From contig JABSOQ010000009.1 of assembly GCA_013216195.1 (NCBI GenBank), positions 1 through 53,639 on the forward strand: a stretch of 53,639 bases of DNA, given 5' to 3'. Numbering within the stretch: position 1 is the stretch's first letter; each line of letters starts with the position of its first letter. Below, piece after piece: positions 1-53,639 of this stretch. This stretch comes from Bdellovibrionales bacterium (GTDB lineage: Bacteria; Bdellovibrionota; Bdellovibrionia; Bdellovibrionales; UBA1609). The translations under genes and the position numbers were made by a program. A model generated the notes under the pieces. It had not been told where the DNA came from. It saw nothing but the letters and a program-made list of their open reading frames with translations, and did not search any database.

Positions 1-2459
1 ACCCGAAAGCGTGAGGAATCGACGTTCTCATCAGGGTTATCGAACCAGTACAATCGACCTTGCACGTCTGGGCGAATACGATCTTTTAGGTCAGAAGGTG
101 AGACTTCGCCTTTTTCGAGCCATTTACCACTGTGCGATAGCTCGATAACGTGTTTGCTGAACTGGTTTTTTGTCTCTTTGCTGTACTTACCAGAAACAAG
201 ATACAAGCCCGTTTGGTCAGATCCCGATTTGCCGAAAAGCAATAGTAAATGAAATTCACCTTCGTGGTTTCTCTTACCTTGCATGATTTGAGCACCGAGA
301 AGGCCGTCGAATCTTGCCGGAACTTCGAGCACCTGAAACGACATGGGCATTTCAGAGCCCGTGTTCCTCAGCGCAAGCATCAATTGAAACTTGGCTTGGT
401 CAGGTGTGCCACCCAAGGGTTGAAACGGAATCGCGTTTAACTCAAGAGCTGCACCCATTTTGATAGGTCTTGACGAAGCAAGAACTGACTCGAGGCCGGG
501 CTTGCCTTTAGACCAGAGCGGTTTACCAGCGGCGACGAAGCCATTGAGGCTAGCACCGAGGGTCACTGGTTGATCGGCATCTGGGTACAAGACCCGTCTG
601 TGACCAAGCTGCTCGAGTGTTTCATCTTTAGGTACGTAGTAAATACCAGACTGCTGTTTGTCAGCCTCAGCAATCTTTTTTGAGCCGTAAAGACGATGCT
701 GCAACTGCTCACCGAGAATACCTTCAACAGCGGCAGTTCTCATGTACACGTTTCTTCCACCATTTCGGCCGTCATCAGCCAAGGCGTGTTTCATGTATTT
801 CGTATCTCTGTAGGTGTGTTCAATCACTTCACCCTCAGAGTCTTTTTGTTTTAGCAGTTTGGCGTAAGCTGCTGGGCCTTTAACAGGAGTGTCGGCGTCG
901 AAGTACAATATGAAGTCTTTACGGTCGTCAGTCCAAGCGAAGTTGGCGCGTAAGTCCATCTCTTCTGCTCTCATAAAAGACTGGCTGATTTCACGCATAG
1001 ATCTGGCCACCAGGTCACCGTTTTCGAGCTCAGAGACATAGGCTGCGTAGGTTCTTTTCTTACCAGTCTTCTCGGTTACTGAAACCAAAATTGCGTGAGG
1101 ATGTTGGTCAGTGCCTCTTTGCATGTAGTGCATAGATTCAAAGGCTCTGAGATTCGTGATGTTAAGACCAGGAACTTTGACCGGTTTCAGGCCTGCAGCT
1201 GTGCGAAGCAGAAATAGAGTTTCGTCACCGACGGCGAGTGCATACTGATCTTCAGCGTTTTTGCTGTTCACTTCGCGTAAAGTGTATTTACCACTGTTGT
1301 CTACTGAAACTTGGCCTTCGGCAATTTGTGAGGCCGATCCAGCAGAAACAGAATTGTAAAAGTAGAGGTTGCCAGTTTGAGATGCGGGTCTGGCGTTGAG
1401 GCTATTTTTTTCAATCTGAATAACACTCCAAGTGCTATCTCTAGGGTCGTAGAGTTGGCGAATGTTAAAAGAGTCGTTGCCCAAGTCAAAAATCGGCAAT
1501 GACAAGTAAGTCGGTTGCATACTCATAAGGTCGAGAAACGGCACACCACTAACAAGATGCTGAATCATCTCTTGGCTGGTTCGACCCTCGCTTGAGCCTT
1601 CAAAAAACCTTTGCGACGCTTTTAAGTGTCTTACCCAACGACGAAGACTCGTAGAAGCCGTTTCATCACTTGCTGTCGGGTCATTGATAATGCCCTCATA
1701 GCGAGTAATCGTAGAGCTGAGCAATGTGCTTGAATAAAGAGTGATATCGCCACGATCCTCTTGCACCTTGATTCTGTTGATTTGAGATTCATTCAAAAAG
1801 TTGTAGTTCAGCACATAGGCGCGGTTTCTTAAAATGCTGGGTTGCGCACTGTTGTCTTTCGGGTTCTCAACAACAAAGGCAAAGGTTAAACCAGGTCCGA
1901 ACATGTTGGTGTGCCTGAGAGTGGCAACGAAAAGCTCACCACCATAGGGGAGTGTAGCGCCACGGGATGGTATTTGAGCAATTGAGCGAACAATGATGTC
2001 ATCAAGATCCATAACACTGATCGGCTCAGTTGACTCTTGCCCAAGATAGGGGTCAAACACTGAAAACCCAGCATCTTGTAGTTTCACAGCGCGAGTTTTG
2101 GCATTGCCAGTACGCGTGTTTTTGTTGAAGAGAGTCAACTTGCCGTCAACGACAGCCAATGAATCAGCAGTGCTACTTGCAGCATGTGCCGACTGAGCTA
2201 GCACTCCGTTGAAGCCTCTAGAGACACCGAGAACTTCACCAATGATTGCTGCTTCGGTTTTGCCTCTTGAGCTTATTGAATAGATACCTTGTCTGGCATC
2301 GGTCGTGTTGTTGCCAGAGTCGTAGACGACTTCAAAGATATTCTGGTTGGTCACAGTACTCTGCACCATGACCGAATCGTTCGCCCAAGCCGAGGCTGTC
2401 AGTGCGATTAACAGAGACAGTCCGGTTTTGTATAATGTGGTCGCCTTTGGCTTTCGCAT
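1..2459 (-). CDS. Large exported protein of unknown function, C-terminus beyond the window
   Basis: An uninterrupted minus-strand frame runs from ATG at 2459 through the left edge, giving about 819 residues without a stop. The start follows an AGGAAGAG purine run. The N-terminus is a classical Sec signal peptide: basic MRKPK, a hydrophobic core around residues 13-23, and an A-W-A cleavage site before N-D-S. The mature part is rich in short beta-type segments with many Asn, Ser, Thr and Gly residues and no membrane segment, which suggests a secreted or surface beta-rich protein. I recognise no family. It lies 80 bases downstream of the exported AAA+ ATPase on the same strand, so the two are probably co-transcribed and may act together. 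Confidence 0.85.
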   Translation of the reverse strand, partial: MRKPKATTLYKTGLSLLIALTASAWANDSVMVQSTVTNQNIFEVVYDSGNNTTDARQGIYSISSRGKTEAAIIGEVLGVSRGFNGVLAQSAHAASSTADSLAVVDGKLTLFNKNTRTGNAKTRAVKLQDAGFSVFDPYLGQESTEPISVMDLDDIIVRSIAQIPSRGATLPYGGELFVATLRHTNMFGPGLTFAFVVENPKDNSAQPSILRNRAYVLNYNFLNESQINRIKVQEDRGDITLYSSTLLSSTITRYEGIINDPTASDETASTSLRRWVRHLKASQRFFEGSSEGRTSQEMIQHLVSGVPFLDLMSMQPTYLSLPIFDLGNDSFNIRQLYDPRDSTWSVIQIEKNSLNARPASQTGNLYFYNSVSAGSASQIAEGQVSVDNSGKYTLREVNSKNAEDQYALAVGDETLFLLRTAAGLKPVKVPGLNITNLRAFESMHYMQRGTDQHPHAILVSVTEKTGKKRTYAAYVSELENGDLVARSMREISQSFMRAEEMDLRANFAWTDDRKDFILYFDADTPVKGPAAYAKLLKQKDSEGEVIEHTYRDTKYMKHALADDGRNGGRNVYMRTAAVEGILGEQLQHRLYGSKKIAEADKQQSGIYYVPKDETLEQLGHRRVLYPDADQPVTLGASLNGFVAAGKPLWSKGKPGLESVLASSRPIKMGAALELNAIPFQPLGGTPDQAKFQLMLALRNTGSEMPMSFQVLEVPARFDGLLGAQIMQGKRNHEGEFHLLLLFGKSGSDQTGLYLVSGKYSKETKNQFSKHVIELSHSGKWLEKGEVSPSDLKDRIRPDVQGRLYWFDNPDENVDSSRFR

Positions 2460-2539
2460 CTCTTCCTACCTTGGTTGCCTAAGTGAGCTTGAAAAGCGCT
2501 TTCGCACTTATCAAGCTGTGTACTTCACATTTTTCTCGA

Positions 2540-5059
2540 TTACTGAGCAGCCTCTTGCTGGGCTCTTATCTGTTGGTCGAGCCTGTTGAGTCTGTCTAGC
2601 ATTGAGAGCGCATCACGGAACGAGTTCTCGTCGTAGCCGTACTGCTGCAGTCTAGCTTCGACTTCGGTAACTCGTCTTTCGACTTCTGGAGTTGAGGCAC
2701 CAGGGTTTTTGTAGTGTTCGATGTACTCTTTGGCTTTGTCGTGAATGTCATTATCGTGACGAGCAATGTAGGTTTCAATTGCATTCAAGAGTTGCGGAAA
2801 TGGCTCAGATTTCTCTGCATTACGGTAGTGCTGAATCAGCATGCCCGGAGAGAAGTGCCTGCGGTTCTCTTCGAAGTAGATCTTTTTGATCTCCGCGAGC
2901 CTCTCTTTGTTAATTGAAATTTCTTGCCCGCCGTTGTCAGGAGCGATGAATTCTGCATCTTCATCGGCACCAAGTGCTGCCAGTTCTGCCTCTACAACTT
3001 TGTACAATCGTCTCGACTTTTCACCTTGGCCAGCTGTGATTTGACGAATGTCATTGATCAAAGCCTTCATGATAAACTCGGTCTTAACTAAGTTTGTTAG
3101 CATTCTCCACTCAGTGTAGAGTTTCGGGCCTTCAACTTTAAAAGAGTGGTTTCTCATCATCGAACTGAAAACCTGGTCCAACACCGCAGGTGTGAGAACG
3201 CCGTGACCACTGTTAAGCGCTTGGTCGAGTGCTTTCTGAAAAAGCTCTTGGATGTCACGTGAGCTGATTCCGCCCTGACCTTCTTTGGCGATCTCTGAAA
3301 AGTTAGAAAGATCTCTTCTTGCAGCAAGTGGCAGTTCAGCTTTGCCGAGCATAAGCTTTAGTCTTGCAATAGGGTTTTCGAAGTACTCATTTTGTGGTGT
3401 TAGCACCTCAAACTCAGTAGGGTAGCTGCCCAGTATCTTCGGATCAACTTTGATTCTTGTGATCGCACCATAGAGGCCGATCATCTCCATAGTCTGCGGA
3501 GAGATCAGAATTGGATCTCTTTGGCCACGTGGCTGGTAGTACAGCGCGAAACGTTTTTCGAGACCAGGCAGGTTTCCAGCTTGATCTGGTAAAGGGTAGG
3601 CCAAGTTGAGATCAAGTGGCACGATTTCGGCGTCGTCAACACCTAGTCGGCGCATCTTGAAGTTCTCAGGCCCAATCATTGCGATTGCAACTTTTGAAAT
3701 CTCATGTGGGTGAAGGTTTGAGCGCATTGCAACTTGGATGGCTCTATCGAGAGAGGCTTTCATGCTGCCTTTCTCAGATGCTTCTTCTACAGATTCGTCG
3801 TTCGACGCAAACATAGTAATGGTGTCCATTTTAACAGCTGGGCCACCACCTGCTTGAGCGACACTGTTTTGTGCAAGTTCAAGCAAGATATCTAGAAACT
3901 CAGGGATGTTTCGGTAAGCTTCATCCACGATTAAGGCACGGCCGTCAGTTTGAAGTGCTTGGCCTGTGAAATCCCAGCCAAGTGGGCCTTGTGGATAGAA
4001 TGTCGACATCAACGGGTTTTGTGATGCGAACACGAGGTCGAGGTTCGGGTTGTCACCCATGGCACGAAGGATGTCACTACCTGAGCCCTCAGAGTAGTTA
4101 CGAGGTACAATCTGTACATATTTAGATACCGCCTCAAGGTATTTGTCTTGGGGGATATCTTCAAAAGCCATCGTGCTATCATCATATTCAGGGATTTCTT
4201 CACGTAAGATCGCTCGCAAGATTTCGGCATCTTTAGGTGCAATCTGACGCCAAACACTGACTGGCATATTGCCACCAAGAGTCTTTTGAACGTCGCCTTC
4301 AATTGCGTCGATGACTTGGTCTTGAATATCTGACCTTAACAGCGTGAAAGGTGAGCGCTGCATGTCAGGATTGCGACGAGTGACTCTTCCTTCACGGCTT
4401 GGAGGTCTTTGGTACGCCTCTAGATCTGCAACCTGATGTAGGTTGATCCACTGAAAAGTGTATTCAAAGAAAGCGGGTTGAGAGAGTGCCAGAGTTTTGT
4501 TGACGGCATCTAAAATGACAAATGTCTCAGTTTTACCGGTACCAGCAGGGCCAATTGCAAGTAGAAGTTTGCCGCCCTTATTGCCTCTGGCTCGCGCCTT
4601 AATGAAGTTGGCAAGCTCAGTGAGCGCTTCGTACTGACCCACAATCATTTTATTTGGGTCACCTAGGCCACCAGTAAATGCCGGGTAGATTTCAATAGGC
4701 TTAACTCGAAAAACTGGATCGAGTGCTTTCTTTGGCTCTTGCATTAAAAAGAGTCGGGCATACTTTTGAGCCGATGGAATGATCAAACCAGGGTGATCGA
4801 CAATCGGGTTTTTCTTTGGGTCTGTAGAAGCCAGATCAAATAGTGTCATTCGCACATCAGATGGCTTAACTGAAACCGCTTCTTCAGCCGCGCTGCTGTC
4901 TTTAGATGTTCCTTCAGCCATTTCGTCCGAACATGCTTTCGGATCTTGTGCTGGTTTTTTCCCAGAGGCCTTGCCTGCCGCGTTGGCGTCTGCATTTAGC
5001 ATTAGTGCTAGCAAGCTGACGCAAAGCGATCTTGCCAATGTTGATTGAAACTTAAGCAT
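2540..5059 (-). CDS. Exported PrkA-like AAA+ ATPase
   Basis: The 839-residue product has an intact AAA+ core: Walker A GPAGTGKT at residues 170-177, Walker B ALIVDEA at 375-381 and a sensor-1-like Asn in MFASNDE near 420. The segment P-I-E-I-Y-P-A-F before the ATPase core and the Walker B region followed by PEFLDILL recall the PrkA AAA family, but this is judged by eye. The ATG at 5059 follows GGGAGAAAGTT; a longer in-frame extension to 5143 lacks a ribosome site. Residues 1-28 form a convincing Sec signal peptide (hydrophobic LCVSLLALML, then A-N-A), followed by a charged low-complexity linker of about 40 residues. Export of an ATPase is unusual. It is the first gene of a pair with the large exported protein downstream. 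A MoxR-type relative is the alternative. Confidence 0.8.
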   Translation of the reverse strand: MLKFQSTLARSLCVSLLALMLNADANAAGKASGKKPAQDPKACSDEMAEGTSKDSSAAEEAVSVKPSDVRMTLFDLASTDPKKNPIVDHPGLIIPSAQKYARLFLMQEPKKALDPVFRVKPIEIYPAFTGGLGDPNKMIVGQYEALTELANFIKARARGNKGGKLLLAIGPAGTGKTETFVILDAVNKTLALSQPAFFEYTFQWINLHQVADLEAYQRPPSREGRVTRRNPDMQRSPFTLLRSDIQDQVIDAIEGDVQKTLGGNMPVSVWRQIAPKDAEILRAILREEIPEYDDSTMAFEDIPQDKYLEAVSKYVQIVPRNYSEGSGSDILRAMGDNPNLDLVFASQNPLMSTFYPQGPLGWDFTGQALQTDGRALIVDEAYRNIPEFLDILLELAQNSVAQAGGGPAVKMDTITMFASNDESVEEASEKGSMKASLDRAIQVAMRSNLHPHEISKVAIAMIGPENFKMRRLGVDDAEIVPLDLNLAYPLPDQAGNLPGLEKRFALYYQPRGQRDPILISPQTMEMIGLYGAITRIKVDPKILGSYPTEFEVLTPQNEYFENPIARLKLMLGKAELPLAARRDLSNFSEIAKEGQGGISSRDIQELFQKALDQALNSGHGVLTPAVLDQVFSSMMRNHSFKVEGPKLYTEWRMLTNLVKTEFIMKALINDIRQITAGQGEKSRRLYKVVEAELAALGADEDAEFIAPDNGGQEISINKERLAEIKKIYFEENRRHFSPGMLIQHYRNAEKSEPFPQLLNAIETYIARHDNDIHDKAKEYIEHYKNPGASTPEVERRVTEVEARLQQYGYDENSFRDALSMLDRLNRLDQQIRAQQEAAQ

Positions 5060-5276
5060 AACTTTCTCCCTTACCGTATCGGAGCGATGTATAGATTTTA
5101 ATTTTGGCGCGCAACGACAGATGTAAAAAAGAAAACTAAGCAAATATGCACTTAACGAATTCTTAGTAAGTTTGGTTTTGATTAATTATGTTCACACGCA
5201 AACAACAATGCGCTCAGATTGATTTTAGATTGTTTAAACATTCGAATTAACAATGTCGCATGGAAAAATTTCTAAC

Positions 5277-5373
5277 TTGTTCAGTTTTGTGAAGGCTCAA
5301 AACTATAAAGGCAAAAATGATTACTAATGGAAGCGATAAACATTTGTTTTTTTCTTTGTTCAGTTTTGTGAAT
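5277..5373. repeat. Pair of 17-base direct repeats, 80 bases apart
   Basis: TTGTTCAGTTTTGTGAA occurs at 5277-5293 and again at 5357-5373, exactly 80 bases apart start to start. The second copy overlaps the left arm of the inverted repeat at 5363-5398. Repeats of this length in an intergenic region between divergent genes are typical of regulator binding sites, but no regulator can be named. Confidence 0.7.
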
Positions 5374-5398
5374 GAGTGTTCAATTTCATTCACAAAAC
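5363..5398. promoter_or_regulatory. Perfect 12-base inverted repeat, candidate operator
   Basis: GTTTTGTGAATG at 5363-5374 is perfectly complementary to CATTCACAAAAC at 5387-5398, with a 12-base spacer. It lies about 300 bases upstream of the exported ATPase gene and about 360 upstream of the response regulator. Arm length and spacing suit a dimeric regulator site. No run of T residues follows either arm, so it does not look like a terminator. Confidence 0.5.
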
Positions 5399-5644
5399 AT
5401 GTGCACCGGGTCGTTTTCTTTTTTAAAAATTTGGACTCTGTTTTTTTGAATTAGAAGTGGTGACGATGACGGAATCACATAAGTGAACACTTCTATTGTC
5501 ACAATGCAGGCCTTGTTCTTATCGCTATTTTCTAATGTATTTTATGTTTGAGCCTGCCCTAAAAGATACTTGATAAGAGTAGAGAAGGGGTTCTGTAGCT
5601 GTCTGTTGATTCTCAACGTCTCATTGTTGGACGGCTCGTTAAGT

Positions 5645-5672
5645 TAAAATCGCCTTAAGAATCTGCCGATAA
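5645..5672 (+). promoter_or_regulatory. Sigma-28-like promoter candidate for the response regulator
   Basis: GCCGATAA at 5665-5672 matches the classical sigma-28 (FliA) -10 element, and TAAA begins 20 bases upstream at 5645, leaving a 16-base spacer where 15 is usual. Transcription would start about 80 bases before the ATG at 5759. This is a pattern match only. Confidence 0.35.
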
Positions 5673-5758
5673 AAAGAAGTTAAAGCAACTGGAGGCTATT
5701 GCTGAGTCAACGAATGGCATAACGGCAAAACTAAAACCGCACCAAGTGAGGAACCTTA

Positions 5759-6466
5759 ATGGGCAGAATTCTTTTGGTAGAAGATGAGTTGACTCATCAG
5801 TTGATCATCAAAAAAGCCTTAGAAGGCCAGTGGCAGGTCGAAGTTGCAGGGTCATTTGCAGAGGCCAGAGCCCAGCTCGAAGAGGGTCAGTATGATCTCT
5901 TTCTCTTAGATATCATGCTTGATGACGGTCTGGGCTACAATCTTGTGGAAGAGCTTAAAGGGCAGCAGCAGCACAAAAGCACTCCGATAGTGTTTCTGAC
6001 CTCTAGTGAAAATGTCGAAATGAAAGTGATGTGCTTTTCTTTGGGGGCAGACGATTACGTAGTTAAGCCTTGTGACCCAAGAGAGCTCAGAGCGCGTATA
6101 AGTGCCAAAATGGAAAAATCAGAAGAGTCAGGCGTTGCGACTGAATTTAAGAGCATGGGCTTTGAATTTAAACTGGGCGAGCAGCAAGCCGTCTTTCATA
6201 CCGAGCAGGGCCTTCAGCCACTAGATTTGACACCTATTGAATACCGACTTCTATTTTCACTTGTTAGGCAAGGCGGGCAGCCTTTGTCTCGTAAGGACAT
6301 CCTGGGTAAAGTTTGGGGTGAAACCCATCACGTGCAGGCCCGTAGTGTCGATACCTATGTGGCAGCAGTTAGAAAGAAGATTAAACCCCTCGGTGTAAAT
6401 ATTAAGTCTGTACACAGCGTGGGCTACAAGATTGTAGTACCAACTTCGTCAGGAAAAGCGGCCTAG
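5759..6466 (+). CDS. OmpR/PhoB-family response regulator
   Basis: The 235-residue protein has an N-terminal receiver domain with the acidic pair E8-D9, phospho-acceptor D51 in LFLLDIML, the conserved Thr/Ser in VFLTSSE and Lys in DDYVVKP. The C-terminal half is a winged-helix DNA-binding domain with LTPIEYRLLFSLV and a typical ending (SVDTYVAAVRKK then VHSVGYKI). It should bind DNA as a phosphorylated dimer. The ATG follows GAGGAAC. No kinase gene is adjacent, so it is an orphan; partners cannot be inferred. A strong terminator follows. Confidence 0.92.
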   Translation: MGRILLVEDELTHQLIIKKALEGQWQVEVAGSFAEARAQLEEGQYDLFLLDIMLDDGLGYNLVEELKGQQQHKSTPIVFLTSSENVEMKVMCFSLGADDYVVKPCDPRELRARISAKMEKSEESGVATEFKSMGFEFKLGEQQAVFHTEQGLQPLDLTPIEYRLLFSLVRQGGQPLSRKDILGKVWGETHHVQARSVDTYVAAVRKKIKPLGVNIKSVHSVGYKIVVPTSSGKAA

Positions 6467-6496
6467 GCCAAGGGCAGCTGGGTTCATTCTATACGA

Positions 6497-6525
6497 AAAA
6501 AGCCCTCTTTCGACGAGGGCTTTTT
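6497..6525. terminator. Bidirectional Rho-independent terminator
   Basis: AAAAAGCCCTC at 6497-6507 pairs perfectly with GAGGGCTTTTT at 6515-6525 across a TTTCGAC loop. The A/T tracts on both sides let it serve the convergent response regulator gene and rpmG. Confidence 0.9.
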
Positions 6526-6548
6526 AGTCTCAACTGGTGCAATGAGTG

Positions 6549-6737
6549 TTACTTAGACTTAATCTCTTTGTGTACAGTGTGCTTGCGAAGAAAAGGGTTG
6601 TACTTCTTCTTCTCAAGGCGCTCTGGATGAGTTTGGAAGTTCTTCTTTGTTGTGTAACGCGACGGCGGAACACCAAGCTTACGAGCTTCAGTGCACTCTA
6701 GTGTGATGATACGGACTTTACCTTTTTTCTTAGCCAT
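6549..6737 (-). CDS. rpmG: Large ribosomal subunit protein bL33
   Basis: A 62-residue basic protein with the bL33 pattern: [11 protein letters not shown] near the N-terminus, then Y-T-T-K-K-N and the terminal region [16 protein letters not shown]. Only one cysteine is present, so this is the zinc-free form rather than the four-cysteine form. GGAGG lies 8 bases before the ATG. It is transcribed alone, converging on the response regulator through the shared terminator. Confidence 0.95.
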
Positions 6738-6903
6738 GACTCATGCCTCCAAGACTCAGCAAGCTATCAAACAACAGTGGTCGGGGCCAAGTGTTTTTTC
6801 CGCTAGATAGCCATATTTTTTAGGTTTTTTTGGCCTCAAGCACATGAAGAATGTTCATTATATGGCTGCGAGCTCAAAAATAAGGCTAACTGGCAAGTGT
6901 TTG

Positions 6904-6951
6904 GGTAAAGCCAGCGCTTTACTGGATGTTAGGTAAAGCTAGCGCTTTACC
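6904..6951. repeat. Tandem pair of near-identical hairpins at a gene end
   Basis: Two stem-loops lie 28 bases apart: GGTAAAGC-CAGC-GCTTTAC (6904-6922) and GGTAAAGC-TAGC-GCTTTACC (6932-6951). They are nearly identical. The second contains the last codons and TAG stop (6939-6941) of the lysine-rich protein gene. There is no T tract, so termination would not be the usual intrinsic type; they could protect the mRNA 3' end. Confidence 0.7.
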
Positions 6952-7502
6952 TTGGTCAGCATGAAGTCTGGGATGGGGACTTTTACTTTTGGTGAGAGCT
7001 GGATTTGGCCGAGCCAAGATTTCTTCACTTTGCTTGCTATCTGAGGGGGCAGGCGGTCCAGGCCTTTTTTCTTGGCCTCTTCAGCAACAGCTAACCACTC
7101 TCTTACCAACTCATCTTGAAGTTGTTTGCGCCGAAGTCTCCTGGTCTCAGAGCTTGCAGGCTCCTTTTGGCTAAAACCTATGCCAGTTGTGACTTCGCGA
7201 ACTTGAGAATCACTATCAGCGAGTGCACTTTCATTGAAGGCATCTGCAGCTGATTTAACAGCATCAGCAGGTGCTGTTGGCAGTACACCTGCCTTTTCAG
7301 CAGCGCTCACAGCAGTGATCTCAGGAGATTGCCACGGTCTGGTTTTCTTGCTGGAAGACTTCTTGTTTTTAGCCGATTTAGCCGTAGTGCTTCGAGTCGA
7401 CTTTGCTTTTTTTGTTTCGCCTGACTTAGTGGTCTTTTTTGCGGTCTTCTTCTTTTTAGCAACTTTTTTGGTTTTGCTGACCTGATTAAGTGAAATCGCC
7501 AT
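6939..7502 (-). CDS. Lysine-rich, histone-tail-like protein coupled to ParA-like ATPase
   Basis: The 187-residue product begins with about 55 residues dominated by Lys, Ser, Thr and Ala, like the basic tails of bacterial histone-H1-like proteins. The middle is acidic to neutral and alanine-rich; the C-terminal third has a charged, probably helical stretch (RRLRRKQLQDELVREWLAVA). No named domain is recognised. Its ATG begins the base after the TAG of the ParA-like gene, and the ribosome site GGAGG lies inside that gene's end, so translation is coupled. By analogy to par operons it could be the DNA-binding partner of the ATPase, but it lacks a visible ParB fold. Confidence 0.75.
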   Translation of the reverse strand: MAISLNQVSKTKKVAKKKKTAKKTTKSGETKKAKSTRSTTAKSAKNKKSSSKKTRPWQSPEITAVSAAEKAGVLPTAPADAVKSAADAFNESALADSDSQVREVTTGIGFSQKEPASSETRRLRRKQLQDELVREWLAVAEEAKKKGLDRLPPQIASKVKKSWLGQIQLSPKVKVPIPDFMLTKVKR

Positions 7503-8561
7503 CTATGCCTCCGCTTCTGTTTGAGGGGATTGTTCTGCCGTCTTGCTGGCCTCGGGGGCAACTCTCTTCCATACCCAGTGTAGTGCTTCGTTCATTTCGA
7601 TCGCAGCAGTTGAGCCGGGGTCGTATTCAGAAACTGAAAGATGCATAGCCGTAGCTTCTTCACCTACGACACTATCCCGAATGGCAACGGGCACACAATC
7701 TTCAACTTGCTCGAGGTACCACTCTTTAATCTCAGTCGAGAGTTTACGGCTCTGGGTCCAGCGAGTTGGTATATACAAGTGCTGCAAATCTAAATTCATC
7801 TCTTCGATGAATTCAGAGACGAAGGCACGAAACATTTGAAAGTTGCGATAGTTGTTGATCTTGCACTCGAGCGGCGACAGCAAAATATCAGATGCCGAAA
7901 GAGCGTTTGTGATGAGCTGGTTCCAGTTTGGTGAGCAATCGATGACAAAGAGATCATACTGAGATTGCAGTGGAGCAATGATTTGCTCTTTTAGCCACAG
8001 CTCACGTCGGGCTCGGTGAATTAAACCTTGCTCTAGAGCCACCAGCTCAGGGGTTTCAGGTATGAGATCAAGAGTTGGCAAGTCTGTCTTCACAATCGTG
8101 TCAGACACCTGACACCGCTTGAAGAACACGTCAGCAAGCCCCTTTGTTTGATCGATTCTTTCGATAGCAGACTCAAAGGCCTCGTCGTCGAGCTCTTGGT
8201 TGTAGCCGATTGCATTTGAAATATCGCCTTGCAGGTCCAGGCCGACCACCAAAGTGCGAATGCCATGTAGGGCTGCCATTCTCGCTACATTGAGAGTGAG
8301 AGAGGTTTTGAGCACGCCACCTTTGGTGACAAACATCGAAAGAACTTTAGGTCGATTTGGTTTTGCTAAAAAACCAATTTGCTCGCCGAGATAGACCAAA
8401 TCGGCATTGGTGTAGCCTCTGCGTGAGCTCTGGCTGCTACTATCAAGGTGCGGGGCAATCAGATTGTTTTGCGAGATGAACTCTTTGAGCTCGCTAGGAT
8501 TCCACTTTTCTTTGGATTCAGTCTGATAAACCTTTGTGACTTTGTTCAGAGTGTAGAACAT
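7503..8561 (-). CDS. ParA-family partition-like ATPase with altered P-loop
   Basis: The start chosen is ATG at 8561, preceded by GGGGGAA; a longer frame to 8762 has no ribosome site. The 352-residue protein has an N-terminal segment (R-R-G-Y-T-N-A-D-L near 48-55) like the DNA-binding region of plasmid-type ParA proteins, then the ATPase domain. The deviant Walker A reads KGGVLKTS at 80-87: both lysines are kept but the glycine normally before K85 is leucine (codon CTC). The switch I/II regions are present in diverged form (GLDLQGD at 108-113, LFVIDCSPNW later). ParA proteins move or position DNA or protein cargo; this one's cargo is unknown. It is followed without a gap by the lysine-rich protein. 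Confidence 0.85.
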   Translation of the reverse strand: MFYTLNKVTKVYQTESKEKWNPSELKEFISQNNLIAPHLDSSSQSSRRGYTNADLVYLGEQIGFLAKPNRPKVLSMFVTKGGVLKTSLTLNVARMAALHGIRTLVVGLDLQGDISNAIGYNQELDDEAFESAIERIDQTKGLADVFFKRCQVSDTIVKTDLPTLDLIPETPELVALEQGLIHRARRELWLKEQIIAPLQSQYDLFVIDCSPNWNQLITNALSASDILLSPLECKINNYRNFQMFRAFVSEFIEEMNLDLQHLYIPTRWTQSRKLSTEIKEWYLEQVEDCVPVAIRDSVVGEEATAMHLSVSEYDPGSTAAIEMNEALHWVWKRVAPEASKTAEQSPQTEAEA

Positions 8562-8715
8562 GCTGAGATTCCCCCCGAAATCGTCTTGATTAGGCACCCC
8601 CACTTCACCGCGTTTGCCGGCAAGAGTCAAACTCTGTTCTGTTAAGATCTTATTGGCAGCGCATTCTAGTCGGTCTCCACTCGTTAAATTTGGCAAACTG
8701 TTGTAAGACTGCCTT

Positions 8716-9081
8716 ATGAGCCATGAAAGCCGAGATGATAGACAGAGTATCGAAATGATCAAACAGTTTTGCAGTGAGAGAGACTGGGATCAGTTTCATG
8801 GGCCGAAAGAATTGGCAATTGGGCTGGTAACAGAATCTTCGGAGTTGTTGGAGTTGTTTCGGTTTCAATCTGAGGCTCAAATAGAGGGGCTGCTTTCTCA
8901 ATCAGAATCACGAACCAAAGTCGCAGACGAGCTAGCTGACATCTACTTTTTCTTGCTTCGTTTTGCTGATCTGAACGGCTTCGACCTAGCCGCTTCACTT
9001 GAGAGCAAGATGCAGAAGAACCGTGAGAAGTATCCTGTCGAGAAGTCCAAAGGCAAGAATCAAAAGTACACAGAACTGTAG
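8716..9081 (+). CDS. MazG-like nucleotide pyrophosphohydrolase
   Basis: The 121-residue all-helical protein carries the paired acidic motifs of the MazG/dCTP pyrophosphatase superfamily: ESSELLE near 37-43 and DELADIYFFLLRFAD near 71-85, which bind Mg2+ and hydrolyse non-canonical or excess nucleoside triphosphates to monophosphate and pyrophosphate. Length fits the short single-domain forms related to human DCTPP1. The ATG at 8716 has only a weak upstream purine signal. It is divergent from the ParA-like gene, 154 bases away, and stands alone. Confidence 0.85.
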   Translation: MSHESRDDRQSIEMIKQFCSERDWDQFHGPKELAIGLVTESSELLELFRFQSEAQIEGLLSQSESRTKVADELADIYFFLLRFADLNGFDLAASLESKMQKNREKYPVEKSKGKNQKYTEL

Positions 9082-9118
9082 ATTGCAAGAGCTTGGTTTC
9101 TAACCTAGGCTCTCAGTC

Positions 9119-9460
9119 ATGACGTTAAAACCGAGATCTTTGATGCATAAACTGCCACAGGCTTTATTGATTTTCGTGTTTTTGTCGACAACTGCCTGTG
9201 CAACTTTGGGGCTAAAACCTATGACTGAGCCAGAACAGATATTTCAGGCAATTAAGCAGAAAGTAGATTTAGCAGTCTAGAGAGGGGACAGGGAGGCACT
9301 GTCCGAGATCAAGGCTGAGCTTCAGCAGCAGCACCAATACTGTCAGGTAGAGACTCCTGCTCCGGGCTCTGAAGAATCTTACTTCGCCAACTGTTATGCT
9401 TGCGCCGACGCACTGCAAAAGTTAATTCCTCACGCCGAGGCAAAACTAAAAAACAAGTAG
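9119..9460 (+). pseudogene. Small lipoprotein frame interrupted by an in-frame amber codon
   Basis: Starting from ATG at 9119 (or ATG at 9143), the frame encodes a lipoprotein signal with lipobox T-T-A-C at residues 24-27, then stops at TAG 9278-9280 after 53 codons. The same frame then continues for 59 more codons to TAG at 9458-9460, with protein-like composition (helical, Gln/Glu/Ala-rich, three Cys). A single base change would restore a 113-residue lipoprotein. It is most simply a recent pseudogene; sequencing error and amber readthrough are alternatives. It occupies most of the 420-base gap between the MazG-like gene and gloB. Confidence 0.55.
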
Positions 9461-9502
9461 CGGGCTCAAGCTTTGGTGGGCCTCAATCACTTCATCAAAC
9501 AA

Positions 9503-10264
9503 TCAGAAGTGGTCTTTTCGTCGTCTCACCTCGGCAAAGACATCCACCAAGTCACCATCAGGCAGGTTAACAGCCTTCTTAACTTCAGCTTCGTGCACCC
9601 TTAAAAAAGGGTTCAGTTTTTTCTCAAGCCCGATAGTTGTTGGAACTGTGTACTTGCCGAGCTCTCTTCGTTTTTTACAGAGCTCCCCAAATTCTTTCAG
9701 AGCCTCATTCTCTGGCTCCAGGTCTCGGGCAAACTCAAGGTTGGCAAGGGTGTACTCGTGAGTGCAATACACCACTGTATCTTCAGGTAGCCGGGCTAGC
9801 CGGTTGAGGGTGTCCATCATCATTTTAGGGGAGCCCTCAAAGAGGCGTCCGCAGCCTATCGAGAACAGTGTGTCGCCACTAAACAAACAATTGTGATCAG
9901 CAAAATGATAGGCATTGTGGCCCAAGGTGTGACCAGGGGTTTCAAGAACCACGGCACGGTTTGTTTTAAAGAAAACCTCGTCGCCCTCTTCAACCCAGTG
10001 GTCGACATTTTGGATTCTATGGTTTTCTTGTTTAGCGGCTACGACCCGACAGTTGTACTTTGCCTTAAGCTCGGCGATGCCGCCCACATGGTCCGGGTGG
10101 TGGTGGGTGACAAGAATTGTGTTGACCACTTTGCCTCGACTTACGAGATAGCTTTCAACCGGTGCAAAGTCTGAGGGGTCTACTATGGCAACTTCGGGAG
10201 AGCCTTCTTCAGAGAGAACAAAAACATAATTGTCATTTCGAGTCGGAATCAAATCGACATTCAT
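9503..10264 (-). CDS. gloB: Hydroxyacylglutathione hydrolase (glyoxalase II)
   Basis: A 253-residue metallo-beta-lactamase-fold protein with the metal motif THHHPDH, the downstream ETPGHTLGH, and FSGDTLFSIGCGRLFEG, the last being characteristic of glyoxalase II. It hydrolyses S-lactoylglutathione to lactate and glutathione in methylglyoxal detoxification. The start ATG at 10264 follows GGGGGG with an 8-base spacer; an upstream ATG at 10285 is less favoured. The C-terminal part ending in VRRRKDHF fits the family's glutathione-binding helical domain. It follows pdxJ by 41 bases on the same strand. Confidence 0.92.
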   Translation of the reverse strand: MNVDLIPTRNDNYVFVLSEEGSPEVAIVDPSDFAPVESYLVSRGKVVNTILVTHHHPDHVGGIAELKAKYNCRVVAAKQENHRIQNVDHWVEEGDEVFFKTNRAVVLETPGHTLGHNAYHFADHNCLFSGDTLFSIGCGRLFEGSPKMMMDTLNRLARLPEDTVVYCTHEYTLANLEFARDLEPENEALKEFGELCKKRRELGKYTVPTTIGLEKKLNPFLRVHEAEVKKAVNLPDGDLVDVFAEVRRRKDHF

Positions 10265-10305
10265 TTGGTGAGCCCCCCAGAGCAAAAGACTATGAAGGCT
10301 ATTTT

Positions 10306-11064
10306 TTAATGATCCGAGAGAATCTTCAAATAGTTTGCAGTGGTCTTTTGCAAACCGTCATAAAGCGACTCGGCAATAAACGCGTGGCCAATAGAGACCT
10401 CTAAAATCTGCGGTATGCTTGTTACCAAATGGGCCAGATTGTCTTGGTTGAGATCGTGGCCAGCGTTCAAACCAATGCCAAGCTTCGAGATCTGGTCAGA
10501 TGCCTTTTTGTACACAGCCGTGACTTGATCTTGCTCAGAGGTAGCGAAGGCCTGGGCATACATTTCAGTGTAAAGCTCAACCCGATCGGGCTTGAGGGTC
10601 TCGAGTTTGCTGATAAAGACCTCGTCAACATCGTAGGGGTCTACAAATATAGAGCTTCTTACTGAAGCAGACCTCAAGGTTTCAAGCGTACTCTGAAGAG
10701 TCTCAACTTGATCATCATTGAGCTTCCAGCCCGCGTTGCTGGTCAGCACTTCTGGGGGGTCTGGTACGAGTGTGCACTGGTCGGGAAGAGTCTTCTTCAC
10801 CAACTGCAAAAAATCGTCTGAAGGGTAGCCTTCAACATTGAACTCTAGAGATGGCTTCGCAGACTTTTGTTTGCCGATCTCTTCGCTCAAGTCGTACACA
10901 TCTTGCCTGCGAATGTGCCTCTCATCTGGCCTCGGGTGAACCGTAATGCCGAACACGCCAAATTCGATAAGGTCACAACTCACACTCAATACATTTGGTA
11001 CGTCTCCACCCCTCGCATTTCTCAAAGTCGCGATCTTATTGACGTTCACACTTAGCTGAGCCAT
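10306..11064 (-). CDS. pdxJ: Pyridoxine 5'-phosphate synthase
   Basis: The 252-residue protein shows the PdxJ signatures: N-terminal LSVNVNKIATLRNARGG, GITVHPRPDERHI with its catalytic residues, EFNVEGYPSDDFL, and GLNAGHDLNQDNL near the C-terminus. PdxJ condenses 1-deoxy-xylulose 5-phosphate with 3-amino-2-oxopropyl phosphate to form pyridoxine 5'-phosphate, the last ring-closing step of the DXP-dependent B6 pathway. The ATG at 11064 follows AAGGAGA; the longer frame to 11136 is unnecessary. Probably co-transcribed with gloB. Confidence 0.95.
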   Translation of the reverse strand: MAQLSVNVNKIATLRNARGGDVPNVLSVSCDLIEFGVFGITVHPRPDERHIRRQDVYDLSEEIGKQKSAKPSLEFNVEGYPSDDFLQLVKKTLPDQCTLVPDPPEVLTSNAGWKLNDDQVETLQSTLETLRSASVRSSIFVDPYDVDEVFISKLETLKPDRVELYTEMYAQAFATSEQDQVTAVYKKASDQISKLGIGLNAGHDLNQDNLAHLVTSIPQILEVSIGHAFIAESLYDGLQKTTANYLKILSDH

Positions 11065-11135
11065 GCTTCTCCTTAGAGTTCGAGTGCTAATACAGAGCTT
11101 GAACTGCAAGATTGAGTGAGGCTGGGGGAATGTCA

Positions 11136-11642
11136 ATGAACAAAACCATTGTTTTTATTAGGCACGGGCATAGAGACACAGAAGACCGCCGCCTAGACAA
11201 TGGCTTAACCGAAAAAGGCCAGAAGCAGGCAAAGCGTCTCGCTCAATTCTACAGTAAGCGTTTTCAAAAAATGAACTTCGAAGAGTCAGACCTGATGTTG
11301 TTGACTAGCCCGAAAAAGAGATGCATTGAGACTCTAAAACCAATCGAGCAGGCTTGCGGGTTTTCGCTGAGTCAAAGCGAAGAACTGATTGAGGCACAGG
11401 GTGGAGAGACGTTCGAAGATTTGTCTGACCGAGTTTCTCGGTTCGTAGAGTGGTGGAAGGTTGAAGGTCCTCCATTGACGATTGTTTGCTCTCATGGTGA
11501 CTGGCTTCCGATTGCCGTTCATAAGCTCTTAGGAAGCGTCGTATATTTCAAAAAAGGTGGCTGGTTAGAGCTCGATTGGGTTGAGGATCAGGCTCATTTG
11601 CGCTGGTATCTTCCTACTTTCAAGCATTTTCCTAACTCTTAG
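11136..11642 (+). CDS. SixA-like histidine phosphatase
   Basis: A 168-residue histidine phosphatase superfamily protein. The catalytic RHG sits at residues 9-11 in VFIRHGHRDTEDRR, followed by GLTEKGQKQA; the second catalytic His is in IVCSHGDWLP. Size and motif fit SixA, which dephosphorylates phosphohistidine on Hpt or phosphocarrier proteins, but small phosphoglycerate mutase-like phosphatases look similar. ATG at 11136 has GGGGGA at a normal distance; ATG at 11130 is too close to it. Its end overlaps the convergent Ppx/GppA gene by 11 bases. Confidence 0.8.
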   Translation: MNKTIVFIRHGHRDTEDRRLDNGLTEKGQKQAKRLAQFYSKRFQKMNFEESDLMLLTSPKKRCIETLKPIEQACGFSLSQSEELIEAQGGETFEDLSDRVSRFVEWWKVEGPPLTIVCSHGDWLPIAVHKLLGSVVYFKKGGWLELDWVEDQAHLRWYLPTFKHFPNS

Positions 11643-12636
11643 AGCTACTGAGGCTGAAGTCTTCGGGGTCAAGAGTTTCAATTTGTGACAGGATAATTCC
11701 ATCACGGAGTGAGCAAAATGAGGTTTGCAAGGTCTTGGTGTGTAGGATGGCGGCAATCTCTTCGAGTAGAATTGTGCCCGGTATGATCATGTCTCGTCGT
11801 TTTGCCTCGAGTCCCTCAAGAAAACTCAAGGTGGCTCTTGAGGCTGTTTCCAATTGTTTTGAGAGTTCCCGCAATTCACTAAATGTGAACTCCATTGAAT
11901 CTGATGAGACCGTCAACTCTTTAATGTAGTCAGAGGAGCTATTCATTCGAGCTTCCCTCAAATTCAAAATACGCCCAATGGCTTTGATTGTTCCAGCTGT
12001 TCCGATCAAGTGTGGGTAGGCTTCACCATCAACGTGCTTAGATAGACCGGTGAGCTTTGCTCGAATCTTAGCTCTTAAGTTTTTGATCTCGCTCTCACGG
12101 TCTTCAGGCTCACTAGGAGGGTTCACCTTCGGAAACATCTGCTTCAGTCGTTGACTGCCAAGGGGAAAACTATGGCTCCAGAGAATCTCTCGGTCAGCAA
12201 CAAGGCTGATTTCAGTGCTTCCACCCCCGATGTCGACAAATGCGGAGCGCGCTGGAAGAGTTTTGGTGTTTTGTAAGATGCCCTTGGCGATTAGGCGGGC
12301 CTCTTCGGCTCCTGAAATGACCTGAATCTTATAGTCGGTTTCTCGATAAATCTGCTCGACCACGTCTTCAGAATTTCTTGCTGTTCTGAGAGCGCTCGTC
12401 GCGATTGTAATAGTTTTATCTACCGAGTACTTTTCAGACACCTTTTTCCATTTTGAAAAAGACTTCACTAGCCCAGCAAGAGACTCTTTGTCGATCACAC
12501 CAGTGCTAAATACGCCTCTTCCAGGCCTAATCATATCTTTGTGTTTGTAGACGAGTTCGTGCGATCTGGGGCTCAGCACCTCATAGATTGAGTATCGGAT
12601 CGAATTGGTGCCCATATCTATAACGGCTAATCGCAT
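11632..12636 (-). CDS. Ppx/GppA family exopolyphosphatase or guanosine pentaphosphatase
   Basis: The 334-residue protein has the ASKHA-fold signatures of this family: DMGTNSIRYSIYEV at the N-terminus (phosphate-1 loop), VDIGGGSTEIS (phosphate-2 loop) and LIGTAGTIKAI. The length fits the short form without the C-terminal HD domain. Members release phosphate from polyphosphate or convert pppGpp to ppGpp; sequence inspection cannot separate these. The gene is divergent from pstS with the Pho box between them, so a role in phosphate economy and possible Pho control are plausible. Confidence 0.9.
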   Translation of the reverse strand: MRLAVIDMGTNSIRYSIYEVLSPRSHELVYKHKDMIRPGRGVFSTGVIDKESLAGLVKSFSKWKKVSEKYSVDKTITIATSALRTARNSEDVVEQIYRETDYKIQVISGAEEARLIAKGILQNTKTLPARSAFVDIGGGSTEISLVADREILWSHSFPLGSQRLKQMFPKVNPPSEPEDRESEIKNLRAKIRAKLTGLSKHVDGEAYPHLIGTAGTIKAIGRILNLREARMNSSSDYIKELTVSSDSMEFTFSELRELSKQLETASRATLSFLEGLEAKRRDMIIPGTILLEEIAAILHTKTLQTSFCSLRDGIILSQIETLDPEDFSLSSSKS

Positions 12637-12711
12637 CCTTTGGGATTATTTCATATTTCGCGTCCAGACAAGGAGTGTTTATCGATGATAAAAATTCAGG
12701 CACTTTTTGCC

Positions 12712-12729
12712 CTGACACAATCCTGACAA
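12712..12729 (+). promoter_or_regulatory. Pho box (PhoB binding site) of the pst operon
   Basis: CTGACACAATCCTGACAA consists of two 7-base direct repeats (CTGACAC and CTGACAA) separated by AATC. This is the 7-4-7 architecture of PhoB half-sites and is close to the Escherichia coli CTGTCAT repeat. It lies 85 bases before the pstS start and between pstS and the divergent ppx-like gene. The same 18 bases occur at 35863. Confidence 0.85.
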
Positions 12730-12796
12730 ATCACCCCTATGCATGAGCCGACTTCTGATTGATAAACGAAGTTCAAGCAAAGTGGAGATGAAAATC

Positions 12797-13801
12797 ATGC
12801 GTATTTTAGCGGTCGTTCTAGTGTGTGTTTTCACACAGTTCGCGAGTGCCGAATTGTTGATAAACGGTGCCGGAGCCTCGTTTCCGTACCCGCTTTATTC
12901 GAAGTGGTTTGCAGAGTATGCAAAAATCGACAAATCCGTGAAGATCAACTATCAGTCGATTGGTAGCGGTGGTGGTATCAGGCAGTTCTTAAAAGGAACC
13001 ACAGACTTTGGTGCTTCAGACGCACCAATGAAAGACACTGAGCTAAAAAAAGCCAAAACTCCAATTCTACACATACCAACTGTACTTGGTGCTGTCTGCG
13101 TGTCTTACAACTTACAGGGCTTGGGTGGAGAGCTGAAACTCACGCCTCAGGTTCTCGTCGAAATCTTTTCTGGCAAAATCCAGAAGTGGGATAACAAAAA
13201 GATTAAAAAGCTGAACCCGGCTCTAAATCTGCCGAAAGATACCTACATCATCGTAGCTCATCGCTCAGATGGAAGTGGCACAACGGCTGTGTTTACTGAT
13301 TACCTAGCTAAGGTCAGCCCTGCCTGGAAAAAGAACTATGGTTACGGCAAGGGTATCAAATGGCCTGTGGGGCTTGGTGGCAAGGGCAATGAGGGTGTAA
13401 CGGGTTTGATTAAGAACAACCCTGGCTCAATTGGCTACATAGAGATGACCTATGCTGTGGCAAACAAGATGCCTGTTGCTGCACTCAAGAACCGTGAGGG
13501 TGAGTTCGTAGGGCCCACTGAGGAGTCAGTGGCCAAAGCTGCTGCCGGAGCTGAGATACCGCAAGATTATCGAACCTCAATAACTGATGCCGCAGGTAAG
13601 GGCTCTTATCCTCTTGCTGCATTCACGTACCTGTTGGTGTCATCAGAAATGGATGGGCCAAAGGGCGAGAAGATAGTCGAGTTTCTCAAATGGGCTATGG
13701 GGCCAGGTCAAAAGTTGGCTGGGCCTCTTCATTACTCTCCGCTACCAAAGACTCTGACTGAGCGAGTGAAGCAAACAGTTGCTCAGATAAAGGTGAAGTA
13801 A
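12797..13801 (+). CDS. pstS: Phosphate ABC transporter substrate-binding protein PstS
   Basis: The 334-residue precursor has a Sec signal peptide (hydrophobic residues 3-13, cleavage after A-S-A) and the PstS start of the mature protein, LLINGAGASFPYPLY. Further hallmarks are SIGSGGGIRQF, FGASDAP, the phosphate-contacting HRSDGSGTT and GSIGYIEMTYA. It captures periplasmic phosphate for PstCA. The ATG at 12797 with GGAG 9 bases upstream is preferred over ATG at 12788. It is the first gene of the operon behind the Pho box. Confidence 0.96.
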   Translation: MRILAVVLVCVFTQFASAELLINGAGASFPYPLYSKWFAEYAKIDKSVKINYQSIGSGGGIRQFLKGTTDFGASDAPMKDTELKKAKTPILHIPTVLGAVCVSYNLQGLGGELKLTPQVLVEIFSGKIQKWDNKKIKKLNPALNLPKDTYIIVAHRSDGSGTTAVFTDYLAKVSPAWKKNYGYGKGIKWPVGLGGKGNEGVTGLIKNNPGSIGYIEMTYAVANKMPVAALKNREGEFVGPTEESVAKAAAGAEIPQDYRTSITDAAGKGSYPLAAFTYLLVSSEMDGPKGEKIVEFLKWAMGPGQKLAGPLHYSPLPKTLTERVKQTVAQIKVK

Positions 13802-13806
13802 TCAGC

Positions 13807-14805
13807 ATGCAGTTAGAAGTCGCCGAAAAATTAACTGTCAAACAAGCAAAGCCAAAAGCGAGTTCCGCCCCTCGGCGAAAGCTAGATATTCATTTCGGAG
13901 ACCGAGTCTTTTATTACATTCTGAAGGCCAGCGCTTGGGGAGTGGTGGGTTTGCTGCTGCTAATGGTTGGCTTGTTGTTAGATATGTCTTGGCCGGCTTT
14001 TGTGGAGTTTGGCCCCAAGTTTCTTATCAACCCTGAGTGGAACCCATGGACAGGTGAGTTTGGAGCTTTGTCATTCGTCTACGGAACAGTCGTCTCTTCA
14101 CTTATAGCCGTGGCTCTAGCTCTGCCGGTGAGTGTAGGTGTTGCTTTGTTTCTGAATGAGTTAGCTCCCACTTGGTTAGCTAGGCCTGTTGGTTTTTTTG
14201 TTGAGATGCTGGCTGCGATCCCAAGCATAGTCTACGGCATGTGGGGGCTGTTTGTATTAGCTCCTTTCTTGCGAAATTACCTTCAGCCTTTCTTGCATGA
14301 AACCTTAGGTTTCTTGCCTCTTTTTCAAGGGCCTATGTTGGGCTACGGGATGTTGGCTGCCGGAATCATCTTGGCCGTAATGATCACGCCGACCATTGCG
14401 AGTATATCGAGAGAAGTCTTTAAAGCTATACCATTAGGTTACCGAGAGGCTGCTCTTGGCTTAGGTGCCACTCGCTGGGAGATGCTTAAAATTGCAGTTC
14501 TGAAAACTGGCGCCTCGGGTATTATCGGTGCTACGATTTTGGGGCTGGGCAGGGCTCTTGGTGAGACTATGGCTGTGACTTTGGTAATCGGAAACAAAGC
14601 GCACATCTCAGCCTCACTTTTTGACACAGCTCAAACCATGGCATCAGTTTTGGCCAATGAGTATGCAGAAGCCGACTCTGACCTACAGCTCGCTGCGCTT
14701 ACCGCAGTTGGCTTAACACTCTTCATTGTGTCGCTTTTTATCAACTCTATAGCCCGTTATGTGGTCTGGCAGGTCGATAAGAAGTATGCAGGGATGGGTC
14801 GTTAA
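13807..14805 (+). CDS. pstC: Phosphate ABC transporter permease PstC
   Basis: A 332-residue inner-membrane protein with about six membrane segments after a basic N-terminus of about 35 residues. The permease coupling loop appears as EVFKAIPLGYREAALGLGAT, followed by RALGETMAVTLVIGN, which is typical of PstC. It forms the phosphate channel with PstA. It starts 5 bases after pstS and its TAA stop overlaps the pstA ATG by one base, so translation is coupled. Confidence 0.95.
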   Translation: MQLEVAEKLTVKQAKPKASSAPRRKLDIHFGDRVFYYILKASAWGVVGLLLLMVGLLLDMSWPAFVEFGPKFLINPEWNPWTGEFGALSFVYGTVVSSLIAVALALPVSVGVALFLNELAPTWLARPVGFFVEMLAAIPSIVYGMWGLFVLAPFLRNYLQPFLHETLGFLPLFQGPMLGYGMLAAGIILAVMITPTIASISREVFKAIPLGYREAALGLGATRWEMLKIAVLKTGASGIIGATILGLGRALGETMAVTLVIGNKAHISASLFDTAQTMASVLANEYAEADSDLQLAALTAVGLTLFIVSLFINSIARYVVWQVDKKYAGMGR

Positions 14806-15671
14806 TGGGTTTGCAAGCCACTTCTTTTCAGGATCGAAAACGAAAGGCCATTAACATTGCGGCATTGGGTGCTGTGCTAGGCTTGGCATTTTTGGCAGCT
14901 GTGCCTTTTGTATTGGTGTCGGGCTACATTTTGGTCAAGGGTATCGGTTCGGTCGATTGGGCCTTTTTTACAGAGCTTCCAAAAGGGCCTGGGGAAACGG
15001 GTGGCGGAATGGCAAACGCTATGGCGGGCACGGGTGTGCTTGTCACTATGGCTTGTTTGCTAGGGATCCCCTGGGGTATGGCCACGGGGATCTATTTGAG
15101 CGAGTACGGCCACGGCAAGACGGCTAGCATACTCAGGTTCACAGTTGATCTTTTAACCAGCGTACCCTCGATCATCGTTGGTATCTTTGTTTATGGCCTC
15201 ATTGTCGTTCACATCGGTTATTCGTCTTATGCCGGAGCTGCTGCGCTGGCGATCATCATGCTGCCCATCGTGGCGAGATCTACTGAAGAAATTATGAAAC
15301 TGATACCCAACAGTGTCAGGGAGGCCGGGCTCGCTCTTGGCCTGCCTCGGTGGAAGGTGATTCTTCGTATTCTGGTGCCAGGCTGCATGGGCGGTTTGGT
15401 GACAGGTTTTATGTTGGCCATTGCAAGGGTGGCCGGAGAGACGGCTCCGCTTTTGTTTACCGCATTTGGAAATCAATTCTATTCGACCTCTCTCGATCAG
15501 CCGATCGCCTCATTACCTGTTCAAATCTATAATTTCGCTAAAAGCGGATTCCCCGATTTGGTGAGGCAGTCATGGGCTGGAGCACTTGTGCTTGTGGGGT
15601 TGGTTTTCTTTTTGAACTTTGGCACACGAAGCTTGCTGTATTTGAAAAACCGTAAGGAGATCAAATCATGA
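14805..15671 (+). CDS. pstA: Phosphate ABC transporter permease PstA
   Basis: A 288-residue inner-membrane permease with about six membrane spans. Family markers are [11 protein letters not shown], the periplasmic [23 protein letters not shown], the coupling loop [17 protein letters not shown] and [17 protein letters not shown]. It pairs with PstC and the ATPase PstB. Its start overlaps the end of pstC by one base and its TGA overlaps the pstB ATG. Confidence 0.95.
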
Positions 15672-16438
15672 CTTCATCGACGGGTCCGATTTTGACAGTT
15701 GAGAACTTGAATGCATACTTTGGAGACTTTCACGCGGTGAAGGGGGTAAACCTCGAGGTTCAGCGTAATGAAGTGGTGTCTTTGATTGGCCCTTCTGGCT
15801 GTGGAAAGTCGACTTTCATTCGTTGTCTAAACCGACTACACGAAGAGGTCCCGTCGGCAAATTGTGAAGGACGGGTTTTGATCGAGGGGCAAAACATTTA
15901 CGCCGAAAATGCTGACCCCGTGGTAGTGCGAAGAAAAGTCGGTATGGTGTTTCAGAAGCCGAATCCGTTTCCTGGTTTGAGTATTTTTGAAAACGTCGCT
16001 CTTGGCCTTAAGTTAGCCGGCATTACCAAAAAGAGTGTTGTGACCGAAATCGTAGAATGGTCACTTAGAAAGTCAGCTCTGTGGGATGAGGTCAAAGACA
16101 GCCTGTCTTCGCCAGGCTTAAGCCTTTCAGGCGGTCAGCAGCAGAGACTTTGCCTTGCCAGAACCTTGGCTGTGAAGCCTCCAGTTATACTAATGGATGA
16201 GCCCACCTCAGCTCTTGACCCGATCTCGACAGCTAAAATTGAAGAGTTGGTGATGGAGCTCAAGCAAGAGGTCACCGTGGTGATTGTGACCCACAACATG
16301 CAGCAGGCCTCTAGAATCTCTGACAAAACGGCTTTCTTTCTAATGGGAGAGCTTATGGAGTTCGATGAGACGTCAGCTTTGTTTACGAACCCGAAAAATT
16401 TGAAAACTGAACAATATATAACTGGAAGGTTTGGGTAG
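15668..16438 (+). CDS. pstB: Phosphate ABC transporter ATP-binding protein PstB
   Basis: A 256-residue ABC ATPase. Walker [10 protein letters not shown] is at 41-49, the PstB-specific VFQKPNPFP near 95-102, the signature LSGGQQQR at 153-160 and Walker [14 protein letters not shown] near 173-185; the H-loop His is in [10 protein letters not shown]. It powers phosphate import and, with PhoU and PhoR, conveys phosphate status. It overlaps pstA by 4 bases (ATGA). All catalytic residues are intact. Confidence 0.97.
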
Positions 16439-16457
16439 GGTTTGGTAAGACCTCCGT

Positions 16458-17123
16458 ATGATACGCCACGTCGACAGTGATTTAAATTCTTTAAAAGACC
16501 TTTTGTTGACCATGGGCGGCCAGGTTGAGAAGTCTCTGTCTCGTCTTGACGACAGTTTGGCTGATTCTGACATGAAATCTTTACAAGAAGTGCACGAGTT
16601 TGAGGCTGATATCAATCGGCTCCATCTCGAAGTCGACGAGTCTTGCTTGGTATTATTGGCTAAGCAAGCCCCCTTTGCCAGCGATCTCCGGCTGGTTCAG
16701 TCGGTCGTAAAAATCAACACCGACCTCGAGCGGATGGGAGACCTCATTGTCAATGTGGCCTCGAGTGCCGAACGTTATCTGCGATTCACGGTCAGAGTTC
16801 TGCCGCCACAATGGGGGCAGATGATGGAAGAGGTTCGCTGGATGGTGAGCAACTCATTGAATGCATTCGTGAAGCTAGATCCCGCTCTAAGTAAACAGGT
16901 TTTGAAGCACGATGACATAGTCGATTGTCACAATACTGATTTGACCGGCGTGTTCAAAGAGCGCATGAAGAGTCAGTCGATTGAGATAGATGCTGGGGTA
17001 GAAGCGCTCGCAATGGTGAAGTGCCTCGAGAGGCTCGCAGATCACTCGACGAATATTGCAGAGGAAGTGATTTTTATCGTCACGGGAGACGATATTCGAC
17101 ATGGGAGGAGACAAAGTGTTTGA
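16458..17123 (+). CDS. phoU: Phosphate signalling protein PhoU
   Basis: A 221-residue helical protein with two PhoU repeats; each half has the acidic pattern with E/DxxxD metal-binding residues (for example FEADINRLHLEVDE and the second-half HDDIVDCHNTD). The phrase LVQSVVKINTDLERMGDLIVNVA and the C-terminal CLERLADHSTNIAEEVIFIVTG are diagnostic. PhoU links the Pst transporter to PhoR and represses the Pho regulon when phosphate is plentiful. It lies 19 bases after pstB in the same operon. Confidence 0.95.
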   Translation: MIRHVDSDLNSLKDLLLTMGGQVEKSLSRLDDSLADSDMKSLQEVHEFEADINRLHLEVDESCLVLLAKQAPFASDLRLVQSVVKINTDLERMGDLIVNVASSAERYLRFTVRVLPPQWGQMMEEVRWMVSNSLNAFVKLDPALSKQVLKHDDIVDCHNTDLTGVFKERMKSQSIEIDAGVEALAMVKCLERLADHSTNIAEEVIFIVTGDDIRHGRRQSV

Positions 17124-17160
17124 GGTTCAAACGATTCAGAGAGCAGGGGGAAATCTAGCA

Positions 17161-17868
17161 ATGAACAGCAACCGTATTTTGGTGGTCGAGGATGAAGCTG
17201 AAATTCGTCAGCTGATCGTGTTGCACCTCAAACGTCAGGGCTATGAGGTGCATGAAGTTGGTAACGGTGAAGAAGCTGTTAGAGCTCTGTCTGAGAGAGA
17301 CTATCAATTAGTAGTGCTTGATTGGATGTTGCCGGGAATGAGTGGGCTCGAGATCACTCGTTGGATTCGTTCACGAGAAGATTTCAACGTGACTCCAATT
17401 CTAATGGTGACAGCCAAAGTTGAGCCTGAGCACATTGCCGCAGGTCTAGATGCAGGTGCCGATGATTACTTGCCAAAGCCTTTCGATACCTTAGTTCTGA
17501 TGGCTAGAGTTAATGCCCTTATGAGAAGGCATCAATGGTTGGGGCAGCAAAATCAAGAAGTGATGCCATCTTCAGTGATCACAGTTGGTGCTCTTGAATT
17601 AAGACCTGATGAGTATGAGATCACTCTTGATGGCGTGAAAATGGATCTCACAAAATCTGAGTACAAGCTTATGGAATGCCTAATGGGCAATCAAGGTAAG
17701 GTTCTGTCTCGTGAGAGCCTGATCAAAGAGATACAAGGTGATGGAGTTAATGTGGTAGGTCGAACTGTCGACACCCATGTTTTCGGTTTACGCAAAAAAC
17801 TGGGTGTTCACTCAGAGATGATCGAGACAATTCGTGGAATTGGTTACCGAGTTAAGTACCAATCTTGA
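17161..17868 (+). CDS. phoB: Phosphate regulon response regulator PhoB
   Basis: A 235-residue OmpR-family regulator. The receiver domain has E10/D11, phospho-acceptor D54 in VVLDWMLPGMSG, the Thr in ILMVTAK and Lys in DDYLPKPF. The winged helix carries LTKSEYKLMECLM, GRTVDTHVFGLRKKLG and IRGIGYRV. ATG at 17161 follows AGGGGGAAA; the longer frame from 17101 is not needed. Its position between phoU and phoR and the Pho boxes in this window support the PhoB assignment over a generic regulator. Confidence 0.94.
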   Translation: MNSNRILVVEDEAEIRQLIVLHLKRQGYEVHEVGNGEEAVRALSERDYQLVVLDWMLPGMSGLEITRWIRSREDFNVTPILMVTAKVEPEHIAAGLDAGADDYLPKPFDTLVLMARVNALMRRHQWLGQQNQEVMPSSVITVGALELRPDEYEITLDGVKMDLTKSEYKLMECLMGNQGKVLSRESLIKEIQGDGVNVVGRTVDTHVFGLRKKLGVHSEMIETIRGIGYRVKYQS

Positions 17869-17878
17869 AAAGCGCAAA

Positions 17879-19342
17879 ATGCGTAAAAAGGGGGCTGTGT
17901 TGAGCCCCTCTGTGTTCCCTACGAGACTGTTTCGCTGGTTTCTCGGAAAGCAAATTCTGACAGCAGGTGCCCTGCTGATCGCTTTAGATATCTGCTTGAT
18001 CATCTGGATCGAGGGCCGTGGAGACCTGTCTCAAGATGCACGAACCCTTGCAAGGGAAGTCGTCTTTTTGGCCCTGTTCTCCTCTTTTGTTCTTATGGTT
18101 TCAGTGTCGATTTTTATGGCTCGTCGGTTGGTGATTCCACTCGGCCGTCTTATTGAAAAGACAAGAAGATTGAGAAAGTTCCCTTTCGAGGAAGAGGACT
18201 ACTCACACCGAGAGCTTGCTTTTGATGAGCCAGGTGAGTGGTATGATCTCGAAAGAGCCCTCAATAAGCTTGGCCGAGATTTAAGAATGAAGACCATTCG
18301 GCTTTCTAGAGAGAAGACAGAGCTCAGAACGATTATGTCGGCGATGAATGAGGCCATCTTGGCTGTAACTGTTGAAAGAAAGCCTCTGTTTTACAACCCT
18401 GAGTTCGCCTTATTGTTTGGTGTAGAGAACAAAGCTGCCGATGATCTCCTGATCAGTGAGATGATAAGAGACCCGGCCGTATTAGGGGCTTATGAGAAAT
18501 GCCTTGAGCAGGGGCAGTCGACTCGAGTCGAAGGAGGGTTGGCTCTTGATATAGCGGGTGACAGTAAGTTCTTTGAGGTGAGTATTTCTCCTCTTAAGAA
18601 AAAACACAACCAAGAGGTTTATGGAGCTGTTGCGGTTTTCACAGATATCACAGACCTCAAGAAAGCTGATCGACTACGTATCGATTTCGTCGGAAACGTT
18701 TCTCATGAACTTCGAACACCATTGACCTCGATCAAAGGTTATTTGCAGACGGTTCGTATGGATATAGAAGAGAATCGGCTTGGTGAGTGCTCAGACTTTT
18801 TGAACATTGCTGAAGGAAACGTCGACAGGCTGAAGCTTCTGGTGGACGACCTTCTTGATCTCTCAAAGATCGAGTCGGGTGACCGTTTGAGAAAAACAGT
18901 GGTCAACACTCGCGAGCTTACCGAGGGCGTTTTGAGTATGATTGAATCAAAAGACCATGTGATTCAGATGAACTACTCAGTAGATGAATTCACAGCAGAC
19001 TCTACGCGAGTCGAACAGGTCTTGCGAAACTTACTTCAGAACTCAGTTCGCTACGTGCCAAAGGGCAGAAACATTTGGGTCGACTGGCTTCAAGATCAGA
19101 GCAAAAATCAGGTGTGTTTGAGAGTTAAAGACAATGGTCCGGGTATACCTGCTAAGCATCATACCAGGTTGTTTGAGCGCTTCTACAGAATCGATGAATC
19201 TCGTGCTAGAGATGTCGGCGGCACTGGTATTGGCTTGTCGCTTGTTAAGCATATCATGCTGAGACATGGTGGGAATGTGATCTTAAATAGCCGAGAGGGT
19301 GAAGGCGCTGAGTTCATTTGCGAGTTCCCTCAAGAGCAATAA
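17879..19342 (+). CDS. phoR: Phosphate regulon sensor histidine kinase PhoR
   Basis: A 487-residue membrane kinase. Two membrane segments lie near 24-45 and 60-80 with only a short loop between them, so it has no real periplasmic sensor, as in PhoR. A HAMP-like linker and a PAS domain (about 150-255) follow. The dimerisation box has H276 in VSHELRTPLTSIKGYL, and the ATPase domain shows the N box LRNLLQNSVRYVP, DNGPGIP, RFYRIDESRAR and GGTGIGLSLVKHIM. It phosphorylates PhoB at low phosphate. ATG at 17879 lies 10 bases after phoB; an in-frame GTG at 17834 overlapping phoB is possible. Confidence 0.94.
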   Translation: MRKKGAVLSPSVFPTRLFRWFLGKQILTAGALLIALDICLIIWIEGRGDLSQDARTLAREVVFLALFSSFVLMVSVSIFMARRLVIPLGRLIEKTRRLRKFPFEEEDYSHRELAFDEPGEWYDLERALNKLGRDLRMKTIRLSREKTELRTIMSAMNEAILAVTVERKPLFYNPEFALLFGVENKAADDLLISEMIRDPAVLGAYEKCLEQGQSTRVEGGLALDIAGDSKFFEVSISPLKKKHNQEVYGAVAVFTDITDLKKADRLRIDFVGNVSHELRTPLTSIKGYLQTVRMDIEENRLGECSDFLNIAEGNVDRLKLLVDDLLDLSKIESGDRLRKTVVNTRELTEGVLSMIESKDHVIQMNYSVDEFTADSTRVEQVLRNLLQNSVRYVPKGRNIWVDWLQDQSKNQVCLRVKDNGPGIPAKHHTRLFERFYRIDESRARDVGGTGIGLSLVKHIMLRHGGNVILNSREGEGAEFICEFPQEQ

Positions 19343-19386
19343 AAATACGGTCTTGTGATAAGCCCCAGCCTGGCCGATAATAAATC

Positions 19387-19812
19387 ATGGCAAAATTTCG
19401 TTCTGAGTCTTTAGGTCGAGAGTGGTTGGAGTTAACTGAATCAGATGGTCAGTATGGTCTTGCTGGTCTGGGAGACCTGAGCTTTCTGAAGAGCTTGCAG
19501 CAGTCAAGAGAGTTGGTCGGCGGTTGGGCAAGTGTCGATGATCTTAAAGTTGCGGTTGCCAGCTTCGCCTCAAACTCTATATTTGACTTGATGATGCGAG
19601 AGGTGCTGCAAAAGGCTACAGGAGAGTGGCAAGAGCCCTTTACTGAGGATGAACTTTGTCACTGCCGTTTAGTGCCCACGGTGGTTGTAGACTCGGCTAT
19701 TCTAGCTGGCGCTCACACGCCTGAAGAGGTGAGCCGGCAAACCAATGCCAGCACTCAATGTGGCACTTGTCGGCCTGATGTTGAGAAAATACTAGCTGCA
19801 CGGCTTCGCTAG
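19387..19812 (+). CDS. Protein with C-terminal BFD-like [2Fe-2S] domain
   Basis: The last 55 residues of this 141-residue protein carry CHC followed after 31 residues by CGTC, the four-cysteine pattern of the BFD-like [2Fe-2S] domain found in bacterioferritin-associated ferredoxin, NifU and related proteins. The N-terminal 90 residues (L-G-R-E-W-L-E-L and D-L-S-F-L-K-S-L patches) match nothing I know. It probably binds a cluster and acts in redox or Fe-S transfer. There is no obvious ribosome site. It converges with another BFD-like gene only 5 bases away. Confidence 0.75.
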   Translation: MAKFRSESLGREWLELTESDGQYGLAGLGDLSFLKSLQQSRELVGGWASVDDLKVAVASFASNSIFDLMMREVLQKATGEWQEPFTEDELCHCRLVPTVVVDSAILAGAHTPEEVSRQTNASTQCGTCRPDVEKILAARLR

Positions 19813-19817
19813 TCTGG

Positions 19818-20048
19818 CTATCTTGGCTTTTCTGGAAACGTCCCTGTCTCAAGATACTGATCGATCATCTTTTGTATGTAAGGTCTGCATGAGCCGCCAC
19901 AGGCACCAACCCCAGCGTTGGTGACTTCAAAAATATCATAGATGTCAGTTTTACCATCTTTAATAGCTTTTTCTATAACGCTCTTTGCGACCATGTTGCA
20001 CCAGCAAACGTTCGGATCTCTTTTTGGTTTAGCAGGTTTTTTGGTCAT
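19818..20048 (-). CDS. Small BFD-like [2Fe-2S] protein
   Basis: A 76-residue basic protein consisting of a BFD-like domain: CWC at residues 15-17, a helix-turn-helix pair, then CGGSC after 32 residues. The second cysteine pair is separated by three residues rather than the two usual in this family. It likely carries a [2Fe-2S] cluster and serves as a bacterioferritin-associated ferredoxin-type protein, though no bacterioferritin gene is in view. It follows the NrnA-like gene by 24 bases on the same strand. Confidence 0.75.
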   Translation of the reverse strand: MTKKPAKPKRDPNVCWCNMVAKSVIEKAIKDGKTDIYDIFEVTNAGVGACGGSCRPYIQKMIDQYLETGTFPEKPR

Positions 20049-20072
20049 GAGGTCGGTACGACTCCCAGAGGC

Positions 20073-21098
20073 TCACTTAAAATTCTTGGGATCGAGACGA
20101 TTCAGTAGCATGTCGACGAGCTTCTTTTTTAAATCTTGATACTGCCCTTTCACCGAGGCTCCAGCAGCGTAGAGGTGACCGCCGCCATCAAATGATTCAG
20201 CGATACTGAGCACTTCAATTTTGCCTTTAGATCTCAGGCTCACTTTATACTCGTTGGTGGCATCTTCTCTGAATAGAGCAGCTGACTCAAGGGTATTGAC
20301 GTTCATGATCATGTCGATGACGTCTCGCGAATCGTCCATATCGAGGTTGTGATCGAGTAAATCTTTGGCGTGCAGCTTTAGAACAGCAATTTGACCGTCT
20401 CCGTAGTACTCGATCTCTCCCAGCACCTTTGAAAGGAATTGTACCTTTTCAATGGTGTGAGTGGCGAACAGGTTGCGGTGGATAATCTCGGAGTTGTTCA
20501 GGTGCTCCAGAAGCTCTGCCGCGATCAGGTGTGAACTCGAAGAGTTTCTGACGTAACGAAACAACTGAGTGTCAAAGGCGATAGAAGTGTAAAACGCTCG
20601 AGCGATCTGCTCATCCATTCGAATGCCCATCTCTTTGATGATGTAATAAGCAATTTCACCAGTGCTTGCAGCCCGAGTGTCAATGAATGAGCCTGCAGTA
20701 GGTACCGGGCCCTGCGCTAACACGGGGTGATGGTCGATAAACAGAATGTGTTTGATCTTGCGTTCGATCTCTGAGTAGAGAGGCTCAACCAGTCTTCGGT
20801 CATTTGTGTCGAAAATCAGGCAAAGATCCATTTCTTCAAGTTCTTGATTTTCGTTTCCCTCATAAATAGAAATAAATCGATCAGGTTCTAAGAATTTGTA
20901 ACGAGTGGGAACCTCATCGACAGACATCACAGTTACCTTTTTGTCACGTTTCTTGAGTGAGTGATAAAGGCCCAGCATGGCTCCAAGTCCGTCGCCATCG
21001 CACTGTTTGTGTGTCGTTAGCATAATAGATTTTGCTTGATTAATTCGCTCTACCAAATGCTTAACGTTTGTGCGGATTGCCTGAGAAGGGTATGGCAT
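20073..21098 (-). CDS. DHH/DHHA1 phosphoesterase, NrnA-like
   Basis: A 341-residue DHH superfamily protein. Motifs are THKQCDGDGLGA (H30, D34, D36), IFDTND near 95-100, the eponymous DHH at 122-124 in IDHHPV, and the DHHA1 substrate motif GGGHLYAAGAS near the C-terminus. This arrangement is that of NrnA/Orn-like enzymes that degrade nanoRNA and dephosphorylate pAp, or of cyclic dinucleotide phosphodiesterases of the same fold. Manganese should be the cofactor. Length fits NrnA. Confidence 0.88.
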   Translation of the reverse strand: MPYPSQAIRTNVKHLVERINQAKSIMLTTHKQCDGDGLGAMLGLYHSLKKRDKKVTVMSVDEVPTRYKFLEPDRFISIYEGNENQELEEMDLCLIFDTNDRRLVEPLYSEIERKIKHILFIDHHPVLAQGPVPTAGSFIDTRAASTGEIAYYIIKEMGIRMDEQIARAFYTSIAFDTQLFRYVRNSSSSHLIAAELLEHLNNSEIIHRNLFATHTIEKVQFLSKVLGEIEYYGDGQIAVLKLHAKDLLDHNLDMDDSRDVIDMIMNVNTLESAALFREDATNEYKVSLRSKGKIEVLSIAESFDGGGHLYAAGASVKGQYQDLKKKLVDMLLNRLDPKNFK

Positions 21099-21224
21099 GT
21101 GGGTTTGGTTCTCTTTCTTTTAGACGTCTTGTTCTAGGCTACACCAATCAAGATCTATCAGGAAGAGAAACGAGCCTTGTAGCTAGACTAGTGGCCACGT
21201 GAGGGTTTTGATTTGAGACTCGTT

Positions 21225-22580
21225 TTAGGAGTTGCCGATAAGATACAGACCAAAGGTCGCAATGCCCAAAAAAGAGCAGAAGCCAAAAATATCTGTAATC
21301 ATTGTAACCAGAACACCACTGCCGACCGCTGGATCCCATTGAAATTTTCTAAGAATCACAGGAACAACTGCACCAGCCAATGAAGCCACTAATGAATTGA
21401 GAAACAATGAAATGACAATTACAAGACTGACTAGCATTGAGCCTTTCCAGAAGTAAGTCAAAAGGCCGGCACATATGCCGGTAGTGAGACCTATGCTCAT
21501 GCCAACCAAACACTCTTTGATGATCACTTTTGAGGTCGACACAAAACGAAAGTCACCGGTGGCCAAACCCCTAGTGACCACAGTTAGGGTCTGAATAGCA
21601 GTGTTGCCACCCATGCCAGCCACAATGTTTTTTAGGCTCGCTAAAATAATCAATTGGCTCATCGTCTCTTCAAACAAGCTGATTACCGAAGAGGCAATAG
21701 CAGCCAGCCCCAGGTTTAATATCATCCAGGGTATGCGATTTCTGATACTCATAAGCGCAGGTGTGTAGACCCGGTCATCTTCTTGTAGGCCCGCTCGGGC
21801 ATAGATATCGGCTGTGGCCTCTTGCTGAATGATATCAAGGACATCATCAACCGTGACGATACCTAATAACCGATTGTTTTCTCCAACAACTGGTACGGCA
21901 ATGAAATCGTAGTGACTTACCAGTCTTGCTACATGATCAGCCGGCGTTTGTGGTGTCACTGACACAATGTCTCTTTTGATCAGCTCTGCGATGGGTTGTG
22001 TTGAGGGTGCCGTAGCGAGACCTCTCAAAGAGACCACTCCGACGAGTTGATCATCATCGTTTGTGCAATAAATGTAGTAGATAGATTCTTTTTGAGCAGC
22101 AGAGCGAAGCTCGTCTAGGCCCTGAGCTGCCGTCAGATTGACATTAAGAGAGAAAATCTGAGTCTCCATAATGCGCCCAGCAGAGTCCTCTGGGTAATCG
22201 AGGAAGAGCTGCACTCGAGCTCGCTTTGGAGCCTCAAGCTGGGCAAGCAGCTCATTTCGCTCACCGAGGTCAAGGAGGCTTAAAAAGTGAGCAGCATCTT
22301 CATCAGAAGAGTAAGCCACAATGGACTGCAAGTGGTTCATGCTTAGGCTGGTGAGTAGCTTTTCTAATCGCTGCTCGGGCAGCAAGATCAAGGTTTCGCT
22401 CACTTTGTCTATTGCCAGTAGGGCATCGATCAGCGCTTTTGACTCCCTTTGGTCAAGGGAGCTGAAGAGTGAGGCCAAATCGGCAGGCTCTAACCGGCTG
22501 AGCAGCGACAGGAGAGGGCGGCTTTTTCGGCCCACAAGCAGTCGCTTGATAATCGAGGTGTTGGAGGGGTTCAGCTTCAC
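21225..22580 (-). CDS. mgtE: Magnesium transporter MgtE
   Basis: A 451-residue protein with the MgtE layout: an N-terminal helical superhelix domain (about 1-125), two CBS domains (about 130-255, containing VGVVSLRGLA and LLGIVTVDDVLDIIQ), then five membrane segments from about 280. The pore signature appears as GMGGNTAIQTLTVVTRGLA and VGSGVLVTMITDIFGF. It is a Mg2+-gated magnesium channel. The start is GTG at 22580, supported by AGGTGA upstream. All conserved regions are intact. Confidence 0.95.
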   Translation of the reverse strand: MKLNPSNTSIIKRLLVGRKSRPLLSLLSRLEPADLASLFSSLDQRESKALIDALLAIDKVSETLILLPEQRLEKLLTSLSMNHLQSIVAYSSDEDAAHFLSLLDLGERNELLAQLEAPKRARVQLFLDYPEDSAGRIMETQIFSLNVNLTAAQGLDELRSAAQKESIYYIYCTNDDDQLVGVVSLRGLATAPSTQPIAELIKRDIVSVTPQTPADHVARLVSHYDFIAVPVVGENNRLLGIVTVDDVLDIIQQEATADIYARAGLQEDDRVYTPALMSIRNRIPWMILNLGLAAIASSVISLFEETMSQLIILASLKNIVAGMGGNTAIQTLTVVTRGLATGDFRFVSTSKVIIKECLVGMSIGLTTGICAGLLTYFWKGSMLVSLVIVISLFLNSLVASLAGAVVPVILRKFQWDPAVGSGVLVTMITDIFGFCSFLGIATFGLYLIGNS

Positions 22581-22706
22581 GGTTCACCTAATAATGTAAA
22601 ATAATCAAGTATTTATAGACCTGACCTAGATCATCTCTTTTCCTATTGCAAGGGTCAAAGATTTAATTATAATAGGCCGCTTTAAAGTATAGCTGAGGAA
22701 TTGATT

Positions 22707-23183
22707 ATGAGTGATAAGCAGCCAATGACAGTTGCTGGCAAAGAAGCCCTTGAAGCTGAACTCAGCCATTTGATGAAGGTTGAGCGGCCCGAAAATATCA
22801 AAGCCATCGAAGAGGCTAGGGGCCACGGTGATTTGAGTGAAAATGCTGACTACGATGCGGCCAAAGAGCGCCAGGCATTTTTAGAGTCTCGTATCGGTGA
22901 GATTCAAGGCAAATTAGCGAATGCTGAGGTGGTAGAGCCATCCTCAATTGAATCTGACAAGATCGTCTTTGGTGCAACTGTTAAAATGACAGATCTCGAT
23001 GCTGACAAAGAGGTGACTTACCAGATTGTTGGTGAAGATGAAGCTGATGTGAAAGCTGGCAAAATCTCGGTCTTCTCGCCGATCGCAAGAAGTATGATTG
23101 GTAAGAAAGAAGGAGATCTGGTTGAGTTTCATTCTCCCAAGGGTGAGAAAGAGTACGAAGTTCTCGAAATTCTCTACAAGTAG
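22707..23183 (+). CDS. greA: Transcription elongation factor GreA
   Basis: A 158-residue protein, the standard GreA length. The N-terminal coiled coil holds the acidic tip in HGDLSENADYDAAKERQ, and the C-terminal FKBP-like domain has ISVFSPIARSMIGKKEGD. GreA stimulates cleavage of backtracked RNA by RNA polymerase. ATG at 22707 follows GAGGA with an 8-base spacer. It is divergent from mgtE. Confidence 0.97.
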   Translation: MSDKQPMTVAGKEALEAELSHLMKVERPENIKAIEEARGHGDLSENADYDAAKERQAFLESRIGEIQGKLANAEVVEPSSIESDKIVFGATVKMTDLDADKEVTYQIVGEDEADVKAGKISVFSPIARSMIGKKEGDLVEFHSPKGEKEYEVLEILYK

Positions 23184-23220
23184 CTTTTCACTGAGCTAGA
23201 CAGCCTCTATACTCATCCCC

Positions 23221-25509
23221 ATGAGGCCGTCTCCTCCCATTCATGAAAACGAAAAATCAGCCATGGGCCCGCTCCTGTTGGGATTTGCCTTGGCAGTTTC
23301 GCTTTTTGTCGGCGGAGCCATCAAAACATTCTTGGGCCCAAAGCAGATCCGTCAATTCATTGAAACCAACCTTCGTCAACGGCCGTTAAAGTTCGATCTC
23401 ATCTTTGATGAAGCCAGGCTGTCACTAGCCAGTGGTTGGCTTCCTCGGCTTGGTTTGGAGCTCGACAATGTCACCATACGAGCTAAAGACATCTGTGACA
23501 CAGATTTGCAAGTGCGCATAAATTCTGTTTATGTGCCGATTTACCTTTTGAAATTAATAAATCAGCAGATGAAGTTTAAGCCCATTCAGTTTGGCACAGT
23601 TGAACTTTCGAAACGCTCAGGTGATGAGTGCATCAGACCCAGTGGCTTGGCGGCCAGCGGTGCCCAGCCTGTTTCACCAGGTGAGGGCGAGAAGTCAGAA
23701 CAAAAAGATAAAAACGAGACGACTGATGCCGAGGTCTCTTCTGAACTGAAGCAAATTGCAGCTCAACCTATTGACGCCTTTATGGAGAAGTTCAACCGTT
23801 TTATTTTAACCCGCTGGAAAAAAGAGCTTAAAAATACCTCTGAGCAAATCGATGGCTTTTCGGTGGAGAGACTTCTGATCGTTGGCCTTTTACCTAAAGA
23901 CGTTGAGGTTCACTTTGATGCTATCGAAGCCCTTGTAGATTCAGATGGCTCAGATGCTGAATTGCAATTTGATGTGAAGATAAAATCAGAACAGATGAAG
24001 ATGATCCCTGTTGATGTTTTTCACTTCAATATTGAGGTCGATCCAAAGGTTCTCAATTTTGAAATGCAAACGGGCTTCAAAGAAGGTCGTTGGTCTCTAG
24101 AGGGGCGATTAGATCTTCGAAAGAGCCACCTCAATATGCAGAGCCAATTCGATCACTTTCCGCTGTCGGAGGTTTTGGCGAGGTTAGTTGAGGCGAAAAT
24201 CATTCAAGACGTTGGTGATTACCCCAGAACAGTATGGGCCTCTTGCCAACAAAGCACCGACGGCAGCTTGATTCAGTGGAAAGACTTAACTATCGATTAC
24301 TCCCGCTGTGCTGTGCACGGCGATCTTGGCAGTTTAGTAGTAAAAGACGGGCAGTACAGCCCTTTTGCAAGCCAAGCACTGCCTGGCGGTGTTGAGATGG
24401 AGATTCAAAACTTCTCACTGAGACGCTTTCTTGAGGGTTTGGGTGTTCGTGGCACGCGAGGTCTTGTTCAAAAGCACGGGCAGCTTTCAGGTCTGATGAC
24501 CTTGAAGAGTTTTGAAGACATTGTGTTTGATGGCAATATCGAGGGCTTTGGCTTGATATTCTCTCGGCGTGGTCGTCGATTTGTGCAACCCTTTGAAAAA
24601 GCCGTCGGTGAAATTCGCTACAAAGATGGAAGGGTTTCCGCGGTTCTTAAAGATGCAGAGCTCAAATCAGGCCGATTCAAGGGCCAAGTCTCAGTGAACT
24701 TTGACAAGACCTTAAAGAATGGCTTGTTCCAAAGTAATGTCTCCTCTCTCGAGTTTCACCCGAAAGTTACGGCCTTGTTGTTAGATGGGGGAGAGGTTAG
24801 CAATATTGAAGTCTATGGCAAGGGCCAGGTTGAGAACGGCAAAATCGTTCAATGGTCAGGCAGTCTAGGGCTTGCAAAGTTGGTTTCTGAAGAAATGGTT
24901 CTAGATGTTGTCAAAACCAAAAGCCTTTGGGGTGAAGGCAGTCTGTCTGGCGAAATGTCGATTGCGGGCTTAGAGTTTGGTGCTCGGCAACCATTGTATG
25001 GGCTGTTTAAGCCTCTCTATCTGGGTGAGTTGCAAGATGGCGAAAAGATCAAATGGTCTGATGTTAAAACCAGCTTTGAAATCAAGCAGAAGAGAATTGA
25101 ATGGAAGGGCACTAAAGCGATAGATACGCAAAAGCAGATTCAATTCTTCTCAGAAGGCAGGCGTCTAGAAGACGACACCCTTCAAGGGCAAATCTCCGTT
25201 GATTTTGAAAAATTTGACCTGCTTTCATGGAATTTAACTGGGGCTCAGTCTGAGCCACTCCTCACTCCAACGGAGAAAGTGATTCAACAGCTCGCAGTTG
25301 ATCAGCCTAATTTTGCGAAACCCTTCTCTGTGAAAATTGAAAGGTCTTCGGGTCTGTTTGCCAAACTCAGGGAGTTTGGTCAGAACTTGTCGATGAGCCG
25401 GTTGCGCGATCAAGTTGTGAATTCAGCCAAAAGCTTGATCCCATCATCGCCCGAGCAACCATCTAAGGCCGAGGCTGCTCAAGATGAAAGTAGAGAGCAG
25501 CCTAACTGA
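23221..25509 (+). CDS. AsmA-like inner-membrane anchored protein
   Basis: A 762-residue protein with one N-terminal membrane segment (about residues 16-38) and a long periplasmic part built of alternating beta segments, as in AsmA/TamB-type proteins thought to carry phospholipids across the periplasm. A charged, low-complexity insert rich in Glu, Lys and Ser lies at about 150-185, and the last 30 residues are Ser/Pro/Glu-rich. The family assignment rests on layout, not a diagnostic motif. The ribosome site is weak; an ATG at 23263 (codon 15) is an alternative start. The end overlaps the convergent sohB by 8 bases. Confidence 0.6.
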   Translation: MRPSPPIHENEKSAMGPLLLGFALAVSLFVGGAIKTFLGPKQIRQFIETNLRQRPLKFDLIFDEARLSLASGWLPRLGLELDNVTIRAKDICDTDLQVRINSVYVPIYLLKLINQQMKFKPIQFGTVELSKRSGDECIRPSGLAASGAQPVSPGEGEKSEQKDKNETTDAEVSSELKQIAAQPIDAFMEKFNRFILTRWKKELKNTSEQIDGFSVERLLIVGLLPKDVEVHFDAIEALVDSDGSDAELQFDVKIKSEQMKMIPVDVFHFNIEVDPKVLNFEMQTGFKEGRWSLEGRLDLRKSHLNMQSQFDHFPLSEVLARLVEAKIIQDVGDYPRTVWASCQQSTDGSLIQWKDLTIDYSRCAVHGDLGSLVVKDGQYSPFASQALPGGVEMEIQNFSLRRFLEGLGVRGTRGLVQKHGQLSGLMTLKSFEDIVFDGNIEGFGLIFSRRGRRFVQPFEKAVGEIRYKDGRVSAVLKDAELKSGRFKGQVSVNFDKTLKNGLFQSNVSSLEFHPKVTALLLDGGEVSNIEVYGKGQVENGKIVQWSGSLGLAKLVSEEMVLDVVKTKSLWGEGSLSGEMSIAGLEFGARQPLYGLFKPLYLGELQDGEKIKWSDVKTSFEIKQKRIEWKGTKAIDTQKQIQFFSEGRRLEDDTLQGQISVDFEKFDLLSWNLTGAQSEPLLTPTEKVIQQLAVDQPNFAKPFSVKIERSSGLFAKLREFGQNLSMSRLRDQVVNSAKSLIPSSPEQPSKAEAAQDESREQPN

Positions 25510-26551
25510 AGTTCTGAGTCACTTCTGAGTCGTGGCCTTTTTGTAAAAAAGCTTGCGTAAATCGATCTAGAGTTAATGAAACAGCGTCAGCGATTTTCTC
25601 GCTCAGATTTCGTTTTGCTTCGATACTCACTTTGTAGATCTTATGGCTGTCGTGTCTCGAGAAAAGGTACTCATCACTGGTCACGATTTCATCAACCAAC
25701 TGCAGGTCTCTAGCTTGGTAGCCGTACCAATATTCGCCAGTAGCAACCTTCGACATTTCGAGCTGACTTCTGTTTTTGCCAACAAAGTCTTTGAACAAAC
25801 CATGTGTTTCATCGAGTTGCTTTAAAAACTTCTCTTTACCTTTTGGGGTAATTTCAGCAAGCATGCTGACTGTGCGTTTGTACTCTCCGGCTGTCATCTC
25901 TTCGTAGTCTATAGAGTTCTTTTTCAATAACTTGTGCAGGTTTGGAACTTGAGCAACTACGCCAATGCTACCAATAATCGCAAAGGGTGAGCAGTAGAGT
26001 TTATCAGCTGTACAGGCCATCATGTACCCACCACTGGCAGCCACCTTGTCGACGCAGATCGTGAGTGGGATGTGGGCATTCTTGATTCTCAATAGCTGTG
26101 CAGCCGCAAGACCATATGCGTGAACCATTCCACCCGTGCTTTCAAGAACTATACATATCTCGTCTTGCTCTTTGTCAGCAACAGAGAGAACGGCTGAGAC
26201 TTCTTCTCTTAGGTTTTTAACGTGGGCTGCTTTAATGTCGCCCTCGAATTCGATGACGTAGATTTTTGGTTTTTTATTGGCCTCAGAGCTCTTCTTCTTC
26301 AAAGACTTTTTTTCTGCCTTTTGTTGTTTTTTGAGAGATTTAGCAAAAGCACCAGTTGGATCAGTGGCAGCACCGAGCTGTTCTTTGTAGCTAGAAAAAC
26401 GCTTGCTCAGGTTCTCAATGCTTAGCTTTTTGCCAACGCCTTTTTGCTGCTTGGCAATCAACCCAAACAGAGCGATGAGCACAGTGATGATTGCCACCAC
26501 GGTAAGAAGTGCCTTGCCTGCAAATACTCCGAGTTCCATCAAAAATTCCAT
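25502..26551 (-). CDS. sohB: Inner-membrane peptidase SohB (S49 family)
   Basis: A 349-residue S49 serine protease with an N-terminal membrane segment (about 8-33), a lysine-rich linker (about 71-96) and the protease domain. The catalytic Ser is S173 in KVAASGGYMMAC and the general-base Lys is K225 in TAGEYKRTVSM, the SppA/SohB dyad. The length equals that of Escherichia coli SohB. ATG at 26551 follows AGGAGAAAG; the longer frame to 26668 is not supported. It probably cleaves membrane-associated peptides or signal peptide remnants. Confidence 0.92.
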   Translation of the reverse strand: MEFLMELGVFAGKALLTVVAIITVLIALFGLIAKQQKGVGKKLSIENLSKRFSSYKEQLGAATDPTGAFAKSLKKQQKAEKKSLKKKSSEANKKPKIYVIEFEGDIKAAHVKNLREEVSAVLSVADKEQDEICIVLESTGGMVHAYGLAAAQLLRIKNAHIPLTICVDKVAASGGYMMACTADKLYCSPFAIIGSIGVVAQVPNLHKLLKKNSIDYEEMTAGEYKRTVSMLAEITPKGKEKFLKQLDETHGLFKDFVGKNRSQLEMSKVATGEYWYGYQARDLQLVDEIVTSDEYLFSRHDSHKIYKVSIEAKRNLSEKIADAVSLTLDRFTQAFLQKGHDSEVTQNFS

Positions 26552-26822
26552 GAGCTTTCTCCTAAAACCATTTAGCTGAGAGACCATAGCGGAGGTGGTT
26601 GCAAATGGCAATTTTGGTGGCAGGCTTTTTGGCCAAATAACTGCGATCTCAGTGTGTTCATAACCCACGGCTTGGGTCAGCCTCTAGGGTGTCGGGTCGA
26701 TAACATGAAAGAGTTCTAACCAAAGACCAGGTATCTAGCCGGTCTGCTGGCGTTTAGAGCGAGCTTAGCCGTTTTGCACTGAGATTCTGGTGCATTGTCG
26801 AGTTTTTTGTAACAATGATCAC

Positions 26823-27317
26823 ATGGTGAGCTTCCGACCGTATTTCATTTGCTTAAGCCTTGTAGCTGCTTCAGTTTCTGCCGTCGCAGAAGATTACGAC
26901 AAAAAAGACTTTCAGGACCGTCTCAACTATCTCAATAAGCGTTATGAGGGCTTCTTTATTCATCAAAGGGATCAGAAGCGCTGGGAAGTGCGGCGTAAAT
27001 CAGGAATAGCTGATGTAAAAGCGGGCAGAAAGGCTTATGCCGACAAGCGTGAAAAAGTTCGCAAGGCTTTTGTTCGCCAGCCTCCGAAAGATATGGAACC
27101 ACTGCGCCTTCGCTGGGAGGCTGAGCAAGAGAAGAAAGAAAAAAGGCACGCAAAAAATAGAAAGCAGTTTGCAACTCAGCGTGAGAGACTTTTACAAATT
27201 GAAGAGAGTGCTAAAAAGATCCCTGGTCTTGAAGAATTGGGAATCGACAAAGACCCTAGAGAAGAACAGGCTGAGCGCGAGAAGCAGCAAGCCGAAGAGC
27301 AAAACCAGCAGTTCTAA
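26823..27317 (+). CDS. Small exported, highly charged helical protein
   Basis: The 164-residue product has a signal peptide (hydrophobic residues 7-18, cleavage likely after A-V-A) and a mature part that is almost all helix and charge: Lys, Arg, Glu and Gln make up most of it, ending in a Glu/Gln-rich tail. It would form a periplasmic coiled coil. No family is recognised. ATG at 26823 is chosen because the signal peptide begins there; no clear ribosome site is present. It is divergent from sohB and converges on the next gene. Confidence 0.65.
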   Translation: MVSFRPYFICLSLVAASVSAVAEDYDKKDFQDRLNYLNKRYEGFFIHQRDQKRWEVRRKSGIADVKAGRKAYADKREKVRKAFVRQPPKDMEPLRLRWEAEQEKKEKRHAKNRKQFATQRERLLQIEESAKKIPGLEELGIDKDPREEQAEREKQQAEEQNQQF

Positions 27318-27328
27318 GTTGCCGAAGT

Positions 27329-28075
27329 TCAGTTTGTCTTGATGACTTGTTCGAGGTCTAGCCCTGTAAGCTTCTTTATGCCACTAAAAAGATGCCACAT
27401 GATTCCCATTGAGAAAACCATAAGTGGTAGCATGATAACGAAGACGCTTTTGTATCTCATTTCAGCTATCTGTTCGTTTAATATGTCAGCTCTTTGAGCG
27501 TCGGCGAGACCAGCATCAATCGGTACAAAAATCACGATCGCAAGGGCAAAGTTCAGCACCGCGCTTAAGAAGAAGCTAGAAGATAGAAACAGGGTCGATG
27601 TGCGCAGTAGTTTCTTAAACTGGTCAAGATTACCTTTGGCTTTAAGTGCATCTTCGACCCGGTCGATATGCATAAATACATCGTTGTAGGTCATTTTGGC
27701 AATAAACGGGGTAGACGTGAAAGCTGAAATTAGAACTGCAATGCCAAAGATCATAGGCAGTCCCATTTCAACTAGGGCAAACCAAATGCCCTCAGCTTGC
27801 ACAAGCGCCAATCCGCCAGTGAAGACCACAGAGACGATGCCTATTAAAGACATCAAGTTTTTCTCTCGGCGGGTGATGTAGTCGTAAGCTCCGTAGCCGA
27901 TTGGGAGAGATAGACCAATTAAGAGAGCCCATAGAGGGCCATTTTCACCCAAGTGCTTTGAGAGGTTCTGCAGAGCTACTACGGGTAAGATAATGTTGAA
28001 CATTAGGCTGAGGAGAGGGTTCTCCTTTTTTTTGGTCTGCTGGGCCTTAGTGCTGGCATTCTGAGAATCTGTCAT
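27329..28075 (-). CDS. VC0807-like multi-spanning membrane protein
   Basis: A 248-residue inner-membrane protein with about six hydrophobic segments after a polar, Lys/Gln-rich N-terminus of about 20 residues. The pattern NIILPVVAL, IGLSLPIGYGAYDYITRR and GIWFALVEMGLPMIFGIAVL resembles the VC0807 family of uncharacterised membrane proteins; the function is not known. It converges with the exported coiled-coil gene with an 11-base gap. Confidence 0.6.
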   Translation of the reverse strand: MTDSQNASTKAQQTKKKENPLLSLMFNIILPVVALQNLSKHLGENGPLWALLIGLSLPIGYGAYDYITRREKNLMSLIGIVSVVFTGGLALVQAEGIWFALVEMGLPMIFGIAVLISAFTSTPFIAKMTYNDVFMHIDRVEDALKAKGNLDQFKKLLRTSTLFLSSSFFLSAVLNFALAIVIFVPIDAGLADAQRADILNEQIAEMRYKSVFVIMLPLMVFSMGIMWHLFSGIKKLTGLDLEQVIKTN

Positions 28076-28135
28076 AGCCTAAACTGGTAACAGTCTGATA
28101 TTCTTTTGGCAACAATTTCAGAGAGTTATGCGGGA

Positions 28136-29854
28136 ATGAACTGGAAAAAGCTGATACTTGTGAGCCTTCTGCTCAACTTTGTGATGCTGGCGTTGCTATG
28201 CTTCTGGGCAGACTCCGAAGCATGGCCTGTTAAGATTTCAGGCCTCGAGGGTGCGGAGCGAAGCTTTTATGATTATACGGTCAAGCCACTGTTCTTGCTT
28301 TTGCTGAAACCGATTTGGGGCCTGAGTCAAATCTTCGCTATCACTCATATGGATCTAGCCAGAGTGCTATTCGCTCTCAATGGTTTGCTTTGCATTTATC
28401 TGGGCCAAAGAGTTGTGAAGAGCCTTACTGCCTCTATGTTGGCCTCTCAGATCTACATCGTTTTGCTAATGACTTCGACTCTCTATCTTGAAAGAGGTTT
28501 TCGGGTGCGTTCTGATCATTTGGCGACAACCCTAATTCTTATTGGGCTCACTTTGGCTCTTTCTGAGGCTATTCGGTTGCGAACCAAATTGGCAGTTTTA
28601 GTCGCACTTGTTTTGATATCCGTGGGCATAACTCCTAAAAGTCTTCTCGTCTGGGCCTGTATGTTGCCAGTGTTTTGGGATCAGCTGAGAGTGCGCTCTT
28701 TGAATCGCTCGGAGCTAGGTTGGCTTGTGCCAGCCTGGGCAGTGCTGTTCGTTGTGGTCGTTTCAATCGCGGTATTGGGAGATCGAACAGTTGGACACTT
28801 GGCCGGCTATGCGCGTGATGTATTTTATGGGTCAGAGGGAGATTTATCGCCATGGAGCATCGCTCGCTTTCAGTACGTGTGGGCTGCAGCTGTGGAGAAC
28901 CCGGTCTTTACTACCTTGGTGATTTTCAATTTGGTGCCGAGTTTACCAGGGGTAAGTAGTGGCCAGCAGGCTTCTGGCATTCGAGCTCTTCGTTTGTGTC
29001 TCTGGTTGCTCGTGGGGCTTGTGGCTGTGTACCCCAATCGCTTGCCGTTTTTCTTAGCCTCCTTGTTGCCGTTAGGGCTTTTAACAGTGGTTGTATCGAC
29101 AGATTGGTCAGGTTTGAAGAGCCAGTATCTAAAACCGGGTTCAGTGGGGTATTGGGCGACCGCTTCAGTGGTAAGTCTGCATGTGGTTTTGTTTTTATGG
29201 ACGAGCCAGAATATTTATTTCAACAACAATAATTTTGAACAACGGCAATTCTTGTCAGATTTCACTGGGTACTTGTCATCATCTCCCAACAAGAGGGCCT
29301 ACGACCCTTCAGGCTTACTGCCGAATTCAAATGTTGATCATCTTTATCTTGGCCCGGGGCAAAATGCTGAAAATAAAAAAATCGCCGGTCTGCTTCAGAG
29401 CAAAGGCTATGACTTGTTTTTCTTAGGTCAGCGCTTCTCGTGGGTTTTGAAATCGTTTTCTGAAGACTTCATCGCCAACACTATGGTGTTTCATCCAGGG
29501 GTTATGGTTGTCGGTCACCCTTTTGAAGGGCGAATTGAAAAGGGTCGCATCGCTATTCGTGAGATCCAGGTTGAGTTAGGGTTGCATCACAATCTAGAGA
29601 ACTTGCCGATGAACCGAGTGTTTCTAAGGCCTGAGGGAGGCAGCGCAGGGTCAAGAGGTAAGGTCTACTTGCTGACTAGAGCCGGGCTTTTAGCGCAGCC
29701 ATCTAATGGTTATTCGTGGCCGCAAATGGCGAGGGCCTCTGAGGTCGTAGTACCAGATGATGCGACAGGTGTGACTGTGTTTGCGCAAGACTTTCCGTCT
29801 CGACCAGACAGCTCGAAGCTTAAGCGAATTTTGGCCTTTGATCGCTGGCTTTAG
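28136..29854 (+). CDS. Polytopic membrane protein, possible GT-C type glycosyltransferase
   Basis: The 572-residue protein has about nine or ten membrane segments in its first 370 residues, then a soluble C-terminal domain of about 190 residues. A loop after the first membrane segment holds acidic residues (DSEAW, then E-G-A-E-R), as in GT-C glycosyltransferases that use lipid-linked sugars, and the second loop begins KPLFLLLLKPIWGLS. The family call is tentative. ATG at 28136 is preferred to an in-frame TTG at 28106. The gene stands alone between the divergent VC0807-like gene and mutM. Confidence 0.5.
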   Translation: MNWKKLILVSLLLNFVMLALLCFWADSEAWPVKISGLEGAERSFYDYTVKPLFLLLLKPIWGLSQIFAITHMDLARVLFALNGLLCIYLGQRVVKSLTASMLASQIYIVLLMTSTLYLERGFRVRSDHLATTLILIGLTLALSEAIRLRTKLAVLVALVLISVGITPKSLLVWACMLPVFWDQLRVRSLNRSELGWLVPAWAVLFVVVVSIAVLGDRTVGHLAGYARDVFYGSEGDLSPWSIARFQYVWAAAVENPVFTTLVIFNLVPSLPGVSSGQQASGIRALRLCLWLLVGLVAVYPNRLPFFLASLLPLGLLTVVVSTDWSGLKSQYLKPGSVGYWATASVVSLHVVLFLWTSQNIYFNNNNFEQRQFLSDFTGYLSSSPNKRAYDPSGLLPNSNVDHLYLGPGQNAENKKIAGLLQSKGYDLFFLGQRFSWVLKSFSEDFIANTMVFHPGVMVVGHPFEGRIEKGRIAIREIQVELGLHHNLENLPMNRVFLRPEGGSAGSRGKVYLLTRAGLLAQPSNGYSWPQMARASEVVVPDDATGVTVFAQDFPSRPDSSKLKRILAFDRWL

Positions 29855-29910
29855 GCCCGCAGAGTCAGATTCCGCTGGACCAGTTAAGCCAGAGTGGCTA
29901 CAAAGTGGTT

Positions 29911-30732
29911 ATGCCTGAGTTGCCAGAAGTCGAAACCGTAATGAGAGGTTTGCAAAACCTGATTCCGACTCTTGACGTGATCGAAGAGGTCAAGTTGAGC
30001 CAAAAGCAGTTGCGTTTTCCTTACCCCAAAAAGTTTGCAAAGAGTCTCGAGGGTTTTGCGGTTGAGAAGCTCGAGCGCCGCTCAAAGTACCTCCAATTTG
30101 TGGGTCGTGATCGGGTGCTGCTCAATCACCTTGGAATGACTGGTAATTGGCGTGAGGCGCCTGAGCTTAGTCCTGAGGAGCACGACCATGTTTTGATTCG
30201 TTTTAAAAGCGGACTATCTCTCGTTTATAATGATGTGAGGCGGTTTGGATATTTTGATTTTCTCAAGAGATCGGAGTTAGCCGACAGCAGATGGTTTCAG
30301 CATTTAGGGCCAGAGCCTTTGCCAGCTGAAAATCTAGACGTTGGCGCTGTCGTTGAGACGATGAAGTCTAGAAAAGCTGCGATCAAAACTGTGATCATGG
30401 ACGCCAAGGTGTTGGTGGGGGTCGGTAACATCTATGCGAGTGAAGCGCTTTTTCGAGCCGGTATTCGGCCGCAGAGACCAGCAAACAAGATCTCTCGAGA
30501 GCGACTGAGGGTGTTGGTGGAGTCAGCGCAACAGGTTCTTGGAGAGGCGATTGAGAGCGGTGGTAGCACAATAAAAAACTTCAAAGATTCGGGTGGCAGC
30601 AGTGGTTATTTTCAGACCCGGCTGCAAGTCTATGGCCGTTCGGGTGAGCCTTGTGTGACTTGTTCTTCTGAACTCAAGTCAGAGATGTTGATGGGCAGGA
30701 ACACCTTCTGGTGTCCAAAGTGTCAGAGCTGA
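29911..30732 (+). CDS. mutM: Formamidopyrimidine-DNA glycosylase
   Basis: A 273-residue base-excision repair enzyme that removes 8-oxoguanine and formamidopyrimidines and nicks the backbone. It begins MPELPEVETV with catalytic P2 and E3; K59 lies in LERRSKYLQF, the helix-two-turn-helix region has VGVGNIYASEALFRAGI, and the C-terminal zinc finger is CVTC then CPKC, preceded by FQTRLQVYGRSGEPC. The initiator must be ATG at 29911 because proline 2 is the nucleophile, so the upstream GTG at 29905 is excluded. Confidence 0.97.
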   Translation: MPELPEVETVMRGLQNLIPTLDVIEEVKLSQKQLRFPYPKKFAKSLEGFAVEKLERRSKYLQFVGRDRVLLNHLGMTGNWREAPELSPEEHDHVLIRFKSGLSLVYNDVRRFGYFDFLKRSELADSRWFQHLGPEPLPAENLDVGAVVETMKSRKAAIKTVIMDAKVLVGVGNIYASEALFRAGIRPQRPANKISRERLRVLVESAQQVLGEAIESGGSTIKNFKDSGGSSGYFQTRLQVYGRSGEPCVTCSSELKSEMLMGRNTFWCPKCQS

Positions 30733-30820
30733 GTGGGTACGCCTTGCCAACCTGAGCCACCAAAGACTACACTTTGTGTATCTAGCCGTTTATTCTTCGG
30801 TTTGGGAGTGGTCAAATCTT

Positions 30821-31498
30821 GTGAAACTGTTAAAAAACCCATTGCCGATCTTTGTTTTTCTTTCTTGCTTACTGCTTGGCTTGCATCTTAGTTTCCGACA
30901 GAATCCGAATTATGATCTCTGGGGTTTTAAAGACACGCCTTCTAAGTTGTGTGTTTCTCCAAAGGCTGGTTGTTGGACAAGAACTGTGGTCGCTGAAGTT
31001 TGCTCTCTTCCAGCATCGGCACAAGACCAAATTGAATCAGCTGCAGTAAGCTTGGCTATGGTGCTCACCTTAGAGGGAGAGGCTTTTTCGCGAGAGAGAA
31101 TTGTGAATCTCTATAGCTGCAGCCCCTTTTTAAACCTTGGCAAGCTGTTGATATATTACGAAGCCCTTGCGCAAGTGCAAAGTAACGACTGGCAGCAGCT
31201 GTTTTCTGAGTTGTATGGTAATTTTGAGGCCGAGTTGAAAAGGTTGCCTCCTGCCGCTGCTGTGAACGTGTTTCAGACCATGAGCTTAAACACCTTTCGT
31301 GTTATTAATGACCCTCCTGTGGATGCCGAATTGCTTAAGCTTTCAATTCAAATGAGCCTTTCAGCTCTCGTTCGCTCGCAGGCAGAAGCACCTCAGTCTA
31401 AAGTTCAGGAGTGGCTGAAACAGGTGTTGAGCACCGACCCGATTCATGGCCTTGCTCAAGAGGTGAGAGCCAAAGCTGGGCGGGCTGTCAGTGAATGA
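30821..31498 (+). CDS. Membrane-anchored protein of unknown function
   Basis: The 225-residue product has one hydrophobic segment (about residues 9-23: IFVFLSCLLLGLHL) and a soluble, helix-rich remainder with five Cys, of which those in KLCVSPKAGCW may form a disulphide if it faces the periplasm. No family is recognised. GTG at 30821 is preferred because GGGAG lies upstream; an in-frame GTG at 30776 is possible. It follows mutM by about 90 bases. Confidence 0.6.
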   Translation: MKLLKNPLPIFVFLSCLLLGLHLSFRQNPNYDLWGFKDTPSKLCVSPKAGCWTRTVVAEVCSLPASAQDQIESAAVSLAMVLTLEGEAFSRERIVNLYSCSPFLNLGKLLIYYEALAQVQSNDWQQLFSELYGNFEAELKRLPPAAAVNVFQTMSLNTFRVINDPPVDAELLKLSIQMSLSALVRSQAEAPQSKVQEWLKQVLSTDPIHGLAQEVRAKAGRAVSE

Positions 31499-31586
31499 AA
31501 GGGGCTTCTCAGAAAAACTGTCTAAGAGCGAGGGCTTCGTGGGCTTTCCTGTTGCTTTCGTAGGCTATGGTGGCTAAATCATCCTC

Positions 31587-32807
31587 ATGCTTCGTAGAGA
31601 ATTAGAAAATCTGCTCTGGCCTTACTTAATTATGGGCTACAGCTCATTGCTTTGCCTTGGGTTCTTGGACAATTCAAGAGCTTCTGTTTTCGAGAATATG
31701 ACGAAGTCTCTTGGGTTGAGCGATGAGATAGCCTCTTTGTTTTTTGTGATTCCATCTCTTTGTGCCTTTTTGAGCAGTTTGTTGATCGAACGTTATATTC
31801 TTTCTATGGGTTCCATATTGATCTTGCGGGTAGGGCTCATAGCAATGGGCTCGGCATTCATTTTGTTCGGCTTGACCAACTCCTTTAGCCTGATACTTGT
31901 TGAGGCGATCTTGTTTGGGTTTGGGTTTGGTCTAGTTTCGGTGGCGCAGAATGTAGCTGTCAGTGAGTCTTCTAATTCACCGGCTTTGCAAAGAAGTCTC
32001 TTCTCTGGTTTACATTCGATGTATGCCCTGGCGAGTCTCATGTCACCTTTATTGGCCGGTTACCTGTTTCGGATGCAATTCAATTGGTCGGAGATCTTTC
32101 TTTTCAGTGCAGTGATTCCTGGTAGCGTTTTGTTAGCGACAGCATTTTTGAAGTTCAACAAGGGGCCGGAGCTCGAGCTTCAGGAGCAGCAAAAGAGCGA
32201 GAGCTTGAATGTGTCGAGTGATCGGCAAACACCTGCCGCAGAGTTTCCTCTCAAACACGCTTTGTTCTTCTCTGTCGCGATGAGTGTGTATCTGATAGCA
32301 GAGATCTCTGTGTCGTCTCGATTGGTTGTTTATGTGAGGAGAGTGTTAGAGGTCTCCGATGCAGTTGCGACGAAGTACTTGGCAGCTTTCTTTTTGTTTT
32401 TGTTTCTCGGCAGATTGGCTTTTGTGTTTTTTAACTTTGCAAAGGTGCAGACTCACAAATTGATGTTTGGCTGCTTGATTGGAGCCGGTATTTTTTACTC
32501 AGCTGGACTGCTTTGGTCTCCCTGGTTGTTGTCTGTCTCGGGTCTATTCATGGCGCCTTTTTTTCCGTTAGTCATGGATTATGCTGTGAGAGTTTTTAAG
32601 GGTTTTAGTCCGAGAGTGATTGCATTTTGTATGGCCTTTGCGTCCTTGTCAGTTGTATTTATGCATTATGGCCTGGGTGCCATGTCGGACCGTGTTGGGT
32701 TGGCGACTGCACTTTGGCTAGGGCCGTTGTCGTTAGTAGTCTGTTTCGTTTTGTTTTTAGTTGAGCGGCGAGTTTTTCATGCAGGGGCGAAGGCCTCTGC
32801 CAGTTAG
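31587..32807 (+). CDS. Major facilitator superfamily transporter
   Basis: A 406-residue membrane protein with twelve predicted spans in two halves joined by a polar loop (about 195-225, rich in Glu, Gln and Ser). LLIERYILSMGS follows span 2 as in the MFS loop, and VEAILFGFGFGLVSV and HYGLGAMSDRVGL match MFS helices 4 and the second-half loop motif. The substrate cannot be judged; FucP-like sugar/proton symporters share the general look. Its stop overlaps the convergent PilZ gene by 4 bases. Confidence 0.8.
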   Translation: MLRRELENLLWPYLIMGYSSLLCLGFLDNSRASVFENMTKSLGLSDEIASLFFVIPSLCAFLSSLLIERYILSMGSILILRVGLIAMGSAFILFGLTNSFSLILVEAILFGFGFGLVSVAQNVAVSESSNSPALQRSLFSGLHSMYALASLMSPLLAGYLFRMQFNWSEIFLFSAVIPGSVLLATAFLKFNKGPELELQEQQKSESLNVSSDRQTPAAEFPLKHALFFSVAMSVYLIAEISVSSRLVVYVRRVLEVSDAVATKYLAAFFLFLFLGRLAFVFFNFAKVQTHKLMFGCLIGAGIFYSAGLLWSPWLLSVSGLFMAPFFPLVMDYAVRVFKGFSPRVIAFCMAFASLSVVFMHYGLGAMSDRVGLATALWLGPLSLVVCFVLFLVERRVFHAGAKASAS

Positions 32808-33511
32808 TGAGTGCTTAAGAATTTATCGAGCACCTTTTTTTGATGAGTGTCCAAGTTCGAGAATTGCACACCGTAGCCAAACTCATTTTGCTTTTCTCTT
32901 TGATTAGCCCCTTTTCTTACGACTTGGGCTTTAATCTGAAGTGGCTTTACCGACTGTGCTGAGAATCTGAGGTCGACCTCATCGCCTATATCGAGGTGGT
33001 CGCCATGAGTTTCGATGAAGGCTCCCGTGCTTGACATGTCGACAGTAAAACTATGAAACCTGCTCCCCACAGTGGGAGAAACTCTCACAGGTACTTCGAT
33101 AGGTTTTCTCGTTGCTACCATCCACCAGCGACACTTTGGGTTTCGAAGCGATTTTAGATAACTAGGTAGAAAAGGAAACAGGCTGAAAGTAGCGAAAAGT
33201 GCAGATGCAGTTAAAGTTTGCTGCATACTGTAGTCATAAGCCCAGCTACCGACCAGGTAATTGTTGTAGAGGGTCAGAGCTAATGAGAAGGGCAGGAGAG
33301 CCACGATTGCTCTTGAGGCGTTGAGGCTAAAGTATGCCAAGCCCGAGTAAGCCAAAATAAGCGCCATGTTTGTCGTCGTAAGAAAGCTAAAGCTAAGATG
33401 GGCCTTCTGCAAAGGTATTTGATAATTCCACATCACCTGCAGCGGAAAGCTAATGGCAAGCACTGAAAATGCGATTGCAATGAAATAGAAAAGTAAGGGC
33501 CGCTTTTTCAT
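32804..33511 (-). CDS. Membrane protein with C-terminal PilZ domain
   Basis: The 235-residue protein has four membrane segments in residues 1-120 and a PilZ domain from about 130. The domain has the DMSSTGAFIE motif (D-x-S-x-x-G) and ends GYGVQFSNL, as expected. The first cyclic di-GMP motif, usually RxxxR just before V-P-V-R, reads RKPIE here, so the second arginine appears to be glutamate and binding may be weak or lost. It overlaps the lytic transglycosylase gene by 4 bases (ATGA), so the two are co-translated. Confidence 0.82.
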   Translation of the reverse strand: MKKRPLLFYFIAIAFSVLAISFPLQVMWNYQIPLQKAHLSFSFLTTTNMALILAYSGLAYFSLNASRAIVALLPFSLALTLYNNYLVGSWAYDYSMQQTLTASALFATFSLFPFLPSYLKSLRNPKCRWWMVATRKPIEVPVRVSPTVGSRFHSFTVDMSSTGAFIETHGDHLDIGDEVDLRFSAQSVKPLQIKAQVVRKGANQREKQNEFGYGVQFSNLDTHQKKVLDKFLSTH

Positions 33512-34596
33512 CTGGATGCGACCTTTCGTTTAGGAGCATTTGCGAAGTGATAGCAATAGCTCTTCACACGATTGACGTACTTTTTGGCCTCGCCAAGGTT
33601 TTCGTGATCAAGGTAGCTTAGACCCTTTTCTTGGATAGCCTCGTAAACTCGAAGTGCTCCGCTGTGATAGCTCGCAAGAGTCAGATCGTTTACAGCAGGA
33701 GGCAGTTCACCATCAGACAGCAAGACGGGCACTTCTTTCTTGTACCAGTAGGAGTTCATCTCTTTCAGTAGAGTCAGCCCGCCCTGAATTGACAGCTTCG
33801 GCTGCAGCCTCCAGTCTTCACTGAGTTCTCCGCTTTGAATCAAGATTTTAAGAAGAGATGACGGGAGTTCGCTCACTTTTGGCGACCGAGGCCAATTAGG
33901 GTAGGTTTTTGCGATTTGGCGATCGCCGATTGGTGTGACCTGTGTTAGCCCAATTGCTTTTGCCCAGCTGATAGCGTTTGGATTGAAGGCAGATTCTTGA
34001 GCGATCAGTCCGAACAGAAGTGCAGGGTTGACCTTTTGCTGCTTAGCCTGGCTTTCAATTTCTGATCTCAACTCGTCTGAAATTTTGAAAGGTCCAAGTG
34101 ATTGCACCGGCCAGTCTCCGGAGAAAGAGCAGTCTGGTTTGGCCAAGTCATACTCGACAGGTTTAGCTCGAGAATCTCTTTTGTAAGAGAATTTGATTTC
34201 GTTTTGGCGGTCAGGTCTGAGAAAAAGGCCACGATAGGCGACGTAAGCCATGCGCCCGTTGTCAGGTGGGATCAAAATCTGACTGTCCACTTTGATGGGG
34301 CGGCCATTGAATTCGACTTGTAGTTTTGCATTCTTAGAAAAGCCCTGACGGTCTTCGATGGCAACAGTGACATCCATGTGGTCATGTAGCACTTGTCGAT
34401 CCGGGCTCACTTGCAAGCGTGGTAGAAAGTGTTCATTGCTCTTGCTGGCTTGATCAGACTTTGAGAAGTGTTCCGACTCTGAATTCTCTCCGACTTGAGA
34501 TTCAAGAGCGCCAAATGGAGTGCTCGGGCCTGCACAGGCGACATTAAGTGCCGCTATAGCCAAGACTAAAACCACAGAAGAGAACCTTAAAAACAT
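33508..34596 (-). CDS. Exported lytic transglycosylase (SLT domain)
   Basis: The 362-residue precursor starts with a signal peptide ending A-L-N-V-A-C-A; the C may be a lipidation site although the lipobox is atypical (Asn at -3). The C-terminal half is an SLT/goose-lysozyme-like domain with catalytic Glu in LIAQESAFNPNAIS, then KAIGLTQVTP and the later TLASYHSGALRVYEA, which together define family 1 lytic transglycosylases that cleave peptidoglycan to anhydromuropeptides. The N-terminal half (about 30-190) is a beta-rich region of unknown type. The PilZ gene follows with overlap. Confidence 0.88.
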   Translation of the reverse strand: MFLRFSSVVLVLAIAALNVACAGPSTPFGALESQVGENSESEHFSKSDQASKSNEHFLPRLQVSPDRQVLHDHMDVTVAIEDRQGFSKNAKLQVEFNGRPIKVDSQILIPPDNGRMAYVAYRGLFLRPDRQNEIKFSYKRDSRAKPVEYDLAKPDCSFSGDWPVQSLGPFKISDELRSEIESQAKQQKVNPALLFGLIAQESAFNPNAISWAKAIGLTQVTPIGDRQIAKTYPNWPRSPKVSELPSSLLKILIQSGELSEDWRLQPKLSIQGGLTLLKEMNSYWYKKEVPVLLSDGELPPAVNDLTLASYHSGALRVYEAIQEKGLSYLDHENLGEAKKYVNRVKSYCYHFANAPKRKVASR

Positions 34597-34798
34597 GAGA
34601 TATTATCGGGTGTTCGACTGCTTTATTAAAGTTGTTGAGGGTAGAATTAGCCGCATGCCCAGAGTAAACTAGGCCAACCTCTATGAATTGACGAACAGTT
34701 ATACAGTTTCAGAGCGAATCGAGGGCCAACTGTTACGGTAATCTTGAATCTTCTGTAACAATCTCGTCCATTACCCAGAGGCCTTAAGATTCTTCAGA

Positions 34799-35107
34799 CT
34801 AAGCGATTTCAGTTTCTGAGAATTCTGGCAATTTACTGAGAGACCAGCTTTTTAGAAGGTCTTTTATCTTCAGGTAGGCGCCTTCTATCGATGCCTGAGG
34901 ATCGCCGCTAGCGTAGTCGGCTTGAAAAGTTCCTGAGGAAGACACAATTTTGATTTCAGAACGATACTCGTCGCCGGCTTTTTCAATCTTGGCAACTTTC
35001 GCGGCTTGGCTTGGAGCCTTTTCTTCAACCAGCCAAAAAACCTCTTTTGAGAAGGTCTTCAAATCGTTAGCTGGGTCGAAGTTGATGAATTCAAAATTTT
35101 TAGGCAT
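34799..35107 (-). CDS. Small protein, possibly S30AE/HPF-like
   Basis: A 102-residue protein with an excellent ribosome site (GGGGGG just before ATG). The succession beta-helix-beta-beta-helix, with YRSEIKIVSSSGTFQADYAS then SIEGAYLKIKDLLKSW, resembles the S30AE fold of ribosome hibernation factors (strand with G-x-F/L-x-A then an acidic turn and the A-I-D-x-A helix). This is a weak resemblance and the protein may be unrelated. It is transcribed alone; about 200 bases on its 3' side hold no gene. Confidence 0.55.
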   Translation of the reverse strand: MPKNFEFINFDPANDLKTFSKEVFWLVEEKAPSQAAKVAKIEKAGDEYRSEIKIVSSSGTFQADYASGDPQASIEGAYLKIKDLLKSWSLSKLPEFSETEIA

Positions 35108-35183
35108 GACCCCCCCTGATTAGAAATCAAATATTCGGCATTGCGAAAGCGAAGTCAAGCTGATAGGCCTTGGCAGTAAGGCT

Positions 35184-35825
35184 ATGATGCAAAAAACGGA
35201 AAAAATATCAGTCACTTGTGATGTGGAGTATGTACAGAGTTCCGGCGATAAGCCAGCCTGCACTCTGCTATTACATGGATTTATGCAAACGGCAAATCGC
35301 TTCGCCAAGCAAGTCGAACAGCCCCTCAAGTCGCGAAACAAGCAGTTTCTGTCATTGCAGGCTCCTTACCCCGTCTACAAACAACTGCCAGATCGCTACC
35401 AAGTGGGCTACTCATGGTACTTCTTTGATCCAATTTCTAAGCAACACATTGTCAGCAAAGAAACGGCAACTCGTTTTGTGAAAGAGTGTTTGAAGCATCT
35501 AGATCTTCGAGAGAGCATTGAGACAATAGTTTCGTTTTCGCAAGGCGCTCATTTGGCGCCCCACGTGGCGCGCGTGCTGCCAAATGTAAAGAAAGTGATC
35601 GGAATCGGCGGTAGGTACTATGCCCGTGATTTCGACACAGCACCTAACTTCTCGCTGATTCAAATACACGGCGAAAAAGACCAAGTTGTCGATGTCGAGG
35701 AGACCACTCGGCAGCATGAAGAGCTGTTGAGCCGCGGAATTCCGTCTCATATCAGCCTCTTGCCGGGCGTTGGGCACGAAATTAATGATGCTGTTCGCAC
35801 AGAGTTAAACAATCAGCTTGGTTGA
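35184..35825 (+). CDS. Serine hydrolase of the phospholipase/carboxylesterase type
   Basis: A 213-residue alpha/beta hydrolase. The oxyanion motif is LLLHGFMQ (H31-G32), the nucleophile S119 in SFSQGAH (first Gly of GxSxG is Ser), the acid D166 in HGEKDQVVD and the base H198 in PGVGHEI. The arrangement matches small cytosolic esterases and lysophospholipases such as the carboxylesterase/thioesterase 2 family. No signal peptide is present. The Pho box for the next operon begins 38 bases after its stop, so it is not part of that operon. Confidence 0.8.
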   Translation: MMQKTEKISVTCDVEYVQSSGDKPACTLLLHGFMQTANRFAKQVEQPLKSRNKQFLSLQAPYPVYKQLPDRYQVGYSWYFFDPISKQHIVSKETATRFVKECLKHLDLRESIETIVSFSQGAHLAPHVARVLPNVKKVIGIGGRYYARDFDTAPNFSLIQIHGEKDQVVDVEETTRQHEELLSRGIPSHISLLPGVGHEINDAVRTELNNQLG

Positions 35826-35862
35826 GGCTACCTGAGGTGCTTTCGAGCTCTTTGTTGGAGGT

Positions 35863-35880
35863 CTGACACAATCCTGACAA
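35863..35880 (+). promoter_or_regulatory. Second Pho box, identical to the pst one
   Basis: CTGACACAATCCTGACAA repeats exactly the 18 bases of the pstS-upstream site, again as two CTGACA-type 7-mers with the AATC spacer, followed by A rather than diverging at once. It lies 188 bases before the barrel gene start at 36068, so a 5' leader of roughly 150 bases is implied. Confidence 0.85.
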
Positions 35881-36067
35881 AATCACATTGTTACGAATTG
35901 TGCAGTGTAAACGTTTTTTCTCAAAGTGTTCGGAAACATTGAAAAAAATTAGAGCCTCTAGTACCTCTTTTGGCCAGGGAAGACAGGAAATTGGGGAGGG
36001 GCTTGGCTTCATCCCTATGGGGCTTCCAGCTGTCAGCGAACCGCAAGCGAAGAGGGATTACATTTTC

Positions 36068-37585
36068 ATGTCACATCATTTTAAATTTGCACCTTTGACC
36101 CTAATCTTTCTCGTCACAGCCGTGATGTCTAACGTAGCTCTTGGGCAGAGCAAGCGAACTCGCGTCAGTGAACCTATCACTCCTGAAGTCGATCAGAAGA
36201 ACATCTTTTTAAACGATTTGGGGCCGATTGATCCGAACGTGAAGAAGTACCTGATGGGTACGACCCCAACTGGTGTTTTCGTTGAGTACTTCGATTACGA
36301 AGAGTTCATTTACTCAAGATCAAGAAAAACAGAGATTGGTGATCAGCTCGAGTTAAATATGGCGCTGAGATATCAAATTACCGATTCGACCTTTGGGCGC
36401 TTTCGGTTTGATACTGACCCAAGCTTGAACCGATTTGACAACAAGACCTCCGAGTTCGAATTTCTGATCGGTCACGTGTACAACAACTTCTATTTTCAAG
36501 TCGACTCTTTGCTCAATGTCGATGACCAAGAGAGCTCGAGTGACGACACCAGCGGCTTATCAATCGGGCTGGATCTCGATTCAGAGGACACTCTGATATC
36601 TTACAAGATCAATAACAATCTGCTGTTCACTTTCTTTCCGTTCAATTTCGGTGGCGAAGTGGGTCGAACATTCAACACAGGTGACGTAAACCGTATCTAC
36701 TTCGTTGATGGTTCGCCTAACGCCGTGAACGACGTGCCAACTGGCGATGAGAAGCTGGCAGAGAAAACCATTGGTGGTTTTCAGTTGACCTTTCTCGAAG
36801 ATGCTCAATCAAGTGAGGGCTGGATGCTAGCTCTGGCAGGTGGAGCGGCTACTTATGAGTATCCGGGTAATGCGAGCTTTAACATCTTGAACTCAACACT
36901 TGCGACCACCACAAGGTGGGAGAGAAGAGAAGACATCGGCTACAAAGCCTTGCTTCGTTACACAGCTGAAGACTTTAGGTTTGAGGGTAGGTATGTTGGC
37001 CACACCCAGGCCAGCGAGACTGGTGCCCTTCTTGAAGCTGCTGGTTCGGCCTACATGATCCACCGTTTGGGACGATTTGTTTATGAGACTGAGTACACAG
37101 TCTCAAAGGCCGGTGGTAATCCGTATGAAGTATCTCGGGGTGATCAATGGTTTGCTAACCCAGCTCCTTGGTTTCCTGTTTTTACAGACGCAAACAATGA
37201 ACTCGAAAATTGGATTGGCGAAGTCGGATCAGCCTTCGCCATCAAGGTAGGTATGGAGTCAGACGGCTTAACTCCGTACATTAGCTATCGCCATCATAGT
37301 GAACATTTCGTATACCGTGAGCGATTTTCTGCCCACCTCTTGCGAACTGCACTTGAAGAAAAGAGCCATGGTGGCTTGGATCGATTTGGTATCGGAGCTT
37401 ACTTTCGGTCGGGCCAGTTCGTGTTGAACCCTGAGGTTGAGTACATGGTCGCACAGAATGATGTGTTTTCAAATGCCGGAGATCTAAGACGTGATCGGCA
37501 AAATGCGACCTTTCAGAACGATGACTTTTCGATATTTTTGAAGGTGCAATACAGGTTCGACAGACCGAGACCATTTGAGCCGTAA
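36068..37585 (+). CDS. Outer-membrane beta-barrel candidate of a PhoB-controlled operon
   Basis: The 505-residue precursor has a signal peptide (hydrophobic residues 8-22, cleavage after A-L-G) and a mature protein with alternating beta-strand pattern, Gly/Asn/Asp-rich turns and aromatic girdle-like residues, ending in KVQYRFDRP followed by a short polar tail. That is the picture of an outer-membrane barrel, perhaps a porin; no named family is recognised. ATG at 36068 is chosen because the signal peptide starts there and AGAGGGA lies upstream; in-frame TTG at 35888 would destroy it. The gene is first behind the Pho box, so it is likely induced by phosphate starvation. Confidence 0.75.
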   Translation: MSHHFKFAPLTLIFLVTAVMSNVALGQSKRTRVSEPITPEVDQKNIFLNDLGPIDPNVKKYLMGTTPTGVFVEYFDYEEFIYSRSRKTEIGDQLELNMALRYQITDSTFGRFRFDTDPSLNRFDNKTSEFEFLIGHVYNNFYFQVDSLLNVDDQESSSDDTSGLSIGLDLDSEDTLISYKINNNLLFTFFPFNFGGEVGRTFNTGDVNRIYFVDGSPNAVNDVPTGDEKLAEKTIGGFQLTFLEDAQSSEGWMLALAGGAATYEYPGNASFNILNSTLATTTRWERREDIGYKALLRYTAEDFRFEGRYVGHTQASETGALLEAAGSAYMIHRLGRFVYETEYTVSKAGGNPYEVSRGDQWFANPAPWFPVFTDANNELENWIGEVGSAFAIKVGMESDGLTPYISYRHHSEHFVYRERFSAHLLRTALEEKSHGGLDRFGIGAYFRSGQFVLNPEVEYMVAQNDVFSNAGDLRRDRQNATFQNDDFSIFLKVQYRFDRPRPFEP

Positions 37586-37622
37586 AGGTTTAGTGAAGCT
37601 TCTAACTTGAGGGGAATTCGAT

Positions 37623-39392
37623 ATGTCAAAACTGCAGGTTAAGTTCTTGAGACAGCTGCGTCGATCTCTAGCGCTGGTCATGGTTTCTATTGCTGTTTTG
37701 TGCAGCCTAGGTTGTGAAAACGAAGCCCCACCCAAAAGTAGCGGCAAGTATGATCAGCTCATTAAAGACGTCAATGAAACCCAAGTGCGCATTGAAAGAC
37801 GTTACTTATTGAAGCAAGTTTCTAATCAAGAGCGGCTGTATTACGTCGAGGGGCTAGAGCTCATACAAAATGGGTTTTCTATCTTAAATGTAGAGCCCGA
37901 CAGCAAGCCTGCGGTTGGTATGATTGACCGTGGTATTTCACTTTTGCGGCGCTATGAGAATCTCGAAAGAGACCAGTCTGTGATTCGATCTCTACTACAA
38001 AGAGTAGGTGGGGCTGTGGTGCCGGTTGCCGACCAGTTAAAAGTCGAGCTATCTGAGCGTTGGATTGTTTGGAACACAGAATTCTCTGAGGCTACCTTAA
38101 CCAACTCTGGTTTTTTGATGTTTCCTGACGGCACTTGGAGCACTCGCATTGTGATTAACGGTTTAAGGCAAATTGCAATTTTTCGTAGCAATGCCTTTAC
38201 CAATTATGTGCCAAACTCATGGTTGGTTTTGCCAGCTATGGACCTGACTAAAGTGAGAAACCCTGCAATTAGACTTGAGCATGGAATCAAAATCGGGCAA
38301 GCCGGGGCAGCCCCGTTTGATCAAAGGTTTTTTCAGCTGAAGACCTTTAAAATTAAGGTCTCGACCACATATGTGGGTGGCGTCGATAAGCCTTGGCGTA
38401 TGAAAGATTGCGAGCTGATTCAAGATTCTGAAACGGGAGAGTGGCGTAGAGAAGTGCTCGGTGAAGAGTGCGACTGGATGACTTACGATACCAATGCCAC
38501 TGAAATGCTGACCAATGATTTCTATGCCAGTTTTACTCCAGTTATCCCACTAGATGAGTACCGTGAAAAGAATGTCACTATCGCATTTGTGATCGATCAA
38601 ACACCATTGAAATATGACCCCCTTTCTTGCGATGGGTATTATTCTCCAGCCACTTGTCGCAGTGAGCTTGAAGAGCCAATCGAACTTCAAAAGCACTTTG
38701 TAGACTGGGAGCTTCGCTCGTTTGAGCTATTAGGCATGGGGCAAGTTGAGTTTCCTGGTGATGTCAGGCAGAAGACTTTAATTAATCACTCATTTGCTGA
38801 GCCTAGAATTACTGATCATGAAGTTCTAGAGGGGCCGAATAATAAGGCTCGGACATTTAAGCCAGGTGGTCGTGGCGCGAATCGTCCTCCTGAGTGGATC
38901 ATTGTTGACAGTCGACCTGGTCGGCCTGCGAGCTCAGGGGTGATAAGCCCAGTTTATGACATTTCATCGACCCAAGATCTAAAGTTTGGGATGCGTGAGA
39001 CAATTCGGTTCAATTTTGATGAGTCTGTCGAACGAACCTTGGTTCCTTACCAAGTTTTGTACTCTTATGATTACGAGGGTGGCGATGTTCTGGCCGCCAA
39101 TTGGAACCTAGTTGTGCGTGACAAAGCTGCTGACCGCTTTGATCGTCAAAGCTGGGAAGGCAACACGATTAGTGGGGTGCCACTTGATGCCTCTCAGACA
39201 GGTAGAGTGACCTTTTTGTTTTGGTACAAATCAGAGCTAGATATGTTGTGGCAAGTGATCAACTACAACGTTAAGGGTGTGGGAGATGAGGCTGGAGTGA
39301 TTGACTACACATCTCCGCCATCAGTTTCAGGGCCGTGGGTTGATATTCTACCTCCATCGGATGGCGATTCTGAGGACGGGGGAGAGCTCTAA
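37623..39392 (+). CDS. Lipoprotein of unknown function in the Pho-box operon
   Basis: A 589-residue lipoprotein precursor: basic N-terminus, hydrophobic core and lipobox L-C-S-L-G-C with the lipidated C31. After a short helical N-terminal part (about 40-115, charged with many Arg/Glu) the rest is beta-rich, with repeated aromatic-containing strands and two cysteine-bearing loops (KDCELIQDSETG and SCDGYYSPATCRS). The ribosome site GAGGGGAA is good. It is 37 bases after the barrel gene and its TAA overlaps the nuclease ATG, so the three genes form one unit. No family recognised. Confidence 0.75.
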   Translation: MSKLQVKFLRQLRRSLALVMVSIAVLCSLGCENEAPPKSSGKYDQLIKDVNETQVRIERRYLLKQVSNQERLYYVEGLELIQNGFSILNVEPDSKPAVGMIDRGISLLRRYENLERDQSVIRSLLQRVGGAVVPVADQLKVELSERWIVWNTEFSEATLTNSGFLMFPDGTWSTRIVINGLRQIAIFRSNAFTNYVPNSWLVLPAMDLTKVRNPAIRLEHGIKIGQAGAAPFDQRFFQLKTFKIKVSTTYVGGVDKPWRMKDCELIQDSETGEWRREVLGEECDWMTYDTNATEMLTNDFYASFTPVIPLDEYREKNVTIAFVIDQTPLKYDPLSCDGYYSPATCRSELEEPIELQKHFVDWELRSFELLGMGQVEFPGDVRQKTLINHSFAEPRITDHEVLEGPNNKARTFKPGGRGANRPPEWIIVDSRPGRPASSGVISPVYDISSTQDLKFGMRETIRFNFDESVERTLVPYQVLYSYDYEGGDVLAANWNLVVRDKAADRFDRQSWEGNTISGVPLDASQTGRVTFLFWYKSELDMLWQVINYNVKGVGDEAGVIDYTSPPSVSGPWVDILPPSDGDSEDGGEL

Positions 39393-42292
39393 TGAGTTTG
39401 CGTTGGCGATTGATCATTTTCGGTCTTGTTGCTGCAACCATCGCTGGTTGTGGCGATGATCCTGTCGGGCAAGATCGCCCAACGTATGTGATTTCTGCCA
39501 AGCACAAAGGTCAACGCTCAACCACGGCAGGTAACTTGATTACCACAGCCATGCGCCAGGTTCACAAGCTTGATGTCGTGTTGTACCCAGTTGACTTTCT
39601 CAATGAGCAGAAGGCAGCAGTGTTTAAGCCAGGTATGACGGCTGAAGAAAAGCAAAAGGTTCTCGATTACTACCCAGACCTATTCATGGACAATTTTCTG
39701 ACAGGTACGATGAAGGGTAGAGACATCAAGGCCTTCGTTCGTGAACGTGCAGCCTACAAGTATCAACTCGATGTGGAGCCGGCAGGTATCGTCTACTCCG
39801 TAGGCTTTAACGCAGGTATTGAAACCACTGGCAATGGTAACTTCATGTTCGATTGGAACTCGGAGCTTGAAGACAATCGTTATTACCGTGTGGCCGTTAG
39901 TGAGATGATGTACCAAGATTTGGGCACTTGTTTTCCGTGTTATTTGTGGGGTGACAACATGAACTTTCGCCTCAACCTCACGGGTGACATTATTTCAGCT
40001 AAGAAGGCCTTGGCTGAATTTCTAGATGGAAGTTATGCCTGGCCGTGGTTGAATCAAATTCGAGCGAGGGTGTTTCGAGCCAAAAGAGTTAATGAGAATG
40101 CTAGACCCGCTGCCGTGTACGAAATTCAAGGCGAGAAGCACATTTCGCCACTACACAACCACCGTGTAATTACCAGGGGTGTCGTAACGGCTTTAGGCGT
40201 AAATCTTTGGTACCCCGGGGGTATGGATCTCTACATTCAAGATCAGCAAGGCGATGGGAACCCAGCCACATCAGATGGGGTTCACGTCTACCTAGAAAAA
40301 GAAACAGAGTTGCTCTCTATTGGAGATCTCATTGAGGTCACTGGTGTGGTTTATGAGCAAATGTCTGAGGGCAGTTACACCTCGAGAACTTCTATTCGTG
40401 AAGTTTCAGATGTCAATGTGCTTAAGAGAGGGGTGCAACTTCCGGAGCCAGTCAGGCTTGGTAAGGGTGGCCGTAAGATTCCTACAGAGAAGATATCAAG
40501 CTACATTGGCTCGATAAATGAAAAGTCATTTTTAAAACTGTCTGATGCTTTTGATTTTTACGAGAGCCTTGAGGGTATGAGAGTTTCGGTTCGTGATATC
40601 AAGGTTACTGGCTTTCGAGGTGGTAACGAGGACCACGAGTCTTCTAACGATAGAGCACGTGGCTATCTCAATATTCACTTTCTTGCCGATGCAGCCTTTG
40701 ATGATCATCCACAGATGACAACTGATGGAAAAGGGATCTTCGCTGATATCTCGAAGCGAGATTGGAACCCTGAGATTATGCAAATTGCTACCAACCACTT
40801 GAGTTTGGGTATTGATCCGACCTACGTGTTTAACGTCGGTGACCGTATACCGGGCGAGTTCACAGGTGTTCTTGGTTTTGAACGAAATATTTTTGGCGAT
40901 GGTCATTACTCTCTGGTTCTGACAAGCCCAGAGGCATTTGCACCGGTTTATAGATTTCTTGAGCAGAAGTGTGAGGGGATCAAGCAGAAGATGATTGCTG
41001 ATGGCTTCCTAGACACTCTGACGCCTGAGGAGAAAAAGGCAATTGATGAAGATCAATGCAGTGAGCTCAGATCTCATGAGCAGACATTTTTGGGCTCAGC
41101 ACGAAACCTCGCGAAGTTGCCTTACTATGCACAGCTGAAGAAAACTGTTCCGTTGAGATTGCGGCAGCCCAAGAATATGACCTTAAAAGCGACTGATGAT
41201 CATCTAACAGTGGCATCATTCAATGTAGAGAATTTAGCAGGCAATGAACCAAGACGTATAGCCATTTTGGCGCGCTCAATTGTTGAGAACTTGAAGTGCC
41301 CTGACATAGTGAGCTTGGTTGAAATTCAAGATGATAACGGCACTGACTTTACACAAGGGTCGGCTGCACAAGGCACCTTAGATCAGTTGGTGTCTTTGAT
41401 TGAAGTCGAAAAAGATGCCAAAGAAGAGCCGCTTGAAATGGCGATCGATGCTCGCGGCCTGAAGTTAGCAGATGTCGTGAGCACAACAGAGCTTGGGGCC
41501 TATTCAGCCAAGCCTGATGCGCTTGATGTTTTGGGCGTATCTGATCAGCATCACTCTGTGGAAGAGGTAGCACTCGATAGCTTTATTCATTGTGATTCGG
41601 CCTACGGCATCGTCAATATTGATCCTCTAGAAAATGCAGAAGGTGGAAAGCCAGGTGGTAACATTCGCGTCGCTTTCATCTACAAGAAAGATAAAATTAG
41701 CTTTCGCCGCAGAGAACTGCCATCGCCGAGAACTGACACTGTTGTGAATCGTAACGGTGACTTGAATTACAATCCTGGCCGTATCTACCCGAACCATCCA
41801 GCATTTGCCGGTTCAAGACGAAGTACGATTGCCCAGTTTAGCTATAAGGGCGAAAGCATCTATTTCATCGGCAATCACTTTAACTCGAAGCTGGGTGATC
41901 GTTCACCTTGGCACAATGAGCAGCCAGTTATTTTCAAATCAGAGCGACGACGAATCCCTATGGCAGAGGTAATTCGAGAGTACTCTCAGCGAATTTTGAT
42001 GGCTGACCCAAAAGCCAATATTTTTGTTGTTGGTGATTTCAATGCTTTTATGGAAGAGGCCTCAATGCGGGTCTTAAAGGGTAAAATTCTGGTAAGTTTG
42101 ACCCAAGAGATGTTGCCCATGTCAGACCGCTACACAACCAATCATAACGGTAATTCTCAGTCTCTCGATTACATTTTTGTGAATAAAGAGATGATGAACA
42201 AGTGCCCTGAGGTGCGGGTTATTCATATGAACTCTGACTTTATGGGTCGTATTGCTGACCATGACCCCGTGTTGGCGAGATTTTGCTTCTAG
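39392..42292 (+). CDS. Large lipoprotein nuclease with OB-fold and endonuclease/exonuclease/phosphatase domain
   Basis: A 966-residue lipoprotein (lipobox A-T-I-A-G-C, C20). A YhcR/ExeM-type OB-fold lies near 250-345 (R-G-V-V-T-A, LYIQDQQGDGNPATSDGVHV, then GDLIEVTGVVYE). The C-terminal EEP domain, about 605-966, has ASFNVENL, SLVEIQDDNG, the Asn/His of GNHFNSKLGD, GDFNAF near 880 and the terminal DHDPV, so all catalytic elements are seen. ExeM/NucH-like enzymes with this layout are extracellular DNases. Under the upstream Pho box it would release phosphate from environmental or prey nucleic acid. It overlaps the preceding lipoprotein gene. Confidence 0.88.
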   Translation: MSLRWRLIIFGLVAATIAGCGDDPVGQDRPTYVISAKHKGQRSTTAGNLITTAMRQVHKLDVVLYPVDFLNEQKAAVFKPGMTAEEKQKVLDYYPDLFMDNFLTGTMKGRDIKAFVRERAAYKYQLDVEPAGIVYSVGFNAGIETTGNGNFMFDWNSELEDNRYYRVAVSEMMYQDLGTCFPCYLWGDNMNFRLNLTGDIISAKKALAEFLDGSYAWPWLNQIRARVFRAKRVNENARPAAVYEIQGEKHISPLHNHRVITRGVVTALGVNLWYPGGMDLYIQDQQGDGNPATSDGVHVYLEKETELLSIGDLIEVTGVVYEQMSEGSYTSRTSIREVSDVNVLKRGVQLPEPVRLGKGGRKIPTEKISSYIGSINEKSFLKLSDAFDFYESLEGMRVSVRDIKVTGFRGGNEDHESSNDRARGYLNIHFLADAAFDDHPQMTTDGKGIFADISKRDWNPEIMQIATNHLSLGIDPTYVFNVGDRIPGEFTGVLGFERNIFGDGHYSLVLTSPEAFAPVYRFLEQKCEGIKQKMIADGFLDTLTPEEKKAIDEDQCSELRSHEQTFLGSARNLAKLPYYAQLKKTVPLRLRQPKNMTLKATDDHLTVASFNVENLAGNEPRRIAILARSIVENLKCPDIVSLVEIQDDNGTDFTQGSAAQGTLDQLVSLIEVEKDAKEEPLEMAIDARGLKLADVVSTTELGAYSAKPDALDVLGVSDQHHSVEEVALDSFIHCDSAYGIVNIDPLENAEGGKPGGNIRVAFIYKKDKISFRRRELPSPRTDTVVNRNGDLNYNPGRIYPNHPAFAGSRRSTIAQFSYKGESIYFIGNHFNSKLGDRSPWHNEQPVIFKSERRRIPMAEVIREYSQRILMADPKANIFVVGDFNAFMEEASMRVLKGKILVSLTQEMLPMSDRYTTNHNGNSQSLDYIFVNKEMMNKCPEVRVIHMNSDFMGRIADHDPVLARFCF

Positions 42293-42313
42293 CTCGTTTT
42301 GCGAGTTGCTGAG

Positions 42314-42335
42314 TGCCGGTTGCATTTCGCCGGCA
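42314..42335 (+). terminator. Hairpin after the nuclease gene, weak terminator candidate
   Basis: TGCCGG at 42314-42319 pairs with CCGGCA at 42330-42335 over a 10-base loop. A short T run (CTTTT) comes 10 bases later, too far for a strong intrinsic terminator, so partial readthrough into the next gene is possible. Confidence 0.4.
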
Positions 42336-42354
42336 GATCTGATCTTTTAAAGCT

Positions 42355-43332
42355 ATGACATCTCGAAGTACAAAATATTTAGTTCTCATCGCTTTGTTGT
42401 TCTTGCCAATTCAAATGCAGTTTTCAAGCCTTGCCGTCGCTCAGCCTGAGCCAACTCAAACTGCTTCAAAAACGTTAAGTGATCAAAGTCAGGCTGACAT
42501 TGAAGATGAAGAAGTCAAAACAATAGCCATGCTTTCGACAGATTCAGAGCGAGTCATTATGGGCGGAACAGCGGTTGTCAAAGCTGATGAAAGGGTCGAA
42601 AAGCTGGTGCTCATTGGTGGCACAGCTGAAGTCTATGGTGAAGTCTCAGAGCTTGTGGTGGTTGGTGGATACCTGAAGCTTCAAGACACTGCAAAGATCA
42701 CTGATGACTTGGTGTTGGTGGGTGGTTACATGGACCGGCACCCAGAGGCTCAGGTGCTGGGTAAGCAGGTCGACATCATGTTGCCGGTCTCAGAAGATGG
42801 TTGGAAGAAGCTGACCCGCGACCTGAAGCAACAGTACTTAGACGACTACATGGAAGAGAATCAGTGGATTGGGTACTTGAGTTCTGTGATCAAGATTTTT
42901 GTACTCATGTGCTTTGCTGGTCTTGGTTGGTTGTTCGCACCTGGTCTAATGAGGCGCACCTCGACCTACTTAAGACAGAACCTTCTTTGGAGTGGGGTAG
43001 TGGGCATCGGCACAACGGTTCTTATTCTGCCTCTCACGATGTTTCTGATTTTGTCACTGGTAGGCATACCTTTGCTGCCCTTGCAGTTCTCGCTCTTGAT
43101 ACTGTTCGTGATCTTTGGAGAGATTCACATTGCTGCATGGTTGACTCATCGGTTTTTCGATACCCGCTCTTTTTCTGTATTGGGCAATGGTCTCGGTTTG
43201 ATCTTTCTTGAGTCGCTAAGCTTTTTGCCTTTTGGGGCCTTGCCGAAATGGATTCTTATTCTTGTAGGATTAGGAGCGACTTCACGAGTGTTTAATCAGA
43301 GGCTATTCGCAAAGTTAAACGACGAATCTTAA
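42355..43332 (+). CDS. Exported bactofilin-like repeat protein with membrane segments
   Basis: A 325-residue precursor with a signal peptide (hydrophobic LIALLFLP, cleavage likely after A-V-A), a polar linker and a beta-helix-like repeat from about 63-130: V-I-M-G-G-T-A, L-I-G-G-T-A-E, V-V-G-G-Y-L and V-L-V-G-G-Y each spaced by about 20 residues, as in bactofilin or polymer-forming proteins. About four hydrophobic segments follow from residue 180. A periplasmic repeat tethered to the inner membrane is the simplest topology. No functional family can be named. It lies 62 bases after the nuclease gene. Confidence 0.65.
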   Translation: MTSRSTKYLVLIALLFLPIQMQFSSLAVAQPEPTQTASKTLSDQSQADIEDEEVKTIAMLSTDSERVIMGGTAVVKADERVEKLVLIGGTAEVYGEVSELVVVGGYLKLQDTAKITDDLVLVGGYMDRHPEAQVLGKQVDIMLPVSEDGWKKLTRDLKQQYLDDYMEENQWIGYLSSVIKIFVLMCFAGLGWLFAPGLMRRTSTYLRQNLLWSGVVGIGTTVLILPLTMFLILSLVGIPLLPLQFSLLILFVIFGEIHIAAWLTHRFFDTRSFSVLGNGLGLIFLESLSFLPFGALPKWILILVGLGATSRVFNQRLFAKLNDES

Positions 43333-43504
43333 GCGGTGACGGGCTATTGACTGCTGCAATTCGGCAGACGTGAATTTGACGAGAGCGGCAGCCGTTTGAC
43401 GCTTTTAGGGTCCAGCGACAATACTTTGTAGGCAATTTCTGAGTCAGTAGCAAGGGTGGGGAGAGTGAGTTCTGTACTTTGAGTTGGCAAAGCTGAGCTA
43501 ACTA

Positions 43505-43783
43505 CTAGTGCAGGCCGTGATCTTTCACTCTTGCGACGAGATCACAGGCTGGACATTTGGCCTGTTCCTTCAGCGTGAATTCGTTATCTCCAATATCGAC
43601 TTCGATCACAAGCTCAGTGGCACAAAGGGGGCAGTTGTTTTGTGTATCAACAAAAGCCTCATGCAGTTCAGCTTGGTTGCTGTCTTGAGTTTTTGGTTGG
43701 CTCTTTGAATTCTCTGGCTTTCTCGATTTTTCTTGCACGTATCCCCCACAAATACTTCTTATTTTACGACCTGATGGCTCCAT
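43505..43783 (-). CDS. Small zinc-ribbon protein
   Basis: The 92-residue protein has a polar, Lys/Gln/Ser-rich N-terminal half and a C-terminal zinc ribbon: CPLC and CPAC separated by about 24 residues of beta-hairpin character (ELVIEVDIGDNEF). It should bind one zinc ion structurally; the partner is unknown. ATG at 43783 is used (TTG immediately before it is in frame). It is isolated: about 170 bases upstream of its 3' end and about 275 bases beyond its start (43784-44058) hold no recognisable gene. Confidence 0.55.
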   Translation of the reverse strand: MEPSGRKIRSICGGYVQEKSRKPENSKSQPKTQDSNQAELHEAFVDTQNNCPLCATELVIEVDIGDNEFTLKEQAKCPACDLVARVKDHGLH

Positions 43784-44058
43784 CAAATTGTCTAAAAATT
43801 CAGCCGCCTAAGTCTTAATTAAGGGTCGAGAGGTAAAACTTGTCTACGCAATCTCAACTCTTCGCTGTCTGTCATGTGCAAGATCGGTGCTCAACCTTAA
43901 GTCTGCTAGAGAAAGATCTAGTTACGAATGGTAAGACGTGATGGCGGCTTGGTAGGCATAGCCTTCAACTGTGGCCGCCCGAATGCCGAATAGTAGATAT
44001 CCCCGTGAGAGAAATTGAATCCACTCTGGCGAGGTTTTCGGGAAGAGGAGCTTAGGTT

Positions 44059-45060
44059 TTGAGAGACTGGCGAATGATAATCAAAGTTAGCATTGTTATC
44101 AGTGTGACTGTTCTGTTAGTCGTTCAGTTCACAAGGTGGCAAGGCTTCGCCTTTCAAGCGACTTACCTTCAAACTAAGTCGCTGTTTATTGCACTCAACC
44201 CTGATGAACTTATGGTCTTGGGTTCAATGTGCAATACTCTCAAGAACTTCGAGTGTTCAGAGGTCTACTTTGAAAAACTGGTTCACCGTTTTTCTAACCA
44301 TCGACTTGGTTTGGCAAATCTCGGTATTGTATTAGCGCGGAACCAAAAATACGCCAAATCAAGAGCCGCTTTAAATCGTTACTTTAAAAGGGGTGGTAGG
44401 GCCTACGATACCATGTTCTGGATGGGCAAGTCTCTCACTCACTTAGCCCAGAACGAAAGGGCTCTGCATTTTTACTACCAGGCGCTGAGTTATGCTCCTG
44501 AGAAGATGGAAATCGCCTCCGAGTTGATAGATCAGTTGATGTCTCTCGGTCGGTATGAAGAAGCTCTGAGTGTGCTCGCAAGTACAACTAAAGGGCGCCC
44601 TGCAGATGATCCATTTTGGAGGTCGAAGCTGACTGGAATTCAGGCCTTCATCGCATCGGCTGATCAGCCAGAGGGTGGAACCAGGTACAAGATGAGGCTG
44701 CCTGCTTTAGATGGTAAGCACCATTTCGTACCTGTGAAGTCAAATACTGAGGTGGACAGGTATGAGTTCTTTATTCTTGATCAAAGAGTGCGAGACATAT
44801 CAGTAACAGAAGAGTTTGTTCTCGGTTTGCCTAGCCAGATTTCGGAGCAGCTCGGTCGATTGAAGAGTCAAGGTAGTTCGATAGATTCGATGAAAATCAG
44901 ATTGCCGAAAATGAAAGTGGGGCCTTGGGAGTTGGAAGATGTTGAAGTTCGCATTTGCAGCAACTGTCAGCCAAGATTGGGGCAAGCTATTCTAGAGAAG
45001 CTAGATCTCGAGCGTACTGTCGACGAAAACGTGCAATTTGCGCTGTTAACGAAGAGGTAG
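44059..45060 (+). CDS. TPR protein with catalytically dead retropepsin-like domain
   Basis: A 333-residue protein: one N-terminal membrane segment (about 8-24), a helical region of at least three tetratricopeptide repeats (about 45-190, with A-L-x-x-Y-x-x-A-L-x-x-A-P style helices) and a C-terminal beta domain resembling clan AA aspartic proteases. In that domain the position of the catalytic D-T-G reads L-D-Q-R and the second-half motif is VGPWELEDVEV then LGQAILEKL. It should be a binding rather than a cleaving domain. TTG at 44059 is the likely start because GAGGAG lies 8 bases upstream. A strong terminator follows. Confidence 0.65.
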   Translation: MRDWRMIIKVSIVISVTVLLVVQFTRWQGFAFQATYLQTKSLFIALNPDELMVLGSMCNTLKNFECSEVYFEKLVHRFSNHRLGLANLGIVLARNQKYAKSRAALNRYFKRGGRAYDTMFWMGKSLTHLAQNERALHFYYQALSYAPEKMEIASELIDQLMSLGRYEEALSVLASTTKGRPADDPFWRSKLTGIQAFIASADQPEGGTRYKMRLPALDGKHHFVPVKSNTEVDRYEFFILDQRVRDISVTEEFVLGLPSQISEQLGRLKSQGSSIDSMKIRLPKMKVGPWELEDVEVRICSNCQPRLGQAILEKLDLERTVDENVQFALLTKR

Positions 45061-45067
45061 CTGTAAA

Positions 45068-45093
45068 AAAACCGAGCCTTACAGCTCGGTTTT
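45068..45093. terminator. Bidirectional Rho-independent terminator
   Basis: AAAACCGAGC at 45068-45077 pairs perfectly with GCTCGGTTTT at 45084-45093 over a CTTACA loop. It serves the TPR gene and the convergent rpsD. Confidence 0.9.
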
Positions 45094-45117
45094 CAACAAA
45101 CATTTTAATAATAAAAC

Positions 45118-45753
45118 TTAGGCTTTTCTGGCAGCGTAGTACTCAGTGAAAAGACCCGCATCAAATGCGAATGGAATGTGCTCCACGCCGGGAACAGCTT
45201 GAACGATTCCGTTCGGCTTTCCGTCTTTGTCTTCTTTTCTGAGGTAGTCAGGCACTTCAAGTCTTGGTGACTGAGTGGCCTGAAGAACAATTTGGTTCTC
45301 TTTGGCTTTGTCAGAAATCGTAATTTCGTCTCCAGCTTTTGCAACGAATGAAGAAACGTTCACTTTCTTGCCATTAACGAGAACGTGGCCGTGGCTTACA
45401 AGTTGTCTGGCAGAACGAATGCTCGGAGCCATCCCTAAGCGAAACACCAAGTTGTCTAGTCTGCACTCGAGGCGACCGATTAGTTTGGCGACCCAGTTTG
45501 TACCTTGGCCCTTCTTAGAATCTCGGATAAATCTACGAAGTTGTTTTTCTTTGAGGCCGTAGTGAAGTCTCACTTTTTGCTTCTCTTCTAGACGAAGCGC
45601 ATAGTCAGAGTACTTCTTTCTCTTGTTGCCATTTTCACCTGGAGGGTAAGGGCGTCTTTCAAGGGCGCCAGCCTTACCAAGGCCAGGAAGTTCTGTGTTA
45701 AATCGTCTCTGAATTTTAAAGCGGGCTGATTTGCCAGGCTTTTTTTGTCCCAT
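45118..45753 (-). CDS. rpsD: Small ribosomal subunit protein uS4
   Basis: A 211-residue basic protein with the uS4 order of features: GALERRPYPPGENG, KQKVRLHYGLKEKQ, and the S4 RNA-binding domain RLDNLVFRLGMAPSIRSARQ, SHGHVLVNGKKVN. It nucleates 30S assembly on 16S rRNA. ATG at 45753 has AAAGG at a normal distance; the upstream GTG at 45765 lies on that site. The zinc-binding cysteines of some uS4 proteins are absent at the N-terminus. It stands alone rather than in the rpsM-rpsK-rpoA cluster, with its own leader. Confidence 0.97.
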   Translation of the reverse strand: MGQKKPGKSARFKIQRRFNTELPGLGKAGALERRPYPPGENGNKRKKYSDYALRLEEKQKVRLHYGLKEKQLRRFIRDSKKGQGTNWVAKLIGRLECRLDNLVFRLGMAPSIRSARQLVSHGHVLVNGKKVNVSSFVAKAGDEITISDKAKENQIVLQATQSPRLEVPDYLRKEDKDGKPNGIVQAVPGVEHIPFAFDAGLFTEYYAARKA

Positions 45754-45808
45754 ATGTGATGACACCTTTCTTTATGTCTTCACGGAATTAAACACACTCC
45801 GGTTCTCC

Positions 45809-45838
45809 CTGTCCGTGACAGTGCTGCTATCTTGCAGC
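45809..45838 (-). promoter_or_regulatory. Two adjacent hairpins in the rpsD leader
   Basis: On the rpsD transcript GCTGC-AAGATA-GCAGC (45838-45823) is followed at once by CTGTC-ACG-GACAG (45821-45809), ending 55 bases before the start codon. Ribosomal protein S4 autoregulates through leader structure in other bacteria; a similar role here is inferred, and these hairpins match no named leader that I recognise. Confidence 0.45.
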
Positions 45839-45866
45839 GGGATTGCGGATCTCAATTAAGCCCTAA

Positions 45867-45895
45867 CTTTTACAATTTAGGACGTGCCGTGGCAA
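45867..45895 (-). promoter_or_regulatory. Sigma-70 type promoter candidate for rpsD
   Basis: TTGCCA (45895-45890) and TAAAAG (45872-45867) are separated by exactly 17 bases on the rpsD strand. Transcription would start near 45860 and give a leader of about 107 bases that contains both hairpins. Confidence 0.5.
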
Positions 45896-46032
45896 GCGAA
45901 AAGCTGAAAACTGTGAAGGGGCCGAGACAAGAGGTGAGACTAGCTTTAAGGTGCTGAAAACACTAAGGTAATTTGTCCTTAGGGTCGAGAAAACTGCTTG
46001 TTTTGAATCTGCCGGCTGTGTATGTTCTTTCG

Positions 46033-47556
46033 ATGGAAATTACACCAGCCGAAACAAGCCGTAAAGCTGCAAATTTGAGCCAACCAGGCGATCTCGAGGG
46101 CAATGTAGCCCACTCTGCTGGCGACATCCTTCTAGAGCCGATAGTCGATGTGCTGTGGTCTGGGCTTAAGGAGGTCAAGCGAGTCAGTGACGAAGGCTTG
46201 ATACTAGAGGCGAAAGCTAGATTTTTAGATGATTTGGTGGAGTACACTCAGACTTGCCGGTATCTGAGTGGTTTGAAGTCGGTTAGCAAAGAAGAGCTAA
46301 ATGATTTCTTTGGCTTGTTCTTGCACCTTTGTTCGTTTCCAAGTTTTCCCAAGCATGAATTTTTAAAAACGACTCATAATCTCTACGAGGCTTACGGAGA
46401 AGAGCTTGATTGGGCGAGTGACTACTTTTCATTCGTAAGGATGTTGGCTGACAAAGAGATAAGTGAAGACCTGGTCACTGAGGCTTTCAAGACAATGCGC
46501 CAGATTGCCGAAGGTTGTGCTTGGCCAGCTGAGATATGGAAAGACTTTTTTGCTACATTTAGACTCTTGTTCACTACAAAGTTTGAAGAGAGCTTAGCGA
46601 TCGAAGCCTTCAGGGCCATGCGCAGTCTGGGCTCCGAGTCGGAGGATGCATCTGCAGCCTTGCAAGAGTTTGAAAAGGAGCTAGTCGCGAGCACGCTTCA
46701 CACTGTGCGTGTCATGAGAAGAGAAGCTTCATGGCCGATCTCTATATGGAGAGACTTCTTTAAGACACTCAGTTTTCTTTTTGTAAGCAAAATTATGCCG
46801 ATATTTGAATTTCTAAAAGCAGGCCGACAGCTGGCTCAGGCAGTAAGAGGCGATGATTTCTGGAAAGAGTTTTTTCAGGCCACTCGTCATTTGGTGCAGT
46901 TTGACCTAGCTGAACAAATGGGCACTGAGTTTGTTCGTACTGTAAAAAGTTATCCAGATGAGATCAGTTTTGATTTTTTGAGCTATGGTCAAATCGAGAG
47001 TAAGCGAGTTTTACTAGAAGAGCTTTTGGTAATACTACCAGATCTGTCAAATAAGCTAGTTGTGTTGCTCGGTGGTTGGTACGGTTTGTTCGCTCAACTT
47101 CTATTTCAGGGTAAGCCTGAGGCAACTGGCCGGGTGCTCAGTGTTGACATTGATGAGAGAGCTAACCTGATTGCTGAAAAATTGAATAACCGGTTGGTTG
47201 CCGATGGCTGGAAGTTCAAAACAATTACAAGTGATGTGCATGACATCTACTACGATGAGTCTTTGTTCTTCTTGAAGAGATCTGACGGGGCTACTGAAGA
47301 GATTTGCGAGAGGCCAGAGGTTTATATCAATACTAGCTGTGAACACATTCGTAACTTTGGTGCGTGGAGAGATCAGATTCCAGAAGGTACCATTTTAGCT
47401 CTGCAGAGTAACAATGCCTTTCAGTTTGAAGGTCACGTCAACTGTGTCGAAAATATAGAGCAGTTTAAAAAGCAGGCCCGTTTGTCAGCGATATTTTGCG
47501 AGAGAGTGATCAAGTTCAAGGGCTATGAACGCTTCATTTTGATTGGCAAAACCTGA
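46033..47556 (+). CDS. Methyltransferase fused to five helical repeats
   Basis: The 507-residue protein has two parts. Residues about 86-308 hold five copies of a helical unit of about 37 residues (near 86, 126, 164, 234 and 274) with the recurring core [WF]-[KR]-[DE]-F-F-x-[AT]-x-R-x-L and a later A-F/M-R-x-x-R/Q. Residues about 325-507 look like a class I methyltransferase: VVLLGGWYGLFAQLLF (SAM-binding loop), VLSVDIDERA, then VYINTSCEHI, ILALQSNNAF and a C-terminal FILIGK. The substrate is unknown. ATG at 46033 is chosen over TTG at 45973; neither has a strong ribosome site. Confidence 0.65.
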   Translation: MEITPAETSRKAANLSQPGDLEGNVAHSAGDILLEPIVDVLWSGLKEVKRVSDEGLILEAKARFLDDLVEYTQTCRYLSGLKSVSKEELNDFFGLFLHLCSFPSFPKHEFLKTTHNLYEAYGEELDWASDYFSFVRMLADKEISEDLVTEAFKTMRQIAEGCAWPAEIWKDFFATFRLLFTTKFEESLAIEAFRAMRSLGSESEDASAALQEFEKELVASTLHTVRVMRREASWPISIWRDFFKTLSFLFVSKIMPIFEFLKAGRQLAQAVRGDDFWKEFFQATRHLVQFDLAEQMGTEFVRTVKSYPDEISFDFLSYGQIESKRVLLEELLVILPDLSNKLVVLLGGWYGLFAQLLFQGKPEATGRVLSVDIDERANLIAEKLNNRLVADGWKFKTITSDVHDIYYDESLFFLKRSDGATEEICERPEVYINTSCEHIRNFGAWRDQIPEGTILALQSNNAFQFEGHVNCVENIEQFKKQARLSAIFCERVIKFKGYERFILIGKT

Positions 47557-47701
47557 ATACGAATCTCAAACCTTCGAGAGCTGTTCATTTTGAGACAAAC
47601 AAAAATCAAATTTCACAAATTGCATTTAGTAGCAATCTCGGCTGCTTAGCTTTTGCCTAGACGACAAATCTCATTTCTGTACATCATAGGTTTTACAGTT
47701 C

Positions 47702-47731
47702 TTGCGGTTTTTAAGACCTAGGTCTTATTCT
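47702..47731 (+). promoter_or_regulatory. Promoter with a 16-base palindrome in its spacer
   Basis: TTGCGG at 47702-47707 and TATTCT at 47726-47731 are 18 bases apart. The perfect palindrome TAAGACCTAGGTCTTA occupies 47712-47727, inside the spacer, a standard position for a repressor or MerR-type activator. The lipoprotein gene starts 28 bases downstream. Confidence 0.5.
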
Positions 47732-47758
47732 AGTTAAGAACCAATAAAGGATCGTGAT

Positions 47759-48925
47759 ATGCGGGACGTTTGCAGATGGATCTTGGTTCTCATGGCGTCC
47801 CTTTTTATCTTAGTAGGGTGTGAGGAGCAAGATTCAGGTACAATTGATGAGAATGGTGGCGAGGCGACTTGGCCTTACGAGGGTAGAGACCCTAACACTT
47901 ATGCTTGTAATCCTATAGACCCAGACAACAGTGGCGGAGCAGAAGATGGTTTGGCAGATGATGCCGGTATCATTGCCAATCTGTACTACCTGCCGCCAGA
48001 ACTTCCTAACTACACTTCTGTGCATGATTATGTCGAGTTTGGAACCAAAGTCGATTACGACATTTTTTTCAATCAATTGAATGTGCCGACGCGCCCATTT
48101 GACAGAGGCTTTACAACCGTAAATGGGGTGACAATCACAACTCCTGAAGGTGACACTCTTTATGAGTGGTTTGCTCTCGAGTTTTTCGGGCGGATCAAAT
48201 TGAGGGACGATCAGTTTGCAGGTGATTATCAATTGGCAGTGCTGTCAGACGACGGAGCGGTTGTTGAGATTGATCTCGACAATGATGGAACATATGAAAC
48301 TGTCATCGACAACGATGGTTGGACGCCGACTCGCATCGGGTGCGCTGTAGATTCGATTTTGTTTGAGCGTGAGACTGAGTACAACTACAGAATCAGGTAC
48401 TTTCAAGGGCCAAAGTACCACATTGCGTTTATCTTAATGATGAGACCTCTGCCTGATGATCCCGCTGATGAGTATGATCCGAGCTGTGGCAAGAAAGGCA
48501 ATTCACTGTTTTTCGATTCAAGGCAAGACCCACCAGAGCCTCAGCCCGAATACCTCGGACTGCTAGATCGGGGTTGGGCACCCTTGACGCCAGAAAACTT
48601 TTTGTTGCCAGCTTCGGAAGAAGAGAACCCTTGTAATGCGCCAGCTCCAGTAATTTCAGGTCTCCGTATTAACAACATCAGAATGAACGAAGTTTTCGTA
48701 TCGTGGGCGACGGACATTCCTTCATTGTCGACAGTGCAAGTGCAGGAGGTGCTTACTGGTGAAGTCACGAATTTTGATCTCGGTCTGACCTTTGCGACTT
48801 CTCATTCACTCGATATAACCGGCCTGAAGTCGAACACTCTTTACAACCTGCGGGTGATATCGGCCTCAAGCTCAGGGCTTTCGTCTACCTCGCAGCCTGA
48901 TATCTCGTTTCGAACTCGAAGATAG
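47759..48925 (+). CDS. Lipoprotein with PA14-like and fibronectin type III-like regions
   Basis: The 388-residue precursor has lipobox F-I-L-V-G-C (C21) and an acidic mature part. Residues about 100-225 resemble a PA14 carbohydrate-binding domain: L-Y-E-W-F-A-L-E-F-F-G-R, then Y-Q-L-A-V-L-S-D-D-G-A-V-V-E-I-D and later YRIRYFQGP. Residues about 295-388 fit a fibronectin type III/purple acid phosphatase-like fold (VFVSWATDIPSLSTVQV, ITGLKSNTLYNLRV). Six cysteines may form disulphides. It probably binds polysaccharide at the cell surface. AAAGGA precedes the ATG. Confidence 0.75.
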   Translation: MRDVCRWILVLMASLFILVGCEEQDSGTIDENGGEATWPYEGRDPNTYACNPIDPDNSGGAEDGLADDAGIIANLYYLPPELPNYTSVHDYVEFGTKVDYDIFFNQLNVPTRPFDRGFTTVNGVTITTPEGDTLYEWFALEFFGRIKLRDDQFAGDYQLAVLSDDGAVVEIDLDNDGTYETVIDNDGWTPTRIGCAVDSILFERETEYNYRIRYFQGPKYHIAFILMMRPLPDDPADEYDPSCGKKGNSLFFDSRQDPPEPQPEYLGLLDRGWAPLTPENFLLPASEEENPCNAPAPVISGLRINNIRMNEVFVSWATDIPSLSTVQVQEVLTGEVTNFDLGLTFATSHSLDITGLKSNTLYNLRVISASSSGLSSTSQPDISFRTRR

Positions 48926-48989
48926 CAAACATAACATTTGGGCTTTCCAGCGGAAGGCCTAGACTTCAGGTAATCGTTATGAAGTGCCT

Positions 48990-49016
48990 GAAATTGTTAA
49001 AGAAAATTGCCGATAG
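48990..49016 (+). promoter_or_regulatory. Weak sigma-28-like promoter candidate for the kinase cluster
   Basis: GAAA-N15-GCCGATAG (48990-49016) differs in two positions from TAAA-N15-GCCGATAA. It lies about 93 bases before the kinase gene and resembles the candidate at 5645-5672. Alone it is weak evidence. Confidence 0.25.
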
Positions 49017-49109
49017 AGACTAGGAGAAACAAGCCCAATGATTTAGGTGAAAAATGATGAAGAAGGTGTGCAAAAACACAATCTCAAGTTTTATCGATAG
49101 GGGAGACTC

Positions 49110-51203
49110 ATGAAATCTCTGTCGATTCGCATGAAGTTCTTGTTAGTGACCTCATCATTGTTGGCATTTTGTATCGCAGTCTACTTGTTAGTTGCCGCAA
49201 CCGCGATCAGGAAAGACAAAACAAACCTCGTTTTCGATTATAACCGTAGCCTGGTAGAGAACCTTGCGACCGAAATCGATCTTCTATTAAAGTCTTCGGC
49301 AGATAAAATGCAGCTTCTGGCCTATATACAAGGTAGCCGCCCAGAGAATCTGGACTCTTTGTTAAATCAATTAGTTGGCGAAAACTCAGAGATCTTCTGG
49401 ATTTCGAAAAGCGACAATTTCGAAGTGGTCAGTCAACACCTCTATCAAGATGATGGCTACCTTGAAGTATATGAGCTCAATCAAAATATCATCGGAGAAA
49501 CGCTGGCCAGCTCAGTGCCCTTCGAGAAAATTCAACAAAAGGGCGAAGCTGTGTGGTCTGTTAAGGTCGACAACGGCCCGCCTCTTCTTGGTTTTGGTAA
49601 AAATGTGGTGTTTGAAGATCAAGCCGGCAGAAAGTTTCAGCAATTTGCCCTGCTGACATTCTTGAAAACCGATCGCCTACTCAAGTCTATGGAGAGTGTT
49701 CGAAATCACGATCTTTTCGTGATGACAGAAGAGGGCCAGGTTTTGCTCGACTCCAACTCTGGCCGATTACAAATCGGGGCCGTATCTCAAATTTTCAGTC
49801 AAATCAAAGATCAACCCTTGAGAACTAATGTAATGGAAATTGAGCTTGAGGGGCAAAAGCTGTTGAGTGGCAGTTCGAAAGCCTTTCAGAAGAAAATCAG
49901 TGTGGTCTCTTTGGTCTCTGAATCTCAGGCTTTCGCAGTCGTCGACAAATTGGTGAGAAGGTCTCTGCATATTGCAGCTATTCTTGGTTTTTTAGCATTC
50001 TTTGCAGCCTACGGATTTTCAAAATCACTCACTAAACCTCTGGAGACTTTGGTAAACGGGATGAAGAGTGTAGCAATGGGAAAACTCGACACCCGAATTC
50101 ATATTCATTCTGGGGATGAAATCAGCGTTCTCGCAACCTCATTCAATCACATGATCTCTGATCTTGAGCAAAGCAGATCGCAGCTAGAAGATATAAATCG
50201 AGATTTAGAGGGCAAGGTTAAAGAGAGAACACGTCAGCTCGAAAAACAGAATCAAGCTGTGAAGTCGGCGCAAGAGGCATTGCTAAGAACCACCAGACTT
50301 GCTGCGGTCGGTGAGATTGCTGGTAGAGCAGCTCACGAAGTGTTGAACCCATTGACCTCGATACTGTCACGAGTTCAAAAAGTAAAAAATCGTCTAGAGA
50401 AAAGAGAAAACGGTGAACTGAGACTGCTTGGCGACATTTCCGGAGCCTGGACTGAAGACTTTGAGAAAGGTGGCTTTGAGGAACTTGTTGAAAACTGGAA
50501 GCGGCCCTCTGAAGTCATGAAAGAACAAACTTTGTGGGACGAAGACATAAGCAATCTCAAACTCGTTCAACAGAGCTTGAGTCGCGAGTGGGCAGATTTG
50601 ATTCAAGACACTCAGTTTTTGATCTCAGAGTCTGAACGTATCAACCGCATCGTACAGTCAATGAGAGGGCTCTCAATTGTCAAAAGTGAAAAAGCCGTGC
50701 ACGACATCAATAGCTTGGTTGAAGAGGCTGTAAATGTCATGGCTGACTATGCCTCTAAAGATGATGTGGTGATCAGTTTGAAACCTTCAGGAGGCCGAGT
50801 GAGTGTGTCTGCAGATAAAGACGAATTCTTGCAGAGTCTCACTAACCTGATACGGAATTCAGTTCAAGCCATCGTTGCAAGGCGCAGTTCATTGTCTGAG
50901 GGCACTGATTTTCAAGGGGAGATAGAGCTTGAAATCAAAGAACGAGCTGAAGCAGTGGTGGTGAAAATATCAGACAACGGTTGCGGTATAACGGAAGAGA
51001 ATCAAGCTCGTCTGTTTGACTCTCATTTTACGACGAAGACTAGACAAGAGGGCACAGGATTGGGCCTCAATATCAGCAGACGGTTTATTAGGGCTGTCGG
51101 CGGTGATATCGAGCTTCTTCATTCAGCGCCAGGTGTGGGCTCGTCTTTTCTGGTAAATCTGCCAAAAGTTGCGAATAACAAACAAGGAAAGGTTTCAGCA
51201 TGA
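49110..51203 (+). CDS. Membrane sensor histidine kinase with extended DHp domain
   Basis: A 697-residue kinase. Membrane segments near 10-30 and 285-305 enclose a periplasmic sensor of about 250 residues, probably Cache-like. A HAMP domain (about 308-360) and a coiled coil follow. The phospho-acceptor is H409 in AAHEVLNPLTSI. The second DHp helix (ERINRIVQSMRGLS) comes only about 95 residues later, much longer than usual, so a helical insertion is present. The ATPase domain has LIRNSVQAIVA, DNGCGIT and GTGLGLNISRRFI. GGGGAG precedes ATG. It overlaps the next gene by 4 bases. Confidence 0.88.
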   Translation: MKSLSIRMKFLLVTSSLLAFCIAVYLLVAATAIRKDKTNLVFDYNRSLVENLATEIDLLLKSSADKMQLLAYIQGSRPENLDSLLNQLVGENSEIFWISKSDNFEVVSQHLYQDDGYLEVYELNQNIIGETLASSVPFEKIQQKGEAVWSVKVDNGPPLLGFGKNVVFEDQAGRKFQQFALLTFLKTDRLLKSMESVRNHDLFVMTEEGQVLLDSNSGRLQIGAVSQIFSQIKDQPLRTNVMEIELEGQKLLSGSSKAFQKKISVVSLVSESQAFAVVDKLVRRSLHIAAILGFLAFFAAYGFSKSLTKPLETLVNGMKSVAMGKLDTRIHIHSGDEISVLATSFNHMISDLEQSRSQLEDINRDLEGKVKERTRQLEKQNQAVKSAQEALLRTTRLAAVGEIAGRAAHEVLNPLTSILSRVQKVKNRLEKRENGELRLLGDISGAWTEDFEKGGFEELVENWKRPSEVMKEQTLWDEDISNLKLVQQSLSREWADLIQDTQFLISESERINRIVQSMRGLSIVKSEKAVHDINSLVEEAVNVMADYASKDDVVISLKPSGGRVSVSADKDEFLQSLTNLIRNSVQAIVARRSSLSEGTDFQGEIELEIKERAEAVVVKISDNGCGITEENQARLFDSHFTTKTRQEGTGLGLNISRRFIRAVGGDIELLHSAPGVGSSFLVNLPKVANNKQGKVSA

Positions 51204-52495
51204 GTGAATCGGCTGCAAAGAAAATAGAATCGAAGTTTTCTGATGGTATTTCAGAGTCGCCTCAATCAGCTTACCAACCCAATTTGCGAATTTTGGTTGT
51301 CGACGATGAACCTGAGATATTGAAGTCTTACTCAGATATTTTGAACCCTGATGCCCAGGATAGCAATGTTGTGGCTCTTAGGTCTACAAGATCTAAAGCA
51401 GCGACGAAGGTCTCTGAAGCAGTGCCGGTGACCGAATTTGAAGTGATAGCTGTTGATAGCTTTGATAAGGCTATTACAGCCGTAGAAGAGGGCGTGAAAG
51501 CTGGCAGACCTTTTTCACTTGGCTTTTTTGATGTCATGCTTGGTGAAGGGCCAGACGGCTATGATCTGGTCAAGCAAATTGGGGCTGTCGATCCTAAAAT
51601 GTATGCTGTTTTTGTAACCGCCTATAACGACAGAAGCATTGATTCGATTCAAGACTTTCTTGGTAGCGACAAGACCCAAAAATGGGATTATCTCAACAAG
51701 CCTTTTAGTCACGGCGAGATTCTTCAGAAAGCAAGAAGTTTCACGAGGCTCTATAACCTGACAGAAGAGAAGCTGCTAAAAGACAAGCAACTTGAAGAGG
51801 TGCGACGGCAGTTGCTCGAAAGTGAAAAGTTGAGTTCAGTTGCTGCAGTGGCGAGAGGTGTTTCTCATGAGTTTGGTAACTTGCTCATGCAGATTATGGG
51901 CAAAGCCGATCTTTGCTTGGTCACAGACAATCAAGAGAAAATGAAAGAGGGCTTTGAGGTGATCTTGAATGCCACCCAAAGAGCGAACTCCATTCTTGAA
52001 AGATTCAAAGACCTGTCTAACCCTCATGCCAAGTATGAGCCCAGGCAGAACTTCTATGTGCACGAGGTAATCGATGAAGCCCTGCTACTGATGGAGCACA
52101 AGATTCGGACTTCAGAGCTGAAGGTCTCTCGGATTCGTACAGATCATGTTCAGATTGAAGGCTATAAAACGGCAATGTTGCAAGTCATCGTCAATCTGAC
52201 TCTTAATGCGATTCACGCGATGGGAGATAGAGGACAAATCGACTTCACCGTCAGTGATTTGGGGTTAGAGGCAGAGATTCGAGTTAGAGACTACGGCCCT
52301 GGTATCAAAGAAGAGTCTTTGAAGAAGGTTCTCGAGCCTTTTTACACAACCAAGGGTTCTGAGGGCACAGGTTTGGGCCTGCCAATTTGCCAGGAGATTA
52401 TCGAAGTTGATCATAGGGGCATATTTAGAGTCCAGAATCATGGAGTCAAAGGCCTAGAGGTTGTCATGCAGATTCCGAAAGTGACGGAGGTGTAA
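51200..52495 (+). CDS. Soluble receiver-histidine kinase hybrid
   Basis: A 431-residue protein with an N-terminal receiver domain followed by a histidine kinase, the reverse of the usual hybrid order. The receiver has VVDDEPEILK and D111 in GFFDVML, but about 35 Ser/Ala/Thr/Val-rich residues are inserted between its first helix and second strand (about 48-82). A coiled coil leads to H223 in GVSHEFGNLLMQI, and the ATPase domain has NLTLNAIHAMG, RDYGPGI, EPFYTTKGSEGTGLGL. No membrane segment is present. It likely receives phosphate from the upstream kinase; translation is coupled by ATGA overlap. Confidence 0.88.
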   Translation: MSESAAKKIESKFSDGISESPQSAYQPNLRILVVDDEPEILKSYSDILNPDAQDSNVVALRSTRSKAATKVSEAVPVTEFEVIAVDSFDKAITAVEEGVKAGRPFSLGFFDVMLGEGPDGYDLVKQIGAVDPKMYAVFVTAYNDRSIDSIQDFLGSDKTQKWDYLNKPFSHGEILQKARSFTRLYNLTEEKLLKDKQLEEVRRQLLESEKLSSVAAVARGVSHEFGNLLMQIMGKADLCLVTDNQEKMKEGFEVILNATQRANSILERFKDLSNPHAKYEPRQNFYVHEVIDEALLLMEHKIRTSELKVSRIRTDHVQIEGYKTAMLQVIVNLTLNAIHAMGDRGQIDFTVSDLGLEAEIRVRDYGPGIKEESLKKVLEPFYTTKGSEGTGLGLPICQEIIEVDHRGIFRVQNHGVKGLEVVMQIPKVTEV

Positions 52496-52496
52496 C

Positions 52497-52934
52497 ATGA
52501 TTGGTGCAGTTTTAGAGCCCAATTTTGACTTGCCTGTGCTTCTCATTGATGACGATGCAATGGTGAGAGATGTGGTGGCTCAGTATCTCGAGAGTTTTGG
52601 TTTTACGAAGGTCCACCAACTTGGTGATCCTCAAAAGGCACTCAAATACTTGAACGATCCCCTGAACCCGATTGGTTTGATCATTTCTGATTGGGAGATG
52701 CCAGGAGTGAATGGGTTGACTCTGCTAAAGGCAGTGAGAAATCACCCTGTTCGCAAAAGGGTTCCATTCGTTATGATTACCTCTCAAAGATCAATGGAGA
52801 GATTTAAAATCACTCAGGCCGCTCAAATGCGAGTGAGCTCTTATCTGGTAAAGCCCTTTCGAGCTGAAACCTTAAAAACAAAAATATGGGAGATCTTAGG
52901 CTGGGATGCTATCGAGAAGAATAAGCCTGCATAG
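52497..52934 (+). CDS. Single-domain response regulator (CheY-like)
   Basis: A 145-residue stand-alone receiver domain. Conserved positions are the acidic pair in LLIDDDAMVRD, D65 in IISDWEMPGVNG, Ser/Thr in VMITSQ and Lys in YLVKPF. There is no output domain, so it should act by protein contact, like CheY, or relay phosphate. It starts one base after the hybrid kinase stop and ends the three-gene signalling unit. Confidence 0.92.
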   Translation: MIGAVLEPNFDLPVLLIDDDAMVRDVVAQYLESFGFTKVHQLGDPQKALKYLNDPLNPIGLIISDWEMPGVNGLTLLKAVRNHPVRKRVPFVMITSQRSMERFKITQAAQMRVSSYLVKPFRAETLKTKIWEILGWDAIEKNKPA

Positions 52935-52941
52935 CACTCGG

Positions 52942-53639
52942 TTGCGTTCGGTCTGCTTTGCTTTGTTGATCTTGCTGATCCCACATAGCTTATTCGCCTA
53001 TGAGGTCAGCAACGATTTTGACACTTATGACTCGAGTGTCGAAACCACTTTGGTTTGGCGCTACAATCTAGGCGAGCTCTCGACGCCTCTGCAAATCAAA
53101 GACTACGTAACCAATACAAGCAGCACATTGTCTGTGAACTTTTCTGTCGGCAACGGGGAAGATGGCATATTTGACTCTTCGACGTACGCCGACTTCTCAG
53201 AGGGTGGCGATGTCTCTGGCAACACGATAACGATCAACACCGACACCTTCTCGACCCTTCAGTTCACTTCATTTCACCTCGATAGCGGTTGGACAATTCG
53301 GCCAACTGGTGAAAACCCACGCAGCATTTATGCTCTAGGAAGTGTCACGATCGAGGGAGTCATCGCCTGCTCGGGGGGCGAGGGGGAAGGAGTGGTTGAT
53401 GGTGGGGGTTCGTACTCCACTGGTGGAGTTGGCGTTTGCGGCGGAGGCGATGGAGGCTCAGGGGCCTCGACCATTTCTGGTGAAGTTGCAGCTGACGGAG
53501 AGTTTTTGGGTGAAACCGTTCCGGGCGGTGGTGCAGGAGGGGTAGATGGCCCCACTGCAGGAGTGGCAGCTACGGGTCAGCCCTCTGGTTCTGCCGGTGG
53601 CGGAGGGGGAGCCTACACTCAAACCGGTGCCTCTCGCGA
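52942..53639 (+). CDS. Glycine-rich exported protein, cut by the right edge
   Basis: An open frame runs to the window end for 232 codons without a stop. It begins with a signal peptide (hydrophobic VCFALLILLIPHSLFA, cleavage after L-F-A). Residues about 20-115 are Ser/Thr/Asn-rich beta-type sequence; from about 130 the protein is strongly Gly-rich with a few Cys, as in surface or extracellular structural proteins. The start is uncertain: TTG at 52942, 8 bases after the receiver gene, is the best available. The dense Gly codons create a proline-rich frame on the other strand. Family unknown. Confidence 0.6.
   Translation, partial: MRSVCFALLILLIPHSLFAYEVSNDFDTYDSSVETTLVWRYNLGELSTPLQIKDYVTNTSSTLSVNFSVGNGEDGIFDSSTYADFSEGGDVSGNTITINTDTFSTLQFTSFHLDSGWTIRPTGENPRSIYALGSVTIEGVIACSGGEGEGVVDGGGSYSTGGVGVCGGGDGGSGASTISGEVAADGEFLGETVPGGGAGGVDGPTAGVAATGQPSGSAGGGGGAYTQTGASR

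Follow-up and report, generated by a model that had tools for sequence, protein, structure and literature searches.

An 18-mer shared by the pst operon and a porin–lipoprotein–nuclease operon is a candidate Pho box in a Bdellovibrionales bacterium

The window analysed here, a 53,639-nucleotide stretch of a Bdellovibrionales genome, contains two identical copies of the 18-mer CTGACACAATCCTGACAA, one before pstS and the other, at positions 35863–35880, before an operon that encodes an outer-membrane barrel, a lipoprotein and a lipoprotein nuclease. The copy at 35863–35880 is very likely a Pho box to which PhoB would bind, with phosphorylated PhoB activating the operon for the acquisition of phosphorus from extracellular or prey nucleic acid. 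We infer PhoB binding, induction at low phosphate and the scavenging route from the sequence. A shared switch before phosphate-uptake genes and porin–lipoprotein–nuclease genes suggests that DNA or RNA is digested outside the cell when phosphate is scarce.

Two exact copies of a direct repeat in the window

The 18-mer consists of the direct repeats CTGACAC and CTGACAA separated by AATC. Seven conserved and four less conserved nucleotides form an 11-bp period, and six of the seven positions are repeated. Both copies are located in intergenic regions on the forward strand, are oriented toward the downstream gene and are separated by 23,151 bp, as the earlier note had reported in describing an exact copy 23 kb away. 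The genome (4,105,046 bases in 296 contigs) contains exactly these two copies and none outside the window. Within the window, no further site was found at up to three mismatches, with 0.05 expected in shuffles. Given the base composition, chance would produce a second exact copy 1.3e-4 times per genome and ~4e-9 times in a segment as long as the intergenic region concerned, which upholds the note's view that two exact copies are very unlikely to arise by chance. The genome scan for CTGACA-N5-CTGACA that the note had proposed, run as a pattern search, returned exact matches only at the same two places; the remaining 22 sites each contain one mismatch, versus 14 for the reversed control pattern.

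The probable start of pstS (12788) lies 58 bp downstream of the end of the first box. The mechanically assigned ORF start at 12743 leaves just 13 bp to the box and probably lies too far upstream. The phoU, phoB and phoR genes lie directly behind pst (16458–19342) and provide a cognate PhoB–PhoR pair in the same genome. The best NCBIfam model for the phoB product is PhoB (TIGR02154; 207 bits), under the cut-off of 296, and the phoR product is likewise under the cut-offs of TIGR02966 (254 bits; cut-off 334) and PnpS (289 bits; cut-off 400). A Ppx/GppA-family phosphatase gene (11632–12636, reverse strand) is divergent from pstS and shares the intergenic region with the first box.

The second box starts 38 bp beyond the end of an esterase-like gene (35184–35825), and a further 187 bp separate it from the ATG of the barrel gene. 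A clear −10 element was not recognised. A riboswitch or leader RNA before the barrel gene was rejected because the window contains no Rfam family and the leader between the second box and the ATG is no more stably folded than shuffled sequences (z 0.63).

Table 1. Coordinates of the two candidate Pho boxes and the associated genes in the window
Feature	Positions	Strand	Basis or remark
Pho box of pst operon, CTGACACAATCCTGACAA	12712–12729	+	exact copy; same motif family before pstS in related genomes
pstS	12788–13801	+	TIGR00975, 375.8 bits (cut-off 205); start 12788 probable, first in-frame ATG 12743
pstC-pstA-pstB	13807–16438	+	first gene PF00528; middle gene from position; pstB TIGR00972, 384 bits, over cut-off
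phoU	16458–17123	+	TIGR02135, 177 bits, over cut-off
phoB response regulator	17161–17868	+	receiver and winged helix; ORF opens at 17101, likely start about 17161
phoR sensor kinase	17834–19342	+	HisKA/HATPase/PAS
Candidate Pho box of nuclease operon, CTGACACAATCCTGACAA	35863–35880	+	exact copy; matrix score at operon
Porin-like outer-membrane β-barrel, 505 aa	36068–37585	+	AlphaFold model, Foldseek, VIA
Lipoprotein, 589 aa	37623–39392	+	lipobox SLGC; low conservation
Lipoprotein nuclease, 966 aa	39392–42292	+	lipobox; 5'-nucleotidase C-like N-terminal region (weak), OB-like region, endonuclease/exonuclease/phosphatase (EEP) domain
Membrane protein, 325 aa	42355–43332	+	orthologue (38% identity) directly behind nuclease in other genus member

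Motif model from the pstS promoters of relatives

The same motif family is observed at pstS in seven related genomes (G002, G006, G011, G012, G013, G017 and G033). The pstS promoters of the relatives contain TTAACAAAACCCTGACAG, CTAACCGAATCCTGACAG, TTAACCAAAAACTAACAG, TTAACAAAAGCTTAATAC, TTAACTAAAATCTGACGT, TTAACAAGTTCCTGACAT and CTAACGAAAACCTCACAA, and an 11-bp direct repeat is common to all of them. Their alignment yields a consensus of about YTRACnnAAnCYTRACA. The earlier note had taken the two copies in the window to give the PhoB consensus, a step that does not hold because an identical pair cannot define one; the consensus comes from the relatives. In two Bacteriovoracia genomes, pstS is preceded at a distance of about 80 bp by CTAACAGAATCCTAATAG and TTAACAAAATCCTAACGA. 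Sites are also found before core Pho genes beyond the pstS genes of the window and its relatives: in G006 (L063 1501–1517), the family match CTGACCAGTTCTTGACA is located about 31 bp before a putative ppk1, a polyphosphate kinase gene read by eye. In G074 (L199 1322–1339), CTAACACAATCCTAATAA lies beside an Na/Pi cotransporter-like gene, on the strand opposite to the gene.

Genome-wide site searches were pattern searches, and the matrix was applied to the operon loci. The family pattern YTRACNNRWNYYTRACA has three matches in the genome, namely both CTGACACAATCCTGACAA sites and C46:18037, which was rejected as a Pho box since it falls within a long, repetitive coding sequence. Wide scatter of the motif, which the note had named as a ground for refuting a second Pho operon, is not observed. 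At one mismatch, the pattern has 119 matches genome-wide versus 182 for the reversed control; weak sites are uncallable from the pattern alone because there is no excess over the control. The best-scoring extra match (C142:2810, ATAACAAAACCCTGACA) is located in a short gap by the 3' end of an efflux-type gene with no gene start targeted and was treated as noise.

Recurrence of the box at orthologous nuclease operons

The order barrel–lipoprotein–nuclease recurs in seven more genomes from this family. A contig search with the nuclease alignment identified the operon in many further Bdellovibrionota MAGs, including Bdellovibrionia, Bacteriovoracaceae, Halobacteriovorax, Pseudobacteriovorax and Oligoflexus. 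To score the operons, pstS sites alone were used to train a matrix, which was applied to the 300 bp upstream of the leading gene in 20 operons; 256 other genes in the same loci served as controls. A strong box, defined by a score of at least 13, is found at 7 of the 20 nuclease operons, from two classes (Bdellovibrionia and Bacteriovoracia), versus 1 of the 256 control genes, and the sole control gene that reaches 13 is the window's own pstS. The scores are 19.5 for the window, 14.9 for L116 from the same genus, 13.0 for L131, 19.7 for L121, 17.9 for L120, 13.8 for L129 and 13.6 for L134; that of the window is partly circular, with its own pstS site in the training set, and those of the other six are not. 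The boxes at these six operons are TTAACAAAATCCTAATAA, CTAACCAAACCCTAATAA, CTGACAAAGTCCTAATAA, CTAATGAAAACCTAATAA, TTAACAAGTTTTTAACAA and ATAACGCAAATCTGACAA. L120 was counted as an operon and stands in the raw control list since its start was not entered as an operon start. Fisher's exact test gives a P value of 2.6e-8 (3.2e-7 when the window is left out), which is a guide rather than an exact probability, as the seven boxed operons are interrelated and the loci are those that the searches happened to return. Together with the motif family in the pstS promoters of relatives and with phoU, phoB and phoR behind pst, this result supports the earlier proposal that the nuclease genes form a second Pho-regulon operon.

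The other 13 operons have no box detectable by the matrix within 300 bp upstream, and Pho control of the nuclease operon, as predicted from these sites, is thus recurrent, with gain or loss, and not universal. Genus g20 has box-like repeats before phoB or pstS and none before the nuclease operon. PhoB relatives with 46–49% identity are encoded in the boxed Bacteriovoracia genomes. In three of these (G070–G072; L120, L121 and L129), neither PhoU nor a true PstB was found, so the box there would work without a recognised Pst system; the MAGs may be incomplete. PstB-like matches in G070–G072 and G074 were rejected because their neighbourhood resembles amino-acid ABC transporters. G024 and G004 (L109 and L110) contain a phoB–phoR-like pair and an unboxed nuclease operon, and no pstS, phoU or PstB match was found in them.

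A probable third operon of the regulon

The 12-base core ACACAATCCTGA has exactly three copies in the genome, the two CTGACACAATCCTGACAA sites and C255:3974. The third site, CAAACACAATCCTGAAAT (G000:C255:3971–3988; L212 3971–3988, L104 972–989), is located about 60–76 bp before a gene for a 439-residue protein, gene A. Gene A is followed by DUF3450-ExbB-ExbB genes and then, as read from the ORFs, by ExbD-TonB-TPR and a large protein. A gene A homologue (49.6% identity) with similar neighbours in the Bacteriovoracia genome G072 (L206) has CTAACGAAACCCTAATAA 105 bp upstream. At least one further operon, the gene A–TonB/ExbB cluster, probably belongs to the predicted regulon, although its site came to light post hoc and carries less weight than the matrix test on 20 operons.

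Proteins of the nuclease operon

The barrel protein matches no Pfam or NCBIfam family. Its AlphaFold model (pLDDT 72, pTM 0.76) adopts a porin-type β-barrel fold, with a Foldseek E value of 4e-10 to OmpC/OmpF-type porins and VIA Z scores of 16.2 to maltoporin and 14.2 to OprP (Z 14–16 over about 270–310 residues, rmsd 4–5 Å). The substrate is not readable from the modelled fold, as maltoporin, general porins and OprP/OprO fall within about two Z units. The model of the 589-residue lipoprotein is too poor to interpret (pTM 0.52), and its matches are not meaningful over the full length.

The nuclease contains an EEP domain (PF03372, E 3.9e-8), and its N-terminal region weakly resembles 5'-nucleotidase C at a value below the cut-off (PF02872, E 0.0049). 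The EEP motifs FNxENL, VEIQD, GNHFNSK, GDFN and SDHD are intact, and the core catalytic residues are invariant in eight orthologues. The alignment with PDB 9sf9 (E 1e-64) spans the OB-like and EEP parts. The score against ExeM_NucH (NF033681) is 119 bits, below the cut-off of 300, and the protein is therefore ranked by sequence as a relative of ExeM/NucH and not as a filed member. The 325-residue membrane protein has no Pfam or NCBIfam match. Its gene is probably a fourth operon gene in this genus; among the family genomes examined, it is found directly behind the nuclease gene only in the other genus member.

Proposed regulation and alternative explanations

In the proposed mechanism, phosphate limitation would lead PhoR to phosphorylate PhoB, and the two CTGACA-type half-sites 11 bp apart at 35863–35880 would act as the PhoB operator. 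By analogy with Escherichia coli PhoB (PMC4415409), phosphorylated PhoB would occupy the box head-to-tail and, as at pstS, bring in RNA polymerase to switch on the barrel–lipoprotein–nuclease operon together with the fourth membrane protein in this genus. The lipoprotein nuclease, at the surface or in the periplasm, may cut extracellular or prey nucleic acid, and the porin-like barrel may let nucleotides or phosphate cross the outer membrane. Release of phosphorus from nucleic acid outside the cytoplasm is proposed by analogy with Xds (PMC6746945, PMC12351708) and EddAB (PMC4899797). The co-induced Pst system would import the released phosphate. We also consider, as a tentative and rather doubtful extension, that the barrel, lipoprotein and nuclease form one dedicated outer-membrane machine for surface digestion of nucleic acid and inward channelling, an ancestral Bdellovibrionota module repeatedly captured or lost by PhoB, with prey DNA as a regulated phosphorus source.

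The site may bind PhoB while the operon mainly serves predation, biofilm or DNA clearance, with phosphate as one cue and no need for the phosphorus to feed the cell. This explanation is unlikely but deserves weight: the host group is predatory (relatives are named Bdellovibrionia and Bacteriovoracaceae), the 13 unboxed operons fit it, and Bdellovibrio is reported to release nucleases during predation (PMC7925074). The repeated association of box and operon in two classes, along with the pstS and ppk1 sites, points instead to phosphorus supply.

The remaining explanations concern the identity of the repeat. OmpR-family regulators commonly bind direct repeats about 10–11 bp apart. The spacing observed here fits this habit, many such regulators are encoded in the genome, and PhoB itself scores below its model cut-off, so that another OmpR-type response regulator common to both operons could be the ligand in place of PhoB. 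This is improbable given that the motif follows pstS, ppk1 and phoB-linked promoters from genome to genome and that phoB is encoded within the same pst operon. Recent duplication of DNA or a functionless chance repeat, which would suit copies identical even in the spacer, is highly improbable: the identity stops near the edges of the 18-mer, chance accounts for about 1e-4 copies genome-wide and far fewer at that place, and diverged versions stand at orthologous operons. PhoB control remains the preferred reading. It offers a usable Pho-box model for Bdellovibrionota and a likely job for a conserved operon whose proteins match no known family in two of three cases, and it would connect nucleic-acid scavenging with phosphate starvation in a phylum made up largely of predators.

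Comparison with known systems

A full-text literature search combining 'Pho box' and 'Bdellovibrio' yielded no paper. The architecture of the box is ordinary, whereas the operon that it would control is largely uncharacterised. As in E. coli PhoB-type Pho boxes, two 7-nt direct repeats with a 4-nt spacer and an 11-bp period precede pstS and a second operon, and phoBR is encoded with pst. The half-site differs, being CTGACA or YTRACA here and CTGTCAT in E. coli. A Pho box in the broader sense is compatible with the lack of CTGTCAT because the consensus normally varies between species (PMC4415409).

The closest functional parallels are extracellular nucleases that supply phosphorus. In Pseudomonas aeruginosa, the two-gene operon EddA–EddB allows DNA to be used as a phosphorus source through an extracellular DNase (PMC4899797), but the partner there is a PhoD-like phosphatase and not a barrel and lipoprotein. 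The ExeM/NucH nucleases (PDB 9sf9 and 9sf8) share the OB-like region followed by the EEP catalytic domain, whereas the nuclease of the window has an extra N-terminal domain and a lipobox. In Vibrio cholerae, PhoB activates the secreted ExeM-kind nuclease Xds, which feeds phosphate from extracellular DNA along a route completed by OmpK, periplasmic phosphatases and Pst (PMC6746945, PMC12351708); a similar arrangement is predicted here. Xds is encoded by a separate gene and contains a lamin-tail domain, while the lipoprotein nuclease described here has an N-terminal region weakly similar to 5'-nucleotidase C and is encoded in one operon with its own porin-like barrel and a second lipoprotein.
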